Of a stretch of DNA of 64,000 bases, positions 1 to 64,000 are shown in pieces. Where the stretch lies: positions 62,001 through 126,000 of the forward strand of contig NZ_CP102453.1 of NCBI RefSeq assembly GCF_024661895.1. Reading direction: 5' to 3'. Origin of the DNA: Fundicoccus culcitae (GTDB taxonomy: Bacteria > Bacillota > Bacilli > Lactobacillales > Aerococcaceae). The translations under genes were made by a program, and so were the position numbers. The number at the start of each line of letters is the position of its first letter. Position 1 is the stretch's first letter. Below the pieces are notes generated by a model. The model saw nothing but the letters and a program-made list of their open reading frames with translations, ran no database searches and had not been told where the DNA came from.

Positions 1-1
1 C

Positions 2-145
2 ATTCATGATGCGAGTTGGCAAGCCTCATTTGGGGGCAATGCCTATTTAAATGGCGGGTCGCTTGGATGTATTAATACGCCGCCAGCAATAATGGGACAA
101 GTATTTGAGTTAGTCTACGTAGGCATGCCCGTCATTGTCTATTAG
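2..145 (+). CDS. L,D-transpeptidase (YkuD fold), C-terminal end, 5' truncated by window edge
   Basis: Only the last 47 codons are present. They read through the YkuD catalytic signature: an HDA segment, then GGSLGCIN, in which the cysteine is the expected nucleophile of the S-x-G-C-(I/V)-N motif. The chain ends shortly after, as usual for the domain (GMPVIVY then stop). The family makes 3-3 peptidoglycan cross-links or attaches proteins to the wall, outside the membrane. The N-terminal part, including any signal or anchor, lies outside the window, so the subfamily is unknown. A hairpin terminator follows directly. Confidence 0.8.
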   Translation: MHDASWQASFGGNAYLNGGSLGCINTPPAIMGQVFELVYVGMPVIVY

Positions 146-153
146 ATCAAAAT

Positions 154-193
154 AAAAAGCCTAAGTGCACGGTTGTGCATCTAGGCTTTTTTA
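154..193. terminator. Bidirectional intrinsic terminator
   Basis: The stem AAAAAGCCTA pairs with TAGGCTTTTT, with an inner GTGCAC/GTGCAT segment. A-rich and T-rich flanks serve both the L,D-transpeptidase gene and the convergent exporter gene. Confidence 0.8.
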
Positions 194-197
194 CTTA

Positions 198-1325
198 CTA
201 ATCGTTATCAAAAACATGGTCGTAGGATACGTCATAACCTTTCACATCTTGTTTGTAAATTCTTACAATTTTGTTAAGTTTATGTAGTGCTTCTTCATAT
301 TTATAAATGGCAGACATGATGTGAATAATACCGTTTGTGTCAAAATAATCGGCGTGTTCATCTTTACCATCTAAATTAAACCAGACTTCGTCAAAAAACT
401 TATTCACATACTTCTTACGATATTCAGGTGTTATGTGCATAAAATTAACATTTTCAGGCGCTATTTTACCACTGAGTTTCATCATGATTTGTTCATGGGC
501 AGTCAATAAAATTTCAATACGTTCACGAATCATTATGCGCATTTCATCTGGGAAATTGTTATATAGATAATCATTTTTATGCAACACTTCACTCAAATCA
601 ACGGTCACTTCAATTGTGTTTCTTAAGTGTCGGTATACGACGAGCTTTTTAGCTAACTTATAACGATTTTTCTTTGTTAACACTAATTCATTGCTAATTA
701 AGTCATATAATGAGGATAAACGAATGATTTGTCCGCGACTCCAACGAATATCACGATGCATATAGGAATAATCGGTGTTTTTACGTAAAGTAGCTCGTAT
801 CAAAACTAATGTCTCTGAAGTTAGATACTCTAACGTTTGATAAAAATTTGAATCATATCGTGGTGGATAAACTAGCCAATTAATGATAAAGGAGACAACA
901 ACCCCAATTAATGTTTCAAGAACTCTGTTAATTGCCACCCCTACATAATTTGGATCGTCACTTAGCATGATGACGATGACCGTAACAACAGCTAAACCAA
1001 TCATGTCATTGAGATTGATTGCTGTTAAGACGGCAATCGTCAAAACGGTAGCAATCCCTACGGATATATAAGGGGGAATGGGTGTATAATCAAAGATATA
1101 AATCATGATGATACTAATAATACCTCCAATTGCAAAGGAAGTAGTTCGACTTATTAGCGTTTCATACGATTTTCTTACGGATGGCATGGTCGAAAGTGTC
1201 GCTGCGATACCGGCGAGACCTCCAGTTGAGTTGGGTAATAAATAGGTAGCGAGTAATATAGAGATGGATACGGCTAAACCTGTTTTGATAATACGAGGGC
1301 CAATTTTTACAGTTCTAAGTTTCAT
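198..1325 (-). CDS. Aromatic acid exporter (ArAE/DUF939) family membrane protein
   Basis: 375 aa. The first ~150 residues hold about five hydrophobic segments (for example LAVSISILLATYLL, and the stretch around VVTVIVIMLS). The remaining ~220 residues are a soluble, charged, helical cytoplasmic region. This two-part layout is that of the Firmicutes ArAE_1 family (N-terminal membrane domain plus DUF939 C-terminal domain), related to the FUSC/AaeB exporters. Substrate is unknown; export of aromatic acids is a family label, not something seen here. ATG start follows AGGAGT. It is transcribed divergently from perR and ends at a shared terminator. Confidence 0.75.
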   Translation of the reverse strand: MKLRTVKIGPRIIKTGLAVSISILLATYLLPNSTGGLAGIAATLSTMPSVRKSYETLISRTTSFAIGGIISIIMIYIFDYTPIPPYISVGIATVLTIAVLTAINLNDMIGLAVVTVIVIMLSDDPNYVGVAINRVLETLIGVVVSFIINWLVYPPRYDSNFYQTLEYLTSETLVLIRATLRKNTDYSYMHRDIRWSRGQIIRLSSLYDLISNELVLTKKNRYKLAKKLVVYRHLRNTIEVTVDLSEVLHKNDYLYNNFPDEMRIMIRERIEILLTAHEQIMMKLSGKIAPENVNFMHITPEYRKKYVNKFFDEVWFNLDGKDEHADYFDTNGIIHIMSAIYKYEEALHKLNKIVRIYKQDVKGYDVSYDHVFDND

Positions 1326-1367
1326 CTTAGACTCCTTACTTGTAACTTTATATATGTCTATACATTA

Positions 1368-1395
1368 ATCATAATGGATAATTCTGTAAATTCAA
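1368..1395 (-). promoter_or_regulatory. Promoter of the ArAE-like gene
   Basis: On the minus strand, TTGAAT (1390-1395), 16 nt, then TATGAT (1368-1373). It lies about 43 nt upstream of the ATG. Confidence 0.55.
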
Positions 1396-1474
1396 GATAT
1401 TAAAACGGATTTAATAAAATTTATTTATATTTTTAGTAAACTTAATCATAGATTAGCTTGTTTTGATAAAAATC

Positions 1475-1483
1475 TGTTATAAT
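1475..1483 (+). promoter_or_regulatory. Extended -10 promoter of perR
   Basis: TGT followed by TATAAT (1478-1483). No good -35 is seen at 17 nt, consistent with an extended -10 promoter. The start codon lies 36 nt downstream of the -10. Confidence 0.6.
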
Positions 1484-1491
1484 GAGTTCAA
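1477..1491. promoter_or_regulatory. Candidate Per box overlapping the perR -10
   Basis: TTATAATGAGTTCAA matches the Bacillus Per box TTATAATNATTATAA at 12 of 14 informative positions and covers the -10 hexamer. This suggests autorepression by the PerR-type regulator encoded just downstream. Confidence 0.45.
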
Positions 1492-1518
1492 ATGATTTAA
1501 TCGTTAGGAAGTGATTTT

Positions 1519-2019
1519 ATGTCAACATCACATATACAAACAAAACCAGAATTACACCAAGCAGAAGAACACGATCACCATAAAAGTGACAATGAACATT
1601 TATTTGAGGAGGTTATTCAGGAATTGAAAGATAAACATATTCGTATAACTGCTCAAAGAGAAGCAATCATCAAATATTTGATTGAGAGTGAGACTCATCC
1701 TACCGTTGAACAAATTTACCAAGATTTATTGCCTCATCACAAGAGTCTCAGTTTAGCAACCGTTTATAATAATTTAAAAACACTAGTAGATGAAGGTTAT
1801 GTTTATGAAATGAAGTTTTCAGATGTAACTAGTCGCTATGACTTTATTCGTCATCAACATGGGCATATTATTTGTACTAAATGTGGACGAGTTTCGGATT
1901 TTGATATTCCTAATATCAGCCAAATCCATGCAGCAGCACGCGAACAAACACATTATCTAGTCAATGGAATGAATCTTGAAATTCGTGGGATTTGTCCAGA
2001 ATGTCAAAAAGATTTGTAA
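1519..2019 (+). CDS. perR: PerR-type Fur family transcriptional regulator
   Basis: 166 aa. The winged helix (about residues 35-105) contains the recognition-helix segment SLATVYNNLKTL. The dimerisation and metal domain has two CxxC zinc sites (CTKC and CPEC). Regulatory-metal ligands typical of PerR can be read: an Asp in SRYDF, two His in RHQHGH, and Asp in VSDFD, where Fur proteins carry Glu; this favours PerR over Fur. PerR senses peroxide by metal-catalysed His oxidation and represses oxidative-stress genes. Compared with B. subtilis PerR there is an extra His/Asp/Glu-rich N-terminal tail of about 25 residues. A candidate Per box overlaps its own -10. Could also be annotated simply as Fur. 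Confidence 0.8.
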   Translation: MSTSHIQTKPELHQAEEHDHHKSDNEHLFEEVIQELKDKHIRITAQREAIIKYLIESETHPTVEQIYQDLLPHHKSLSLATVYNNLKTLVDEGYVYEMKFSDVTSRYDFIRHQHGHIICTKCGRVSDFDIPNISQIHAAAREQTHYLVNGMNLEIRGICPECQKDL

Positions 2020-2040
2020 TATTTAATGTCAATAAATTTA

Positions 2041-2086
2041 GACGACAAATGAAGGGATTATGATCCTTCCATTTGTCGTCTTTTTT
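2041..2086. terminator. Bidirectional terminator between perR and trpS
   Basis: Perfect long stem GACGACAAATGAAGGGAT / ATCCTTCCATTTGTCGTC (nearly complete pairing) with loop TATG, followed by TTTTTT. It serves both convergent genes. Confidence 0.9.
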
Positions 2087-2097
2087 CTATAACAAAA

Positions 2098-3585
<1,488 letters not shown>

Positions 3586-3984
3586 ATGGTAACATTGTAC
3601 GTAACGCCAAGCTGCACGTCTTGTAGGAAAGCTCGAGCATGGTTAGAAGAGCATTCGATTCCATATGTAGAACGAAATATTTTTACTGAGCCTCTTTCTT
3701 TAACTGAAATCAAAGAGATTTTAAGAATGACCGAAGAAGGTACAGAAGACATAATTTCTACACGTTCGAAAGCTTATTCTGAGTTAGAAGTTGAAATTAG
3801 CGAGTTACCATTGAATGAGTTTTTCAAAATGGTACAAGAACAACCAGGTTTGTTACGCCGTCCTATTATGATTGATGAAAAGAGATTGCAAATAGGCTTT
3901 AACGAGGATGAAATTCGTCGCTTCCTGCCGCGTGAAGTAAGAGCATTAGAATTGCAAAAAGCACGTGCCTTAGTTAATGAATAA
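3586..3984 (+). CDS. spxA: Spx/ArsC-family redox-sensing transcription regulator
   Basis: 132 aa, the usual Spx length. It begins [13 protein letters not shown], carrying the CxxC redox switch at residues 10-13, and has the RPIM segment near residue 92 that forms the ArsC-like fold. Spx binds the RNA polymerase alpha C-terminal domain and activates thiol-stress genes. The same window encodes MecA and an SpxH-like protein, both members of families that feed substrates to ClpP proteases (SpxH being the Spx adaptor), and ClpP itself. Start ATG follows AAAGGAAG. Its long leader suggests control before translation. Confidence 0.9.
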
Positions 3985-4108
3985 GTAATTGAATTAAGGC
4001 AAAAGTATTTAACTATCTATTGACGCTCAAAATCCTAACTGTTCATACTAGTAAAACCGTCATTTTAATCATAAGTACTCGAGTGCTTATTGTTGTATTA
4101 ATAATTCA

Positions 4109-4150
4109 AAAGAGACTGCTGCATGACAAAATGCTACAGTCTCTTTTTTT
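4109..4150. terminator. Bidirectional terminator between spxA and sufB
   Basis: AAAGAGACTG / CAGTCTCTTT outer stem with GCAT/ATGC inner pairing and a long T run, A-rich on the other side. It can end both convergent units. Confidence 0.85.
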
Positions 4151-4178
4151 GTATAAAAACAATGGTTAATTAAAGCCA

Positions 4179-5576
4179 TTAACCAACGGAACCTTCCATT
4201 GAATAAGCAATTAAACGATTTAATTCTACGGCATATTCCATGGGTAATTCTTTAGTAAAAGGCTCAACAAAACCCATAACAAGCATACCCGTGGCTTCTT
4301 CTTCTGTTAAACCTCTACTCATTAAATAGAAAAGTTGTTCTTGCGATATTCTAGAAACTTTCGCTTCATGTTCTAAAGTCACTTGCCCATTATGAATTTC
4401 ATTGAATGGAATGGTGTCAGATTTTGATAATTCATCCATAATAATCGTATCACACTCGATATGTGAAATTGAGCCTTCGGATTTTTTTCCAAAATAGACT
4501 TGACCGCGATAATTAACTTCACCACCATCTTTTGCAATCGACTTTGAAGTAATTGAACTAGAGGTATGGGGGGCATAATGCATCATCTTCGCACCCGTAT
4601 CCTGTATTTGACCTTTACCAGCAAATGCCACCGATAACATTGTCCCGCGGGCTCTTTCACCTAACAAATAGACGCTAGGGTACTTCATGGTTACTTTAGA
4701 ACCAAGATTTCCGTCAATCCATTCCATGGTTGCCCCTTCATAAGCGTGGGCTCTTTTAGTGACTAGGTTGTATACATTATTGGACCAATTTTGAATGGTT
4801 GTATAACGACAATAAGCATCTTTTTTTACAATTATCTCTACAATTGCAGCATGCAAGGAAGCTTTAGAATAGGTTGGGGCGGTACAACCTTCAACATAAT
4901 GAATACTAGCTCCTTCATCTACGATAATTAAGGTCCTTTCGAACTGACCCGATGACTCATTGTTAATACGGAAATAGGTTTGTAAGGGGATCTCACATTT
5001 TACACCTTTTGGAACATAAATAAATGTTCCTCCACTCCAAACGGCGCTATTTAAAGCTGCTTCAAAGTTATCCGTTGGAGGAACGACACTTCCAAAATAT
5101 TCTTTAAATAGTTCCGGGTATTCTTTTAAGGCTGAATCAGTATCAGTAAAAATGATACCTAATTTTTCAAATTCTTGTTTTAAATTATGATAAACAGATT
5201 CTGATTCATACTGAACAGCTGCTCCAGCTAAGTAGGCTCTTTCTGCTTCAGGGATACCTATGCGTTCAAACGTTTCTTTTATCTCTATAGGGACATCCTC
5301 CCATGATCTAGCCGGTTGTTCGGTCGCTTTTTGATAATAAGTTAAATTTTGAAAATCTAACTCAGATAAGTCAGCGCCCCATTCAACGATGGGTTTCTTT
5401 TTAAATATACCGAAACTTTTTAATCGATAATCAAGCATCCATTGAGGTTCATTTTTTTCTTTAGAAATTGTGCGAATAACTGCTTCGTTTAAACCTTTTT
5501 CTGTTGAAAAAATAATTTTTGCGTCATCACTAAATCCATAATTATATTCTCCTAAAACAGGTACTTCTTCATTCAT
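4179..5576 (-). CDS. sufB: Fe-S cluster assembly scaffold SufB
   Basis: 465 aa, the usual length. Last gene of sufC-sufD-sufS-sufU-sufB. SufB is the scaffold subunit of the SufBCD complex on which clusters are built in the cytoplasm. The beta-helix core is seen in the region with EGCTAPTYS and [14 protein letters not shown], and the conserved Cys lies in [12 protein letters not shown], equivalent to the E. coli Cys that accepts the cluster. The C-terminal helical domain ([14 protein letters not shown]) resembles that of SufD in this operon. Start ATG follows AAGGAGG. The gene ends at a terminator shared with spxA. Confidence 0.95.
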
Positions 5577-5591
5577 TCTTTAACCTCCTTA

Positions 5592-6062
5592 TTAATCAAG
5601 GTTTGCACGACGAGTATTCTGATGCTGTCCGTTAATACCATATTCTATAGCTCTCCATGCTAAGATGGCGCATTTATAACGTGCCGGGAATTGTTGAATC
5701 CCCTCTAATAAAACGGCATCACCTAGTTCATTTAATAGGGAATCACTAATTTCTTCCGTTGAAGTAATCAATGTATTAAAGGTATTAATTAGTTGAATCG
5801 CCTGTTCAATCGATTTTCCCATCAGTGCATCGGTCATTAAGCTAGCACTAGCAATACTGATTGAACAGCCATAACCTTCAAAAGCAACCTCTTTGATTAA
5901 ATTATCTTCACTCGTCCATTGAACCATAATGGCATCCCCACACGTTGGATTTAAAAGTTCCATCTGACCACTTGGATTTTCAAGCTTTTTTCGATTGTGA
6001 GGATGTTGCGCGTGGTCTAAGATGACTTCGCGATACAAAGACGATAAATTATTTAAGTGCAT
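5592..6062 (-). CDS. sufU: SufU zinc-dependent sulfurtransferase
   Basis: 156 aa, IscU fold. It relays persulfide sulfur from SufS to SufBCD. Three conserved cysteines are present in NPTCGDA, GYGCSIS and RYKCAILAW, together with the Asp after the first Cys, matching the Zn ligands of Gram-positive SufU. The segment between the second and third Cys is longer than in IscU, typical of SufU. Its start overlaps the end of sufS by 14 nt, which suggests translational coupling of the enzyme and its acceptor. Confidence 0.93.
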   Translation of the reverse strand: MHLNNLSSLYREVILDHAQHPHNRKKLENPSGQMELLNPTCGDAIMVQWTSEDNLIKEVAFEGYGCSISIASASLMTDALMGKSIEQAIQLINTFNTLITSTEEISDSLLNELGDAVLLEGIQQFPARYKCAILAWRAIEYGINGQHQNTRRANLD

Positions 6063-7320
6063 TAGTAAAAAACTCCTTTACAGCTCGGGTTATCTCCAAC
6101 ATTGAATCAACTTCTTCAACGGTATTATAAAAAGCTAGACTGGCTCTTAAAGTAGCAGGCACCTTTAAATAACGCATCAAGGGTTGGGCGCAATGATGGC
6201 CAGCACGTAAAGCTATCCCTTCATAATCATAAGCCGTGGCAGCATCATGGGGATGAATATTGTCAAGGTTAAAACTGATAATACCATGGAAATTACTTTG
6301 ATAAAGTGGATGATACAATTGAACGCCTTCAATAGACTTAAGTCCTTGATATAAGCGGTTAGATAATACATATTCCTGATGGAATACTTTATGCAGACCC
6401 ATTGCTTTTAAGTAAGTCACTGCTTGAGCTAAAGCTATGGCTTCTGCGATTGGAGGTGTACCAGCTTCAAATTTCCAAGGCGCATTTTTATAATTACTAT
6501 CAAAATCATTCACTTGATTAATCATTTCACCACCGAAATTAACAGCTTGTGTCGATTGATGGTGTTCACTTTTTAAATAACAAACACCAATGCCTGTTGG
6601 CCCATACAGTTTATGACCGCTAAAGCAATAAGCGTCAACTCCCATTTCTTCAACATTAATCGATAGATGGGGTACAGCTTGGGCACCATCTACGATAATA
6701 GCAATTTTTCTTTGATGGGCCCAATCCGTTAGTTGTTTTATAGGTTGTTCAATGCCTAAAACATTTGAAACATGTTGAATAACGATGAATTTAACGTTAG
6801 TCGTATCCATTTTATTTAATAAAACAAAATCAACGGTCATTGTATTTTCAGTCAATGGTAAATAGACTAGATGTGCTCCGGTACGTTGACACAGCTCTTG
6901 CCAAGGCACTAAATTCGAATGATGTTCTAAAGCCGTTGTTAAAATTTGATCACCCTTAGTTAATTTAGGCTCGGCAAAACCTCGTGCTAAAAAATTAATA
7001 GCTGCTGTCGTACCTGAAGTAAAAATGATTTGTGAATCATCCTGACTGCCAATGAATTGACTAAGCGTCTGGCGAGCTGTTTCATATTGATCGGTTGAAC
7101 GTTGGCCAAGTGTATGTACACTTCGGTGAATATTGGCATTATCTGTTTGATAAAAGGCTATTAATCGTTCTATAACCGCTTGAGGTTTTTGTGTCGTCGC
7201 GGCATTATCGAAATAAATCAGTGGACATTGATTAACCGATTGATTCAAAATAGGAAATTGGTCACGAATATTTTTGAGTTCTTGCGGTGTAAATACTTCT
7301 GTATTAGGTGTAGCTTCCAT
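6049..7320 (-). CDS. sufS: Cysteine desulfurase SufS
   Basis: 423 aa, group II class V aminotransferase fold. It removes sulfur from cysteine using PLP. The PLP lysine is in SGHKLYGPTGIG (near residue 235) and the catalytic cysteine in RAGHHCAQPL (near residue 378). The N-terminal YFDNAATTQKP motif is present. ATG start follows AAGGAGG. It lies between sufD and sufU, with a 14-nt overlap into sufU. Confidence 0.95.
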   Translation of the reverse strand: MEATPNTEVFTPQELKNIRDQFPILNQSVNQCPLIYFDNAATTQKPQAVIERLIAFYQTDNANIHRSVHTLGQRSTDQYETARQTLSQFIGSQDDSQIIFTSGTTAAINFLARGFAEPKLTKGDQILTTALEHHSNLVPWQELCQRTGAHLVYLPLTENTMTVDFVLLNKMDTTNVKFIVIQHVSNVLGIEQPIKQLTDWAHQRKIAIIVDGAQAVPHLSINVEEMGVDAYCFSGHKLYGPTGIGVCYLKSEHHQSTQAVNFGGEMINQVNDFDSNYKNAPWKFEAGTPPIAEAIALAQAVTYLKAMGLHKVFHQEYVLSNRLYQGLKSIEGVQLYHPLYQSNFHGIISFNLDNIHPHDAATAYDYEGIALRAGHHCAQPLMRYLKVPATLRASLAFYNTVEEVDSMLEITRAVKEFFTNALK

Positions 7321-7329
7321 TTTTCCTCC

Positions 7330-8502
7330 TTAAGTGATAGATTCTAATTTATTATCAATGCGACGGATGATAGCTGTTTGAAAGTCTTTATTTTTGATTG
7401 TAGTGATAACTCTTCCTAAAAAACCACGTATGACTAAAAATTCAGCTTCTTTACGACTTAAACCTCTAGACATTAAATAATATAACTGTTCTTCATCTAG
7501 TTGACCAATACTGGCAGCATGACCAGCGGTCACTTCAAATTCATCAATTAATAAGATTGGATTAGCATCACCACGGGCTTCATTAGATAACATTAAAACC
7601 CGGCTTTCTTGTTGAGCATCTGCAAATTTTGCATCTTTAGCAATAAATTCAATGCCATTAAATGTTAAAGTGGCTCTATCTAAAATAACACCATGTTGCA
7701 AAATATGTCCTACTGTATGTTTTGCTTGATTATTTATTTTAGAGTTAATCACTTGTTGTTGTTTACCACTTGCAATAACAATAACATTTAGTTGTGTAGA
7801 AGCACCTTGACCTTCCAAATGTGTTTCTATATCTAAAATTGTATTGCCATCATTCATAGCGGCAATCATCCAATTGATCGAGGCATCTTTAAAAGCCATA
7901 GCATGTCGTTTAATATAGGAAGTTGTTCGATGGCTCATACAATCAAAAGCATGATAATTAATTATTGACCCAGCTAATGCAATTAACTCAACAAATAAAG
8001 TTACGCTATTGTCGTGTTCAACTTGCGTGTCCGTTTTTTCAATCAAATTAACACAACTATTTTCATCTACAACAATGAGCAGATGTTGATTCATCGACGG
8101 ACGGTCAATGTCTCCCTTGGTTAAAATGTTTTCGAGGGGAATATCAACCTTTAAATGTTTCGGAACATAAATAAATACCCCACCATCTAAATAAGCTGTA
8201 TGATACGCTGTGTTTTTGTCTGAATCATAGGGGATGACGCTAAATAGATATTTTTGAATCAGTTCTGGATATTGTCTACTAGCATCAAATAAATCCAAGA
8301 TAATAACCCCTTGATTCGATAGTTCAATAAAATCGGGAAACAGTCGATCCCCTAGAATAGAATGGCTAGCATCTTTTTCTAGGAATAATGGCCAACGGCT
8401 ATAATTTATGCGCTCAATTTTTTTGAGTGGTAAATTTTGCCAAAGGTTTCCGGCTGTTTCTTGAATATCGACTAACCACATAGCTTGTCTTTTATTTTCC
8501 AT
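7330..8502 (-). CDS. sufD: Fe-S cluster assembly protein SufD
   Basis: 390 aa from the preferred ATG at 8502. A GTG four codons upstream (8514) is in frame but its G overlaps the AAGGTG ribosome-binding site, so the ATG, 9 nt beyond that site, is better. It is the SufB paralogue that pairs with SufB and SufC. The C-terminal half contains GDANPILLIDEFEVTAGHAA, with the conserved His after TAG, and LYYLMSRGLSRKEAEFLV. Shorter than SufB, as usual. It sits 17 nt after sufC. Confidence 0.93.
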   Translation of the reverse strand: MENKRQAMWLVDIQETAGNLWQNLPLKKIERINYSRWPLFLEKDASHSILGDRLFPDFIELSNQGVIILDLFDASRQYPELIQKYLFSVIPYDSDKNTAYHTAYLDGGVFIYVPKHLKVDIPLENILTKGDIDRPSMNQHLLIVVDENSCVNLIEKTDTQVEHDNSVTLFVELIALAGSIINYHAFDCMSHRTTSYIKRHAMAFKDASINWMIAAMNDGNTILDIETHLEGQGASTQLNVIVIASGKQQQVINSKINNQAKHTVGHILQHGVILDRATLTFNGIEFIAKDAKFADAQQESRVLMLSNEARGDANPILLIDEFEVTAGHAASIGQLDEEQLYYLMSRGLSRKEAEFLVIRGFLGRVITTIKNKDFQTAIIRRIDNKLESIT

Positions 8503-8519
8503 AAGATTATGCACCTTCT

Positions 8520-9305
8520 TTATTCTGAGAACGATTGATCGATAGGTTTGTTTGCATTATCAATGATGTTTTTATAACCTTGGGCCTCTAGTTGTTTAGC
8601 TAATTCAGCCTTTCCTGACTGAACAATGCGACCATCCGCCATAATATGAACATAATCAGGATGTATATAATCGAGCAAACGTTGATAATGTGTGATAATA
8701 AGTGCCCCAAAGTCTTCACCCCGCAACGCATTAATACCTTTAGCAACCACTTTTAAGGCATCGATATCAAGACCCGAATCAATTTCATCCAACATCGCAA
8801 ATGTTGGTTCGATCATAAGACACTGGAGAATTTCATTACGCTTTTTTTCTCCGCCTGAAAAGCCTTCATTAAGATAGCGTTCAGCCATTTCTTGTGGCAT
8901 TTCAAGTAAAGCCATTTTTTCATTGAGTTTCGTAATGAAATCTCTGACAGATATTTTATCATTTTCAGCTCGTCTAGCATTGATGGCTGATCGCATAAAG
9001 GATGCATTAGTCACACCAGGTATTTCACTCGGATACTGAACCGCTAAAAACATGCCTGCTTTTGCGCGTTCATCAACATCCAGTTCCAATAAATTGACAT
9101 TATCAAGCATAACAACGCCATCCGTTACTTGGTAGGAGGGATGACCCATGATGGCTGCAGCTAAAGTTGATTTTCCAGCACCATTGGGTCCCATTATGAC
9201 ATGGATTTCCCCCGTTTTGATGGTGAGATTTAGTCCATTGACAATCGCTTTATCATCTATGGTTACATGTAAATTTTTTATATCTAAAATAGACACTGTA
9301 GTCAT
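8520..9305 (-). CDS. sufC: Fe-S assembly ATPase SufC
   Basis: 261 aa ABC ATPase and first gene of the suf operon. Walker A is GPNGAGKST, the signature FSGGEKKRNE, Walker B FAMLDEIDSGLD, and the switch His lies in LIITHYQRLL. SufC is soluble and drives conformational change of SufB-SufD during cluster assembly. Its promoter lies 36 nt upstream of the start and carries a 15-nt palindrome over the -10. Confidence 0.95.
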   Translation of the reverse strand: MTTVSILDIKNLHVTIDDKAIVNGLNLTIKTGEIHVIMGPNGAGKSTLAAAIMGHPSYQVTDGVVMLDNVNLLELDVDERAKAGMFLAVQYPSEIPGVTNASFMRSAINARRAENDKISVRDFITKLNEKMALLEMPQEMAERYLNEGFSGGEKKRNEILQCLMIEPTFAMLDEIDSGLDIDALKVVAKGINALRGEDFGALIITHYQRLLDYIHPDYVHIMADGRIVQSGKAELAKQLEAQGYKNIIDNANKPIDQSFSE

Positions 9306-9335
9306 CCTTTCATTTTTTTATTAATTATTTATATA

Positions 9336-9369
9336 TTACTATATTAGTAAATAGATTCACAATTGTAAA
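9336..9369 (-). promoter_or_regulatory. suf operon promoter with palindrome over the -10
   Basis: On the minus strand: TTTACA (9364-9369), 17 nt, TAATAT (9341-9346). A perfect palindrome TTACTA-TAT-TAGTAA (9336-9350) covers the -10, a position expected for a repressor operator. It matches the Per box consensus at only 9 of 14 positions, so the regulator is unknown. Confidence 0.6.
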
Positions 9370-9494
9370 ATAAGACAAAAAAGATTTAAGCCATCATTCA
9401 TTGTTTGAAATTTTATTAATATAGTACCGATAACCTTGCATAAGTAAACGATGTTAGGTATTATTAAAAAATCAATAGAAAAAATACAATTCAA

Positions 9495-9522
9495 TTGTAT
9501 CTATTTTTATTAGTTGTATAAT
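9495..9522 (+). promoter_or_regulatory. mecA promoter
   Basis: TTGTAT (9495-9500), 16 nt, TATAAT (9517-9522). The SD run AGGGGGGTG follows at 9532-9540. Confidence 0.7.
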
Positions 9523-9547
9523 AGAAGTAATAGGGGGGTGACCGTTG

Positions 9548-10249
9548 ATGGAGATGGAACATATCAATGAGAACTTAATCAAAGTAATGATCGGAATGGA
9601 TGATTTAGAAGAAAGAGGGATTGATTTCCTAGACTTAATTGGAGATCAAAATAGTATAGAACAATTTTTCTACTCTATCTTGGATGAAGTAGACGTGGAT
9701 AATCATTTCCACGATTCAGAAGCTGTCACATTCCAAGTCATGCCTAATTCAGAAGGGTTAGAATTGTATATAAGTCGAACAAATTTTGATGAAATGGATG
9801 CTTTTTGGGAAGATGAGTTATCTAATCGCTTGCGTGAACATCGTAAACAAACGCGTAAAGGTCGAAGTCCAAAATCTAAAGAAAAAGAAATAATGAACCA
9901 TTCTATAGATAAAAATCAATCAAATGAAAAAACTTCTACCCATGTGGACAAAAAGAGATACAATAACATCAATCAGATTGTTAGATTTCAAACATTAGAA
10001 GATTTTCTTTCTTTAGCTAGAGAAATTCCAATCGATAACATTCAAACTAATTTATACCATATGCATCAAAGTTATTATTTAGTGATTAAATCGATAAACG
10101 AACAGTTAGATGAAAAATTAGCTTATTCGTATATCTTAAAAATGTTAGAGTTTGGTGAACCTTACTCAACGACAGAAAACGTGTTAATGGAGCATGGTGA
10201 ATTAATTAGAGAAGCAGATGCCTTGAAATTTTTCGGAGAAAATATTTAA
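9548..10249 (+). CDS. mecA: Adaptor protein MecA
   Basis: 233 aa. MecA brings substrates to ClpC-ClpP for degradation and controls competence in the Gram-positives studied. The N-terminal substrate-binding domain begins MEMEHINENLIKVMI and has the DLEERGIDFLDL segment. A charged linker (about 100-145) leads to the C-terminal ClpC-binding domain (SLAREIPIDNIQTNLYHMH). ATG at 9548 is 7 nt after GGTG; a TTG one codon upstream is less well placed. It is followed by coiA and pepF, a common order in Lactobacillales. Confidence 0.9.
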   Translation: MEMEHINENLIKVMIGMDDLEERGIDFLDLIGDQNSIEQFFYSILDEVDVDNHFHDSEAVTFQVMPNSEGLELYISRTNFDEMDAFWEDELSNRLREHRKQTRKGRSPKSKEKEIMNHSIDKNQSNEKTSTHVDKKRYNNINQIVRFQTLEDFLSLAREIPIDNIQTNLYHMHQSYYLVIKSINEQLDEKLAYSYILKMLEFGEPYSTTENVLMEHGELIREADALKFFGENI

Positions 10250-10346
10250 CATTTCAATGTAATCAAACTGCAATCAAATTGTTATTAAAATAAAATAGTG
10301 TAATTCCTTCTTTTTCGTGTATTTACTTAAAAGGAGGAATTTTTTT

Positions 10347-11447
10347 ATGAACATTGCAAAAAATCAAAATGGTGAGATATATTATATTTCGCAATTTCTC
10401 ACATCAGGTCCCCCAAAAAACCAGCAGTGGTTTTGTCTCAAATGCCAACAACCCATGCATTTAAAACTTAGTCGAAACAACAATTATTTTTTTAGTCATG
10501 TCACTGCCTGTGGACAAGGATTAGTAAAAAAAGAGGCGGTTGAAACGGAAGCACATCAACTTGCCAAAGCACAGCTAGTTAAATGCCTATCACCGGCCGC
10601 ACAATTCGTAGAGAGTGAATATGGATTAAATGACATTCAACAAACAGCTGATATTTATTGGCAATTAAGTAATAGTCGGCAAATTGTGCTTGAATTTCAA
10701 CATAGCCCTATTTCGCGTAAAACACTGTTAAAAAGACACAAACTCTATTTAACACAAGTTAATCAATGTATTTGGATAATGAATGACGGGCAGTTTAAGT
10801 CAAACAAGTTAGATTTTTGGCATTTTTCAATGTTACAATTCAATCATACCTTTGGTAATTATTGGGTTTCTTTAGATTTAGGGAAAAATTTAATTGTTAT
10901 TCGACCCAATATCCCATTGTTATATCAAGAAGGCTTTGTGATGGAGGAACGCTTTTATCCATTGGATGCTAATTTAGCCTATATATTGTTAGGTGATGTT
11001 GAGCATTTAAATTATAGAAGTCGTAAACGCATGACTAAAAAGGTTAAAACAAAAACGTTTAATCAACAATTAAGTGCCATCATGCGGAATAGACACTATT
11101 TTGTGCCGTTACAAACACTCTATCGAAACGGCTTTCGATTACATGAATTACCAAAATGGGTATTAGAAGAATCCTGGACATCACCTCTTATCGTCCAACC
11201 CATGTGGGAATTTTTTGCATGGCTTTTTGTTAACTTAAAACAATATTCTTTTTCATCTATCAGTGAATCAGCTTTTAAGGAACTTATCCAAATGAAAAAA
11301 CCACAAGCAACGTTTCATATTTGTCAATTACCTTTAATCGATGAAGAGAACCAACAAGTATTTTTTGAAGAATTAATTGCTTTACTCATTCAAAAAGATA
11401 TTCTGCTTCAAAACGAAGATAGGTCATTTAAAATATTAATCAAATAA
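10347..11447 (+). CDS. coiA: Competence protein CoiA family
   Basis: 366 aa. CoiA acts in natural transformation after DNA uptake. A zinc-ribbon-like part (CLKCQQPM, then a His and Cys near residue 50) precedes a PD-(D/E)XK nuclease-like core: ADIYW, then IVLEFQHSPIS, with D, E and Q at the expected places. The ATG at 10347 is 9 nt after AAGGAGG; an in-frame GTG 30 nt upstream lies before that site and is unlikely. No competence-type promoter motif was recognised in the 97 nt before it. Confidence 0.85.
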   Translation: MNIAKNQNGEIYYISQFLTSGPPKNQQWFCLKCQQPMHLKLSRNNNYFFSHVTACGQGLVKKEAVETEAHQLAKAQLVKCLSPAAQFVESEYGLNDIQQTADIYWQLSNSRQIVLEFQHSPISRKTLLKRHKLYLTQVNQCIWIMNDGQFKSNKLDFWHFSMLQFNHTFGNYWVSLDLGKNLIVIRPNIPLLYQEGFVMEERFYPLDANLAYILLGDVEHLNYRSRKRMTKKVKTKTFNQQLSAIMRNRHYFVPLQTLYRNGFRLHELPKWVLEESWTSPLIVQPMWEFFAWLFVNLKQYSFSSISESAFKELIQMKKPQATFHICQLPLIDEENQQVFFEELIALLIQKDILLQNEDRSFKILIK

Positions 11448-11520
11448 GTTATTATAATTAACAATCAAATGGGTCTATGGTAAGATTGTTTTAATGATGT
11501 TTTTAGGAGGAATTTGTTTT

Positions 11521-13329
11521 ATGGCTGAAAGTTATCAAACACGAGAAGAAGTACCTACAGAGAATACATGGGATCTGACCGTCCTTTTTGAGTCAGATGA
11601 TGTCTGGGAAAAAGAATTCAAAGCTGTTGAGGAAGAACTAACCAAAATTGAAGCGTTAAAAGGGACTTTAGCGGATTCAGCTGAAAGTTTAGTCCATGCA
11701 ATCAATACGATTGCTTCTGTTTCAAGAAAACTATCAAATGTGTATACTTATTCCCATTTAAAATACGATCAAGATTCAACGAATTCGACATATCAATCAT
11801 TGGACGCCCGATCAACACAACTATATAGTCGATTTTCTGAGTTGACGGCATTTTTTCAACCTGAATTATTAGCTATACCTGAGGATAAATTAAATTCATT
11901 TATTGAATCGAATGCAACACTACAAGATTATCGTCAGTACTTAGATAATATGACACGTCAAAGAGAGCATGTCCTTGAACCATCACAAGAACTACTGCTT
12001 GCTCAAGTGAGTGAAATACTAGGTTCAGCTAGTAAAACATTTGGCGTTTTAAATAATGCCGACTTACGTTTTCCGACGGTTGAAGATTCATCGGGTGAAA
12101 AAGTTCAATTAACCCATAGTATATATGGCAAATTGTTAGAGAGTACCGACAGACGTGTGCGCCGAGATACCTTTAAAAGTTTTTATTCCACCTATGATCA
12201 ATTTAAAAATACCATGGCATCGCTTCTAAGCACTAATATTAAAGCACATAATTTTTCAGCTAAAGCACGAAACTTTTCGTCAGCTAGACAAGCGGCTTTA
12301 TTTGCTAATAATATTCCTGAATCGGTATATGATACCTTATTAGAAGCGGTTGGTGAACGCTTGCCAGTCTTACATCGCTATGTTGCTCTAAGAAAAGAAT
12401 TATTAGGTATTGAAGATTTAGAAATGTATGATATGTATACACCTATTTTAGGGGAAGTCCCTTTAGCCTTTAATTACGATGAAGCTAAAGCAATCACTCT
12501 AGAGGCTTTAGCACCATTAGGTGAAGACTATGTCGATATCATCAAAAAAGCCTTTGATGAACGTTGGATTGATTTATATGAAAATAAAGGGAAACGTAGT
12601 GGTGCCTATTCTTCAGGAACTTACGATAGCAATCCCTATATTTTAATGAATTGGCAAGACAATGTAAATTGGTTGTATACGTTAGTGCATGAATTAGGCC
12701 ATAGTGCACATTCTTATTTAACACATGCCAACCAGCCCTATATTTATGGTAACTACTCAATCTTTTTAGCAGAGATTGCTTCAACAACCAATGAAAATTT
12801 ATTAACAAGTTATTTATTGGAGCGCTATACCGATCCAAACGTTCGCTTATATATTTTAAATCACTTCTTGGATGGCATGAAAGGGACTGTTTTCCGTCAA
12901 ACACAGTTTGCCGAATTTGAACATTTTATGCATACGTCAGAAGCTGAAGGGAAACCATTGACACAAGCCTTTTTATCTGAGAATTATCAAGCAATGAACG
13001 AGAAATATTATGGACCTGATGTTAATTCTAATTCTGAGATTGCCTTAGAATGGAGTCGAATTCCACACTTCTATTATAATTATTATGTGTTCCAATATGC
13101 AACTGGGTTTGCAGCAGCAACAGCCCTATCACAAAAAATTCTCAGTGGCGATAAAGAAAGTTTAAATCAATACCTCACCTATTTAAAAGCAGGTGAAAGT
13201 GACTATCCAATAGAAATCATGCAACGAGCAGGCGTTGATATGACCCAGAAAGATTATTTGGTTTCAGCACTAGATGTTTTTGAAAATCGTTTGGATGAAT
13301 TTGAAAAGCTATTAAAAGACCAAAAATAA
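11521..13329 (+). CDS. pepF: Oligoendopeptidase F (M3 metallopeptidase)
   Basis: 602 aa. It cleaves oligopeptides in the cytoplasm. The zinc motif HEXXH is in LVHELGHSAHS, with its first His near residue 390, and the third ligand Glu follows in FLAEIAST. ATG at 11521 is 10 nt after AGGAGG; ATGs further upstream (11494) precede the SD and would make an unlikely hydrophobic extension. The position after coiA is usual in lactic acid bacteria. A terminator follows. Confidence 0.93.
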   Translation: MAESYQTREEVPTENTWDLTVLFESDDVWEKEFKAVEEELTKIEALKGTLADSAESLVHAINTIASVSRKLSNVYTYSHLKYDQDSTNSTYQSLDARSTQLYSRFSELTAFFQPELLAIPEDKLNSFIESNATLQDYRQYLDNMTRQREHVLEPSQELLLAQVSEILGSASKTFGVLNNADLRFPTVEDSSGEKVQLTHSIYGKLLESTDRRVRRDTFKSFYSTYDQFKNTMASLLSTNIKAHNFSAKARNFSSARQAALFANNIPESVYDTLLEAVGERLPVLHRYVALRKELLGIEDLEMYDMYTPILGEVPLAFNYDEAKAITLEALAPLGEDYVDIIKKAFDERWIDLYENKGKRSGAYSSGTYDSNPYILMNWQDNVNWLYTLVHELGHSAHSYLTHANQPYIYGNYSIFLAEIASTTNENLLTSYLLERYTDPNVRLYILNHFLDGMKGTVFRQTQFAEFEHFMHTSEAEGKPLTQAFLSENYQAMNEKYYGPDVNSNSEIALEWSRIPHFYYNYYVFQYATGFAAATALSQKILSGDKESLNQYLTYLKAGESDYPIEIMQRAGVDMTQKDYLVSALDVFENRLDEFEKLLKDQK

Positions 13330-13363
13330 ATCAATCATTACTTTTTAGAGTTTCAAAAAACAT

Positions 13364-13401
13364 AAAAAACCAAGCGCTAACGGTTTAGCACTTGGTTTTT
13401 T
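13364..13401. terminator. Bidirectional terminator between pepF and trmB
   Basis: AAAAAACCAAGCGCTAA / TTTAGCACTTGGTTTTTT stem with loop CGG, T-rich on both strands. Confidence 0.85.
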
Positions 13402-13411
13402 ATGAATTTAT

Positions 13412-14056
13412 CTAGTTGTTTGGAAAATAAGCTTCTAAACGGTAGATCCGATGTCCTTTTTCAGCAAATTTCATTTCATACTCTGTTTCAATATTTCCTT
13501 CAAAATCAGATTGATGTAAATCTAACCAGACTTCTTTAAGTATCATGCCATATTGTGACATACTAGCCAGAGAATATTCAAATAATCCTTGATTATCGGT
13601 TTTAAAATGAATTTCCCCGTTAGCTGTAATAATTGCTTGATATTGTTCTAAAAAGGCTGGACTAGTTAAGCGTCTTTTGGTATGTTTCTTTTTTGGCCAA
13701 GGATCACTAAAATTCAAATAAATTCGACTGATGTCAGCCTGGTCAAAGTATTGATTCAAGTGACTTCCATTGGTATGTAAAATTTGTAAATTAGGTAAAT
13801 GGATGTCTAGTTGAATTTCAAGAATGGATACAATCACACTGGTTTGTAATTCAATCGCAATGAAATTGATGTCAGGATATGTTTTTGCCATTTCAGTAAT
13901 AAAACGACCTTTACCTGACCCGACTTCTATATAGATAGGGTGATGATTACCGAAACGTTCTTGCCAATTTCCTTTATATTGTTCCGCATTTTGCACCACA
14001 TATTCAGGATGTTGATTTAATAAATCCTGAGCCCATGGTTTATGTCTTAAACGCAT
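13412..14056 (-). CDS. trmB: tRNA (guanine-46-N7)-methyltransferase
   Basis: 214 aa. It makes m7G46 in tRNA using S-adenosylmethionine. Motif I is EVGSGKGRFI (about residues 43-52) and the family signature is NFSDPWPKKKHTKRRL (near 117-132). The C-terminal TEYEMKF segment is also conserved. It lies downstream of the ytmP-like kinase, as in B. subtilis ytmP-ytmQ, but a hairpin sits between them. Confidence 0.93.
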   Translation of the reverse strand: MRLRHKPWAQDLLNQHPEYVVQNAEQYKGNWQERFGNHHPIYIEVGSGKGRFITEMAKTYPDINFIAIELQTSVIVSILEIQLDIHLPNLQILHTNGSHLNQYFDQADISRIYLNFSDPWPKKKHTKRRLTSPAFLEQYQAIITANGEIHFKTDNQGLFEYSLASMSQYGMILKEVWLDLHQSDFEGNIETEYEMKFAEKGHRIYRLEAYFPNN

Positions 14057-14081
14057 TAAATTACTCCTTTTTACAAAATAA

Positions 14082-14110
14082 AAGTATACTAAGTCGTCTT
14101 TAGTATACTT
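14082..14110 (-). terminator. Inverted repeat between ytmP-like gene and trmB
   Basis: AAGTATACTAA (14082-14092) and TTAGTATACTT (14100-14110) form an 11-bp perfect stem with a 7-nt loop. On the minus strand it begins inside the stop codon of the kinase gene and is followed by TTTTATTTT, so it may act as a weak terminator that lowers trmB expression. Confidence 0.5.
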
Positions 14111-14894
14111 ATTTAACCTGATTGTAGATTGATTTGATCAATAGTATCACTTCATTCATTCGTGCATAACGATTTTCACTTGCATAGTGTTTCACTAAAA
14201 GTAAGCAATTCATTAATGAATACCATTGGACACGTTTGAAAACCTTTTTGGTTATTTCTATTCCATAGTTGTTGAACCATTCCATCCATTGACTTGGTTC
14301 TAAATATTGGCACAATAACCAAGTAATATCACTAATTGGGTCAGCAATCCGAACATTTTCCCAATCAACTAAATACAACTGTTCATGATTACTCAACAAA
14401 AAATTATGATGATTTAAATCACCATGGCAGACGACATAATCCACAAGATAAAAATCATCATCAATTTGATCTTCAAGAAACTGAATGATTTCATTGAACA
14501 AAGTATGTGTTTTTAATGAGGGAGGCAATTCATTAAAATACAAATCAATAAAATCAAGTGGTTTACATACACGATTATCTATTCGCTTTAAAGTCAGTAA
14601 CAAATTATTTGATTCGTGGACATGGCGAATAAGATCAATGACACGTTGACTAGACATATCTTGTTTTGATAAAGTTTTGCCTTCAGCCCATTCTTGAGCC
14701 GTTAAAATGTCACCTGAATAAGTACGTTGTGTCCATTTAAGTTTGGGTGTAATACCATCAGCAGCTAAAGCGGCAATTAGTGGGGAAGAATTTCGTTTGA
14801 AAAAGATTTTTTCTTCTTCTTTTACACCCATAAATGCTTGACCCGTAGCTCCTAGGATAGGCCGCATATCCCATTGTTCGTCATTCTCAACCAA
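14109..14894 (-). CDS. YtmP-like phosphotransferase (choline/aminoglycoside kinase fold)
   Basis: 261 aa. APH/choline-kinase fold: KRNSSP near residue 35, the catalytic loop CHGDLNHHNFLL and the metal site LVDWENVRIADP. The physiological substrate of the YtmP family is not known to me; small-molecule phosphorylation is inferred from the fold. Start is TTG at 14894, 7 nt after GGAGG. It pairs with trmB as in other Firmicutes. Confidence 0.8.
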   Translation of the reverse strand: MVENDEQWDMRPILGATGQAFMGVKEEEKIFFKRNSSPLIAALAADGITPKLKWTQRTYSGDILTAQEWAEGKTLSKQDMSSQRVIDLIRHVHESNNLLLTLKRIDNRVCKPLDFIDLYFNELPPSLKTHTLFNEIIQFLEDQIDDDFYLVDYVVCHGDLNHHNFLLSNHEQLYLVDWENVRIADPISDITWLLCQYLEPSQWMEWFNNYGIEITKKVFKRVQWYSLMNCLLLVKHYASENRYARMNEVILLIKSIYNQVK

Positions 14895-14971
14895 AACGCC
14901 ACCTCCAATCTATAAATAACAAATGAATTATAATTGTATCATGTTTAACGAATGAAGCAACAAGAGAATTA

Positions 14972-15298
14972 TTAGATTTGAACTAAATCGATAATTTCTC
15001 CTGTATAGATATCACTAGCAAAACGATAAGTAGTTACTTTATTATCTTCTTGAGTCGAAACTTCACCTATATATACGAGTGGTTTGCTTTGGTATTCTTC
15101 GAATGGTATGGGGTCATAATCAATCCATGAACCAACGACGGTATTATTCTCTCTAAAATCATGTAAAATTTGTTCAAGGACTTTGCCAGCATGCTTAGGT
15201 TTGTTTTCTTTAATTAAAATAACACTTGCAGCACCTACGATTAAACCAGTAATTAATAGTAATGAACCAATTAAATTTTCTTTTTTTTGAGTATTCAT
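14972..15298 (-). CDS. Small membrane-anchored protein with PepSY-like C-terminus
   Basis: 108 aa. One N-terminal hydrophobic segment (about residues 10-29: LIGSLLLITGLIVGAASVIL) after a short KK-containing head, so probably N-in with an extracellular domain. The C-terminal part (TYRFASDIYTGEIIDL) resembles the end of PepSY-type domains. Small proteins of this general form occur beside pepA in other Lactobacillales; the link is positional. Function unknown. ATG start 7 nt after GGGAG. Divergent from pepA. Confidence 0.55.
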   Translation of the reverse strand: MNTQKKENLIGSLLLITGLIVGAASVILIKENKPKHAGKVLEQILHDFRENNTVVGSWIDYDPIPFEEYQSKPLVYIGEVSTQEDNKVTTYRFASDIYTGEIIDLVQI

Positions 15299-15495
15299 TC
15301 AATATCTCCCTTTCTGTTATCTTAAGTGTTCTTAATTGTAACATGATTTTAGGCAGAAATAAAAAAAGGAACGAACATTTGAGGAAAATGTTAAAAGGCA
15401 TAATTGATTTTTTGTTTTTATCATTGATTAAAATGGTTACATAATTGCTTTATTAGCCAATCTATGACACAATAAAATAGCTTAAAAGTAAAATT

Positions 15496-15532
15496 AAGGA
15501 GGCAACCGAATTTTATTTTCGGTAATTATATG
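15496..15532 (+). promoter_or_regulatory. pepA ribosome-binding site with a hairpin in the spacer
   Basis: AAGGAGG at 15496-15502 is 27 nt before the ATG at 15530, too far for normal initiation. The spacer contains ACCGAA (15505-15510) and TTCGGT (15518-15523), a perfect 6-bp stem with a 7-nt loop. Folding it leaves 8 unpaired nt between SD and ATG, a normal distance. No ATG, GTG or TTG in the reading frame lies at usual spacing. Confidence 0.6.
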
Positions 15533-16606
15533 GACGATAAAACTTTCAAATTGATAAAAGATTTAACAGAATTACAGGCAACGTCAGGCAATGAAAAAAA
15601 TGTACGTAATTATATGAAAAATTACATGGAACCATTGACTGATCGTGTTGAAGTTTCCCCTTTAGGGAATGTTTTCGGTATTAAAGAAAGTGCGGTCAAA
15701 GATGCGCCAACTTTGCTAGTAGCATCGCATATGGATGAGGTTGGTTTTATGGTCAGTCAAATAACCAAAAACGGTTTGTTCAAAGTAGTGCCCTTAGGTG
15801 GCTGGAATCCTTATGTTGTTTCTGCTCAGCGGTATACCTTACAAACAAAAAAAGGTGATTATATTTGTATTTCTTCAGCCGTAGCTCCTCATTTACTACG
15901 TGGTAAGGAAGGGCAGTCATCTCTAGAAATCAGTGATGTCTTATTTGATGTTGGCTTTACCTCCAAAGAAGAAGCAGAGTCATATGGTGTAACTCCAGGT
16001 GATACACTTGTTCCCTTAGTAGAAACAGTATACACAGCTAATAAAGAATCGATTATTAGTAAAGCATGGGATAATCGTTATGGATGTGTGGCCGTATTAG
16101 AGACCTGGGATGCTGTCAAAAACCAATCATTAAATAATAACTTAATTATGGGTGCTAGTGTCCAAGAAGAAGTGGGCTTACGAGGTATTAAAGGGGCTGT
16201 CCATCAGTTCCAACCGGATGTATTTATCGCTGTAGATTGTTCTCCAGCTGCTGATGCAGAGGGTAAAAGTGATGTGTTTGGACGATTGGGAGAAGGTTTC
16301 TTATTAAGAGTTCAAGATCCAGGCCATTTGACACATCGCGGTATGGTTGAATATCTACTTGATACAGCCTCTACGCATCACATTCCTTATCAATATTATT
16401 TTTCTAAAGGTGGTACGGATGCTGGGGCAGCTCATGTTATGAATCAAGGTATTCCTAGCGGAGTCATTGGTGTACCAGCTAGATATATTCACGGCCATCA
16501 AACTTTATTTAGAATTTCTGATTATGAAGCGGCGCGTGAAATGTTACAAACCGTGGTTAAGACTTTTGATAGAACCACGCTTAATACGATAATGGAAATG
16601 AATTAA
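15530..16606 (+). CDS. pepA: Glutamyl aminopeptidase (M42 family)
   Basis: 358 aa. It releases N-terminal acidic residues from peptides in the cytoplasm. The dinuclear metal ligands are seen in ASHMDEVGF, the Asp of KAWDNRYGC, QEEVGLRG, AVDCSPAAD and the final His in ARYIHGHQT. The N-terminus (FKLIKDLTELQATSGNE) aligns with the usual family start, so ATG 15530 is right even though its Shine-Dalgarno is 27 nt away. ytpR follows 18 nt later. Divergent from the small membrane protein. Confidence 0.92.
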   Translation: MDDKTFKLIKDLTELQATSGNEKNVRNYMKNYMEPLTDRVEVSPLGNVFGIKESAVKDAPTLLVASHMDEVGFMVSQITKNGLFKVVPLGGWNPYVVSAQRYTLQTKKGDYICISSAVAPHLLRGKEGQSSLEISDVLFDVGFTSKEEAESYGVTPGDTLVPLVETVYTANKESIISKAWDNRYGCVAVLETWDAVKNQSLNNNLIMGASVQEEVGLRGIKGAVHQFQPDVFIAVDCSPAADAEGKSDVFGRLGEGFLLRVQDPGHLTHRGMVEYLLDTASTHHIPYQYYFSKGGTDAGAAHVMNQGIPSGVIGVPARYIHGHQTLFRISDYEAAREMLQTVVKTFDRTTLNTIMEMN

Positions 16607-16624
16607 ACGAAAGGAGATTATGGA

Positions 16625-17257
16625 TTGTTAGCTTTTTATAATAAGGAACATGTTGGCGATACGTTAATGTTAACCTTTGATCAAGTAGGAGAGCATGGAG
16701 TAGACGTTGAAAGTAGAGGTCAAGTAACGGTCATAAAAGATAAAACGTCTCATAAAATTATTGGAATCAACCTTTTTAATGTGAGTCAATTATTTGAAGT
16801 TAATGGGACAGGTGCAGTGACTTTAACAGATAGTCAGATTGATAAAATTAATGATTTACTTAAAGAAAATAAGCTATCAAGTTTACCCGATACAGATCAA
16901 TCTTCAAAGTTAGTGGTTGGTTATGTTGAAAGTTGTATACCGCATGAAGATAGTGATCATCTAAGCGTAACACAAACGCGTGTTAGCAAGGATGAAATCT
17001 ATCAAATTGTTTGTGGTGCCAAAAATATAAAAGCCGGTTTGACGGTGATTGTAGCTAAACCTGGAGCCGTGATGCCAAATGGAGAAATTATTTGGTCAGG
17101 TGACTTAAGAGGTGTGAAAAGTTCAGGAATGATCTGTTCTACTAGAGAATTAAATGTGACAGATATTGAAGATTTGCCTGGGATTTGGGAAATAGATGCT
17201 TCATTTGAAGTCGGTACGCCTTTAGAAGACGTCATTCAAAAATACAGAACAGCCTAA
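16625..17257 (+). CDS. ytpR: YtpR family tRNA-binding-domain protein
   Basis: 210 aa. N-terminal DUF4479-like region (LAFYNKEHVGDTLML), then an EMAP-II/CsaA-like OB-fold tRNA-binding domain (about residues 95-200: VVGYVESCIPHEDSDHL and VCGAKNIKAGLTV). The precise role is unknown; the OB domain suggests binding of structured RNA. Start is TTG at 16625, 8 nt after AAGGAG. An ATG at 16620 is in another frame and stops after three codons. Confidence 0.85.
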   Translation: MLAFYNKEHVGDTLMLTFDQVGEHGVDVESRGQVTVIKDKTSHKIIGINLFNVSQLFEVNGTGAVTLTDSQIDKINDLLKENKLSSLPDTDQSSKLVVGYVESCIPHEDSDHLSVTQTRVSKDEIYQIVCGAKNIKAGLTVIVAKPGAVMPNGEIIWSGDLRGVKSSGMICSTRELNVTDIEDLPGIWEIDASFEVGTPLEDVIQKYRTA

Positions 17258-17282
17258 GTATCAATATAAGGAGGCTTATGAG

Positions 17283-18128
17283 ATGTCAGAATACGAACCC
17301 CCATACAAAGCACATAAATCTGATAAAAAACATCGTTTTGAACAAAATAATTATCGCGAATCAAATAAATCGCATTTTCAACCTGCACTCAAAGCTGACA
17401 AACAAAAGTCCTTAGATCCAATTAAAACAGATAAAATTGAAAATGCAAACAGAAGTAATCAAACCATAGATACCGAACCTTATTTGGCTAATAATGATCA
17501 TAATCGTCATGAAGAATTTTCAGATAATAATTCTGACTTATATGAATTTGATAAGATTAGTCAGAATGGTTTACAAGCTAAAACGAATCATTATAATAAT
17601 AATATGGCTAGCGAACAATCATCTGAACATGATAAAATAGCCGATGAAAATTTTACTTCTGATAGTAATGAAGAACGTTCATCGAAAAGTGATCACTATC
17701 AGATACCCTTTTTAAATCAGCATCATGCGGTTAAAGATTTTACTTCTTTTTATGATGATTCTTCAAAAAGAGAACATGCTATTGAAGGCAGAGATGTAAA
17801 ACGGCTAGCAAGTGATACTAATGAATTAGCCACAAGTGCTAATGTGAAATCAAACCGAATGACCTATCAACCTTCTTTTACGCAAACCAACCGCTATCAA
17901 TCACGGGTTAATGAAAAAGAAGCAGATAAATCACTCGTAGAAGCTGAAGCATTTACCGAGGAAGTTGAGTCATCATCCCAAGAGGAGCAATCAACTTTTA
18001 TTCCTAAGCAAATACCGACCCCATATCATGAAAAAGAATCGAAATACCAGCAGGTAGACAATCAATTAAGAGAGTTAGCAAAGCGTTTAGTCAAGACAAA
18101 AGATTCATTTCTATTGTTTGACCACTAG
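17283..18128 (+). CDS. Low-complexity, probably disordered protein in the sftA position
   Basis: 281 aa, rich in Ser, Asn, Asp, Glu, Lys, Gln and His, without Cys or Trp, without a membrane segment or signal peptide, and without Walker motifs. The only ordered-looking part is the last ~30 residues ([18 protein letters not shown]), a probable amphipathic helix. AGGAGG lies 8 nt before the ATG, and murC starts 17 nt after its stop, so it is a real operon gene. In B. subtilis the gene between ytpR and murC is sftA, a DNA translocase whose N-terminal part is also a long linker. This could be a linker remnant that lost the motor, or an unrelated protein. Function unknown. Confidence 0.7.
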
Positions 18129-18145
18129 GAGGCAAATTATTAACA

Positions 18146-19480
18146 ATGTTAAGTAAAGATACAATTTATCATTTTGTAGGCATAAAAGGTTCAGGAATGA
18201 GTGCCTTGGCTTTAATTTTACACGGTGAAGGTTATCGCGTTCAAGGCAGTGATATTGGGAAATATTTTTTTACACAACAAGAATTAGAAAACCAAAATAT
18301 ACCTATTTTTGAATTCAACGAGGATAATATTACTGAGGGTTTAACCATTATAGCTGGGAATGCATTTGGTGATGAACATCCGGAATTAGTTAAAGCAAGA
18401 AAATTAGGGTTACCCATTCATCGCTATCATAAATTTTTAGGAGAACTTATCGAACAATACACAAGTATTGCTGTCACGGGTTCTCATGGAAAAACGTCAA
18501 CAACGGGTTTACTATCACATACAATAAAAAATTTGGCTCCTGTAAGTTATTTAATTGGAGATGGAACAGGCTTTGGTGATGAACAAGCAAACTACTTTGC
18601 TTTAGAAGCTTGCGAATATCGTCGTCACTTTTTAGCTTACCAACCTGATTATGCGATTATTACTAACATTGATTTTGATCATCCAGATTATTACCAATCG
18701 ATCGAAGATGTGGCGGCGGCTTTTCAAACTTTTGCAAACCAAACCAAGAAAGCTGTTATTGCCTGTGGGGATGATGAATATCTTATCAATTTAACGGCTT
18801 CTGTGCCTATTCATTACTATGGATTTGGAGATAATAATAACATCAAAGCGGTTAATATAGATCGAAATGTCGATGGGTCTTCTTTTGATGTATATATCGA
18901 TAGTCAGTTTTTTGGGCATTTTGAACTCCCTGTATTTGGGAAACATAATATTTTAAATGCCTTAAGCGTCATTGCCGTTTTAAATTTAGAAGGTTTTAAA
19001 GCTGAAGATATTGCCAAAAATTTAGCGACTTTTGGTGGTGTTAAGCGTCGTTTTTCAGAAAAACAAGTAGGGAAATTGACGATAATTGATGACTATGCCC
19101 ACCACCCTTCAGAAATCAAAGCAACCATTGATGCTGCTAAGCAAAAATATCCCAATAGACAAGTAGTGGCCGTATTCCAACCACATACATTTAGTCGGAC
19201 TATTGCTTTACTACAAGAATTTGCTGATTCATTATCGTTAGCTGACGATGTGTATTTGGTTGATATCTTTCACTCTGCAAGAGAAGAGTCAGGCGACATC
19301 TCAATTAACGATTTAGCTGATAGAATTGACAAAAAAGTTGAGATTATTTCTCAAGATCATTTATCACCATTAATGGGATATCAAGATGCAGTGATACTGT
19401 TTATGGGAGCTGGGGACATTGATGTTATAGGCAATCAATTTGTATCTTCGTATGCTCAATTAAAACCGAACACTTTATAG
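18146..19480 (+). CDS. murC: UDP-N-acetylmuramate--L-alanine ligase
   Basis: 444 aa. It adds L-Ala to UDP-MurNAc in the cytoplasm, the first step of the peptidoglycan stem peptide. Rossmann start [16 protein letters not shown] loop [10 protein letters not shown] (near residue 112), substrate segment [11 protein letters not shown], and C-terminal [13 protein letters not shown] is 12 nt after TAGGAGG. Last gene of pepA-ytpR-orf-murC; a long-stem terminator follows. Confidence 0.95.
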
Positions 19481-19494
19481 TTGAACAACTCGAT

Positions 19495-19563
19495 ACGAAT
19501 AATAAATCATTTCAATGCAGCCCGTAAAGATGCCATCGTCAAATGATTTATTATTCGTTTTTA
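19495..19563 (+). terminator. Long-stem terminator after murC
   Basis: ACGAATAATAAATCATTT (19495-19512) pairs perfectly with AAATGATTTATTATTCGT (19541-19558), 18 bp, followed by TTTTTATTT. The loop is 28 nt and richer in GC than the stem, which is unusual for a simple terminator. Confidence 0.8.
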
Positions 19564-19627
19564 TTTATGAAAAATGTAGAATTAATGCAAAAACGGCTCT
19601 AATTATATTACGAAAAGAGGATTTGCT

Positions 19628-22294
19628 ATGTCTAATAACAAGATAATGCTAATTGATGGAAGTAGTTTAGCTTTTCGAGCGTTTTTTTCCATTGTTAATA
19701 TTGATCAATTTAAAAATAAGGCTGGTTTGCATACCAATGCGTTATATAGCTTTAATTTAATGTTAAATACCGTTCTAGAACAATTCAAACCGACTCATAT
19801 CCTTGTGGCGTTTGATAAGAGTGAAACTACCTTTAGAAATGAAAAATATTCTGAATATAAAGGTGGACGCCAAAAAATACCTAGTGAATTTCGCGAGCAA
19901 ATGCCATATTTTAGAGTGCTATTAGATGCTTATGGCATTGAACACTATGAGATTTTAAACTATGAAGCCGATGATATTATTGGAACTCTAGCTAGTCAGG
20001 CAGATAAAGATGACGAAGTCATTGTCATTTCGGGTGATAAAGATTTAATCCAATTAGCGAATGCTAATACAACAGTCTATATTACACGCAAAGGTGTCAG
20101 TGAGATAGAACCCTATACGGTTGAAACCATCAATGATAAATATGGATTGACGCCTAATCAAATTATTGATTTAAAAGGTTTGATGGGCGATAGCTCAGAT
20201 AATTATCCAGGTGTCACCCGAATTGGTGAGAAAACAGGGATTAAATTACTACAACAATTTGGTAGTATTGAAAATATGTATGACAATCTTGATGAGATTA
20301 AACCATCAAAAATGAAAGACAATATCATTAATGATCAAGAAAATGCTTTTATGAGTAAAGATTTAGCTACCATTCTTACCGATGCACCCATTGAGATTTC
20401 AATTGAAGATATTGAATATAAAGGCAAAGATATTGAAGCCTTAGCAGAATTTTATCGTAATATGGATTTTCACTCATTTTTAAACAACTTACAAACGGAA
20501 TATAGCGACCAACTGACAGACGAAGGAGAAGAATTAGAACTTAATCAATATGATCGATTGTTTATTGATGATATTAAAGCGGATTATTTACCCAAACAAG
20601 CTGTCTTATATTATGAAACACTAGAAGAAAATTATCATTTTGCTGATCTTGAAGCTGTAACATGGTTAGATATTGAGCAGAAAAAAGTATATACGACGAC
20701 AGCTGATACAGCTTTTAAGAGTGAGCTTTTCAAAGCGTGGCTTGCATCTGAAGAACACCGTAAAATTACTTGGGATTCCAAACGCGATGCGGTTATTACA
20801 TCACATTTCGAGACTGTATTAAACGGCATTCAATTTGATACTTTAATTGCAGCTTATTTGATTGACTTAAATAATACAAAAGATATCACCGATGTGTTAG
20901 CAGTTGTTGGATTACCTAGCATTGTAAAAAATGATGAGGCTGTATATGGTAAAGGTGTAAAACGAGCTATTCCAGAAGATAAAGACGTCTTTGAACAACA
21001 TTTATTCACAAAAGTGATTGCTTTAGAACATTTAATGCCAGAACTTAAAAACCGTCTTGAATCCTTAGAAATGATGGATTTATACACAACCATTGAATTC
21101 CCCTTAGCCAAAGTCTTAGCTGATATGGAAATTCGCGGGGTAAAAGTTAATGGTGATGAGCTTTCACAAATGAATGTCGAAATGTCAGAACGCTTAAAAG
21201 AAATGGAAGAAGAAATTTATGACTTAGCGGGAGAAAAGTTTAATATTAATTCACCTAAGCAATTGGGTGTTATTTTATTTGAAAAATTAGGTCTCCCAGT
21301 TATAAAGAAAACTAAAACAGGCTATAGTACAGCCGCCGATGTCTTAGAAAAATTAGCTGGGAAACACCCTATTATTAATGCAATACTCGATTATCGTCAA
21401 TTAGCAAAATTACAGGGGACGTATTTAGAGGGCTTACCACCTTATATTAAAGAAGATGGGCATATTCATACGCGTTTTGTTCAGACATTAACACAAACAG
21501 GGCGTTTAAGTAGCACGGATCCAAATTTACAAAATATTCCCATACGTATGGAAGAAGGGCGGAAAATACGCAAAGCGTTTATTCCATCTCAAGAGAATTG
21601 GTTAATGTTTGGGGCGGATTATTCCCAAATAGAGTTGCGTGTTTTAGCCCATATTTCGAAAGATGAACATATGCAACAGGCTTTCATTGATGGTGAAGAT
21701 ATCCATTCGTCAACCGCTAGAAGGGTGTTTGATATTCCTGAAAATGAAGCAGTGACTTCTGAACATCGACGCCAAGCAAAAGCCGTTAATTTTGGAATTG
21801 TGTATGGTATCAGTGATTATGGATTATCACAAAATCTTAATATTAGCCGTAAACAGGCAAAAGATTTCATCGATCGCTACTTTGAACAATATCCTGGAAT
21901 TAAACGCTATATGGAAGAAATTGTAGAAGAGGCGAAGGAAACAGGTTATGTGAGTACGTTGTTTAATCGTCGTCGCTATTTACCCGATATCCATTCAAGT
22001 AATTTTAATTTAAGATCGTTTGCTGAAAGAACCGCTATGAATTCACCGATTCAAGGGACAGCGGCTGACATTATAAAAATTGCCATGGTTACACTTCAAA
22101 AAGCGATTGATGATGAAAAACTCCAAGCACAACTTTTGTTGCAAGTGCATGATGAATTGATTTTAGAGGCTCCAGCGGAAGAAATTGAACGCTTAAATGT
22201 TTTAGTACCAGAGATCATGGAAAATGCAGTAGAATTATCTGTCCCTTTGAAAGTGGATTATAATCATGGTAGTAACTGGTACGAATTGAAGTAG
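19628..22294 (+). CDS. polA: DNA polymerase I
   Basis: 888 aa. Three domains: 5' nuclease (1 to ~290, with LIDGSSLAFRAFF, YEADDIIGTL and GLMGDSSDNYPGV), a 3'-5' exonuclease-like domain (~310-470), and the polymerase (~480-888, with DYSQIELRVLAHIS and QVHDELILEAP). The exonuclease DxE motif is not found at its expected place, so proofreading is probably lost as in Bacillus Pol I. It serves Okazaki fragment maturation and repair. mutM follows 13 nt later, so excision-repair functions are grouped. Confidence 0.95.
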   Translation: MSNNKIMLIDGSSLAFRAFFSIVNIDQFKNKAGLHTNALYSFNLMLNTVLEQFKPTHILVAFDKSETTFRNEKYSEYKGGRQKIPSEFREQMPYFRVLLDAYGIEHYEILNYEADDIIGTLASQADKDDEVIVISGDKDLIQLANANTTVYITRKGVSEIEPYTVETINDKYGLTPNQIIDLKGLMGDSSDNYPGVTRIGEKTGIKLLQQFGSIENMYDNLDEIKPSKMKDNIINDQENAFMSKDLATILTDAPIEISIEDIEYKGKDIEALAEFYRNMDFHSFLNNLQTEYSDQLTDEGEELELNQYDRLFIDDIKADYLPKQAVLYYETLEENYHFADLEAVTWLDIEQKKVYTTTADTAFKSELFKAWLASEEHRKITWDSKRDAVITSHFETVLNGIQFDTLIAAYLIDLNNTKDITDVLAVVGLPSIVKNDEAVYGKGVKRAIPEDKDVFEQHLFTKVIALEHLMPELKNRLESLEMMDLYTTIEFPLAKVLADMEIRGVKVNGDELSQMNVEMSERLKEMEEEIYDLAGEKFNINSPKQLGVILFEKLGLPVIKKTKTGYSTAADVLEKLAGKHPIINAILDYRQLAKLQGTYLEGLPPYIKEDGHIHTRFVQTLTQTGRLSSTDPNLQNIPIRMEEGRKIRKAFIPSQENWLMFGADYSQIELRVLAHISKDEHMQQAFIDGEDIHSSTARRVFDIPENEAVTSEHRRQAKAVNFGIVYGISDYGLSQNLNISRKQAKDFIDRYFEQYPGIKRYMEEIVEEAKETGYVSTLFNRRRYLPDIHSSNFNLRSFAERTAMNSPIQGTAADIIKIAMVTLQKAIDDEKLQAQLLLQVHDELILEAPAEEIERLNVLVPEIMENAVELSVPLKVDYNHGSNWYELK

Positions 22295-22307
22295 AAAGGA
22301 TTTAGTT

Positions 22308-23156
22308 ATGCCAGAATTACCAGAAGTTGAGACAATTCGCCAAGGCTTAGAACCGTTAATTAAAGGAAATACCATTAATGGAATTAGCGTCACCTGGCCA
22401 AGAATTATTAAGACAGAACAGTCAATTAATGAATGGCAAAGATCGTTGATGGGACAATCGATTGAAAGTCTTTCCAGACGAGGAAAATATTTGATCTTTA
22501 ACCTTTCGAATAATAAAATGCTCGTCTCGCATCTTAGAATGGAAGGGAAATTTCTCTTTTTTGAAGCTGAAAATGTACCAAAAGTGAAAGACAAACATAC
22601 CCATGTGCGTTTTACCTTTAATGATTATTCTGAACTTCATTATCATGATGTCCGTAAGTTTGGTAGAATGGAGTTAATCCATTCGGGCGATATAGAGTCG
22701 TATTTTACTTCAAAAAAACTAGGACCTGAGCCTACTAGTGAAAGCTTTAAAATTGACCTTTTTAGCCAACAATTGGCAACCATAAAAAAAGCTATTAAGC
22801 CGGCTTTGTTGGATCAGCATTTAGTCGTTGGACTAGGAAACATTTATGTGGATGAAGTTTTATTTCAAGCAGGTATTCATCCAGCGACACCTGCCCAATC
22901 GCTAAATGATGCTCAAATTTTTCAATTACATCAAGCCATTATTGATATAATGAATCGAGCGATTATAGCTGGTGGATCAAGTATTCGTACCTATCGTAAT
23001 GCTTATGGTACGGAAGGCGAATTTCAAAACTTTCATCAAGTATATGGTAAAGCAAACCAAGCCTGTCCTGTCTGTGGGACAAAAATACAAAAAATCCAAT
23101 TGAGTCAACGTGGAACGCATTTTTGTCCTGAGTGCCAACCGCGAGTATCGATATAG
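22308..23156 (+). CDS. mutM: Formamidopyrimidine-DNA glycosylase
   Basis: 282 aa. It removes oxidised purines and nicks the abasic site. MPELPEVETI carries the catalytic Pro2 and Glu3 (after Met removal). H2TH region LDQHLVVGLGNIYVDE. C-terminal zinc finger CPVC ... CPEC near residues 250-275, with the conserved Arg in SQRGTHFC... ATG 7 nt after AAAGGA. Between polA and coaE. Confidence 0.95.
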   Translation: MPELPEVETIRQGLEPLIKGNTINGISVTWPRIIKTEQSINEWQRSLMGQSIESLSRRGKYLIFNLSNNKMLVSHLRMEGKFLFFEAENVPKVKDKHTHVRFTFNDYSELHYHDVRKFGRMELIHSGDIESYFTSKKLGPEPTSESFKIDLFSQQLATIKKAIKPALLDQHLVVGLGNIYVDEVLFQAGIHPATPAQSLNDAQIFQLHQAIIDIMNRAIIAGGSSIRTYRNAYGTEGEFQNFHQVYGKANQACPVCGTKIQKIQLSQRGTHFCPECQPRVSI

Positions 23157-23166
23157 GAGGTAGAAA

Positions 23167-23766
23167 ATGTATGTTGTTGCATTAACTGGGGGTATTGCTA
23201 CGGGCAAATCAACAGTTTCTAATTATTTACTTAAACAAGGTATTCCTGTGATAGATACTGACTTACTGTCAAGGAAAGTTGTTGAACCTGGTGAAATGGG
23301 TTTGAAGCAAGTAACACAAGCGTTTGGACCTGCTATATTAACCCTAGAAGGACAATTAAATCGTAGCAAACTAGGTGAAATAATTTTTAATAATGAAGAA
23401 GCTAAAAAGCAATTAAATGGCATCTTACATCCACTAATATATGATGAAGTTAGCCGCATGTTGGATCAGTATAGACAAGCAGGTCAAACCTTAGTTTTTG
23501 TTGATGTTCCTTTATTGTTTGAAGTTAATCGTGATAGATATTATGATGAAAGTTGGTTAGTTTATTTAAACGCTGATCGACAATTAGAACGGTTAATGCT
23601 TAGAAATAATTTTTCAGTCGAAGAAGCTAAAGCACGGATTAATAGTCAGTTACCGATTGATGAAAAAGTAATATTAGCTGATATCGTTATTAATAATAGC
23701 GGAACTAGAGAAGAGACCTATCAACAAATTGACGAACAGTTAAGACGGATTCAGGGAAAAATATAG
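23167..23766 (+). CDS. coaE: Dephospho-CoA kinase
   Basis: 199 aa. Last step of coenzyme A synthesis. P-loop GGIATGKSTVS (residues 8-18), followed by DTDLLSRKVVEPG. The lid segment LMLRNNFSVEEAKARI and the FVDVPLLFE core are conserved. ATG after AGGAGG, 10 nt downstream of mutM. Confidence 0.93.
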   Translation: MYVVALTGGIATGKSTVSNYLLKQGIPVIDTDLLSRKVVEPGEMGLKQVTQAFGPAILTLEGQLNRSKLGEIIFNNEEAKKQLNGILHPLIYDEVSRMLDQYRQAGQTLVFVDVPLLFEVNRDRYYDESWLVYLNADRQLERLMLRNNFSVEEAKARINSQLPIDEKVILADIVINNSGTREETYQQIDEQLRRIQGKI

Positions 23767-23842
23767 AACAAAGTATACCCACCGAATGGATTGCTATGTT
23801 AAAATTAGTCTATATAAAATTATCAGGAAGGAGGAGAGCTTA

Positions 23843-24349
23843 ATGGAATGTCCAAAATGTCGTCATCAACAATCTAAAGTTATTGACTCACGTCCTGCTG
23901 ATGATGGTGCTTCCATTCGTAGACGGCGCGAGTGTTTAAAGTGCGGGACACGTTTTAATACCTACGAAAGGGTAGAGAAAGCACCTCTATTAGTTATTAA
24001 AAGAGATGGGACACGTGAAGAATTTAATCGTGATAAACTATTAAGAGGCATAATTCGTGCCGCTGAGAAACGTCCTATATCACGTGAACAAATGGATCAA
24101 TTAGTTACTGATGTTGAAAATGCCGTTCGGGAAGAATCTGACACTGAAATTGCTAGCGAACGTATTGGTGAATTTATTATGCCTCGATTAATGGAAATTG
24201 ATGAGGTAGCTTATATACGCTTTGCGAGTGTTTATCGGCAATTTCAATCACGTGATATGTTCATTAAAGAATTAGAAGCAATGAACCATACACAAAAAGA
24301 TACGGATTCAGATATTGAGCTTGATAAAAATGAAGCTGAAACCGAATGA
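23843..24349 (+). CDS. nrdR: Transcriptional repressor NrdR
   Basis: 168 aa. It represses ribonucleotide reductase genes in response to ATP/dATP. The N-terminal zinc ribbon MECPKCRHQQ ... CLKCGTRF and the ATP-cone domain (VIKRDGTREEFNRDKL onward) are clear. ATG 23843 follows GGAGGAG; upstream ATG 23786 gives a non-homologous extension. It has an acidic C-terminal tail of about 20 residues beyond the usual end, and its last 20 nt overlap dnaB. TTGCTA (23791) and TATAAA (23813), 16 nt apart, may form a promoter. Confidence 0.93.
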   Translation: MECPKCRHQQSKVIDSRPADDGASIRRRRECLKCGTRFNTYERVEKAPLLVIKRDGTREEFNRDKLLRGIIRAAEKRPISREQMDQLVTDVENAVREESDTEIASERIGEFIMPRLMEIDEVAYIRFASVYRQFQSRDMFIKELEAMNHTQKDTDSDIELDKNEAETE

Positions 24350-25760
24350 TCAATTTCATGTCCTTTTTCATGCGCATTTAAGTCCTAGTGAAGAAGAAAG
24401 TCTATACAAACTATATCAACCCATTATTGGGAGTGTTGCTGTCAGCTTATTTCAAAGTTTAATGCGTATAGCCCCCAACAAAAATGAATGGTCGGCAATT
24501 ACGATGCATGCTTCCGTTTTACCCATTATTAATATTGGGATTGATCAGTTTGAAGAAAATCGTTTTAAATTAGAAGCTGTCGGTTTGTTAAAATCGTATA
24601 AAAAGATACAAAATCAATTAGATAATCATCAAATATTATTTTACGAATTGATCCAACCATTAACACCTAAAGCTTTTTTTAATCATCCATTGTTAAGCAC
24701 AAACCTTTTTCATCAATTAGGTGAAGATATTTATTATAAAATGGTTGAGACATATACCAAGGATGAATGGGATAAAAGTGCTTACCAAGAAGTTAGCAAA
24801 ACTTACGCAGATGTTTTTCGAGTCTATCAGTTGCAACCCCAACAGGATGTTGCTTCAAATAAGGAAACGGAACAGAATATTTCAATCCAAATGCCAAAAA
24901 CATTTAATTACAGTGTTTTTTTGCGGTATTTAATTGCTGAAGGCATTGAACATACGCAATTGACGTCTCAATTAAAGGAATCAGTTGCGGCTATTCATCA
25001 AATATACCATTTGAATGAAGAGGAAATGGTCGAAGTTGTAAAAGCGTGTGTCGATATTAAAGACCATTCGGTTCAGTTATCGCGTTTAAAAGTTGTGGCA
25101 GCAAAAAAAAAGGAACAACAATCGTCATCTAAAAAAACGAATCGTTCAAACGGAACGAATCAATCAAATGATAAAGCACAAAGAGAACAGCAAATACAAG
25201 CTGCTTATCCTTCACTTTCAAAAGAGGATATAGCTTTAGTTATTTTATGTGAACAAATTCCGAATTCAATCTTTTTAAATAAGCTTAAACAGTCAGTAGG
25301 TGGCTTTGCAACAGATAGTGAACATTTTTACGTGAATAGTTTGCATGAAAAATCATCTTTGAATACAGATGTTATTAATATGTTGGTTTATTATTTGTTA
25401 GTTTTTAAACAAAAGGACAGCGTATTTAAAGGTGAGTTAGAACGCACAGCCAATTCATGGCAAAAGCAAGGTTTAGACACGGCAAGTAAGGTTTTAATGG
25501 CTATTTATGCAGAGGATGATTCAACACAACAAAAGCCCGATTATAATCAAACATCAAAAGCAAAATCGACTTGGAAAAATAAGGATCATAGACGTGTTGA
25601 AACATTGCCAGATTGGCTAATTGAGCAAGAAAAAACGCAAGCTTCACCAAAACAAACATCGTTGAATGCCTTAGAAGGTGAGCCAAAAGAAGCTTCCAAT
25701 GAGCGTGAGCAAACTATTCGTAATAAGTTAAATCAACTATTAAAACAAGGGGGTGAGTAA
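24330..25760 (+). CDS. dnaB: Replication initiation and membrane attachment protein DnaB
   Basis: 476 aa from ATG 24330, inside the end of nrdR. A TTG at 24315 is in frame but has no clear ribosome-binding site. Not the helicase: this is the Firmicutes DnaB that helps load DnaC helicase at oriC with DnaD and DnaI. N-terminal DnaB/DnaD winged helix (SEEESLYKLYQPIIGSVAVSL). A C-terminal region typical of the family lies around residues 320-400. The linker around 270-300 (SSSKKTNRSNGTNQSND) is low complexity. Downstream dnaI overlaps its SD region. Confidence 0.88.
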   Translation: MKLKPNDQFHVLFHAHLSPSEEESLYKLYQPIIGSVAVSLFQSLMRIAPNKNEWSAITMHASVLPIINIGIDQFEENRFKLEAVGLLKSYKKIQNQLDNHQILFYELIQPLTPKAFFNHPLLSTNLFHQLGEDIYYKMVETYTKDEWDKSAYQEVSKTYADVFRVYQLQPQQDVASNKETEQNISIQMPKTFNYSVFLRYLIAEGIEHTQLTSQLKESVAAIHQIYHLNEEEMVEVVKACVDIKDHSVQLSRLKVVAAKKKEQQSSSKKTNRSNGTNQSNDKAQREQQIQAAYPSLSKEDIALVILCEQIPNSIFLNKLKQSVGGFATDSEHFYVNSLHEKSSLNTDVINMLVYYLLVFKQKDSVFKGELERTANSWQKQGLDTASKVLMAIYAEDDSTQQKPDYNQTSKAKSTWKNKDHRRVETLPDWLIEQEKTQASPKQTSLNALEGEPKEASNEREQTIRNKLNQLLKQGGE

Positions 25761-25761
25761 A

Positions 25762-26697
25762 TTGCAATCAATGAACGAGATTATTGAGAAAATGATTAAA
25801 GCAAATCCTCGCTATCAAGAAAGTTTAAATCAAACAATCAGAAAAACCTTGAACTATGAACCGATTCAAGCCTTCGTAATGGCAAATAAGGATCAAATAT
25901 CGGAAGAGATGATCAGTAAAAGCTTATCGAAATTAAATGAATTTAAATTAGAATCAGAAGCTCTAAATCGGGGTGAACAAGGACAAAATCCTGGGTTTAG
26001 ACCACAATTATTTATTAACGAGGGTTATATTGATGTTACTTATGTTCCAACACAGGATTATTATGAGCAACAAAACAACCGCAGAAAAGCCAGCTTACTC
26101 GATAATCGCATGATGTCACGTGACGTCCGTAATGCCAGTTTAGCGGATTTTGATACAGAAAATTCACCGAGTAGACAAATCTTGCTAGAGGCGGTGATGA
26201 ACTTTATTGATGTCTATTTTACTAATCCTAAACAAGCCCAAGGATTATTTATAGTTGGTCCCTTTGGTGTCGGAAAGACATTTCTTTTAGGAGCATTAGC
26301 AAACTATTTGGTCAGTCGGAATGTCGCAGTAACGATGATTCACTATCCTACATTCGCCAGTGATATTAAAGCTTCCATTAGTAATAATACGACCCATGAA
26401 ATACTCCAACGAGTAAAAAGTGTGGATGTTTTAATGATTGATGATATTGGTGCAGAATCTAATTCTGTGTGGTTGAGGGATGAAGTGCTGAGTGTGATTT
26501 TGGAATATCGTATGAAAGAGTCTCTAGCGACCTTTTTTACCTCAAATGGATCCATTAGTAATTTGGAATCCCATCTAACACAATCCAGAGAAAGTATTGA
26601 ACCTTTGAAAGCTAAACGTCTCATGGAACGAATTAATTTTTTAGCGAAAGAATATACTTTAAGTGGCGAAAATCGGCGACAGTTTAGTCGTAATTAG
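25762..26697 (+). CDS. dnaI: Primosomal protein DnaI (helicase loader)
   Basis: 311 aa from TTG 25762, 8 nt after a near-perfect SD (AAGGGGGTGA at 25747-25756). GTG 25753 lies within that SD. AAA+ ATPase: Walker A GPFGVGKTFLL, Walker B VLMIDDIGAE, and the C-terminal LKAKRLMERI ... SGENRR. It loads the replicative helicase. The N-terminal zinc module of B. subtilis DnaI (three Cys, one His) is not recognisable: the protein has no cysteine at all, and the equivalent region reads LNRGEQGQNPGFRPQLFI. Confidence 0.9.
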   Translation: MQSMNEIIEKMIKANPRYQESLNQTIRKTLNYEPIQAFVMANKDQISEEMISKSLSKLNEFKLESEALNRGEQGQNPGFRPQLFINEGYIDVTYVPTQDYYEQQNNRRKASLLDNRMMSRDVRNASLADFDTENSPSRQILLEAVMNFIDVYFTNPKQAQGLFIVGPFGVGKTFLLGALANYLVSRNVAVTMIHYPTFASDIKASISNNTTHEILQRVKSVDVLMIDDIGAESNSVWLRDEVLSVILEYRMKESLATFFTSNGSISNLESHLTQSRESIEPLKAKRLMERINFLAKEYTLSGENRRQFSRN

Positions 26698-26715
26698 TAA
26701 TGTAAGGAGTAAATT

Positions 26716-26922
26716 ATGAATCACTACAATTCTGATGAAGAAAAAAAAGCTCAGCGCATGTTAATTGTCAATATTTCAATTAGTTTAATTATTCAGTTAG
26801 CTATTTTGCTTGTGTATTATTTTGGCGAAAAACAAACTTTGCTGACTTTCCCGATGCTTTTAGGACTATTAATTACGGTTAATGCGCTTGTTCAAAGCGT
26901 GCAAGCTTATCGTCGTCATTAA
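26716..26922 (+). CDS. Small two-helix membrane protein
   Basis: 68 aa. Two hydrophobic segments: about 17-35 (IVNISISLIIQLAILLVYYF) and 41-58 (LLTFPMLLGLLITVNALV), with a charged head (HYNSDEEKKAQR) and basic tail (QAYRRH). ATG after AAGGAG, 18 nt downstream of dnaI. Not recognised. The ribosome-binding site and coding-like composition support a real gene. It precedes the thrS promoter. Confidence 0.6.
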   Translation: MNHYNSDEEKKAQRMLIVNISISLIIQLAILLVYYFGEKQTLLTFPMLLGLLITVNALVQSVQAYRRH

Positions 26923-26937
26923 TCATAAATATTAGCC

Positions 26938-26966
26938 TTGATTTAGAAGTAAAAGAATGATATAAC
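26938..26966 (+). promoter_or_regulatory. Promoter of the T-box/thrS unit
   Basis: TTGATT (26938-26943), 17 nt, TATAAC (26961-26966), just upstream of the T-box leader. Confidence 0.65.
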
Positions 26967-26972
26967 TTAATT

Positions 26973-27216
26973 ATCAAATTTGAAGACACCTATATTTTGT
27001 CGATAGTTAAAGCGAGAGACGGTCTGGTGCAACGTCTTACTACACGAAATATTTGACCACTTCATCTTATTTTACTGGAAAGTTGTTTTAACAGTAAACG
27101 TTCTGGCTCGTTACGCCAACATAAAGTGTGTAATTCAATTACATTAAATTTGGGTGGAACCGCGAAAAATCGCCCCATTGTTATTTTAACAATGGGACGA
27201 TTTTTTTATTTATAGG
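26973..27216 (+). ncRNA. T-box riboswitch controlling thrS
   Basis: The leader shows the T-box proper TGGGTGGAACCGCG (27151-27164), the stem I distal elements (AGCGAGAGACGG, CTGGTGCAACGTC at about 27011-27036) and an intrinsic terminator (stem AATCGCCCCATTGTT 27168-27182 with AACAATGGGACGATT 27188-27202, then T run). The likely specifier codon is ACC (Thr) at 27056-27058, followed by A; ACT at 27039 is a less likely alternative. Uncharged tRNA-Thr would stabilise the antiterminator and allow thrS transcription. Confidence 0.92.
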
Positions 27217-27226
27217 AGGCAATTAT

Positions 27227-29170
27227 ATGGAAAAAATTAACTTAACCTTTCCTGACGGATCAATCAGGGCGTTTGATAAAGGCACAACAACCTTTCAAGT
27301 GGCTGAATCGATTAGTAAGTCTCTCGCCAAACAAGCGTTAGCAGGGAAATTGAATCAGGAATTAATTGATTTGCATCGAGCAATCGAAGACGATGGTAGT
27401 ATAGAAATAATTACCGAAAAAAGTGAAGAAGCGCTACAAATCTTACGTCATTCGACCGCTCATTTAATGGCACACGCCTTAACACGCTTATATCCTGGCA
27501 TTCATTTCGGGGTTGGTCCAGCGATTGATACAGGTTTCTATTATGATACGGATATGGAGCATCAAATTCAAGAAGATGCCTTGCCAATCATTGAAAAAGA
27601 AATGAAGAAAATTATTGCTCAAAATTATCCCATTGAAAGACGCGAGGTTAGTCGTGAAGAAGCTTTAGCTATTTTTGCTAATGATCCCTATAAAGTTGAA
27701 TTAATTAATGATTTACCTGAATCTGAAGTCATAACCGTTTATCAACAAGAAGAGTTTGTTGACTTATGTCGTGGTGTGCATGTGCCATCTACAGGTAAAA
27801 TAAAAGTGTTTAAATTGTTATCTTTAGCTGGTGCTTATTGGCGAGGTAATTCTGATAATAAAATGATGCAAAGAATTTATGGAACGGCCTTTTTTAATCA
27901 AGCTGATTTAGATGAATTTTTGCGTCTACGTGAGGAAGCCCGTGAAAGAGACCATCGTAAATTAGGTAAAGAATTAGGTTTATTCACTATTTCTCAAGAA
28001 GTTGGTTCTGGTTTACCGATTTGGTTACCAAAAGGGGCTACTATTCGACGGGTCATTGAGCGTTATATTGTTGATAAAGAAATTGAATTAGGCTATAACC
28101 ATGTATATACACCGATTATGGCAAAGGCCGATTTATATAAAACATCTGGTCACTGGGATCATTATCATGAAGATATGTTTCCTCCAATGGACATGGGGGA
28201 TGGGGAAATGTTAGTTTTACGCCCAATGAACTGTCCGCATCATATGATGATCTATAAAGATGATATTCATTCCTACCGTGAGTTACCTATTCGGATTGCA
28301 GAATTAGGTATGATGCACCGTTATGAAAAATCAGGTGCTTTATCTGGTTTACAACGGGTGCGTGAAATGACCTTAAATGATGCGCATATTTTTGTTCGAC
28401 CTGATCAAATTAAAGAAGAATTGCGTCGGGTTTTGGATTTAGTCTTAGCGGTGTATGAAGACTTTAACATTACTGACTATCGTTTCCGCTTAAGTTTACG
28501 CGATCCAAACAACACGGATAAGTATTTTGATGATGATGAAATGTGGGAAAAAGCACAATCGATGTTAAAAGAAGGTCTCGATGAAATGGGACTTGAATAT
28601 TTTGAAGCTGAAGGCGAAGCTGCCTTTTATGGTCCTAAATTAGATGTTCAATTTAAAACGGCCATTGGTTTAGAAGAAACCATGTCAACCGTTCAATTGG
28701 ATTTCTTGTTGCCAGAACGCTTTGACTTAACCTATGTAGGTGAAGATGGCGAAAACAGTCATCGTCCGGTCGTCATCCACCGTGGGGTCGTTTCAACCAT
28801 GGAGCGCTTCGTGGCTTATTTAATCGAAGAGTATAAAGGTGCTTTTCCAACCTGGTTAGCTCCTGTTCAAGTTATGCTATTACCTGTTAACCTTGATGCC
28901 CATCAAGATAAAGTTGAAGCCATTTATCAAACATTGCGCGCAAAAGGCTATCGTGTTGAAATAGATTTAAGAAATGAAAAGTTAGGCTACAAAATCCGTT
29001 CAGCACAAACGAGTAAAATTCCTTATCAAATTGTTGTAGGGGATGAAGAATTGACTAACGATACAGTCAATGTTCGTAAATATGGATCACAAGAATCAGT
29101 ATCTTATGCTTTAGATGATTTTGTTAGCTTAATCCAAGCGGATGTTGATGCCAAAAGCCGTCAATTATAA
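27227..29170 (+). CDS. thrS: Threonine--tRNA ligase
   Basis: 647 aa, full length. N-terminal TGS domain (1-60), the editing domain (to ~240, with [12 protein letters not shown] and the zinc-like [10 protein letters not shown]), class II catalytic core (motif 2 [16 protein letters not shown], zinc ligands in MNCPHH), and anticodon-binding domain from ~540. Charges tRNA-Thr. ATG after TAGGAGG. Controlled by the T-box just upstream. Confidence 0.97.
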
Positions 29171-29213
29171 TAAATATCCCTAGAACGGATATAGCCTAAA
29201 AAACTAGATTGTA

Positions 29214-29266
29214 AAAAAAACCCGTAAGCTTCTCAATTTATAAATGAGAAGTTTACGGTTTTTAAT
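29214..29266. terminator. Bidirectional terminator between thrS and dacA
   Basis: CCGTAAGCTTCTCA pairs with TGAGAAGTTTACGG, flanked by A8 and T5 runs, so it can act on both convergent genes. Confidence 0.85.
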
Positions 29267-29269
29267 ACT

Positions 29270-30496
29270 TTACTGGAAGAAATTGAAGATGCTGCGCATG
29301 AAATTAGTAATTGGGTTATCACGACGATTTTCTAATTCAACACTTTCTTCCACTTGGCTAGCTTGAGACTCTTCTTCTTCTAGAGAGGCTAATTCAGCTT
29401 CACGTTCTGCACGAGTCAAGCGCATATTTGTAGGCAAATCTTCATTTTGATACATATCGGGGTAATCTAATAAGCCGTCCAGCAAGATTTCAATTTCCCA
29501 ATAGGATGATACTTGTAAGCCATCTGCGCGGTCAAACAAACCCATTGAGACAACAATTAAATCGCGATCATTTTCATTGATTGTAGCGACAAAAGTCCGT
29601 CCTGCAGCATCTGTTAAACCTGATTTAAGACCTGTTGTTCCTGAACGGCCATAGGCCATCCCTGGTAATAACAAGTTACTCGTTGTAAAGACCGATTCAT
29701 AATCTGTCCCTTCCATGAAAACATATTCAACCGTAGAAGAGACATCTAGTATTTGGGGGAATTCCTCAACAATATATTGGGCAACTAAAGCCACATCAGC
29801 GGCAGATAATCTATTTTCACTATTTTCGTTAGATCCTGGCATCCACCATTCTTCGGGAATGTACATATTGGGTACGCCTGAAGTCGTGTAAAATTCAAAA
29901 TCGACTAGACCCCAATCGAGTAATTGCTCACGGATTTTCTGAACAGCCGTTTGTTCATCGCCAAATAATTCCCACATCATCGTTGATGTGGCATCGTTAC
30001 CCGATAGCATCATGATTCCGTAAATTAAATCTTCAACACTATATTCAACTCCAGCATGCAAGCCAACAGCAGAGAGTTCAGGATTGAATGATAAGTAATC
30101 TTCTATGTCTTGCGGAACGGTAACCATCGTATCTAATGAAATTGTACCGGCTTCTATTTCTTTATAAATAAGGTAGACAGCTAATATTTTAGACATTGAA
30201 GCAATTGGATAGGGTACAAAAGCTTGTTCTTCTGCAAGAATTCTATTTGTTTCTACATCCACAACTACATAAGAACGAGCATCCATGTTAGCTGCATACC
30301 AATCGAGTAATTCTTGGGGGTAGTTATCAGGTAATTCTGCATTTGGGTACTCTTCTATATCTTCTGCATCTCGTTCTAAACTAGGTGTTTTAGTAATTTC
30401 TTCGACTTGCGCCAAAGCGGTAAGTGGAGTTGAAAGAAAAACTAAAGCGGATAAGAGTAGAAAAAGATACTTAAAGAATGTTGATTTTGTTGTCAA
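29270..30496 (-). CDS. dacA: D-alanyl-D-alanine carboxypeptidase (PBP5/DacA type)
   Basis: 408 aa. Signal peptide with core YLFLLLSALVFLSTPLTALA. Serine peptidase S11 motifs: SxxK as S100-MS-K103, SxN in LSGNDAT, and the third motif as KSG (TGLKSGLTDAAG) rather than the usual KTG. The C-terminus is amphipathic (NFMRSIFNFF), suiting membrane attachment outside the cell. It trims the terminal D-Ala from stem peptides. Start is TTG at 30496, 8 nt after AGGAGG. The region ~370-395 is Glu/Ser rich. Confidence 0.9.
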   Translation of the reverse strand: MTTKSTFFKYLFLLLSALVFLSTPLTALAQVEEITKTPSLERDAEDIEEYPNAELPDNYPQELLDWYAANMDARSYVVVDVETNRILAEEQAFVPYPIASMSKILAVYLIYKEIEAGTISLDTMVTVPQDIEDYLSFNPELSAVGLHAGVEYSVEDLIYGIMMLSGNDATSTMMWELFGDEQTAVQKIREQLLDWGLVDFEFYTTSGVPNMYIPEEWWMPGSNENSENRLSAADVALVAQYIVEEFPQILDVSSTVEYVFMEGTDYESVFTTSNLLLPGMAYGRSGTTGLKSGLTDAAGRTFVATINENDRDLIVVSMGLFDRADGLQVSSYWEIEILLDGLLDYPDMYQNEDLPTNMRLTRAEREAELASLEEEESQASQVEESVELENRRDNPITNFMRSIFNFFQ

Positions 30497-30528
30497 GAGA
30501 AACGCCTCCTATTATTCATTACCTTACT

Positions 30529-30556
30529 ATTATATACAAGAAGTGGCAACTTTCAA
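30529..30556 (-). promoter_or_regulatory. Promoter of dacA
   Basis: Minus strand TTGAAA (30551-30556), 16 nt, TATAAT (30529-30534). Confidence 0.7.
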
Positions 30557-30673
30557 ATAAATGTTTAAAAATAAAAAAATCTTTAAATATATTAGTAATA
30601 AGTAATTTATATAACAATCAGCTGCTTTTGAATGTATAATAAGACCATCATGTGTTTTTGAATGGAGAATTTT

Positions 30674-31876
30674 ATGACAAAACGACTTAAACGTAACTGG
30701 CATTCAAACATGACTCAGAACACGTTAAATATGACATTTATCATAACTACCATAGCCATCCTTTTACCTTTTTATATTGGAGCGGTTGTTATGTTGATAC
30801 ACTTTGTTTACCTAGTATGGATAAATCGTAAGAGCTTAATTAATCAAATAAGGAATTTAGGATGGATTGGGTTCTTCATTTTGTATGCGGCGATTGTTTC
30901 GCTAGCCAATCGGAATTATATTGGCTTAGCTATTTCCTTGCTATTATTTTTATTTGCGATTTATTTTAGTAGTTATTTAGAACTTTTTTCAGCAAAATTA
31001 TATGTTCAACTTTTAAAAACAATTAGCATCGGTAGTTTGTTTGTTGGATTATACAATATTATTAATTATATTAAGTATGTGAGTGAAAATAATTATTCAC
31101 TTCTATACATCCTTCAAACATCTAACCCGCAATTTAGAGCAGAGGCAACTTTTTTTAATGCGAATTATTATGGTTTGTTTTGTATTTTCGCTTTATTAAT
31201 TTGTATCTATTTATGGAATTATACGCATAGTAGGAAATTACGTTTTATTTATGGGTTAACCATCATAATCAATTTTATAAGTATAATAATGACTGCATCA
31301 CGCATGTTACTACCCACCGTCGTAATTGCAACGTTTGTTTTAGTGGTATTTATTAATAAAAGACTGGCATTAACCTTTTTAGGCATAGGTATTTTAGGTG
31401 TGGTGGTAATCATTTTAAATCCATCCTTATTTCCTCGTTTCGAATCATTGGCCTATGGATTTGAAGATCGTTTAGGTTTGTGGAATACCGGTTGGAATAT
31501 CTTTTTGACGCGTCCCTTAACTGGTAGAGGACCGTTAGCCTATGTAAACTTTTATTACTTATTCATTAACGAAACGGATATTCATTCGCACCAATTGCTG
31601 ATTGATAGTTTAGCCAATTATGGTCTCTTTGGGATTTTTATATTATTTAATGCGTTGATTCCATACTTTAGAAAATTGATAGAGGCAATAAAGGAACCTT
31701 CAATACGCTTAGAAGTTGGATTGATCTTAGCTTTTATTGTAGCGGTTGTTGTGCATGGACTGGTTGATGTATCGATTTTTTGGTTGCAAACGGGTTTTGT
31801 ATTTTTAGTGGTTTGTTTATGTCCTACCGATAAAATGGAAGAAATCCATCTTTATCAATTAGAGAATCTAGCTTAG
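30674..31876 (+). CDS. O-antigen ligase/polymerase-like membrane protein
   Basis: 400 aa, about ten hydrophobic segments with a larger extracytoplasmic loop near residues 260-300 (FEDRLGLWNTGWNIF, TGRGPLAYVNFY, DIHSHQLLID), the pattern of the Wzy_C/O-antigen ligase superfamily. Members polymerise or transfer lipid-linked glycans; the substrate here is unknown and no polysaccharide genes are adjacent. ATG 30674 is 6 nt after GGAG; an upstream ATG at 30662 overlaps that site. TATAAT at 30635-30640 may be its -10. It has its own terminator. Confidence 0.7.
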   Translation: MTKRLKRNWHSNMTQNTLNMTFIITTIAILLPFYIGAVVMLIHFVYLVWINRKSLINQIRNLGWIGFFILYAAIVSLANRNYIGLAISLLLFLFAIYFSSYLELFSAKLYVQLLKTISIGSLFVGLYNIINYIKYVSENNYSLLYILQTSNPQFRAEATFFNANYYGLFCIFALLICIYLWNYTHSRKLRFIYGLTIIINFISIIMTASRMLLPTVVIATFVLVVFINKRLALTFLGIGILGVVVIILNPSLFPRFESLAYGFEDRLGLWNTGWNIFLTRPLTGRGPLAYVNFYYLFINETDIHSHQLLIDSLANYGLFGIFILFNALIPYFRKLIEAIKEPSIRLEVGLILAFIVAVVVHGLVDVSIFWLQTGFVFLVVCLCPTDKMEEIHLYQLENLA

Positions 31877-31892
31877 ATCCAGTAAAAAACAA

Positions 31893-31949
31893 AAAGAGCA
31901 CACGCTTATAGTAGTTCCTTTTTCATAATATAAGCGTGTGTTCGTTTTT
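31893..31949. terminator. Terminator with 18-nt loop
   Basis: CACACGCTTATA (31899-31910) pairs perfectly with TATAAGCGTGTG (31929-31940), extended by a few pairs, with T run on one side and A run on the other. Confidence 0.8.
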
Positions 31950-31995
31950 GGAAAGTTCTATAGGATTGTTATTTAGTCTCAAATAAAAAGCCAAA

Positions 31996-32853
31996 TTATT
32001 TTTGAATGAGGATATTTGTTAAGCCGGAATTATCTTTAAAGCTTAGATGCTTGTCATTGATGCTATAATAGATGTCTTGTGCGGCTAATTGTTCTGTAAT
32101 ATAAGCAATGTCTTCTGCAGAGGCCGTCCACACTAAAGCTCTTAAACCTTGTTGATTTTCTTCAGGAGCAGGTAAGTTTTTCCCTTGCCATATATTAGCG
32201 CCTAAATGATGATGGTAATCGCCACTAGCCATAAAGATGGCTTGATTGCCATAAGGATATTTAAAACCTAAACCTAAAGTGGTCAAGTAGAATTGCAAGG
32301 TTTCAGCCGTATCACCAACGTGTAAATGAATATGGCCCATCGTTGTCCCGTTAGGGATACCTTCAAAATGCTGGCTGGCATTTGCTAAAACATCATCAGC
32401 ATCCATAGCTTCAGTAATACCAGCGATAAAGCCATCTTCACGGATATCCCATTCCGATTTGTCATTATCGGCATAAATTTCAATCCCGTTTCCTTCAGGA
32501 TCGGTTAAATAAAGAGCGTTACTATAGCCATGATTTGATGCACCATCTAGATTAACTTGCTTTTTCACTAAGTGTAATAGTATAGTTCCTAAATCAGCTT
32601 TGGTAGGTAATAATAAAGCCATGTGATAAAGACCAGTCGTACGTTTAGTTTTCTTAATTGTGGTCGGGAATATTTCAACAAGGACGGTTTGATCAGGTGT
32701 TCCTAAAGCGTAATAGCCATCTTTATGATCAATTAAACTTAAACCAATCATCTCTTGATAAAATTGTGCTAAAGTAGTACTATCTATGGCATTTAATTGA
32801 ATACCTGACGTGACTATCGATGTTTTTGATTGTGTTAATGGATTAGGTGTCAT
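31996..32853 (-). CDS. VOC family protein (catechol 2,3-dioxygenase-like)
   Basis: 285 aa with two vicinal-oxygen-chelate modules: N-terminal (LNAIDSTTLAQFYQEMIGL, ~20-130) and C-terminal (HIHLHVGDTAETLQFYLTTL, ~170-280). Candidate metal ligands are the His in HLHV and the His cluster in GDYHHHLG. Resembles B. subtilis CatE-type ring-cleaving or glyoxalase-like proteins induced by catechols and quinones; the substrate is not shown by sequence. It has its own promoter. Confidence 0.8.
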   Translation of the reverse strand: MTPNPLTQSKTSIVTSGIQLNAIDSTTLAQFYQEMIGLSLIDHKDGYYALGTPDQTVLVEIFPTTIKKTKRTTGLYHMALLLPTKADLGTILLHLVKKQVNLDGASNHGYSNALYLTDPEGNGIEIYADNDKSEWDIREDGFIAGITEAMDADDVLANASQHFEGIPNGTTMGHIHLHVGDTAETLQFYLTTLGLGFKYPYGNQAIFMASGDYHHHLGANIWQGKNLPAPEENQQGLRALVWTASAEDIAYITEQLAAQDIYYSINDKHLSFKDNSGLTNILIQK

Positions 32854-32888
32854 ATATAAGTCTCCTTTTTATTCAAATGAACATTATA

Positions 32889-32917
32889 ATGATATCCAAA
32901 TCATGCATTCCTGTCAA
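32889..32917 (-). promoter_or_regulatory. Promoter of the VOC gene
   Basis: Minus strand TTGACA (32912-32917), 17 nt, TATCAT (32889-32894). Confidence 0.65.
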
Positions 32918-33010
32918 TCATTTTTTACAAAATTATCATGGCTTTAATTCATCAACAGCTCTAAAAGTGTAACTAATAGAAAATGAATACACACCTTATT
33001 TGAGTTTTAC

Positions 33011-33039
33011 TTGCAGTTTATATTTATTTGTGGTATTAT
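33011..33039 (+). promoter_or_regulatory. Promoter of infC-rpmI-rplT
   Basis: TTGCAG (33011-33016), 17 nt, TATTAT (33034-33039), giving a leader of about 185 nt. The remainder of 32918-33010 shows nothing recognised. Confidence 0.7.
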
Positions 33040-33045
33040 ATAAAA

Positions 33046-33218
33046 GTTGAGAAAACAAGTAGAAACAAGTCGTTTCTCGCCACTTGTTAGGCAAGTAGGC
33101 AAATAAAGAAGATAAGCAAGTTAAGTAACTTGTTTGTTTCTTTGTGACTAAACGACTAGTTTTATAAACTAGTCGTTTTTTTATACAACTAATCTACGAA
33201 AACTCTCAAACATTATAT
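33046..33218 (+). ncRNA. infC-rpmI-rplT leader with attenuator (L20-leader type)
   Basis: The leader ends in an intrinsic terminator, palindrome CGACTAGTTTA/TAAACTAGTCG (33153-33174) plus T7, 50 nt before infC. An upstream segment AGTCGTTT (33068-33075) is complementary to AAACGACT (33150-33157), the terminator's 5' arm, so an antiterminator fold is possible. Several AAACAAGT/ACTTGTTT repeats (for example 33063-33070 and 33128-33135) add further alternative pairing. In Bacillus, ribosomal protein L20 represses this operon through such a leader. Confidence 0.75.
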
Positions 33219-33232
33219 GGAGGTGGAAAGTT

Positions 33233-33748
33233 ATCGTTAAAGAGCTTATTATTAACGAGGACATTCGTGCAAAAGAATTACGTCTAATTGGTGATAACGG
33301 AGAACAAATTGGCGTAAAATCACTTGAAGATGCATTAACACTTGCTGAATCATTTGGGTTAGATCTAGTACTTGTTTCACCACAAGCCAAACCACCAGTT
33401 GCAAGAATTATGGACTATGGTAAATATCGTTTTGAAATGCAAAAGAAAGAAAAAGAACAACGTAAAAATCAGAAAATCGTTTCTGTTAAAGAAGTACGTT
33501 TAAGTCCTTCCATTGAAGAACATGATTATCAAACAAAATTACGTCAAGCAATCAAATTCTTAGAAAATGGCGACAAAGTTAAAGCGAGCATTCGTTTTCG
33601 CGGTCGGGCTATAACGCATAAAGAATTAGGTCGTGAAGTACTTGAAGATTTTATTGCAGATACAAAAGATTACTCAGTGGTTGAATCTCATCCAAAAATG
33701 GAAGGTCGTAGTATGTTTATCATACTAGCCCCATTGAAAAGTGAGTAA
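33233..33748 (+). CDS. infC: Translation initiation factor IF-3 with ATC start
   Basis: 171 aa from ATC 33233, 9 nt after GGAGG (33219-33223). The reading frame from here gives [19 protein letters not shown], the normal IF-3 N-terminus; the first ATG in frame (33410) would delete the N-terminal domain. The C-terminal domain ([31 protein letters not shown]) is complete. infC is known for AUU-type start codons that IF-3 itself discriminates against, giving autocontrol. IF-3 keeps 30S subunits free and checks the start codon. First gene of the operon. Confidence 0.93.
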
Positions 33749-33776
33749 CATACTTAATTTTTAGGAGGAATTGTCA

Positions 33777-33974
33777 ATGCCAAAACAAAAAACACACCGC
33801 GGTTTAGCTAAACGCGTTAAGAAAACAGGATCAGGTAAGTTAAAACGTGCTAGAGCATTTACTAGCCACCGTTTTCACGGCAAAACGAAAAAACAACGTC
33901 GTCAATTGCGTAAAGCAAGCTTAGTTTCTGCTGGTGATTACAAACGCATTAAACAACAAATTTCATCATTATAA
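33777..33974 (+). CDS. rpmI: 50S ribosomal protein L35
   Basis: 65 aa, begins [18 protein letters not shown], strongly basic, as in all L35 proteins. ATG 33777 after AGGAGG; a TTG two codons upstream is nearer the SD and unlikely. Lies between infC and rplT. Confidence 0.96.
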
Positions 33975-33999
33975 GATACAATACGAGGAGGATTAAATT

Positions 34000-34356
34000 A
34001 TGGCACGTGTTAAAGGTGGATACGTTACACGCCAACGTCGTAAACGTACATTAAAATTAGCAAAAGGGTACTACGGAGCAAAATCAAAACTTTATAAAAC
34101 AGCTAAGCAACAAGTGATGAAATCATATACTTATGCTTACCGTGATCGTCGTCAAACGAAACGTAATTTCCGTCGTTTATGGATTACACGTATCAATGCA
34201 GCGGCAAGAATGAATGGTTTAAGCTATTCTGTATTAATGAATGGTTTAAATAAAGCTGGAATTGAAATTAATCGTAAAATGTTAGCTGATTTAGCTGTTA
34301 ATGATGAAGTAGCGTTTAGCGCACTCGTTGAACAAGCAAAAGAAGCATTAGCATAA
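34000..34356 (+). CDS. rplT: 50S ribosomal protein L20
   Basis: 118 aa, begins [20 protein letters not shown], typical L20. It binds 23S rRNA early in assembly and in Bacillus represses its own operon by binding the leader. ATG after GAGGAGG. A terminator follows. Confidence 0.97.
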
Positions 34357-34368
34357 TTTATTACATGT

Positions 34369-34433
34369 AACGTAGTTTTATATTGAGTCTATTTTCCGAA
34401 ATAGATCTAACTATAAAACTACGCTCTTTTTTT
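34369..34433 (+). terminator. Terminator after rplT
   Basis: Outer stem CGTAGTTTTATA (34371-34382) with TATAAAACTACG (34412-34423), inner stem TCTATTT/AAATAGA, then a run of nine or more T. Confidence 0.85.
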
Positions 34434-34540
34434 TTGAATTTTTTTGATTTTCACTATGATATTCATACAAATTGACTTTTTACTATGAAAATTGGTATCG
34501 TTGTAGAGTATTTATACATTATTCTAAGGAGGCTTACAAA

Positions 34541-36274
34541 ATGGTATATATTTGGCGCTATATCAAAAAATATCCTAAACTTTTAACCATGGATGTCATC
34601 GGTGGTTTTTTCTTCGTGCTAGTAAACTTGGGATTACCGACTGTTTTTGCCTTAATGATTGACCGGGCAATTATTCCTGGGGATGTCGATGCACTTTATT
34701 TCTGGAGTGTCATCATGCTAGTTGTCATTATCGCTGGCTTACTTGGAAGACTTGTATTGTCTTATGCTTCAAGTAAATTAACCACGCGAATGATTCGTGA
34801 TATGCGAAATGATTTATATAAGAAAACACAACTGTTTTCGCATCAAGAATATGAGAAAATTGGTGTCTCTTCTTTGGTTACACGCATCACTAATGACGCA
34901 TTTGTATTAATGCAATTTGCCGAAATGATGTTAAGAATGGGTGTAAATACGCCGCTAATGTTCATCGGTAGTGTCGTCATGATTATTATTACAAGTCCGT
35001 CATTGGCTTGGTTTATGATTGCCGCCTTACCGCTTTTAACGATGGCTATTTATGTCATTGCTAAGAAATCGAAACCATTATCTGAAAAACAGCAGGAATC
35101 ACTCGATAAGTTAAATCAGTATGCACGTGAAAACTTAACCGGTTTACGTGTGATTCGAGCCTTTGCGCGCGAATCTTATCAGGAAGAGAAATTTACTCAA
35201 GAAACAAATACATACATGGAAACATCAAGTAAACTCTTCAAATTAATGGGGACCGCCATGCCTATCTTTACCCATATTTTAATTTGGATGAGTGTGTTGA
35301 TTATTTGGTTTTCTTTAGGGGAAATTGAAGTTGGTTCATTAGCTGTAGGTAACTTGGTGGCTTTTATTGAATATGTCTTTCATGCCTTATATTCATTTAT
35401 GATGTTTGCTAACTTATTTATGATGTATCCAAGAATGGCTGTTTCGGCTAAACGACTGCAAGAGATAGATGAGATGCCAATTTCAATCGATCCCAATCTG
35501 GATGGTATCACGCAAAGCCAAACACGAGGTTATTTAGAATTTAAGAATGTTACCTTTGCTTATCCAGGTGAAACAGAGAACCCAGTCTTACATAATATTA
35601 GTTTTAAATCTAAACCGGGTGAAATCATTGCATTTATAGGAAGTACAGGCAGTGGGAAATCGACTTTAGTTCAATTAATTCCGCGCTTTTTCGATGTGAC
35701 ATTGGGAAGTATTTTAGTTGATGGCGTTGATGTTCGTGACTACAATATTAAGGCTCTTCGGAAGAAAATTGGCTTTATTCCCCAAAAGGCTTTACTTTTT
35801 ACAGGAACGATTGGCGAAAATTTACGTTATGGTAAATATCATGCCACTGAAAAAGAAATTGAACGTGCTACCGATGTGGCACAAGCAAAAGACTTTGTCC
35901 ATAAAACACAAGAAAAATATCATGCCTTTTTAGCTGAAGGTGGTAGTAATTTATCAGGTGGACAAAAACAACGCTTATCTATTGCTAGAGCCCTAGTTAG
36001 AACACCTGATATTTATGTATTTGATGATAGTTTTTCTGCATTGGATTATCGAACGGATGCAGAATTACGACGTCGTTTAAAGGAAGTCACGCAGGAATCG
36101 ACGACGGTTATTGTCGCCCAAAGAGTTAGTTCAATTATGAATGCCGACCAAATAATCGTTTTAAATGAAGGTGAAATTGTTGGACGAGGCACACATGATG
36201 AATTAATGAAAAGCAATGATATTTATAGAGATATTGCTGAATCACAACTTAAAAATGTGTCGTTAGAAGGTTAG
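34541..36274 (+). CDS. Heterodimeric ABC exporter, subunit with degenerate ATP site
   Basis: 577 aa from ATG 34541 (after AAGGAGG); six-helix membrane domain (~1-310), then ATPase domain. Walker A GSTGSGKST, signature LSGGQKQR. Walker B ends FDDSF, with Asp instead of the catalytic Glu, and the switch His is replaced by Gln (VIVAQRVSS). It is paired with the next gene, 10 nt downstream, which has the complementary changes. Exporters of this type move drugs, lipids or peptides; the substrate is unknown. Confidence 0.9.
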   Translation: MVYIWRYIKKYPKLLTMDVIGGFFFVLVNLGLPTVFALMIDRAIIPGDVDALYFWSVIMLVVIIAGLLGRLVLSYASSKLTTRMIRDMRNDLYKKTQLFSHQEYEKIGVSSLVTRITNDAFVLMQFAEMMLRMGVNTPLMFIGSVVMIIITSPSLAWFMIAALPLLTMAIYVIAKKSKPLSEKQQESLDKLNQYARENLTGLRVIRAFARESYQEEKFTQETNTYMETSSKLFKLMGTAMPIFTHILIWMSVLIIWFSLGEIEVGSLAVGNLVAFIEYVFHALYSFMMFANLFMMYPRMAVSAKRLQEIDEMPISIDPNLDGITQSQTRGYLEFKNVTFAYPGETENPVLHNISFKSKPGEIIAFIGSTGSGKSTLVQLIPRFFDVTLGSILVDGVDVRDYNIKALRKKIGFIPQKALLFTGTIGENLRYGKYHATEKEIERATDVAQAKDFVHKTQEKYHAFLAEGGSNLSGGQKQRLSIARALVRTPDIYVFDDSFSALDYRTDAELRRRLKEVTQESTTVIVAQRVSSIMNADQIIVLNEGEIVGRGTHDELMKSNDIYRDIAESQLKNVSLEG

Positions 36275-36284
36275 GAGGCTAAGC

Positions 36285-38051
36285 ATGAATTCAAATAATG
36301 GACTTATTAGTAAAGTTTGGCATTACATGAAACCATACCAAATGCCATTGTACATTTCAATCTTTTTAACACTCGTTCAGGTAATCACCAGTGTTGTCGA
36401 ACCTTTTGTTTTAGGGCTTGTGATTACTGAATTAACCAATAATGTCATTGCAATAGCCCAAGGTGTTCCAGGGGCTGGGATTAATTATTCATATATTTTT
36501 AATATTTTAGTTATTTATCTTATCCGTGGTTGGGCTAATCAACTATCGACATATGGGGCTAATTATTATATTACCGAAGCTGTGCAACAAATGATAAGGG
36601 ATTTAAGAGTTGATATTATTCGTAAAATTAATCGGTTGCCAATTGCTTATTTTGATCGGAATCAATTTGGAAATATCTTAAGTCGTATTACCAGTGATGT
36701 TGAGTCGGTTTCTAATGCTTTACAACAAGGGCTTTTGCAAATCGTTTATGCTATTCTTTCAATCATTTTTGTTACTGCTATGATGCTGTATCTGAATTGG
36801 CAATTAGCCCTTATTGTTATTATCAGTATGCCTGTATCGTATTATGTCGCTAGATTTATTGTCAACAAGTCCCAAAAACATTTTAAAGCACAGGCTGATG
36901 TTTTAGGTAAATTAAATGGTTTTGTTCAAGAAAATTTTACAGGTTTTAATATTATTAAGTTATATAATCGTGAAGAAAAGTCGGAAGAAGAATTTGAGTC
37001 CATAACGGATCAATTAGCCGATGTTGGTTTTAAAGCTTCTTTCTTATCATCTATGATGATGCCGATTGTCAGTGTTGTGTCACATTTAGCTTATTTAGCT
37101 GTGGCTTTGTTTGGTGGTATGTTAGTTATCGCTGGGCGTTTAACGATTGGTAATTTACAAGCATTTACGCAATATGTATGGCAAGTTAACCAGCCAATTC
37201 AAACCATTACACAATTATCCGGACCTTTACAGAGTGCACGTGCAGCCATCGATCGTATTTTTGAAATACTAGATTATCCTGAAGAAGATAATGAGTATGT
37301 TACTCATCTTGAAAAAGATTTAAGTGGTCAAGTTTCATTTAATAATGTTTCATTTCAATACACTGAAGATAAGCCTTTAATTAAAAACTTCACGGTTGAT
37401 GTACAACCGGGAGAAATGGTAGCCATCGTTGGGCCAACAGGTGCCGGGAAAACGACTATTATTAATTTGCTGATGCGCTTTTATGATGTCGTAGAAGGGT
37501 CGATTAAGGTCGACGGGATAGATATTCGTGACTTACCCCGTCAAGAGTATCGTAGTCAATTTGGGATGGTCTTACAAGATGCCTGGCTATATGAAGGGGA
37601 GATTAAGGAAAATCTTCGCTTTGGTAACTTGAATGCGACGGATGAAGAGGTGGTTGAAGCAGCCAAAGCCGCAAATGTGGATCATTTTATCCGGACCTTA
37701 CCTGGAGGCTATAATATGCGTATTAATCAAGAATCAAGTAACATATCGTTGGGACAAAAACAACTGTTAACCATTGCTAGAGCTTTATTAGCTGATCCTA
37801 AAATACTGATTCTTGATGAAGCCACGAGTTCTGTCGATACGCGACTTGAAATATTAATTCAAAAAGCCATGAATAGACTGATGCAAGGGCGTACCAGTTT
37901 TGTCATTGCACACCGCTTGTCAACGATTCGCGAAGCAGATAAAATATTGGTGATGAATGAGGGTCAAATTATCGAACAAGGAACTCATGAATCACTATTA
38001 GCAGATAAAGGTTTTTATTACGATCTGTATCAATCGCAATTTTCAAACTAA
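36285..38051 (+). CDS. Heterodimeric ABC exporter, catalytic subunit
   Basis: 588 aa; membrane domain with a ~40-residue insertion after the first helix (VLGLVITELTNNV to NYSYIF), ATPase domain from ~345. Walker A GPTGAGKTT, Walker B ILILDEATSSVD with intact Glu, switch His intact (VIAHRLSTI). The signature is ISLGQKQ rather than LSGGQ. With the partner's consensus signature it forms the working ATP site; its own altered signature faces the partner's degenerate Walker B. Confidence 0.9.
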   Translation: MNSNNGLISKVWHYMKPYQMPLYISIFLTLVQVITSVVEPFVLGLVITELTNNVIAIAQGVPGAGINYSYIFNILVIYLIRGWANQLSTYGANYYITEAVQQMIRDLRVDIIRKINRLPIAYFDRNQFGNILSRITSDVESVSNALQQGLLQIVYAILSIIFVTAMMLYLNWQLALIVIISMPVSYYVARFIVNKSQKHFKAQADVLGKLNGFVQENFTGFNIIKLYNREEKSEEEFESITDQLADVGFKASFLSSMMMPIVSVVSHLAYLAVALFGGMLVIAGRLTIGNLQAFTQYVWQVNQPIQTITQLSGPLQSARAAIDRIFEILDYPEEDNEYVTHLEKDLSGQVSFNNVSFQYTEDKPLIKNFTVDVQPGEMVAIVGPTGAGKTTIINLLMRFYDVVEGSIKVDGIDIRDLPRQEYRSQFGMVLQDAWLYEGEIKENLRFGNLNATDEEVVEAAKAANVDHFIRTLPGGYNMRINQESSNISLGQKQLLTIARALLADPKILILDEATSSVDTRLEILIQKAMNRLMQGRTSFVIAHRLSTIREADKILVMNEGQIIEQGTHESLLADKGFYYDLYQSQFSN

Positions 38052-38075
38052 TTCACAATTAAATATCACTGATTT

Positions 38076-38127
38076 AGAATATTCTCAGAAAGCTGTTTAA
38101 AACTTAACTGAGAATATTCTTTTTCTT
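38076..38127 (+). terminator. Terminator after the ABC exporter
   Basis: AGAATATTCTCAG (38076-38088) pairs perfectly with CTGAGAATATTCT (38108-38120) across a 19-nt loop, then TTTTCTTTT. Confidence 0.8.
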
Positions 38128-38140
38128 TTATCAGATATAG

Positions 38141-38169
38141 TTGTTAATTTTTATGGATTAGCTTATGAT
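38141..38169 (+). promoter_or_regulatory. Promoter of pheA-tyrA
   Basis: TTGTTA (38141-38146), 17 nt, TATGAT (38164-38169). Confidence 0.65.
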
Positions 38170-38211
38170 AAATAGCATATGTAAAATGATCTTGATAGGA
38201 AGAGTGGAAAT

Positions 38212-39030
38212 ATGAGAATAGGTTATCAAGGCGTTCCAGGTGCTTATAGTGAAATGGCTTTACAAAAATATTTTTCAGAAATAGCAAGTAATCAAATAGA
38301 AGCCATAGAATATGATAAATTTTCAACCTTAATTCAAGCGGTAGCGAATAAAGCCTTAGATTATGCGGTAGTACCAATTGAAAATTCTACGACGGGTTTG
38401 ATTTCTAGAACGATGGATTTATTTAGGTATCAACCGATAACTGCTGTTGGAGAATTGTTGCAACCCGTTCAACATGTATTATGGGGTATTAAGGGTAGTC
38501 AAGTCGAACAACTTAAGGTAGTCTACTCCCATCCAGAAGCCTTAGCTCAAAGCCAAAACTTTTTTGAGCAACATCCTTTTATTAGTAGTCAAGCATTTGA
38601 AGACACCGCAAAAGCAGCACAGTGGGTTGCTCAACAAAATGACCCAACGATAGCAGCCTTGGCAAGTCAAAGAGCTGGCGAATTATATGACTTAATCCCT
38701 TTAAAAGAAGCTATCCAAACCGAACAAACGAATACGACCCGTTTTTTTATTATTCGACACCAAGAATTTGCTAATCAAGATGGTAATCGCTTAATTGCTT
38801 ATTTTGAAACACGTCATCAACCAGGTGCTCTATTAAAGATTTTACAAACTTTTGACTTATTCAATTGTAATTTGGAAGGTTTAAATGCTCGTCCCATACC
38901 AGGTCAACCGTTTAGTTATGGTTTTTTCATAGAAGTGAATATTGAACATGCAAAAGCTTCATTATCGCTTTTGAAAGAAGTATTAAACCAAGCAGCTGAA
39001 TATGTCCAATTAATAGGTCGATTTGATTAG
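38212..39030 (+). CDS. pheA: Prephenate dehydratase
   Basis: 272 aa. Converts prephenate to phenylpyruvate. N-terminal GYQGVPGAYSEMA, the catalytic TTRFFII segment near residue 182, and a C-terminal ACT domain (RHQPGALLKILQTFDLFNCNL, ~202 onward) for Phe feedback. In the ACT domain the usual ESRP reads NARP, a small departure. ATG after AGGAAGAG. tyrA follows 23 nt later. Confidence 0.93.
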   Translation: MRIGYQGVPGAYSEMALQKYFSEIASNQIEAIEYDKFSTLIQAVANKALDYAVVPIENSTTGLISRTMDLFRYQPITAVGELLQPVQHVLWGIKGSQVEQLKVVYSHPEALAQSQNFFEQHPFISSQAFEDTAKAAQWVAQQNDPTIAALASQRAGELYDLIPLKEAIQTEQTNTTRFFIIRHQEFANQDGNRLIAYFETRHQPGALLKILQTFDLFNCNLEGLNARPIPGQPFSYGFFIEVNIEHAKASLSLLKEVLNQAAEYVQLIGRFD

Positions 39031-39053
39031 ATCAACGAGAAGAAGGGATAACG

Positions 39054-39929
39054 ATGAATATTGGAATTATTGGATTAGGTGTTGTGGGAGGATCGTTTGC
39101 TAAAGCAATCCGTGCACACTTAAATCCTTCACATAAGATTATGGCAATTGATATTGATGAAAAGACGATTGAACAAGCTTTGTCAGAAGGAATCATTGAT
39201 TATGGTGAAACAACTAATCAAACTATTTTACAGCAAGCCGATTTAGTCATTATTGCTTTATATCCGGCGGCTTTGATAAATTTTATGCAAACTAACAATC
39301 ATTTATTTAAAAAGGGTGCTATCGTAACCGAAACAACCGGTATAAAAACAGACATGATTAAAGCACTAAAAGATTTAATTCCCGATACGATTGATTTTAT
39401 TTTTGGGCATCCTATGGCTGGACGCGAAAATAGGGGACTCGATTATGCCTCAGCTGAAGTTTTTCAAGGCTCAAACTATTTAATTACGCCAACCGAAAAT
39501 AACCAACAAGAAACAATCAATTGGTATGCGTCATTTGTGGAAGCTATTGGATTTAAAAGAGTAACCTTTGTAACGGCTGATCAACACGATGAAATGATTG
39601 CTTATACAAGTCAATTGGCACACATCATTGCGGTTTCCCTAATAAATAGTGATTTAGAAAATCGTAATACAGCCTTATTTATCGGTGATAGTTATCGTGA
39701 CTTAACTCGGATTGCAAAATTAAATGAAGATTTATGGACTGAATTATTTTTAGCTAACAAAGAAGAATTACTTAAAGCGATCAATCGTTTTGAAATCAAA
39801 GTCCAAGATATGAAAGAAGCGATTACTAACGATGATCGTCTGAAAATGAAGGGGTATTTTGTTGAATCGACTCAACGACGGTTGAAGCTAGAACATGAAG
39901 ATAGTAAATTCACACAAGATTCAATGTAA
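39054..39929 (+). CDS. tyrA: Prephenate dehydrogenase
   Basis: 291 aa. Converts prephenate to 4-hydroxyphenylpyruvate with NAD. Rossmann motif GIIGLGVVGGSFAKAI at the N-terminus, substrate motif GHPMAGRENRG (near residue 122), helical dimerisation half (QLAHIIAVSLI). No C-terminal ACT domain. Order pheA-tyrA places the Phe and Tyr branch steps together without other shikimate genes nearby. Confidence 0.92.
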   Translation: MNIGIIGLGVVGGSFAKAIRAHLNPSHKIMAIDIDEKTIEQALSEGIIDYGETTNQTILQQADLVIIALYPAALINFMQTNNHLFKKGAIVTETTGIKTDMIKALKDLIPDTIDFIFGHPMAGRENRGLDYASAEVFQGSNYLITPTENNQQETINWYASFVEAIGFKRVTFVTADQHDEMIAYTSQLAHIIAVSLINSDLENRNTALFIGDSYRDLTRIAKLNEDLWTELFLANKEELLKAINRFEIKVQDMKEAITNDDRLKMKGYFVESTQRRLKLEHEDSKFTQDSM

Positions 39930-39948
39930 ATATCCGCTTATAAAAAAC

Positions 39949-40006
39949 TAAACATGTCAACCTTATCTCCGCTATCGGCAAATAATAAAGATGACATGTT
40001 TTTGTT
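39949..40006. terminator. Bidirectional terminator with 32-nt loop (tyrA/spxH)
   Basis: AACATGTCA (39951-39959) and TGACATGTT (39992-40000) with A run upstream and T run downstream. The loop is unusually long and has no strong internal stem. Confidence 0.65.
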
Positions 40007-40009
40007 GTT

Positions 40010-40678
40010 TTATAATAATCGGATGTGTTTTTTCTTTCGATTATGTGAACTTTCTACTTCTTCAGCGACTATTTCATCTAATTGTGAAATCACAGCTTCT
40101 CTCGTTATTAAATCATCTTCAATCATATAACCGATATTGGATGAGATAGGTTCAAAAATGACTAATGAAGGTGTTTTTTGAACATTCATACTTGTGGCAA
40201 TTTTTTGATCATTAATATACAATTCACGAACATAATCCGAATTAATATCTTCCATAAAAACATCAACATCAAGGCCAACTTCTTTGGCTATTTGCTTGAT
40301 AAAGTCTTCATTGTATCGATCAATTTGATTATCGATACGTTGTTGCATTTTCATTAAAAACAAACGACCTTTTCTTTTGCCTTGCATGCTAGCGGCTTTA
40401 GCAGCTAATGAGGCATGATAGACAATGCGATAAATATGATTTCTCGTATTTAAATCAGTTAAATCCAAATTTAATTGCTTGATATAATCGGTGACGATTC
40501 TTTGCTTATGGAAGCACACAATATGTAAGTCTACTTTTGATGAAATCATCTCAATCGTGGCATTGACTTCTTGTTCACTAAAATAAGATTTTCGACCTAA
40601 TGGATTTACAAATAAGTAGAATTCGAACATTTTAGGTTGTCCATTTGTCCGATAATCTATTTGATAGTTCGTTAACAC
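40010..40678 (-). CDS. spxH: SpxH/YjbH-like ClpXP adaptor (DsbA fold)
   Basis: 222 aa. The N-terminal TNYQ and FEFYLFVNPLG match YjbH/SpxH (TNYQ..., MFVDPLCPEC in B. subtilis), but the CPEC motif is replaced by residues without cysteine (NPLGRKSY). SpxH binds Spx and delivers it to ClpXP. Identity is supported by the yjbK, relQ, nadK and rluD genes next to it, as in the B. subtilis yjb cluster. Start is GTG 40678, 10 nt after GGAGG. It lies downstream of yjbK on the same strand. Confidence 0.78.
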   Translation of the reverse strand: MLTNYQIDYRTNGQPKMFEFYLFVNPLGRKSYFSEQEVNATIEMISSKVDLHIVCFHKQRIVTDYIKQLNLDLTDLNTRNHIYRIVYHASLAAKAASMQGKRKGRLFLMKMQQRIDNQIDRYNEDFIKQIAKEVGLDVDVFMEDINSDYVRELYINDQKIATSMNVQKTPSLVIFEPISSNIGYMIEDDLITREAVISQLDEIVAEEVESSHNRKKKHIRLL

Positions 40679-40757
40679 GTGTAACTTCCCTCCTTTTCCT
40701 ATCTTTTATATACATTATTTTATCAAAATTGATGTTAAATTGCGACTAACATGATTA

Positions 40758-41351
40758 TCAATTTGACTCAGAAACTTTTTGGGCGTATTGGGATACACGT
40801 GCAATTTTCTTTGCTGCTGCTACATAGGGAATGTCTAGTTTATTTAATAATATTTTTATTTGCTTTTGACCATTCTCAAGATTATCGGTTTCTAACTCTA
40901 ATTCGTAATCTGTTTGATCAAAATAAGTTGTTTGATCGATCGCGAAAAGTCCATATTCAACGGGCTGATTCCATCTATAAGTAGTCATTTCATAGGTAGG
41001 TTTTAAACGGTTGATGTCGATAGACATTTCCTCTAAAAACGCACATATTTCTAAACCAATGAATTCAGGCGTAAGGGTAGTAGGCGCCTCTTGGACAGAT
41101 GCAATCATTTTAGTAATTTCAAGGGATGTTAAATTGGCTTGTGTTTGTTTCAGGGTCCATTCACTAGAATCTTTGAATACTCGCAGTCTTAAAGCCGTTT
41201 GCAGTTGTTTCAAGGAGGCATCCTTAGTATCATAATAAGTGTTAGTTTGTTTAAGAGGATTAATGTCATTAAATTGAAAATGATTAATTAATTTTTGAAA
41301 ATTTTCGTGACTGAGCATTATTTTAATTTCTTTTTCAATTGATCTACTCAT
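40758..41351 (-). CDS. yjbK: YjbK-like CYTH domain protein
   Basis: 197 aa from ATG 41351. Triphosphate tunnel fold: N-terminal ExExK as EKEIK, then LRLRVF, WTLKQT, LELETD motifs of tunnel strands. CYTH proteins bind or hydrolyse triphosphates with metal ions; the substrate in this branch is unknown. A longer reading frame upstream (to 41420) lacks a good SD. It is divergent from relQ, with which it is clustered in Firmicutes. Confidence 0.85.
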   Translation of the reverse strand: MSRSIEKEIKIMLSHENFQKLINHFQFNDINPLKQTNTYYDTKDASLKQLQTALRLRVFKDSSEWTLKQTQANLTSLEITKMIASVQEAPTTLTPEFIGLEICAFLEEMSIDINRLKPTYEMTTYRWNQPVEYGLFAIDQTTYFDQTDYELELETDNLENGQKQIKILLNKLDIPYVAAAKKIARVSQYAQKVSESN

Positions 41352-41557
41352 TACCTTCATCCTTTCACAGTAAAAGCTATAGTACCAATTACTTAGTGAT
41401 ATAGCAAGTAATTCACTCATCTAATGGATTTATTACTCTACTTGCGTAAAATTTCTTCAGTTTATGCTAAAATAAGAAAAGTAAGATTAAACACTAAATG
41501 AGCTATATTATTAATAAATATTTTGTATTAACCATAATTAGAAAGGAATCGATGGTG

Positions 41558-42184
41558 ATGATCGAAGATAATTTTATTGATGATTGGACGAGCTTTTTAG
41601 CACCCTATGAACAAGCCGTTGCAGAATTAAAGCTAAAACTTAAGATGATGCGTGATGAGTTCCAAACCAAGCATCGACATACACCCATAGAATTTGTCAC
41701 TGGACGTGTTAAAACACCGGCTAGTATTCTTGAAAAAATGGAAGTGCGTAATATTAAACCTGAAGATTTTTTGATTGGTGTCCAGGATATCGCAGGTATA
41801 CGCATTATGTGTCAATTTGTGGAGGATATTTATGAAGTAGCTGAATTGTTAAAAAGACGGCAAGATTTTAAAGTTTTATTGATTCGAGACTATATTAAAC
41901 ACCATAAACCTAGTGGCTATCGCTCCTATCATATGGTCTTAGAATATCCAGTCCATCGTTTGACTGGCGTTGAAACGGTCATTGTGGAAGTTCAAATTAG
42001 AACGTTAGCGATGAATTTTTGGGCTACAATTGAACATTCATTAAATTACAAATATAGTGGAGTTTATCCAGAAGAAATCCTTTGGCGATTACAAAGAGCT
42101 TCTGAAGCAGCGTTTCAATTAGATGAAGAAATGTCTGAGATACGTGATGAAATACGTGAAGCGATTCAATATTTTGAAAATTAG
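41558..42184 (+). CDS. relQ: Small alarmone synthetase RelQ
   Basis: 208 aa from ATG 41558; ATG 41552 and GTG 41555 are also possible but closer to the AAAGGA. Makes (p)ppGpp from GTP/GDP and ATP. RelA/SpoT synthetase motifs: EFVTGRVKTPASILEKM, QDIAGIRIMCQFV, GYRSYHMVLEYPV, VEVQIRTLAMNFWATIEHSLNYK (in parts). Followed by nadK and rluD as in other Firmicutes. An extended -10 (TGCTAAAAT, 41465-41473) lies upstream. Confidence 0.93.
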   Translation: MIEDNFIDDWTSFLAPYEQAVAELKLKLKMMRDEFQTKHRHTPIEFVTGRVKTPASILEKMEVRNIKPEDFLIGVQDIAGIRIMCQFVEDIYEVAELLKRRQDFKVLLIRDYIKHHKPSGYRSYHMVLEYPVHRLTGVETVIVEVQIRTLAMNFWATIEHSLNYKYSGVYPEEILWRLQRASEAAFQLDEEMSEIRDEIREAIQYFEN

Positions 42185-42210
42185 GATTTTATTTATAAGG
42201 AGTGATCGGA

Positions 42211-43068
42211 TTGTCTAAAAACGTACTAATCTTTTCCAATGATAAACCTGAATCGCAAGACATAAAAATGCGTTTAGTTAAGCATTTAAAAAATGCTGGG
42301 GGGCTCATTCATGAAAAAGATATAGCACCAGACATTATTGTGTCTATTGGCGGTGATGGTACGCTATTATCAACTTTCCATAAGTACATTGAGTTTGTTG
42401 ATAGAGCCCGCTTTATTGGGATACATACGGGGCATCTTGGTTTTTATGCGGATTGGCAAGGGTATGAAGTGCAAGAATTAGCGCAAGCAATATTGGAATC
42501 AGATGGAGAATCGATTAGTTATCCACTATTAAATATTGAGATAGACTTAATTGATGGGACTCATTACAATCAACTGGCTCTCAACGAATTTTCCATTCGT
42601 GCAATTAGTGGGACGATGGTCAGTGAGATTTATATCAAAGATCACTTTTTCGAAACTTTTCGAGGCGATGGTATTTGTGTCGCAACACCAACAGGTTCAA
42701 CCGGCTTAAATAAATCCTTAGGGGGTGCCGTTATCCATCCTCGTTTAGATGCTATTCAATTGACTGAAATTGCATCCATCAATAATCGCGTTTTCCGATC
42801 ATTAGGTTCACCCATGATTATCCCGCGGGATGAATGGTTTGAGTTACGTCCCCATGTTCACTCGGATCATAAAGAGATGATTGTTAGTATCGATAATATG
42901 ACGTATTCAGATAAAATAATTAGTTGCGTCAAATTGAGTGTTGCTCAGGAGCGAATTCATTTCGCTAGATTTAAACATACCCATTTTTGGGATCGGGTAA
43001 AACATTCCTTCATTGGGATTAATGACAATGATTCAATGGATAAAAATCCAAATAATTATTTAAAATAA
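42211..43068 (+). CDS. nadK: NAD kinase
   Basis: 285 aa from TTG 42211, 8 nt after AAGGAG; a GTG at 42202 overlaps that SD. Phosphorylates NAD to NADP. GGDGTLL motif near residue 47, NE in LALNEFS, and TPTGSTGLN. Slightly longer at the C-terminus than B. subtilis PpnKA (ending SMDKNPNNYLK). Confidence 0.93.
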   Translation: MSKNVLIFSNDKPESQDIKMRLVKHLKNAGGLIHEKDIAPDIIVSIGGDGTLLSTFHKYIEFVDRARFIGIHTGHLGFYADWQGYEVQELAQAILESDGESISYPLLNIEIDLIDGTHYNQLALNEFSIRAISGTMVSEIYIKDHFFETFRGDGICVATPTGSTGLNKSLGGAVIHPRLDAIQLTEIASINNRVFRSLGSPMIIPRDEWFELRPHVHSDHKEMIVSIDNMTYSDKIISCVKLSVAQERIHFARFKHTHFWDRVKHSFIGINDNDSMDKNPNNYLK

Positions 43069-43078
43069 GGAGCTATGC

Positions 43079-43684
43079 ATGAAATTAGTAAAATCATTAG
43101 GGATAATATTTATCAGTGCTCTAGTCCTAACAGCTTGTGGTAATAACAGTGAAGAACAAGGTCTAATCGATACTATTCAAGAAACGGTAAGTTCAACTTC
43201 GCGACTAGATGCTAGTATAACCATTGACGAGTCAGCTGCCTTTCTCTCCATGGAAGCTTCAGAAAAAGAAAGTGTCTATGAATCATTAGATGCGATTATT
43301 ATGGATACCGAAATGATTCATAATATAGCCGATTATTCCATGATAAGTGAAATTGAATCAGAAGCAGCCTATTTAGACTTTATTTCAACGACCGATGAAT
43401 CACCCAAAGTTATTTATTTGGGGTTTAATGAGTGTCCGTATTGTGTTGTATTTACGCCCAAAATAAATCAATTAGCCGAAGAAATCGATGTGCCAATCTA
43501 CTTTTATAATACACAAACGAGACAAAATGATGATAATTTTGTAGATGCCATGTCAAATTATAATGTTTCTACGGTACCTCATGCATTTATCGTTGATAAA
43601 GGGAAACCCATTCAGTTCATTAATCATAAAAGCAGTATGGAAGCAATTGAAGCCTTTTTTCAATATGCTAAATCGTTACAATAA
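43079..43684 (+). CDS. Thioredoxin-like lipoprotein
   Basis: 201 aa. Signal peptide with lipobox LTAC (Cys20), so membrane-anchored outside the cell. After a ~75-residue linker comes a thioredoxin fold: VIYLGFNECPYC (CxxC near residue 119), then TVPHAFIVDKGK with the cis-Pro. Likely an extracytoplasmic thiol oxidoreductase or accessory protein; partner unknown. ATG 43079 after AAGGAGC. It interrupts the usual nadK-rluD order. Confidence 0.8.
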   Translation: MKLVKSLGIIFISALVLTACGNNSEEQGLIDTIQETVSSTSRLDASITIDESAAFLSMEASEKESVYESLDAIIMDTEMIHNIADYSMISEIESEAAYLDFISTTDESPKVIYLGFNECPYCVVFTPKINQLAEEIDVPIYFYNTQTRQNDDNFVDAMSNYNVSTVPHAFIVDKGKPIQFINHKSSMEAIEAFFQYAKSLQ

Positions 43685-43705
43685 ATAACATAAAGGATAT
43701 TATCT

Positions 43706-44617
43706 GTGGAATTTATTTTTAATTATCAATTTAAGCAATCTATGTTAGTCAAACAATATTTGCAACGTTTAGAACTTCCAAGAAGTTTTATTTCAAATAT
43801 TAAGCAAACGGGCTCTATTTTATTAAATGGTCAACCGGTTACTGTCCGTAAGGTAATTAATTATGGGGATGAATTGGTGTTGTTACAAGCTCCAGAAAGA
43901 GGACACGATACGGTTATCCCGTCTTTTATTCCGTTAGATATTGTCTACGAGGATCGGGATATTTTAGTGATTAATAAAGCAGCACAAACAGTGTCTATTC
44001 CTTCAATTCAAAATCCAAATACTTCAGTGGCCAATCGAGTCAAGGGGTATTATCTTAAACAGTCTTACGATGATCAGGTGATTCATATTGTAACGCGTTT
44101 AGATCGTGATACGACGGGTTTAATGTTAATTGCTAAACATCGTTTAGCCCACGCACTCCTTGATCGACAAATACGTGATAAACAAATCGCTAAATATTAT
44201 TACGCTATTTCGTCCAAAGCTAATTGGGACAAACATGGAGTGATTAACGCACCGATTGCTCGTGATTCGCAATCACTGATTACACGTAAAGTGGATGAAT
44301 CAGGCAAAGAAGCGTTAACCGAATTTCACTTAGTGCAATCTTTTAGTGATAGTGCCTTATTAAAATTACAATTACATACTGGCAGGACGCATCAAATTAG
44401 AGTCCATTTGGCCTATAGTGGGGGACCTCTAATTGGTGATGACTTATATGGGGGACCTTTGACGGAGGTTTTATCTCGGCAAGCATTGCATTGTGGTGAA
44501 TTAATATTTGAGCAACCATTTACTAAACAAACGATTCATTTGACAAGTTCCTTGCCGTTAGATATGCAGCAATGGATTTCAACTAGAAACGCTGAAAATG
44601 CTAGTAAATTAACTTAG
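43706..44617 (+). CDS. RluD-family 23S rRNA/tRNA pseudouridine synthase
   Basis: 303 aa. Catalytic Asp in TRLDRDTTGLML (near residue 135); N-terminal S4-like part (FISNIKQTGSILLNGQPV); C-terminal HTGRTHQIRVHLA. Corresponds to the YjbO position after nadK. The exact uridine target cannot be told. Start GTG 43706, 9 nt after AAAGGAT. Confidence 0.88.
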   Translation: MEFIFNYQFKQSMLVKQYLQRLELPRSFISNIKQTGSILLNGQPVTVRKVINYGDELVLLQAPERGHDTVIPSFIPLDIVYEDRDILVINKAAQTVSIPSIQNPNTSVANRVKGYYLKQSYDDQVIHIVTRLDRDTTGLMLIAKHRLAHALLDRQIRDKQIAKYYYAISSKANWDKHGVINAPIARDSQSLITRKVDESGKEALTEFHLVQSFSDSALLKLQLHTGRTHQIRVHLAYSGGPLIGDDLYGGPLTEVLSRQALHCGELIFEQPFTKQTIHLTSSLPLDMQQWISTRNAENASKLT

Positions 44618-44662
44618 TTTCTATTATAATAATGAGGCAATCCATCGTTAAGGAGGGTTAAA

Positions 44663-46030
44663 ATGGAGATTTTTCACCGCTCATTTGAAGAAAATCAAGA
44701 AGTTTTAAAACAGCATTTACAGAATAACCGAATGACACGATTTCGCACAGAGTATTTAGCCTTACATTATTATGACCAAGCGAAATTATTTGAAGTCTTT
44801 GATGAAGATGAACGTGCAAAATTATATCAATATCTGTCTCCTTCAGAATTAGCTAATATTTTTGACCAGTTAGAATCACAAGATGAACACATTGAATCGT
44901 ATTTTGATGAGATGTCTAATCCGTATGCAGCTGCTGTTTTAGGTGAAATGTATGCTGATAATGCGGTTGACGTTTTAAACAACATAAAAGACCGTGAAAA
45001 AGTCAATATATACATGCACTTAATGAAGTCTGATAGTGCTCGTGAAATAAGCCAATTGATTAATTATTTGGATGATACAGCTGGATCTATAATGACGACT
45101 GAATTTATTTCAGTCGAAGCCAATTATACTTTAAAAGAAGCCTATCAACATTTAAAAAGTGAAGCGATTCAAGCCGAGACCATCTATTATGTTTATGTTG
45201 TCGATTCTGAAAAACGCTTAGTTGGGGTTATTTCATTAAGGGATTTAATTATTAATGATGATAATAAACTGGTTAGTGATGTGATGAATACCCGTATCAT
45301 TTCAGTCCAAGTGAATGATAATCAAGAAGAAGTAGCTAAAATGGTACAAGATTATGATTTATTAGCTTTACCTGTCGTCGGCTTTGACCGTGAGTTATTG
45401 GGAATTATTACCGTTGATGATATTTTAGACGTTATGCAAGAAGAAGCCGACAGTGATTATTCGGGGTTAGCGGCTGTTAATGTTAGCCAAGAGCATGAAA
45501 CGCCGTTATCGGCATCAAAAAGTCGTTTACCTTGGCTAATAACCTTGTTGTTTCTTGGAATGGGGACATCATCTTTAATTAGTCAGTATGAAAGTTTAAT
45601 TGAATCAGCCAGTGTTTTATCCGCTTTTGTGACGCTTATAACCGGGACGGCGGGTAATGCAGGGACTCAATCCTTAGCGGTGGCTGTTAGGAAAATTACC
45701 AATAAAACGGAAGATGACGACTTTTTTAAATCCTTAGTTTTTGAACTTTTAACAGGCATTATTACAGGTGTTATTGTTGGCGTAACGATTGCCATTGTTG
45801 CTGGCATTTGGCAACAGAATTTTCCTTTAGGGATTGTCATCGGGATTTCAATGGCAGCTGCGATTATTGTGGCAAATTTAGCTGGTGCACTGATTCCCAA
45901 AATTATGACACGTTTAGGATTTGATCCAGCTGTAGCAAGTGGGCCGTTTATATCAACCCTAAGTGACCTTACCTCAGTCTTTATCTATTTTTCAATCGCC
46001 TCGACTTTTATCGATTTGATTATAAAATAA
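44663..46030 (+). CDS. mgtE: Magnesium transporter MgtE
   Basis: 455 aa. N-terminal helical domain (~20-135), two CBS domains (~140-260), and five C-terminal membrane helices with TGTAGNAGTQSLAVAVR and PFISTLSDLTS. Cytoplasmic domains close the channel when Mg is high. No Mg-sensing leader is visible; the gap to the preceding gene is only 45 nt. ATG after AAGGAGGG. Confidence 0.93.
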   Translation: MEIFHRSFEENQEVLKQHLQNNRMTRFRTEYLALHYYDQAKLFEVFDEDERAKLYQYLSPSELANIFDQLESQDEHIESYFDEMSNPYAAAVLGEMYADNAVDVLNNIKDREKVNIYMHLMKSDSAREISQLINYLDDTAGSIMTTEFISVEANYTLKEAYQHLKSEAIQAETIYYVYVVDSEKRLVGVISLRDLIINDDNKLVSDVMNTRIISVQVNDNQEEVAKMVQDYDLLALPVVGFDRELLGIITVDDILDVMQEEADSDYSGLAAVNVSQEHETPLSASKSRLPWLITLLFLGMGTSSLISQYESLIESASVLSAFVTLITGTAGNAGTQSLAVAVRKITNKTEDDDFFKSLVFELLTGIITGVIVGVTIAIVAGIWQQNFPLGIVIGISMAAAIIVANLAGALIPKIMTRLGFDPAVASGPFISTLSDLTSVFIYFSIASTFIDLIIK

Positions 46031-46061
46031 ATAGGGATGTATATATAATCAAACCATGTTT

Positions 46062-46112
46062 AAAAATCCGAACGTCAAGTTAAGTGAATACAACTTGACG
46101 TTCGGATTTTTG
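46062..46112. terminator. Strong bidirectional terminator (mgtE/GNAT)
   Basis: 20-bp perfect stem starting AAAAATCCGAACGTCAAG (46062) with its complement ending in GGATTTTT (46111), loop 10 nt. Confidence 0.9.
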
Positions 46113-46134
46113 TGAGCGATTTTTAGTTTTATAA

Positions 46135-46578
46135 CTAGCTGATATCTAATCTTTTTTGCATATCATGGTGTGGAATACGTGCATCCAAATACCCTTGGGG
46201 ATTACTAATCACGTAACCTGATTTTTCATAAAAAGGGATGACATGGTCTTGAGATGATAAAACTAACGCGGCAACCTGTTTCTCTTTAGCCCATCTTTCT
46301 ATTTCAGCTAACATTTGTTGGCCAATCGATAAGCCTCGTTTGCTTGAATCAACGCATACTCTTTGAATCTTTAATTGTGTGTCAGATAAAAAAGATACTC
46401 GAGCTGTTGCCACGGCTTCATCATCTAGGTAACAAACAATATGCCAACATTGACTATCGTAGCCATCGATTTCTTCAGCTTCCGTCACATTTTGTTCTTT
46501 TATAAAAACTTTTTCACGTAAAGCATGAGCGTCCTTAATAATTGGTCCCTCATCCCCAAATTGCCATTTTATTTTCAT
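46135..46578 (-). CDS. GNAT family N-acetyltransferase
   Basis: 147 aa from ATG 46578, after GAGGAG. ElaA/YjcF-like pattern: VFIKEQNVTEAEEIDGYD near the N-terminus, VCVDSSKRGLSIGQQMLAEIE as the acetyl-CoA loop, and FYEKSGYV near the C-terminus. Substrate unknown. The longer frame upstream (46611) has no SD. Confidence 0.85.
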   Translation of the reverse strand: MKIKWQFGDEGPIIKDAHALREKVFIKEQNVTEAEEIDGYDSQCWHIVCYLDDEAVATARVSFLSDTQLKIQRVCVDSSKRGLSIGQQMLAEIERWAKEKQVAALVLSSQDHVIPFYEKSGYVISNPQGYLDARIPHHDMQKRLDIS

Positions 46579-46927
46579 TAATAAAGCTCCTCTAACAATA
46601 ATATTATTCAATAGTTGACTAATTATAGCATATGTTTGAGTAATGGTTAAAACAAAAGTAACCTGATTCTTTGTGAAATAAAACGCACTAAAATGATAAG
46701 TGAATTCTATAACAAATAACCTATAAAAATATATTATATTAAACAGTAAATAATAATAAAATACTATTTAACATTTAATATAAATCTCGTTGGAATGTTG
46801 ATATTTCAATAATTGAATAGGATTGTAGCAACTAGAATATTTAATAAAAAAATAAATAAATTTCCTTTTCATTTTTAAATTTGTATGCTAATATATGAGC
46901 GAAGTAAGAATTTAGGAGGCTGCACAA
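46579..46927. promoter_or_regulatory. Intergenic region with nox promoter
   Basis: Very AT-rich. TTTTCA (46866-46871), 17 nt, then TGC + TAATAT (46889-46894), an extended -10 promoter for nox. A palindrome TTCAAT-A-ATTGAA (46805-46817) lies ~50 nt upstream of the -35. TTGTGAAAT at 46671 looks like half a Rex site only. No coding sequence seen. Confidence 0.55.
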
Positions 46928-48298
46928 ATGAAAGTTGTAGTAATTGGTTGTACTCACGCAGGAACATCTGCTGTAAAAACGATTTTAAATGAAAATCCTG
47001 ACGCTAATGTTGTCGTATATGAGAGAAATGATAATATCTCATTCTTATCATGTGGTATTGCTCTATATGTTGGAGGAACCGTTAAAGACCCTCAAGGGCT
47101 ATTTTACTCAAATCCGGAAGAGTTGGCTGAATTAGGTGCTGAAGTCCATATGGAACATGATGTGACTAAAGTAGATGTTGAAAACAAAAAAGTTTATGTA
47201 ACAAATCTACAAGATCAATCAACTTTCGAAGAATCTTATGATAAATTAGTTCTAACTACAGGTTCATGGCCAATCATTCCTCCACTTGGTGGACTTGACT
47301 TAGACAATGTTTTATTATGTAAAAACTATAATCAAGCTAAAGAAATCTTCACACGCCAACATGATGCTGAAAAAGTTGTTATTATTGGTGGGGGATATAT
47401 CGGTATTGAATTAGTTGAGGCATTCGCAGAACAAGGTAAACAAGTAACTTTAATTGATGGTTTAGATCGTATTTTAAATAAATACCTTGACCCAGAATTT
47501 ACAGATGTTTTAGAAGATGATTTGCGTTCAAAAGGTATTAAAGTAGAATTAAATCAAATGTGTCAACGCTTTGAAGGTGAAAATGGTAAAGTAACGAAAG
47601 TGGTTACTTCTGGTGGCGAATATGAAGCTGATATGGTTATTTTATGTGTTGGTTTCCGTCCAAATACGGAACTTGTAAAAGGTCAAGTTGATATGTTACC
47701 AAATGGCGCGATTCTAATTGATGATTATATGAAAACTTCAGCACCTGATGTATTTGCAGCTGGTGATAGCTGTGCCGTAAATTATAATCCAAATGGTGGA
47801 CATGCCTATATTCCTTTAGCAACAAACGCTGTTAGAATGGGAACCCTTGTTGGTAAAAACATTAATGGTGATAAAGTACGTTATCGTGGTACGCAATCGA
47901 CATCTGGATTATATTTATTTGGATGGAATATCGGTTCAACCGGCGTTAACGATGCAAGTGCTAAAGTAATGGGACTTGAAACACGTTCAGTTTATGTGGA
48001 AGATTTTTATCGTCCTGAATTTATGCCTGAAAATGAAAAAATCTATATGAAACTAGTTTATGAAGTAGGAACTAACCGCATTGTCGGTGGACAAATCATG
48101 TCTAAATACGATGCAACTGCTTCTGCTAATACATTATCATTAGCGATTCAAAACAAAATGACCATTGAAGATTTAGCTTATGTTGATTTCTTCTTCCAAC
48201 CTGTATTTGATCGTCCTTGGAACTACTTAAATATTCTTGCTCAAGCTGCTGTTGAACAAGAAAGAAAAATTAGTTTACAAGAAACAGCCAATGTCTAA
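46928..48298 (+). CDS. nox: NADH oxidase, water-forming (Nox)
   Basis: 456 aa flavoprotein of the pyridine nucleotide-disulfide family. N-terminal FAD site VVIGCTHAGTSA, single redox Cys42 in SFLSCGIAL, NAD site VIIGGGYIGIELVEA (~150), FAD site FAAGDSCAV (~280). The Cys42-only centre is typical of four-electron NADH oxidases of lactic acid bacteria, which regenerate NAD and remove O2. CoA-disulfide reductase is a close relative but less likely. ATG after TAGGAGG. Confidence 0.92.
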   Translation: MKVVVIGCTHAGTSAVKTILNENPDANVVVYERNDNISFLSCGIALYVGGTVKDPQGLFYSNPEELAELGAEVHMEHDVTKVDVENKKVYVTNLQDQSTFEESYDKLVLTTGSWPIIPPLGGLDLDNVLLCKNYNQAKEIFTRQHDAEKVVIIGGGYIGIELVEAFAEQGKQVTLIDGLDRILNKYLDPEFTDVLEDDLRSKGIKVELNQMCQRFEGENGKVTKVVTSGGEYEADMVILCVGFRPNTELVKGQVDMLPNGAILIDDYMKTSAPDVFAAGDSCAVNYNPNGGHAYIPLATNAVRMGTLVGKNINGDKVRYRGTQSTSGLYLFGWNIGSTGVNDASAKVMGLETRSVYVEDFYRPEFMPENEKIYMKLVYEVGTNRIVGGQIMSKYDATASANTLSLAIQNKMTIEDLAYVDFFFQPVFDRPWNYLNILAQAAVEQERKISLQETANV

Positions 48299-48328
48299 TT
48301 ATTAACAAATTAGCGAGTGTTCATTTAT

Positions 48329-48371
48329 AAAGCCAAGCACATCTAATAAAAAGGTGTGCTTGGTTTTTTTA
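48329..48371 (+). terminator. Terminator after nox
   Basis: AAGCCAAGCACA / TGTGCTTGGTTTTTTT stem with a 12-nt loop. Confidence 0.85.
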
Positions 48372-48468
48372 TTCAATAAAAATAATGCAAGTAGGTAAAA
48401 TTTTTGTTAAAATAGATGAACGAGTATTATAGTGAGTATTTAGTAAGGATAGAATAGAAGGGTGAATT

Positions 48469-49161
48469 ATGAATCAATCGCAGAATTTGAGCATAAGTTT
48501 GTTTGGTTATAATCGTCAACAAGTCGATTTACTTGTACAACAACAAAAAGACCGATTAGCTCGTTTAGAATCACAGCAAGAAGAAAATCAGCAACGCATT
48601 ACCGACCTAGAGTCTCAGTTAGCCTATTATCAAGAAATAGAAAAGGATTTAACGGATGGCGTTCTTGATGCACGTAAAGCAGGAAATAAGATTGTGGCAG
48701 AATCAAATGATGCTGCTGAAAATTTAATTAACCAAACGAATCAACAAGTTTCACAATATAAAGAAGATGTTGCTCACTATAGTAGACAATTAACAGCCAG
48801 TGGGACATCCTTAAAACATCAATTAAATGAAATGAAAATGGAAATGGAAAATATTCTGCGACAATATCAAACAATGATTGAAGCAACGGATTTTGATCGA
48901 TTATTTCCTGAAGAAAAAATGGAACAATTCAGTTCGCAAATTGATGAATATATGAACGATGATTTAACTTCGAATCGAAGTGGGTCAAGATTAAAATGGC
49001 AAGACAGCAGCAATATGACGGATGAAGAGAAAAAAGAATTAGAACGCTTAATTCATGAAGTTATTGCTAATGAAAGCAAACCGGGGTCTTCTACAGAAGA
49101 AACTACGGAAAATGTAAAGACAGATAAACTTGTCCGTTTAGTTAGTAATAAAATGAATTAA
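48469..49161 (+). CDS. DivIVA-like coiled-coil protein
   Basis: 230 aa, without membrane segments. The N-terminus (ISLFGYNRQQVDLLVQQQ) resembles the membrane-binding start of DivIVA/GpsB proteins (GY-x-x-x-x-V-D-x-x). Coiled coil is likely over ~25-130 (RLARLESQQEENQQRITDLE). The C-terminal ~80 residues are polar and acidic, with a DEEKKELERLIHEV helix. Probably a cell-pole or septum-associated protein; function inferred from form only. Extended -10 TGTTAAAAT at 48405-48413. It has its own terminator. Confidence 0.6.
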   Translation: MNQSQNLSISLFGYNRQQVDLLVQQQKDRLARLESQQEENQQRITDLESQLAYYQEIEKDLTDGVLDARKAGNKIVAESNDAAENLINQTNQQVSQYKEDVAHYSRQLTASGTSLKHQLNEMKMEMENILRQYQTMIEATDFDRLFPEEKMEQFSSQIDEYMNDDLTSNRSGSRLKWQDSSNMTDEEKKELERLIHEVIANESKPGSSTEETTENVKTDKLVRLVSNKMN

Positions 49162-49162
49162 T

Positions 49163-49211
49163 AAAAAACGAACAATCTGGTAAATTTTTACCAATTATTG
49201 TTCGCTTTTTT
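49163..49211 (+). terminator. Terminator after the DivIVA-like gene
   Basis: AAAAAACGAACAAT / ATTGTTCGCTTTTTT outer stem with inner GGTAA/TTACC hairpin. Confidence 0.85.
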
Positions 49212-49255
49212 GAGTGCAAAGTTATAAGAAAATATTAAATAAGGTGATAGAAAGA

Positions 49256-50830
49256 ATGAATGATGATTTAAACCAAAAAGTCAAAAAGCGACGCACGTTT
49301 GCCATAATATCGCACCCTGATGCCGGTAAAACAACCATAACTGAACAACTCTTATTGTTTTCAGGTGCAATTCGTGAGGCAGGGACTGTAAAAGCTAAAG
49401 GGAAAAAATCGAATAAATTTGCAAAATCGGATTGGATGGAAATCGAAAAACAAAGAGGTATTTCTGTAACAAGTTCTGTTATGCAAGTTGATTATGATGG
49501 CTTTCAAGTCAATATTTTAGATACTCCTGGGCATGAGGATTTCTCAGAAGATACCTATCGTACTCTTATGGCTGTTGATGCTGCGGTAATGGTTATTGAT
49601 AGCGGTAAAGGGATTGAACCACAAACGAAGAAATTATTTGAAGTTTGTAGTATGCGGGGCATACCTATTTTTACATTTATGAATAAGCTAGATCGCGATG
49701 GACGCGAGCCTTTAGAGTTAGTGGCTGAATTAGAAGAAGTGCTTGGAATAGATGCCTTTCCAATGAATTGGCCGATGGGTATGGGGAAAAATCTTTTAGG
49801 TTTATATGATTTATATAACCAACGGGTTGAATTAAAAAATGATGATTCCGAAGTCTATCTTCCTCTTGATGATAATGGTGAAGTTGAAGGAGACTATGAC
49901 TTTAAGCAATCAAGTATCTATACGCAGGCTTTAGAAGATGCGCAATTATTGCATGAAGCAGGTAATCCGTTTGATCGTGATCTCATCAATCGGGGTAAAT
50001 TAACGCCAGTCTTTTTTGGTTCAGCTTTGACAGGTTTTGGAGTACAAACATTTTTCGATGCGTTTGTTGATTTAGCGCCTTCTCCAAGTGAAACAGAGAC
50101 AGAAGATGAACAAGTTATTCAACCTGATGACGCTCAATTTACAGGTTTCATTTTCAAAATCCAAGCTAATATGAATCCAGCTCACCGTGATCGTATTGCT
50201 TTCATTCGTATTTGTTCGGGTGAATTTGAAAAAGGAATGATGGTAACTTTAAATCGGACGCAAAAAGATATCCGCTTAGCTCACACGACGCAATTTATGG
50301 CGGATGCAAGGGAAGAAGTTGAGACGGCGGTTGCCGGTGATATTATTGGTTTATATGATACTGGGAATTTTCAAATAGGTGATACAATCTATTCGGGTAA
50401 GAAAAGTGTCCAATTTAAACCATTACCTCAATTTACACCTGAATTATTTATGCGGGTATCGCCAAAAAATGTTATGAAACAAAAATCGTTCCATAAAGGA
50501 ATTGAACAATTGGTGCAAGAAGGTGCGATTCAACTTTATAAAACCTATCATACCGAAGAATATATAATTGGGGCTGTTGGTCAACTTCAATTTGAAGTTT
50601 TCCAATATCGATTATTGCATGAATATAATGCGGAAGTAATCATGACACCCTTAGGGCATAAAATAGCGCGCTGGATTGACCCAGACGATTTGAATCCTAA
50701 TATGTCTTCTAATCGTAATTTGTTGGCCAAAGATCGCTTTGGGAACCCTGTTTTTCTATTTGAAAATACCTTTGCTGAAAATTGGTTCAAAGATAAATAT
50801 CCCGATATAGAGCTGAAATCATTATTGTAA
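49256..50830 (+). CDS. prfC: Peptide chain release factor 3
   Basis: 524 aa from ATG 49256 after AAGGTGAT; the in-frame extension upstream (to 49214) starts inside the terminator and is unlikely. GTPase: P-loop [39 protein letters not shown]. Domains II and III ([15 protein letters not shown] region onward) complete. Removes RF1/RF2 after termination. Confidence 0.94.
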
Positions 50831-50860
50831 TAGGGCGTCAATAATAGGATTTTAAAGTGA

Positions 50861-50919
50861 AAACCGAATTTTCTGAGATAGCTTTGTCTTAAGGCTATGA
50901 TAGAAAGTTCGGTTTTTTT
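50861..50919 (+). terminator. Terminator after prfC
   Basis: AAACCGAA / TTCGGTTT base with TTTCT/AGAAA and ATAGC/GCTAT inner segments, then T7. Confidence 0.8.
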
Positions 50920-51035
50920 GTTGGCTTTAGCGAGTAGTGAAAGGGTATGGGATAAAGCTAATCGAGCATCAAAAGTCTAATTTTATGACTGTATAGCCTT
51001 ATTTGTAGCATCGTAATTTTCCAATCACCCATCCA

Positions 51036-51314
51036 TTACATACGTGATTCAATTTCTACAAAGTTGTGACCATACAATATTTCTAGATTGTCACGTGAAC
51101 TTAAATGAAATAGAAAATCAATGGTAAAGTCGATTTCACGATCATGAATTTTACGGACGCGGTTTACTAGGATAATATTTTGATGTGTTTCAGCTTGAGT
51201 ATGTATCACAGTCGTTCCGCCAATTGTATAGACTTTAACATGGTAGGCATCAGTATTTTCTAATTGGTTATTCACTAAGTCAAAATGACTGTTCGTTACA
51301 TCAATAATTTTCAT
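51036..51314 (-). CDS. DUF1827 family protein
   Basis: 92 aa. The N-terminus (MKIIDVTNSHFDLVNNQLEN) is that of the DUF1827 proteins of lactic acid bacteria. Small, soluble, no known function. Single gene, minus strand, between prfC and ptsH. ATG after GGAGAC. Confidence 0.75.
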   Translation of the reverse strand: MKIIDVTNSHFDLVNNQLENTDAYHVKVYTIGGTTVIHTQAETHQNIILVNRVRKIHDREIDFTIDFLFHLSSRDNLEILYGHNFVEIESRM

Positions 51315-51621
51315 GATTATGTCTCCTTTATTTTTTAAACCGTAGCGAAGTAATTGATTAATCGGTGATATTGGATTAACCTTTTCTGAATATCATTATA
51401 CGCTTTTTTTACAATTAATTATAGATTAAATCTATGCGTAGACAAATAATAATTAGCTTCCATAAACATGATAGCGCTTTATAATACAAGAATAAAAATG
51501 GAAAAACTTGATTAAAATAAGGTTTATCCTTGTTGAAACCCAAAAAAAATGTTATTCTTTATAAGAAAGGATTTATTGAAAATAAATCCTGAAAAAACAA
51601 TGTTAAAGGGGTCATTCGATT
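51315..51621 (+). promoter_or_regulatory. Region upstream of ptsH: promoter and leader hairpin
   Basis: TTGTTG (51530-51535), 17 nt, TATTCT (51553-51558). At 51568-51590 a perfect 10-bp inverted repeat AGGATTTATT / AATAAATCCT with a 3-nt loop lies at about +3 of the predicted transcript. Nearer DUF1827 there is a TATAAT at 51480 next to a cre-like sequence that departs from consensus. No gene seen. Confidence 0.55.
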
Positions 51622-51888
51622 ATGGAAAAAAGAGAGTTTAAAGTAGCAGCAGAAACTGGAATTCATGCTCGTCCAGCAACATTATTAGTTCAAACTGCAA
51701 GCAAGTTTTCTTCTGATTTAAATTTAGAGTACAAAGGTAAATCAGTTAACTTGAAATCAATCATGGGAGTTATGTCTTTGGGAGTTGGCCAAGGCGCTGA
51801 TGTAGTAATTACAGCTGACGGTTCAGACGAAAAAGAAGCGATTGAAGCAGTTACTGAAACAATGAAAAATGAAGGTTTAGCTGAATAA
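51622..51888 (+). CDS. ptsH: Phosphocarrier protein HPr
   Basis: 88 aa. His15 (TGIHARPA) is phosphorylated by enzyme I, and Ser46 (NLKSIMGV) by HPr kinase for carbon catabolite control through CcpA. Cytoplasmic energy-coupling protein of the sugar PTS. ATG after AAAGGGG. ptsI begins 1 nt after its stop, so expression is coupled. Confidence 0.97.
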
Positions 51889-51889
51889 T

Positions 51890-53623
51890 ATGGCTACACT
51901 TAAGATAACAGGAACAGCAGCGAGCGATGGCATTGCTATTGCTCCTGTTTATTTATTGACGCAGCCGAGCTTAGAGTTTGAACGTGTGACCGTAGAGGAT
52001 AGTACTCAAGAAATTAATCGTCTACAAGATGCGATATCAGTCGCTAAAGGTCAAATCGAAAAGATTCACCAAATAGCTCTGCAATCACTTGGTCAAGAAG
52101 AAGCTCAAGTGTTCGAAGCACATTTACTTGTGTTAGAGGACCCTGAGTTTACAGGACAAATTGAAAGTAAGATTGAAACCGAAAAAGTAAATGCAGAAGC
52201 AGCCTTAAAGGATGTTTCGGATTTATTTATTTCAATGTTTGAAGGTATGGTTGATAACCCATATATGCAAGAAAGAGCGGCAGATATCCGTGATGTTTCA
52301 GAACGTGTATTAGCAGCGTTACTAGGCGTTAATTTGCCAAATCCGGCAACCATTTCTGAAGAAGTAATTATTATAGCTGATGATTTAACACCAAGTGACA
52401 CTGCGCAATTGAACAAACAATATGTTAAAGCTTTTGTGACTAATGTTGGTGGACGTACCTCGCATTCAGCTATCATGGCTCGGTCATTAGAAATTCCAGC
52501 AATTGTAGGAACAAAAACAATTACGACAGATGTTAAAGAAGGCGATTTATTAATTGTTGATGCTTTAGAAGGTGTTGTTTTAGTCAATCCTACGGATGAA
52601 GAAATAGCTACTTATCAACAACGAGCACAAGTGTACGAAGCACAAAAAGTTGAATTAGCAAAACTTGTTTCTGAGCCAACCGTTACGCGTGACGGAAAAC
52701 AGCTTGAATTAGCCAGTAACATTGGAACACCTAAAGATGTTCCAGCTGCTATTGCCAATGGCGCTGAAGGTATCGGATTATACCGTACAGAGTTCCTGTA
52801 TATGGATTCTGCTGATTTTCCAACTGAAGATGAACAATATGAAGCTTATAAATCTGTTTTAGAACAGATGGAGGGTAAACCAGTTGTTGTTCGTACAATG
52901 GATATTGGGGGAGACAAGGAATTACCTTACTTAGAATTGCCGGATGAAATGAATCCATTTTTAGGGTATCGTGCCATTCGTATTTCGCTAGATCAACAAG
53001 ATATGTTTAAAACACAGTTACGCGCATTGTTACGTTCATCAGTTGCAGGGAAACTACGTATAATGTTCCCTATGATTGCAACATTGAATGAATTTAGGGC
53101 AGCTAAAGCGATTCTTGAAGAAGCTAAACAAGAATTACTTGATGAAGGCGTGGCGGTTGCAGATGATATCCAAGTGGGGATTATGATTGAAATACCGGCT
53201 GCAGCTGTTTTAGCTAAACAATTTGCTAAAGAGGTTGATTTCTTTAGTATTGGAACGAATGATTTAATTCAATATACGATGGCTGCAGACCGTATGAATG
53301 AACGGGTATCTTACTTATACCAACCGTATAACCCTTCAATCTTAACTTTAATTAAAAATGTGATTGATGCAGCACATGCTGAAGGAAAATGGGTAGGTAT
53401 GTGTGGTGAGATGGCTGGTGATCAAATGGCTGTGCCACTATTAGTAGGTTTAGGATTGGATGAGTTTTCAATGAGTGCTACAAGCATCTTGAAAACACGT
53501 AGTTTAATTAGCAAATTAGACTCAAATGAAATGAAAGTTTTAGCCGATAAAGCTGTTAATGAATGTGGAACAGTAGAGGAAGTTGTTGCATTAGTGGAAG
53601 AAGCAATGGCAAAACTAGATTAA
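51890..53623 (+). CDS. ptsI: PTS enzyme I
   Basis: 577 aa. Transfers phosphate from phosphoenolpyruvate to HPr. Active His in [13 protein letters not shown] (near residue 190), PEP-binding [10 protein letters not shown] and [17 protein letters not shown], Cys in GMCGEMAG. Coding for its start lies 1 nt after ptsH stop. Followed by a large-loop terminator. Confidence 0.96.
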
Positions 53624-53645
53624 TCCTGGATCATAAATTTTTAAA

Positions 53646-53722
53646 TACGACTCTAAATAAATAACGCTTGTTGCTTAAACGGATCAGATGAGCGAGGATA
53701 TTTATATAGAGTCGTTTTTTAT
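53646..53722 (+). terminator. Large-loop terminator after ptsI
   Basis: ACGACTCTA-AATAAATA pairs with TATTTATA-TAGAGTCGT (one bulge), enclosing about 35 nt in which CGCT/AGCG can form an inner stem, then T6. Confidence 0.7.
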
Positions 53723-53852
53723 ATTTTTGTGATAACAACTAAGACTTAAGTAGGAAAATACCAAAAAAAGGCTAGCTTTTTTTAAATCGACTTTTATTTT
53801 GAGCGAAATTTACCTATAATGAGACTAACAAATAGAGATAGTTGGTGTATTC

Positions 53853-55070
53853 ATGAACATAGGATTGTTTACAGATTCATATTTTCCTCAAGTAAGTGGT
53901 GTGGCTACATCGATTGAGACACTTCGCAATCAATTAGAGCATCGAGGACATAAGGTCATTATTTTTACGACAACCGATCCAAACGCAACAATGGAGCGTG
54001 GTATCGTTAGATTACCAAGTGTTCCATTTGTTAGTTTTCAAGATAGAAGGATTGCTTATCGAGGATTTGATCGTTGTCTCAAAATTGCTAGAGAATATAA
54101 TTTAGATATTGTTCATACGCATACAGAATTTAGTCTTGGGCTAGCGGGGAAATATATTGCGAGTCGTTTAAAAATACCAAATATTCACACCTATCATACG
54201 ATGTATGAAAAATATACACATTATATTTTTAATGGTGAATTAATTCAAGCTAATCATGTTCGCGTGTTATCTAGAATGTTTTGCGAGAAAACACAAGGTG
54301 TAATTACACCTAGTGTCATTACATCCAATAAATTAAGAGAGTATAATATCAAAGTTCCCATAGCAGTTATACCGACAGGTGTTGAAATACCGTCTTTTGA
54401 TGAAGCAAGACGACAAACCTTTCGGACGCAGTTAGGTTATACTGATGAAGATGTGGTTTTGTTATCTTTAAGTCGATTGTCAAAAGAAAAAAATGTTGAC
54501 CAAGTAATTGCTGCCTTTAAGGAAATTAATCAAGCAAACACGTCGACAAAGTTATTAGTCGTCGGGGATGGTCCAGCAAGAGCTGATTTAGAGCTACAGG
54601 CAAAAGATTGTTCGGCCGTTTCATTTGTTGGTGAAATAGATCATTCAAGTGTCCAACAATTTTATCAGGCAGCAGATTTATATGTTAATGCTAGCGATTC
54701 TGAAACACAAGGTCTCACTTATCTGGAGTCTTTTGCCAATCGTTTGCCAATTGTAGCTAAATCTAATTCATATTTAGAATCGATTATGCCTGATGTTCAG
54801 TTTGGGGCATTATTTGATGAGGAACATAGTATGACGGATGTCGTGTTAGACTATTTAAAGAATAAAGCCGAAGGTATAATTCCTGAAATTGAAGCCGAGT
54901 CACTTGTGGGTATATCAGCAGAACATTTTGGTGAAGAAGTTGAAAAATTCTATCATCAAACAATTTTAAATTTTTCACATCAAGACAATACAATGTTTGA
55001 TAAACTTTATACATCTATTAAAGAATTAATACATGATGTTGTTATTGGAGGAGGAAGTAAGAATGAATAA
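53853..55070 (+). CDS. 1,2-diacylglycerol 3-glucosyltransferase-like GT4 enzyme
   Basis: 405 aa, GT-B fold. N-terminus MNIGLFTDSYFPQVSGVATS, then RRIAYRGFDRCLKIA, HTHTEFSLGLAGKYIA, and C-terminal ASDSETQGLTYLES with the EX7E-like motif. It closely follows the monoglucosyl-diacylglycerol synthases of streptococci. These make the glycolipid used as lipoteichoic acid anchor and membrane lipid, at the inner membrane face. The second glucosyltransferase is not in the window. Overlaps the next gene by 8 nt. Confidence 0.82.
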   Translation: MNIGLFTDSYFPQVSGVATSIETLRNQLEHRGHKVIIFTTTDPNATMERGIVRLPSVPFVSFQDRRIAYRGFDRCLKIAREYNLDIVHTHTEFSLGLAGKYIASRLKIPNIHTYHTMYEKYTHYIFNGELIQANHVRVLSRMFCEKTQGVITPSVITSNKLREYNIKVPIAVIPTGVEIPSFDEARRQTFRTQLGYTDEDVVLLSLSRLSKEKNVDQVIAAFKEINQANTSTKLLVVGDGPARADLELQAKDCSAVSFVGEIDHSSVQQFYQAADLYVNASDSETQGLTYLESFANRLPIVAKSNSYLESIMPDVQFGALFDEEHSMTDVVLDYLKNKAEGIIPEIEAESLVGISAEHFGEEVEKFYHQTILNFSHQDNTMFDKLYTSIKELIHDVVIGGGSKNE

Positions 55071-55932
55071 AATTGGATTTATTGGTTTAGGAGTCATGGG
55101 AAAAGAAATGGCGCGTCATCTTTTAAGTACGGGTCATGAGGTTCATGTTTATAATCGCACTAAGCAAAAAGCTGATGAATTAGTGGGGTACGGTGCACAT
55201 TGGCAAGATACGCCTTATGATGTAGCTAAAGCAACCGATTTTGTTTTGACAATCGTCGGTTATCCTAATGATGTTGAAGAAGTCTATTTTTCAAAAACAG
55301 GTTTGTTTGCTGGAGGTCATGAAGGGCAAATTTTTATTGATTTAACGACCTCTACTCCAAGTTTAGCTAAACAAATTTTTGAACATGGACAAACCGTTGG
55401 CATAGAAACCTTAGATGCACCTGTTTCTGGTGGTGATATTGGAGCCAAAGAAGCTCGTTTAACAACAATGGTCGGTGGTAAGAAAGAAACGTTTGATCAA
55501 GCCAAGCAAATTTTAGATTGTTTTAGTGCAAAAGTAACTTACATGGGTGAAGCGGGTAGCGGGCAACATACAAAAATGGCCAATCAGATAATGATTGCTG
55601 GTACAATGGTAGGGATGGTTGAAACGTTATTGTATGCTGATAAGATGGGATTAGATAATGAAAAAGTTATCGAAATCTTAAATTCTGGTGCGGCAGCCAA
55701 TTTCTCATTAGCTAATTATGGCCCGCGTATTCTGAAAGAAGATTATTCGCCTGGCTTTTTTGCTAAGCATTTCTTAAAAGATTTAAAGATTGCTATTGAT
55801 GAAGCGGAAAAACAGAATTTAAACTTACCAGGCACCAAATTGGCTGCTAGTCTTTATGAACAAGTCGTTGATTATGGGTATGGTGATTTTGGGACACAAG
55901 TTTTAATAAAATATTTAAAAGAAACCATGTAA
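55063..55932 (+). CDS. NAD(P)-dependent 3-hydroxyisobutyrate dehydrogenase family protein
   Basis: 289 aa from ATG 55063, 9 nt after GGAGGAGG and overlapping the glucosyltransferase by 8 nt. Rossmann start KIGFIGLGVMGKEMA, substrate motif DAPVSGGDIGAKEARL, catalytic Lys in HTKMANQIMIAG. Beta-hydroxyacid dehydrogenase (HIBADH/tartronate semialdehyde reductase-like); specific substrate unknown. Confidence 0.85.
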   Translation: MNKIGFIGLGVMGKEMARHLLSTGHEVHVYNRTKQKADELVGYGAHWQDTPYDVAKATDFVLTIVGYPNDVEEVYFSKTGLFAGGHEGQIFIDLTTSTPSLAKQIFEHGQTVGIETLDAPVSGGDIGAKEARLTTMVGGKKETFDQAKQILDCFSAKVTYMGEAGSGQHTKMANQIMIAGTMVGMVETLLYADKMGLDNEKVIEILNSGAAANFSLANYGPRILKEDYSPGFFAKHFLKDLKIAIDEAEKQNLNLPGTKLAASLYEQVVDYGYGDFGTQVLIKYLKETM

Positions 55933-55946
55933 CTAACCTTGCAATT

Positions 55947-56008
55947 TTGCTGTATTTTGGTACGATACTATAAGAAAAAATGCCTTGTCGAAAATTTGCT
56001 ATTTTCGA
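55947..56008 (+). promoter_or_regulatory. ykuJ promoter and leader hairpin
   Basis: TTGCTG (55947-55952), 16 nt, TATAAG (55969-55974). In the leader, TCGAAAAT (55988-55995) and ATTTTCGA (56001-56008) form an 8-bp stem with a 5-nt loop. Confidence 0.55.
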
Positions 56009-56035
56009 TTATCCTAACATAGAAAGGATTTTCTT

Positions 56036-56263
56036 ATGAAACCATCTGTATTAACTGGTATTATCCAACGTTTAGAGGCTATGACGACAACTGATAATGA
56101 AATTGAAGTTCGGCGCTTCGAACTGAATGGAGTCGAAAAATGCCAAGTATCTTACGATCGTTCGACTGAAATGTTTGAAATGACTGATCGTGAAACTAAT
56201 GGTGTTTATCAATTTGATGATTTAGATTTAGTGGCCATTGAAATATACGAATTACTGGGTTAA
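56036..56263 (+). CDS. ykuJ: YkuJ (DUF1797) family protein
   Basis: 75 aa. Ends YQFDDLDLVAIEIYELLG, matching the conserved C-terminus of B. subtilis YkuJ, and has FELNGVEKCQVSYD. Small alpha/beta cytoplasmic protein of unknown function. Own promoter and terminator, so monocistronic. ATG after AAAGGAT. Confidence 0.8.
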   Translation: MKPSVLTGIIQRLEAMTTTDNEIEVRRFELNGVEKCQVSYDRSTEMFEMTDRETNGVYQFDDLDLVAIEIYELLG

Positions 56264-56289
56264 TTTGATAATTTCGTTTTTGTAAATAG

Positions 56290-56322
56290 GACTGAGCGTT
56301 TTAAATGCTGAGTCTTTTTTTA
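56290..56322 (+). terminator. Terminator after ykuJ
   Basis: GACT-G-AGC / GCT-G-AGTC short stem with one G-G mismatch, then T7. Confidence 0.6.
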
Positions 56323-56413
56323 TGGTCAAAAATGAGGGGCTAGTGATTTTATGCCATGCATTTTGGGAAATTACTCGTTATCGAGAAAGACATTAAGTTT
56401 TTTGCTTGGACTA

Positions 56414-56422
56414 TGCTATAAT
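56414..56422 (+). promoter_or_regulatory. Extended -10 promoter of the yqeG operon
   Basis: TGC followed by TATAAT (56417-56422); a weak TTAAGT -35 lies 18 nt upstream. No other promoter was recognised before the non-AUG rsfS and tmcAL genes further down. Confidence 0.55.
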
Positions 56423-56518
56423 AGGTTAAATTAATATTATTTGAATCAAGCTGTTCGTTTCTTATTTATCCACTTAATGTCATGAAGAACTGTGATTCAT
56501 TAAATCAAGGAGGTTAGG

Positions 56519-57046
56519 ATGAAGAAGTATTTTACTCCAAATTGGAAAATTAATTCCATTTACAATATTACAGCTGAAGATTTATTAAACCATGGTTATC
56601 GGGCTGTTATTATTGATTTGGACAATACGCTTCTTGCATGGAATCAAGCTGATCACACAGTAGAAATGGCTGAATGGATGGAAGAAATTTCCCAGGCGCA
56701 GATTAAAGTTTATATTTTGTCCAATAACAAACTTCAGCGAGTGGCTAGAGTAGCCGAACCATTAAAAATCCAATATAGTGCTAATGCGATGAAGCCCTTC
56801 AAGAAAAGTTTTAAAAAAGCTGTTGACCATTTAGCGGTACCTAATGAAGAAATTGTTGTAATCGGTGATCAATTAATGACTGATGTTTTTGGAGCTAATC
56901 GATTTGGTCTAGATTCAATTCTTGTCCGGCCGATAGCGTCGAATGATATTATTTACACAAGATTAAATCGATTACTTGAAAAAATTATTTTTAAATGTGT
57001 CGGTATTGATCGACATGCTGATTGGGGAGAAACTTTAGATGACTGA
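56519..57046 (+). CDS. yqeG: YqeG family HAD phosphatase
   Basis: 175 aa. HAD motif I as IIDLDNTLLAW (first Asp near residue 27), motif III Lys in KPFKKSF, motif IV IGDQLMTDV. Phosphatase of unknown substrate; related to mitochondrial PGP phosphatase GEP4. First gene of the yqe operon and overlaps yqeH by 8 nt. ATG after GGAGG. Confidence 0.85.
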   Translation: MKKYFTPNWKINSIYNITAEDLLNHGYRAVIIDLDNTLLAWNQADHTVEMAEWMEEISQAQIKVYILSNNKLQRVARVAEPLKIQYSANAMKPFKKSFKKAVDHLAVPNEEIVVIGDQLMTDVFGANRFGLDSILVRPIASNDIIYTRLNRLLEKIIFKCVGIDRHADWGETLDD

Positions 57047-58148
57047 TATAATACAATGCGTGGGTTGTGGTTCAATTATTCAAACAACAGATCCCGAACA
57101 AGCAGGCTATTTACCTGCGTCTGCACTTGAAAAAAGTTTAGAGAAGGGAACGTTGTATTGTCAAAGATGTTTTAAGTTAAGACATTATAACCAATTACAA
57201 GATTTAACAATTTCTGACGATGTCTTCTTGGATAAATTAAGTGAAATCGCTGAAGATAAAGCTTTTGTTATTTGTATGATTGATATATTTGATGTTGAAG
57301 GGAGTCTTATACACGGCTTGCCTAGATTTATTGGCAATCAACCTTTTATTGTATTTGTTAATAAAATGGATTTGTTGCCTAAATCAACCAATCAAAAGCG
57401 TGTGAAACAATGGATTCAAAGACTTCTGAAAGATAACGGACTTTACCCTAATGATATTATTTTGGGTAGTGCAAGCAAGAATAATACCTTAGCTGATTTG
57501 CGAGAAATCATTGAGAAGGAAGCTCGCAATAGTAATATATATATTGTAGGTGTAACGAATGTTGGTAAATCTACGTTAATTAACCATTTAATTGAGTATT
57601 ACGGCGGGGATAAAGAAGTAATTACTACTTCAAATCATCCAGGAACGACCTTAGATATGATTAAAGTGCCTGTTAATGATAAATATGCCATTATCGATAC
57701 GCCTGGAGTAATCCATCGAACACAATTAACCTTACATTTAAATCGGGAAGAGTTAAAGATGGTTTTACCAAACAAAATGATTAAACCAACCACTTTTCAA
57801 TTAAATCCTGATCAAACGATATTTATTGGTGGTATTGGGCGTGTTGATTTTATTAAAGGCGAAAAGACATCTTTTACATTTTATGTTTCAAATAATTTGT
57901 ATCTTCATCGTACGAAAACTGAACGTGCCACAACGTTTTATGACGATCACATAGGTGAGTTATTACAACCACCGTTCAAAGAAAATTTGGAGTCGTTTGG
58001 AGATTTAAGTGCTAGAACAATCAAGCTATCCGCTAACCAGGATATTGCGATTTCTGGTTTAGGGTGGTTTACGGTTAATCATGATGTTGAAGTCGTTTTA
58101 TGGATTCCTAAAGGCGTCGGGGTATCAATTAGAGACTCAATTATTTAG
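57039..58148 (+). CDS. yqeH: Ribosome biogenesis GTPase YqeH
   Basis: 369 aa. Zinc finger CVGCG ... CQRCF at the N-terminus, then circularly permuted GTPase: G4 NKMDLLPK precedes G1 GVTNVGKST and G3 DTPG. A C-terminal domain of ~150 residues. YqeH is needed for 30S subunit assembly. Overlaps yqeG by 8 nt. Confidence 0.93.
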   Translation: MTDIIQCVGCGSIIQTTDPEQAGYLPASALEKSLEKGTLYCQRCFKLRHYNQLQDLTISDDVFLDKLSEIAEDKAFVICMIDIFDVEGSLIHGLPRFIGNQPFIVFVNKMDLLPKSTNQKRVKQWIQRLLKDNGLYPNDIILGSASKNNTLADLREIIEKEARNSNIYIVGVTNVGKSTLINHLIEYYGGDKEVITTSNHPGTTLDMIKVPVNDKYAIIDTPGVIHRTQLTLHLNREELKMVLPNKMIKPTTFQLNPDQTIFIGGIGRVDFIKGEKTSFTFYVSNNLYLHRTKTERATTFYDDHIGELLQPPFKENLESFGDLSARTIKLSANQDIAISGLGWFTVNHDVEVVLWIPKGVGVSIRDSII

Positions 58149-58176
58149 TAAGAGGTTAGATATAGGAGGAATTTGC

Positions 58177-58491
58177 TTGGATTTAAATAAAGCTCAATTA
58201 AAATATTTACGAAAATTATCACATAAGGAAAAACCCCTTTTTCAACTAGGAAAGTTAGGGTTAACCGATGTATTCATCGAACAAATTGATTCAGCTTTAA
58301 CCAAAAGAGAATTGATTAAGTTTGTGATTTTACAAAATAGTGATGAGGATTTAGTTGAAGCAACCGAAATCATTGCTGAACGCACAAACGCTACAATTGT
58401 TCAGACAATTGGAAACACGGCTATTTTATATCGACCATCAGCAAAAGAAAAATACCAAGAAATTAGCCAAGAAGTAATGGCTTTGGCATAG
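58177..58491 (+). CDS. yhbY: YhbY/CRS1-domain RNA-binding protein
   Basis: 104 aa from TTG 58177, 6 nt after AGGAGGA. KH-like CRM domain with LRKLSHKEKPLFQLGKLGL and QIDSALTKRELIKFVIL. Associated with ribosome assembly. A longer frame beginning inside yqeH has no SD. Confidence 0.88.
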   Translation: MDLNKAQLKYLRKLSHKEKPLFQLGKLGLTDVFIEQIDSALTKRELIKFVILQNSDEDLVEATEIIAERTNATIVQTIGNTAILYRPSAKEKYQEISQEVMALA

Positions 58492-58503
58492 GAGGACTTA
58501 ATC

Positions 58504-59178
58504 ATGTCAATTGAGACTAAAATTCAAATTTTCACATCATTGGATGAGGTCTTTAGTGTGTTTTCCTATTCCCAAGAAGCACGTCAACCCTCCCAATTTG
58601 ATCGGAATCGAATTGGTATTTTAGGAGGAACGTTTAATCCACCACATATGGGACATTTGTTGATGGCGGAACAAGTTGGGAATCAATTAGATCTTGATGA
58701 AATTTGGTTTATGCCAACAGCAAAACCGCCACATGCGCCAGGTAAAAAGACGATTGCAGCACAACATCGTTTGCAAATGGTTCAAAAAGCCATTGATAAT
58801 AATCCTCTGTTTAAATTACAACCTTACGAAGTGAATCGTGGGGGTACAAACTATACGGTTGATACGATGCGACATTTTGTTGAAGAATACCCACAATCTG
58901 ATTTTTACTTTATTATTGGTGGCGACAGTGTCAATGATTTAACTACCTGGCGTGAAATAGATGTTTTAAATCAATTAGTTCAATTTGTCGGTGTTAGAAG
59001 GCTAGGATCAAGACCATATGATTCACCTTATTCGATTATTTGGGTGGATTCACCTTTAATTGATTTATCGTCATCTGAAATTCGTTTGAGAGTCTATTTA
59101 GAACAATCGATTCGTTATCAGGTCCCCCAAGCAGTTGAAGAGTATATAATGAAACATCGTTTATACATGGAACAATAG
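58504..59178 (+). CDS. nadD: Nicotinate-nucleotide adenylyltransferase
   Basis: 224 aa. Nucleotidyltransferase motif GILGGTFNPPHMGH (residues ~38-51) and C-terminal SSSEIRLRV. Makes deamido-NAD. About 35 residues precede the catalytic motif, a lactic acid bacterial feature. ATG after AGGAGG, 12 nt after yhbY. Confidence 0.93.
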   Translation: MSIETKIQIFTSLDEVFSVFSYSQEARQPSQFDRNRIGILGGTFNPPHMGHLLMAEQVGNQLDLDEIWFMPTAKPPHAPGKKTIAAQHRLQMVQKAIDNNPLFKLQPYEVNRGGTNYTVDTMRHFVEEYPQSDFYFIIGGDSVNDLTTWREIDVLNQLVQFVGVRRLGSRPYDSPYSIIWVDSPLIDLSSSEIRLRVYLEQSIRYQVPQAVEEYIMKHRLYMEQ

Positions 59179-59194
59179 ACAGGGGTTAAAGTAG

Positions 59195-59782
59195 ATGGAG
59201 TACACACAAGATTTAATTAATTGTCAACGAGAAGACTTATTAATGAAATTAAAGAATCAAATTAGCCCGAAACGCTATGAGCATGTTTTGGGTGTTGAAG
59301 AGACTAGTTTAAAATTAGCTCAACGGTATAATGTTGAGCGTGAAAAAGCTTCAATTGCTGCTTTGTTACATGATTATGCAAAAGAAATGGATCATGAACA
59401 GATGTTGAATTTAGCGTGCAAGTATTGGGATGAACCTATGTTACTAAATGCTTCTGGTGAGATTTGGCATGGATTTGCAGCCGCTCAAATAGCTAAAGAT
59501 GAATTTCACGTCACTGATAAAAGTATACTGACAGCTATTGCTGGACACACCATTGGGTGGTTTGAAATGGATGATTTATTCAAAGTTTTATATTTAGCGG
59601 ATTATACTGAAAGTGGTCGTGATTTCCCAGGTGTAGATAAAGCACGTGAATTATCAAAAAGAAATTTAGATGAAGCGGTAACTTTCAAAATGACGCAAAC
59701 CTTGAAGTACTTATTGGATGAAAGACAAGGTATTTTTATACCAACGGTTGATATATACAATCAGTGGGTCAAACAAAATTAG
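59195..59782 (+). CDS. yqeK: YqeK HD-domain Ap4A hydrolase
   Basis: 195 aa. HD metal site ALLHDYAKEM with earlier His in RYEHVLGVEE and later His/Asp in EIWHGFAAA, LADYTE. Symmetric diadenosine tetraphosphate hydrolase family. The rsfS Shine-Dalgarno lies directly after its stop codon region. Confidence 0.87.
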   Translation: MEYTQDLINCQREDLLMKLKNQISPKRYEHVLGVEETSLKLAQRYNVEREKASIAALLHDYAKEMDHEQMLNLACKYWDEPMLLNASGEIWHGFAAAQIAKDEFHVTDKSILTAIAGHTIGWFEMDDLFKVLYLADYTESGRDFPGVDKARELSKRNLDEAVTFKMTQTLKYLLDERQGIFIPTVDIYNQWVKQN

Positions 59783-59793
59783 GAGGAATTGAT

Positions 59794-60156
59794 ATTAAGA
59801 CAGTTAAAGAAAAGTTAGAATTAATTGTTAAGGCAATTGATGATCGTTTCGGACAAGATATTGTTGCGTTAGAGGTAAAAGACTTAACCCCACTTGTAGA
59901 CTATTTTGTTGTCACGCATGCTAGCAATGACCGTCAATTAGATGCGATTGTTGAAGCTGTTAAAGATGTCGTAGAGGAAAATGAAATTCCACTTAAAAAT
60001 ATTGAAGGTAAAGATGGCGGTAAATGGGTGTTAATTGATTTGAACGATATCGTCGTTCATGTATTTTATTATAGTGAGCGACTACATTATAATTTAGAAA
60101 AAGTTTGGCAAGATGCACCCTTAGTTAATTTATCAGAATGGATTAATGTAAAATGA
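59794..60156 (+). CDS. rsfS: Ribosome silencing factor RsfS with ATT start
   Basis: 120 aa from ATT 59794, 7 nt after AGGAGG (59781-59786). This start gives KTVKEKLELIVKAIDDRFG, which aligns with the usual RsfS N-terminus, and the length matches B. subtilis (118 aa). The only canonical start in frame that keeps the domain is GTG 59764, which lies in yqeK, has no SD and puts the AGGAGG inside the coding region. Core: DIVALEVKDLTPLVDYFVV and GGKWVLIDLNDIVVHVF. It binds L14 and blocks subunit joining. Confidence 0.88.
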   Translation: MKTVKEKLELIVKAIDDRFGQDIVALEVKDLTPLVDYFVVTHASNDRQLDAIVEAVKDVVEENEIPLKNIEGKDGGKWVLIDLNDIVVHVFYYSERLHYNLEKVWQDAPLVNLSEWINVK

Positions 60157-60899
60157 GTTTTTCGAAAATAGCACCTATTTATGATCGTTTTAATGATTTG
60201 ACTGTTTATGAAAATTGGTTAGATTTTACTTTAGACTATCTCGATGGACCGGGGATGAAGGTTTTAGATGTTGGCTGTGGGACGGGTTATTTTACACAAA
60301 TGCTTGCTCCTTTTAGTGAGACGATAACGGGTGTTGACTTAGACGCGCAAATGTTAAAACAGGCTCAAGCGGCTTATTCAATTCCGAATTTAGAATTTAA
60401 ACAGGCAAATATGTTGGATCTCAGTAGTTTATCAAATGATTATCAATTAGTGACATGCTTTGCTGATACCTTGTGTTTTTTAAAAAATATTGAGGAAGTT
60501 GAACTAGCCTTGAAACAAATCTACCAACGAATGACTTCTGATAGTATTCTTTTGTTTGATGTGTGGACACCCTATCAGATAAAGGAAGGCTTTCATGATT
60601 TTAACTATTTTGATTTAGATGATCTGGCTGTTTTAACTTGGCAAAGCCGCAGTTATCCAGATCAATTGATGGCTGAACATTATTTAACCGCTTTAAGTAA
60701 AATTGAAGAGAGCGGATTATACGAACGTGTGGATACTCAATTAGTTGAAAGAACCTATCCTATGGAGAAATATCAAAAAGCCCTTCGAAAAGCGGGATTT
60801 AATGACATCGAAGTTACGGTTGATTTTGGAAATGACTTGTTTAACGCAAAGGTACATCAAACAGTGGATAGATGGTTTTTCGCTGCGTATAAACAGTAA
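60153..60899 (+). CDS. yqeM: SAM-dependent methyltransferase (YqeM)
   Basis: 248 aa. Class I methyltransferase: motif I VLDVGCGTGYFTQ (residues ~37-49), GVDLDAQML, LLFDVWTPYQI. Overlaps rsfS by 4 nt (ATGA). Target unknown. Confidence 0.85.
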   Translation: MSFSKIAPIYDRFNDLTVYENWLDFTLDYLDGPGMKVLDVGCGTGYFTQMLAPFSETITGVDLDAQMLKQAQAAYSIPNLEFKQANMLDLSSLSNDYQLVTCFADTLCFLKNIEEVELALKQIYQRMTSDSILLFDVWTPYQIKEGFHDFNYFDLDDLAVLTWQSRSYPDQLMAEHYLTALSKIEESGLYERVDTQLVERTYPMEKYQKALRKAGFNDIEVTVDFGNDLFNAKVHQTVDRWFFAAYKQ

Positions 60900-60913
60900 G
60901 TGGGTGAACAATC

Positions 60914-62083
60914 ATTAAAAGTGTAGGCGTCATTACTGAGTACAATCCTTTTCATCTAGGCCATGCTTATCAATTGCGTCAGATGAAAGAGCAAACACAA
61001 GCGGACATCATCGTTGTTGCTATGAGTGGTAATGTTGTCCAAAGAGGTGAATTCGCCATACTGGATAAGTGGAAAAGAGCGGAAATAGCTGTCCAATCCG
61101 GTGCAGATTTGGTCATCGAGCTTCCTTTGTTAGCCAGCCTACAGGCTGCTGACTATTTCGCTTATTTTGGCATCCAAGCGCTGTCCCATTTTAAAGTTGA
61201 TATATTTGCTTTCGGGACCGAAACGGCTAGTACGTCGCAATTACAAAGCTATACGGAAGATGTCATTGAAAAAGAACACTTAATTGATGAGGCCGTTCCT
61301 AAATTAATTGCTAAAGGCTTTAGTTATGCAGCCGCATCTCATATGGCAACCCAGCAGGTGATGTCAGCTAGTTCTACCGACTTTAATCCAAGTTCATCAA
61401 ACCATATTTTAGCTAAACAATACCTACTTCAGAATCTAAAACTAAAGCATCCGATGCAAGCCTTAGCTATCCCACGATTAGACCGTGACTCGATGGGCAA
61501 AGATCTACTCAGTGGCAGTCAAGTTCGTTCTGATTGGTTCCATAATAATCTTTCAAAAGACAAGGTACCTACATTAACTTATAATGCCTTACAGCAAAAT
61601 CCTACGATTCGCTGGGAAGATTATTGGGATTTGTTGAGATATGCCGTTCTATCAAAAACACCATCAGAATTGCATGATACCCTTCATGTACGTGAAGGGA
61701 TAGAAAATCGCATCATCGACCAAATAAAACAGGCTGAAAATTTTCATCAATTAACCGATGCCTTAACGTCTAAAAGATGGACGACGTCATCGATTCAAAG
61801 AATATTACTAGCTATTTTATTAAATATGAATCAATCAAAATGGGTGCGTTATGCACAAGCATTTGAAGAGGCACCTTTTTACCGTGTGTTGGCTTTCAGT
61901 CAACAAGGTCAAGCTTATTTGCGTTTATTAAAACAAGATAATATTTCGTTTCAAACTAAATTAAAACATAATCAAACCCAGGCTTATTTTGGTAATTTAA
62001 GAGCCGATCAGATTTATGCATTAAATCCTAGACATAACATTCGCGAACAAAACTATCAAACTTTAATCCATATAAAAAAATAA
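60914..62083 (+). CDS. tmcAL: tRNA(Met) cytidine acetate ligase TmcAL with ATT start
   Basis: 389 aa from ATT 60914. The frame has a stop at 60905-60907, and the only codons between it and the conserved N-terminus are ACA ATC ATT; the first ATG/GTG/TTG in frame is TTG 60974, inside the catalytic domain. ATT gives M-KSVGVITEYNPFHLGH, matching M-K-x-VG-IxEYNPFHxGH of the family, including the HxGH nucleotidyltransferase motif. SD GGGTGA at 60902-60907; ATC 60911 is the only alternative. The enzyme makes N4-acetylcytidine in elongator tRNA-Met. Confidence 0.9.
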   Translation: MKSVGVITEYNPFHLGHAYQLRQMKEQTQADIIVVAMSGNVVQRGEFAILDKWKRAEIAVQSGADLVIELPLLASLQAADYFAYFGIQALSHFKVDIFAFGTETASTSQLQSYTEDVIEKEHLIDEAVPKLIAKGFSYAAASHMATQQVMSASSTDFNPSSSNHILAKQYLLQNLKLKHPMQALAIPRLDRDSMGKDLLSGSQVRSDWFHNNLSKDKVPTLTYNALQQNPTIRWEDYWDLLRYAVLSKTPSELHDTLHVREGIENRIIDQIKQAENFHQLTDALTSKRWTTSSIQRILLAILLNMNQSKWVRYAQAFEEAPFYRVLAFSQQGQAYLRLLKQDNISFQTKLKHNQTQAYFGNLRADQIYALNPRHNIREQNYQTLIHIKK

Positions 62084-62097
62084 GTCGAATCGAGTAA

Positions 62098-62126
62098 TTG
62101 ACTTAGAAGCAAAATTTGAGTATAAT
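62098..62126 (+). promoter_or_regulatory. Promoter of yceD-rpmF
   Basis: TTGACT (62098-62103), 17 nt, TATAAT (62121-62126). Confidence 0.75.
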
Positions 62127-62153
62127 TCAATTTGTCGTTTTAGAGGTGATTTT

Positions 62154-62705
62154 ATGAAATGGACCATTCGAAGAATAAAAGAATCCCCTGATGGGGTTTT
62201 AACATTTGACGAATTAATACATGTAGCAGAAGCTATCCAAATGCGTAATAAATCAGTAGTTAATCTTGAACCCGTTCAAGTCAGTGGTTATTTGTCTGCA
62301 ATTGATAACGAGATTATTTTGCATTGTCAAGCCAAGGTGAATATTACCTTGCCGTCAACTCGCAGTTTAAAACCTGTCTTGTTGCAATTGACAATTCCAA
62401 TAAAGGAAAGATATGTGTATCCTAATTTTGATACCAATCTTCAGGACTATGAAGAAACTACGATAGTCCTTGAACATGATTATATAGATCTTGAATCAGC
62501 TGTTATTGATGCGATATTGCTTAATTTACCAATGCGTGTCCTTGCAGAAGATGAAGGTAACCATGATTTACCTAAAGGTAATGATTGGATGGTATTAACC
62601 GAAGAAGATTATAAAAGGCAGCAAAAAGAAGCATCAGATCAAAAGATTGATGAACGCTTTGCTGGATTACAATCCCTATTTAACGAATTGAAAGAAGAAG
62701 AATAA
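62154..62705 (+). CDS. YceD family (DUF177) protein
   Basis: 183 aa, position before rpmF and segments such as [17 protein letters not shown] and [17 protein letters not shown] match YceD. Involved in 23S rRNA processing in other bacteria. ATG after AGAGGTGA. rpmF follows 29 nt later. Confidence 0.82.
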
Positions 62706-62734
62706 TTTCTTCCAAAAAACCAGGAGGTGTAAAA

Positions 62735-62914
62735 ATGGCAGTACCAAAAAGAAAAACATCAAAAGCAGCTAAAAGAAAACGTCGTACACATTTTAAATTA
62801 GAAGTTCCAGGTATGAATAGTTGTCCTGAATGTGGCGAATTAAAATTAAGCCACCGTGTATGCCCATCTTGTGGATACTACAATAATAAAGAAGTTATAG
62901 CAACTGCTGAATAA
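62735..62914 (+). CDS. rpmF: 50S ribosomal protein L32
   Basis: 59 aa, begins [19 protein letters not shown]. Zinc ribbon CPEC ... CPSC is complete, so this is the zinc-binding form. ATG after AGGAGGTG. Confidence 0.96.
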
Positions 62915-62921
62915 TATTAAG

Positions 62922-62950
62922 AATCGAAGCCTAGTCTTCGATTTTTTTTT
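62922..62950 (+). terminator. Terminator after rpmF
   Basis: AATCGAAG / CTTCGATT stem, 6-nt loop, T9. Confidence 0.85.
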
Positions 62951-62969
62951 ATTAAATCAAACATAAACA

Positions 62970-62998
62970 TTGACCTTTCTTGACCAATAGGTTATACT
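62970..62998 (+). promoter_or_regulatory. clpP promoter with CtsR operator
   Basis: -35 TTGACC (62970-62975), 17 nt, -10 TATACT (62993-62998). On the other strand 62969-62985 reads GGTCAAG-AAA-GGTCAAT, two heptads 3 nt apart, matching the CtsR operator (GGTCAAA repeat) at 6 of 7 in each heptad, over the -35. Heat-shock control of clpP by CtsR is inferred. Confidence 0.8.
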
Positions 62999-63031
62999 TA
63001 CATGGTATTGATTTTTAAAGGAGGAAAACAC

Positions 63032-63628
63032 ATGAATTTAGTTCCTACAGTAATTGAACAATCAGCTAGAGGTGAACGTGCTTATGATATTTATTCACGT
63101 TTATTAATTGATCGTATTATAATGTTAAGTGGACAAATCGATGATAATGTTGCGAATAGCGTTATTGCTCAATTGTTATTTTTAGAAGCACAAGATCCAG
63201 AAAAGGATATCTATTTGTATATAAATTCACCAGGCGGTAGTGTAACAGCTGGATTAGCAATCTATGATACAATGAATTTTATCAATGCTGATGTACAAAC
63301 AATCGTAATTGGTTTGGCTGCTTCAATGGGGTCATTCTTATTGACAGCTGGTACTAAAGGCAAACGATTTGCTTTACCAAACGCTGAAATTATGATCCAT
63401 CAACCTTTAGGTGGGGCACAAGGTCAGGCGACTGAAATTGAAATTGCGGCTCGCCACATTTTAGCAACGCGTGATCGCTTAAATAAAATTTTATCAGAAC
63501 GCACGGGTCAACCGATTGAAGTCATCGAAAAAGATACGGATCGTGATAACTTTATGACGGCTGAACAAGCTAAAGAGTATGGTATCATCGACGAAATTAT
63601 GGAAAAAAATACTAATTTTGGTAAATAA
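63032..63628 (+). CDS. clpP: ATP-dependent Clp protease proteolytic subunit
   Basis: 198 aa from ATG 63032 after AAAGGAGG. Catalytic Ser in AASMGSFLL (residue ~98), His in [11 protein letters not shown] (~123), Asp in DTDRDNF (~172). Tetradecameric cytoplasmic protease used with ClpC/ClpX/ClpE; MecA and SpxH in this window belong to its adaptor families. Confidence 0.97.
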
Positions 63629-63653
63629 TCGATTAATATCAGCTTAATTTAAC

Positions 63654-63707
63654 TAAATCCTTCAATTCTTAATTCGCTCTGAATTAAAGAATTGGAGGAT
63701 TTTTTTA
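63654..63707 (+). terminator. Terminator after clpP
   Basis: AAATCCTTCAATTCTT pairs (with mismatches) to AAAGAATTGGAGGATTT, T7 follows. Confidence 0.8.
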
Positions 63708-63828
63708 ATGATTGAGCGTTAGGTGTTCATTTAGTTAGCTGGGATATATTTCAATTTGTGAATGAATGGTCGAATTGAGACCAACTAGAGGGAAATCGAG
63801 ATATTTATTAATCTTATAGTGTTATTAT

Positions 63829-63857
63829 TTGCGCCGATTAAAATTTAGTGGTACAAT
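63829..63857 (+). promoter_or_regulatory. Promoter of the terminal gene (probable cggR)
   Basis: TTGCGC (63829-63834), 17 nt, TACAAT (63852-63857). With the terminator above, this accounts for the 324-nt gap after clpP. Confidence 0.6.
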
Positions 63858-63918
63858 GAACTAGTATTGAACGTTACTTATTGTTTGATAGCTTCTATAA
63901 AAATTAAGCAGTCAACCA

Positions 63919-63939
63919 GTTGGACGCAAAACGACCAAC
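63919..63939 (+). repeat. Inverted repeat beside the cggR Shine-Dalgarno
   Basis: GTTGG-A-CG, loop CAAAA, CG-A-CCAAC, ending 1 nt before AGGAGG (63941). It could be a hairpin affecting translation or an operator. Confidence 0.45.
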
Positions 63940-63952
63940 CAGGAGGAGCCAT

Positions 63953-64000
63953 ATGCAAGATGTCATTTCAATGCTAAAAGTAATTGTGCCTGAACTTGAA
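63953..64000 (+). CDS. cggR: Start of probable central glycolytic genes regulator (CggR), cut by window edge
   Basis: 16 codons: MQDVISMLKVIVPELE after AGGAGG, 7 nt spacing. The form resembles the CggR N-terminus (I-x-x-x-x-K-x-x-x-P-x-L) and the place after clpP is usual for it in related bacteria. Too short to be sure. Confidence 0.4.
   Translation, partial: MQDVISMLKVIVPELE

Follow-up and report, generated by a model that had tools for sequence, protein, structure and literature searches.

A putative AUU start codon for rsfS in Fundicoccus culcitae and AUA/AUU/AUC counterparts in related families

The rsfS locus and its start codon

The window analyzed here is a stretch of 64,000 nucleotides from the genome of Fundicoccus culcitae, which is assembled as one contig of 3.22 Mb and was the sole member of its genus in our family search. 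Four of its genes lie in the same direction on the forward strand: a nadD-like gene, presumably nadD; yqeK (59195-59782; TIGR00488); rsfS, encoding the ribosomal silencing factor RsfS (59794-60156); and a SAM-dependent methyltransferase-like gene (60153-60899), which has weak methyltransferase matches below the cut-offs and which we take to be yqeM. The two immediate neighbors of rsfS served as control genes. The rsfS frame comprises 120 codons and ends at TGA 60154-60156; its product exceeded the curated cut-offs of PF02410 (100 bits against 21.6) and of the NCBIfam equivalog TIGR00090 (104.7 bits against 56.9), has relatives in the PDB, and aligned with Staphylococcus aureus RsfS over residues 5-115.

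A Shine-Dalgarno (SD) sequence, AGGAGG at 59781-59786, overlaps the yqeK stop codon (TAG, 59780-59782) and lies exactly 7 nt before the inferred ATT (AUU) start codon of rsfS at 59794-59796, which is followed by AAG ACA GTT AAA; no other candidate has a normal distance to the SD. Up to the in-frame stop 15 codons upstream of this ATT, the sole in-frame canonical codon (ATG, GTG or TTG) is the GTG at 59764-59766, within yqeK, and no SD of at least 4 nt was found before it. The next one downstream is GTG 60028, at residue 79, and a downstream canonical start in the window was rejected for this reason. The preliminary description of this DNA had given the same SD spacing, the same RsfS frame of 120 residues without a canonical codon between the SD and the conserved core, and the same SD-less GTG as the only upstream option; this reading of the sequence is right.

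We rejected GTG 59764 as the rsfS start because it lacks an SD and looks like an out-of-frame by-product of the YN-x-W motif of yqeK. This YN-x-W end of yqeK (59755-59770 in the window, and its equivalent in relatives) places TTG, GTG, ATG or CTG in the rsfS frame and is thus a trap for start prediction; in several relatives TTG, ATG or CTG stands at the position of GTG 59764, often cut off by an in-frame stop.

The further claim that a start at ATT yields the usual RsfS N-terminus gained support from alignment. Facklamia languida has an ATG at the exact alignment column of the window ATT with the same SD before it, Met1 of S. aureus RsfS (117 aa) aligns with window residue 2, and related families carry AUA, AUU or AUC at or adjoining the window-ATT column, often closely preceded by an in-frame stop. 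We conclude that rsfS in the window very probably starts at ATT 59794.

Start codons of rsfS in related families

The relatives read comprised 76 Aerococcaceae genomes, 29 Vagococcaceae genomes, and 23 of 28 Enterococcaceae genomes together with 43 named Enterococcus records, which gave 72, 29 and 61 distinct loci, respectively, after collapsing of sequences identical over 130 nt around the start. Outside the order, 69 of 130 genomes were sampled. Identity with named records assigned group f1 to Aerococcaceae (Fundicoccus, Facklamia, Abiotrophia), f3 to Enterococcaceae (locus L147 equals L080 of Enterococcus plantarum) and f8 to Vagococcaceae (L050 of Vagococcus lutrae equals L173), these names being our own matching, as are Listeriaceae (f7) and Lactobacillaceae (f9). 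Loci whose match started beyond residue 15 were excluded from the counts; these were one in Aerococcaceae (L225) and 18 of 73 in other Bacilli, all 18 of which hold a canonical codon.

An SD-preceded ATG, GTG or TTG was missing at rsfS in 58 of 61 distinct Enterococcaceae loci and 25 of 29 Vagococcaceae loci. Among these 83 loci, 49 from Enterococcaceae and 21 from Vagococcaceae had no ATG, GTG or TTG after the last in-frame stop as far as residue 6, and the other 13 held one without a recognized SD, including an ATG inside the SD itself (L178, L180, L237) or directly after the G run (L246). Of the remaining seven loci, six carry ATG where the window has its ATT; in the seventh (L041), an ATG with an SD in front stands five codons upstream of that locus's ATT AAG. 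In the column next to that of the window ATT, the 83 loci carry ATA (64), ATT (12) or ATC (7), the ATT count including L069, in which an insertion shifts the ungapped column although ATC ATA follows its SD. The codon preceding this start column is ATC in 46 loci, ACC in 17, ATT in 12, AAA in 3 and five others once each. In some loci two AUN codons (AUA, AUU or AUC) stand side by side, as in the ATT ATT of Vagococcus, and either may be the start. The SD ends 7-9 nt 5′ of the start column in 77 of the 83 loci, and no SD was recognized in three.

The predominance of ATA in the start column is not a general feature of these genes. In the bodies of the same rsfS loci ATA makes up only 42 of 821 isoleucine codons, and at eight isoleucine-rich columns it accounts for 0 to 6 of 52-81 isoleucine codons (binomial P = 2e-65 for the start column, a value that ignores relatedness and is an indication only). 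Because ATA is rare among body isoleucine codons, the third base of the start column appears to be kept for something other than coding isoleucine, and the bias is one that a start codon barred from becoming ATG would be expected to show. In 52 of the 83 loci the nearest upstream in-frame stop is no more than five codons away from the window-ATT column, and in L072, L234, L247 and L248 it is two codons away. This excludes a longer protein in many species, and on the same count we rejected frameshift fusion with yqeK as a general account. An SD of at least 6 nt was present in 78 of 90 AUN loci (the 83 loci, L041 and seven Aerococcaceae loci, minus L246) compared with 79 of 113 canonical loci (Fisher p = 0.0065, relatedness ignored), a weak difference that we do not count as proof.

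Within Aerococcaceae, seven of 72 loci, from five genera and including the window, lack a usable canonical start. The candidate codons are ATT in the window, ATC or ATT in L008, ATT or ATA in L010, L012 and L164, and ATC in L152; in the seventh, L037 (equal to L168, Facklamia lactis), an in-frame TGA directly follows the rsfS SD and is succeeded by ATA ACC CTG, so that the start may be ATA or CTG. ATG, TTG or GTG is found in the other 65 loci, 12 of which have an ATG without a recognized SD. The nearest relative, Fundicoccus ignavus, has rsfS with ATG, as do most Aerococcaceae, and ATT in this genus therefore rests on one assembly. The preliminary description had proposed that conservation of the codon in relatives would support the start: the AUA/AUU/AUC class is indeed conserved, mainly in two other families, but ATT itself is not kept in the nearest relative.

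A quick tree of 191 RsfS rows likewise placed Fundicoccus ignavus as the neighbor of the window (support 87, not starred). It required 14 changes between non-canonical and canonical states, with gain and loss not distinguishable, and this figure is rough because the tree used few columns (114) and left many inner forks unresolved (73 of 176). For this count, L041 and L255 were left out, L246 was counted as canonical, and fifteen loci with a canonical codon and no recognized SD were set to canonical by hand.

Other lineages used canonical starts almost throughout. In other Bacilli a canonical rsfS start with an SD was found in 52 of 55 distinct loci, the other three having no recognized SD nearby. 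All 18 Listeriaceae loci (for example L122 and L124) have TTG with an SD; the Lactobacillales groups f2, f4, f5 and f6 (5, 3, 1 and 5 loci) and all 16 loci of more distant bacteria are canonical with an SD; and rsfS of E. coli K-12 (L408) starts with TTG. Of 30 Lactobacillaceae loci, read from 30 of 61 genomes, 29 have ATG, TTG or GTG, with TTG in many. The remaining one, from the Lactobacillaceae-like genome G121 (L378, equal to L255), apparently uses CTG, preceded by an in-frame TGA and with AAAGGAG as SD. Thus, weak starts are frequent for rsfS, and the AUA/AUU/AUC class was seen only in Enterococcaceae, Vagococcaceae and Aerococcaceae. Judging from the alignments, a non-canonical rsfS start seems to be the norm among the Enterococcaceae and Vagococcaceae sampled and to recur in Aerococcaceae, which takes the finding well beyond the single locus of the preliminary description.

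Control genes and infC

To gauge how often such a gap arises by chance, a lenient test was applied to the window's 59 open frames that span 110 codons or more, with an SD-preceded ATG, GTG or TTG sought in the first 35% of each. Such a codon was present in 54 of the 59, and three of the five exceptions (yqeK, the methyltransferase gene and the frame at 24285-25757) have an early ATG, leaving only infC and rsfS without a plausible canonical start. The frame at 24285-25757 spans 491 codons and, without a canonical start behind an SD in its first 35%, has TTG at codons 10 and 12 and ATG at codon 15.

For Enterococcaceae and Vagococcaceae, the neighboring genes in the same loci were read as well. 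A canonical yqeK start behind an SD was present in 73 of 74 readable loci, and in the remaining one the canonical start had no SD (in the other 16 the gene runs off its locus). yqeM has a canonical codon in all 90 loci, only 24 of which pass the strict SD test, and the fair comparison is therefore the absence of any canonical codon. By this measure, no canonical codon whatsoever was found for rsfS in 70 of 90 loci, compared with none of 74 for yqeK and none of 90 for yqeM.

infC, which encodes IF3 (33233-33748, forward strand; TIGR00168), has an inferred start at ATC 33233 after GGAGG at 33219-33223, and the first 35% of its open frame is free of canonical codons. Among 49 distinct infC rows, obtained from 51 of 59 genomes with a match, ATA, ATC or ATT occupies the start column in 48, and in L336 it stands one codon earlier. 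Twelve rows (L304, L310-L312, L318-L321, L331, L332, L334, L335), including all four from Enterococcaceae, have an ATG two codons 5′ of the conserved AUN column, right after the SD, and further rows have a GTG within the SD; the infC start is ambiguous in those relatives because of these codons at or near the SD.

Possible control of rsfS by IF3

IF3 rejects codons such as AUU, AUA and AUC at initiation. Genes with starts discriminated in this manner (infC, pcnB, sigR, ccpN) are marked by the lack of a usable ATG, GTG or TTG, and rsfS of the window lacks one as well. The SD test by which canonical starts were judged is not absolute, given the 12 SD-less ATG loci in Aerococcaceae and the low pass rate of yqeM. 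A further mark is an SD at a normal distance from the non-canonical codon, which rsfS shows. As to conservation, the AUN codon is kept in Enterococcaceae and Vagococcaceae, and in the window's own family it is limited to the seven loci described above, with ATG in the nearest relative. On the sequence evidence as a whole, AUU, AUA or AUC is very probably the rsfS start.

On the 50S subunit RsfS serves as an anti-association factor; in S. aureus it is reported to bind uL14 and block 50S-30S association (PMC7125091). AUA and AUU starts have been mapped in S. aureus for infC, ccpN, cvfC1 and citZ, and three of these gave about 10% of the AUG level as reporters in poor medium, with ccpN reaching up to 30% in rich medium (PMC13009471). 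In Streptomyces, sigR with its GTC start is reported to be repressed by IF3 (PMC5472188).

We propose that rsfS is translated from AUU 59794, reached through the strong SD AGGAGG at 7 nt. The initiator tRNA matches AUU, AUA and AUC at just two bases, the first and the second, and IF3 destabilizes such complexes, so that RsfS synthesis would be held low and would rise when there is little IF3 per 30S subunit. RsfS on uL14 of the 50S blocks subunit joining and IF3 parts the subunits from the 30S side, and the start codon would then couple the amount of RsfS to the activity of its fellow anti-association factor IF3. That rsfS starts at AUU, AUA or AUC and is throttled by IF3 seems to us the better-founded reading, held with some confidence. 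The low yield, the control by IF3 and the reciprocal coupling are our extrapolation from the S. aureus reporters and the anti-association role of RsfS; dependence on IF3, which the preliminary description had also put forward, would follow from known biology. The non-AUG class in most enterococci and vagococci examined suggests that RsfS output is kept low at translation initiation. More tentatively, Enterococcaceae, Vagococcaceae and several Aerococcaceae may have selectively kept the AUA/AUU/AUC start as a means of IF3 control, RsfS being made when IF3 is short in a translational cross-circuit; we regard this wider scheme as possible, with the balance somewhat against it. In E. coli lacking rimM, IF3 and RsfS are both reported to be up (PMC13246957), and because the two rise together this result does not favor reciprocity, yet E. 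coli rsfS starts with TTG.

The main rival is that the AUU/AUA start is real but acts as a fixed brake, giving constant low RsfS because IF3 never varies enough to regulate; it shares its start codon with IF3 control, so sequence cannot separate the two. The frequency of weak rsfS starts elsewhere, with TTG in every Listeriaceae locus, E. coli K-12 and many Lactobacillaceae, speaks for it, as do the low S. aureus AUA/AUU reporters just cited and the reported failure of the cvfC1 AUU start to respond to medium (PMC13009471). However, TTG or GTG would also brake without IF3 discrimination, yet two families keep AUA, AUU or AUC, and we consider constant low synthesis an unlikely, if serious, alternative to control by IF3.

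A canonical start might instead have been missed, whether GTG 59764, an ATG inside or near the SD, or, for some enterococci, the inner ATG at residue 7. The GTG shares the rsfS frame, the 13 loci with an SD-less canonical codon upstream offer such starts, and 22 of the 83 have ATG, GTG or TTG at residue 7, where one is possible. Against this, 61 of the 83 have none at residue 7, 70 of 90 have none up to residue 6, the next in the window is residue 79, and GTG 59764 follows from the yqeK motif; we judge a missed start improbable. That ATT 59794 is a sequencing error or a recent, meaningless mutation of ATG might be suggested by the ATG of its nearest relative and by the reliance on one assembly, the genus having no other genome in the set. 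This is very improbable in view of six more Aerococcaceae loci from four more genera and the 83 loci in two families, all independent of this assembly.

If control by IF3 is correct, a start of the IF3-sensitive type is apparently the norm in two families, in a ribosome-shutdown gene and beside the non-canonical start of infC, and it would offer a simple rule for how the supply of RsfS is set. Gene finders restricted to ATG, GTG and TTG should then put the start of rsfS in the wrong place in these families.

Experimental studies cover few bacterial genes whose starts are IF3-sensitive (PMC5472188), and in the open-access literature linking RsfS or iojap with start codons, no report of an AUN rsfS start appeared among the matches listed. 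From the alignments, the non-canonical start of rsfS would be unusually widely conserved. The rsfS genes of E. coli K-12 and Listeriaceae resemble those described here in having a weak non-AUG start in the same gene, but their UUG is one of the three canonical starts tolerated by IF3 (PMC5472188). Streptomyces sigR is likewise a stress-related gene with a rare start that is conserved in its lineage and answers to IF3; unlike rsfS, it encodes a sigma factor, uses GTC and was tested by experiment (PMC5472188). Closer in lineage, ccpN (AUA) and cvfC1 (AUU) of Staphylococcus, also Bacilli, combine conserved starts of the same class with a strong SD; they are other genes, and their starts were shown by initiation profiling and reporters in a study whose main text contains no occurrence of rsfS (PMC13009471). 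The nearest parallel in the window itself is infC, which like rsfS has an AUN start behind a strong SD and a product that keeps ribosomal subunits apart. The AUN codon of infC is found at one column in 48 of 49 rows, whereas that of rsfS is found only in certain families, and the infC product is itself the repressor, autoregulated by IF3, whereas rsfS would be its target.
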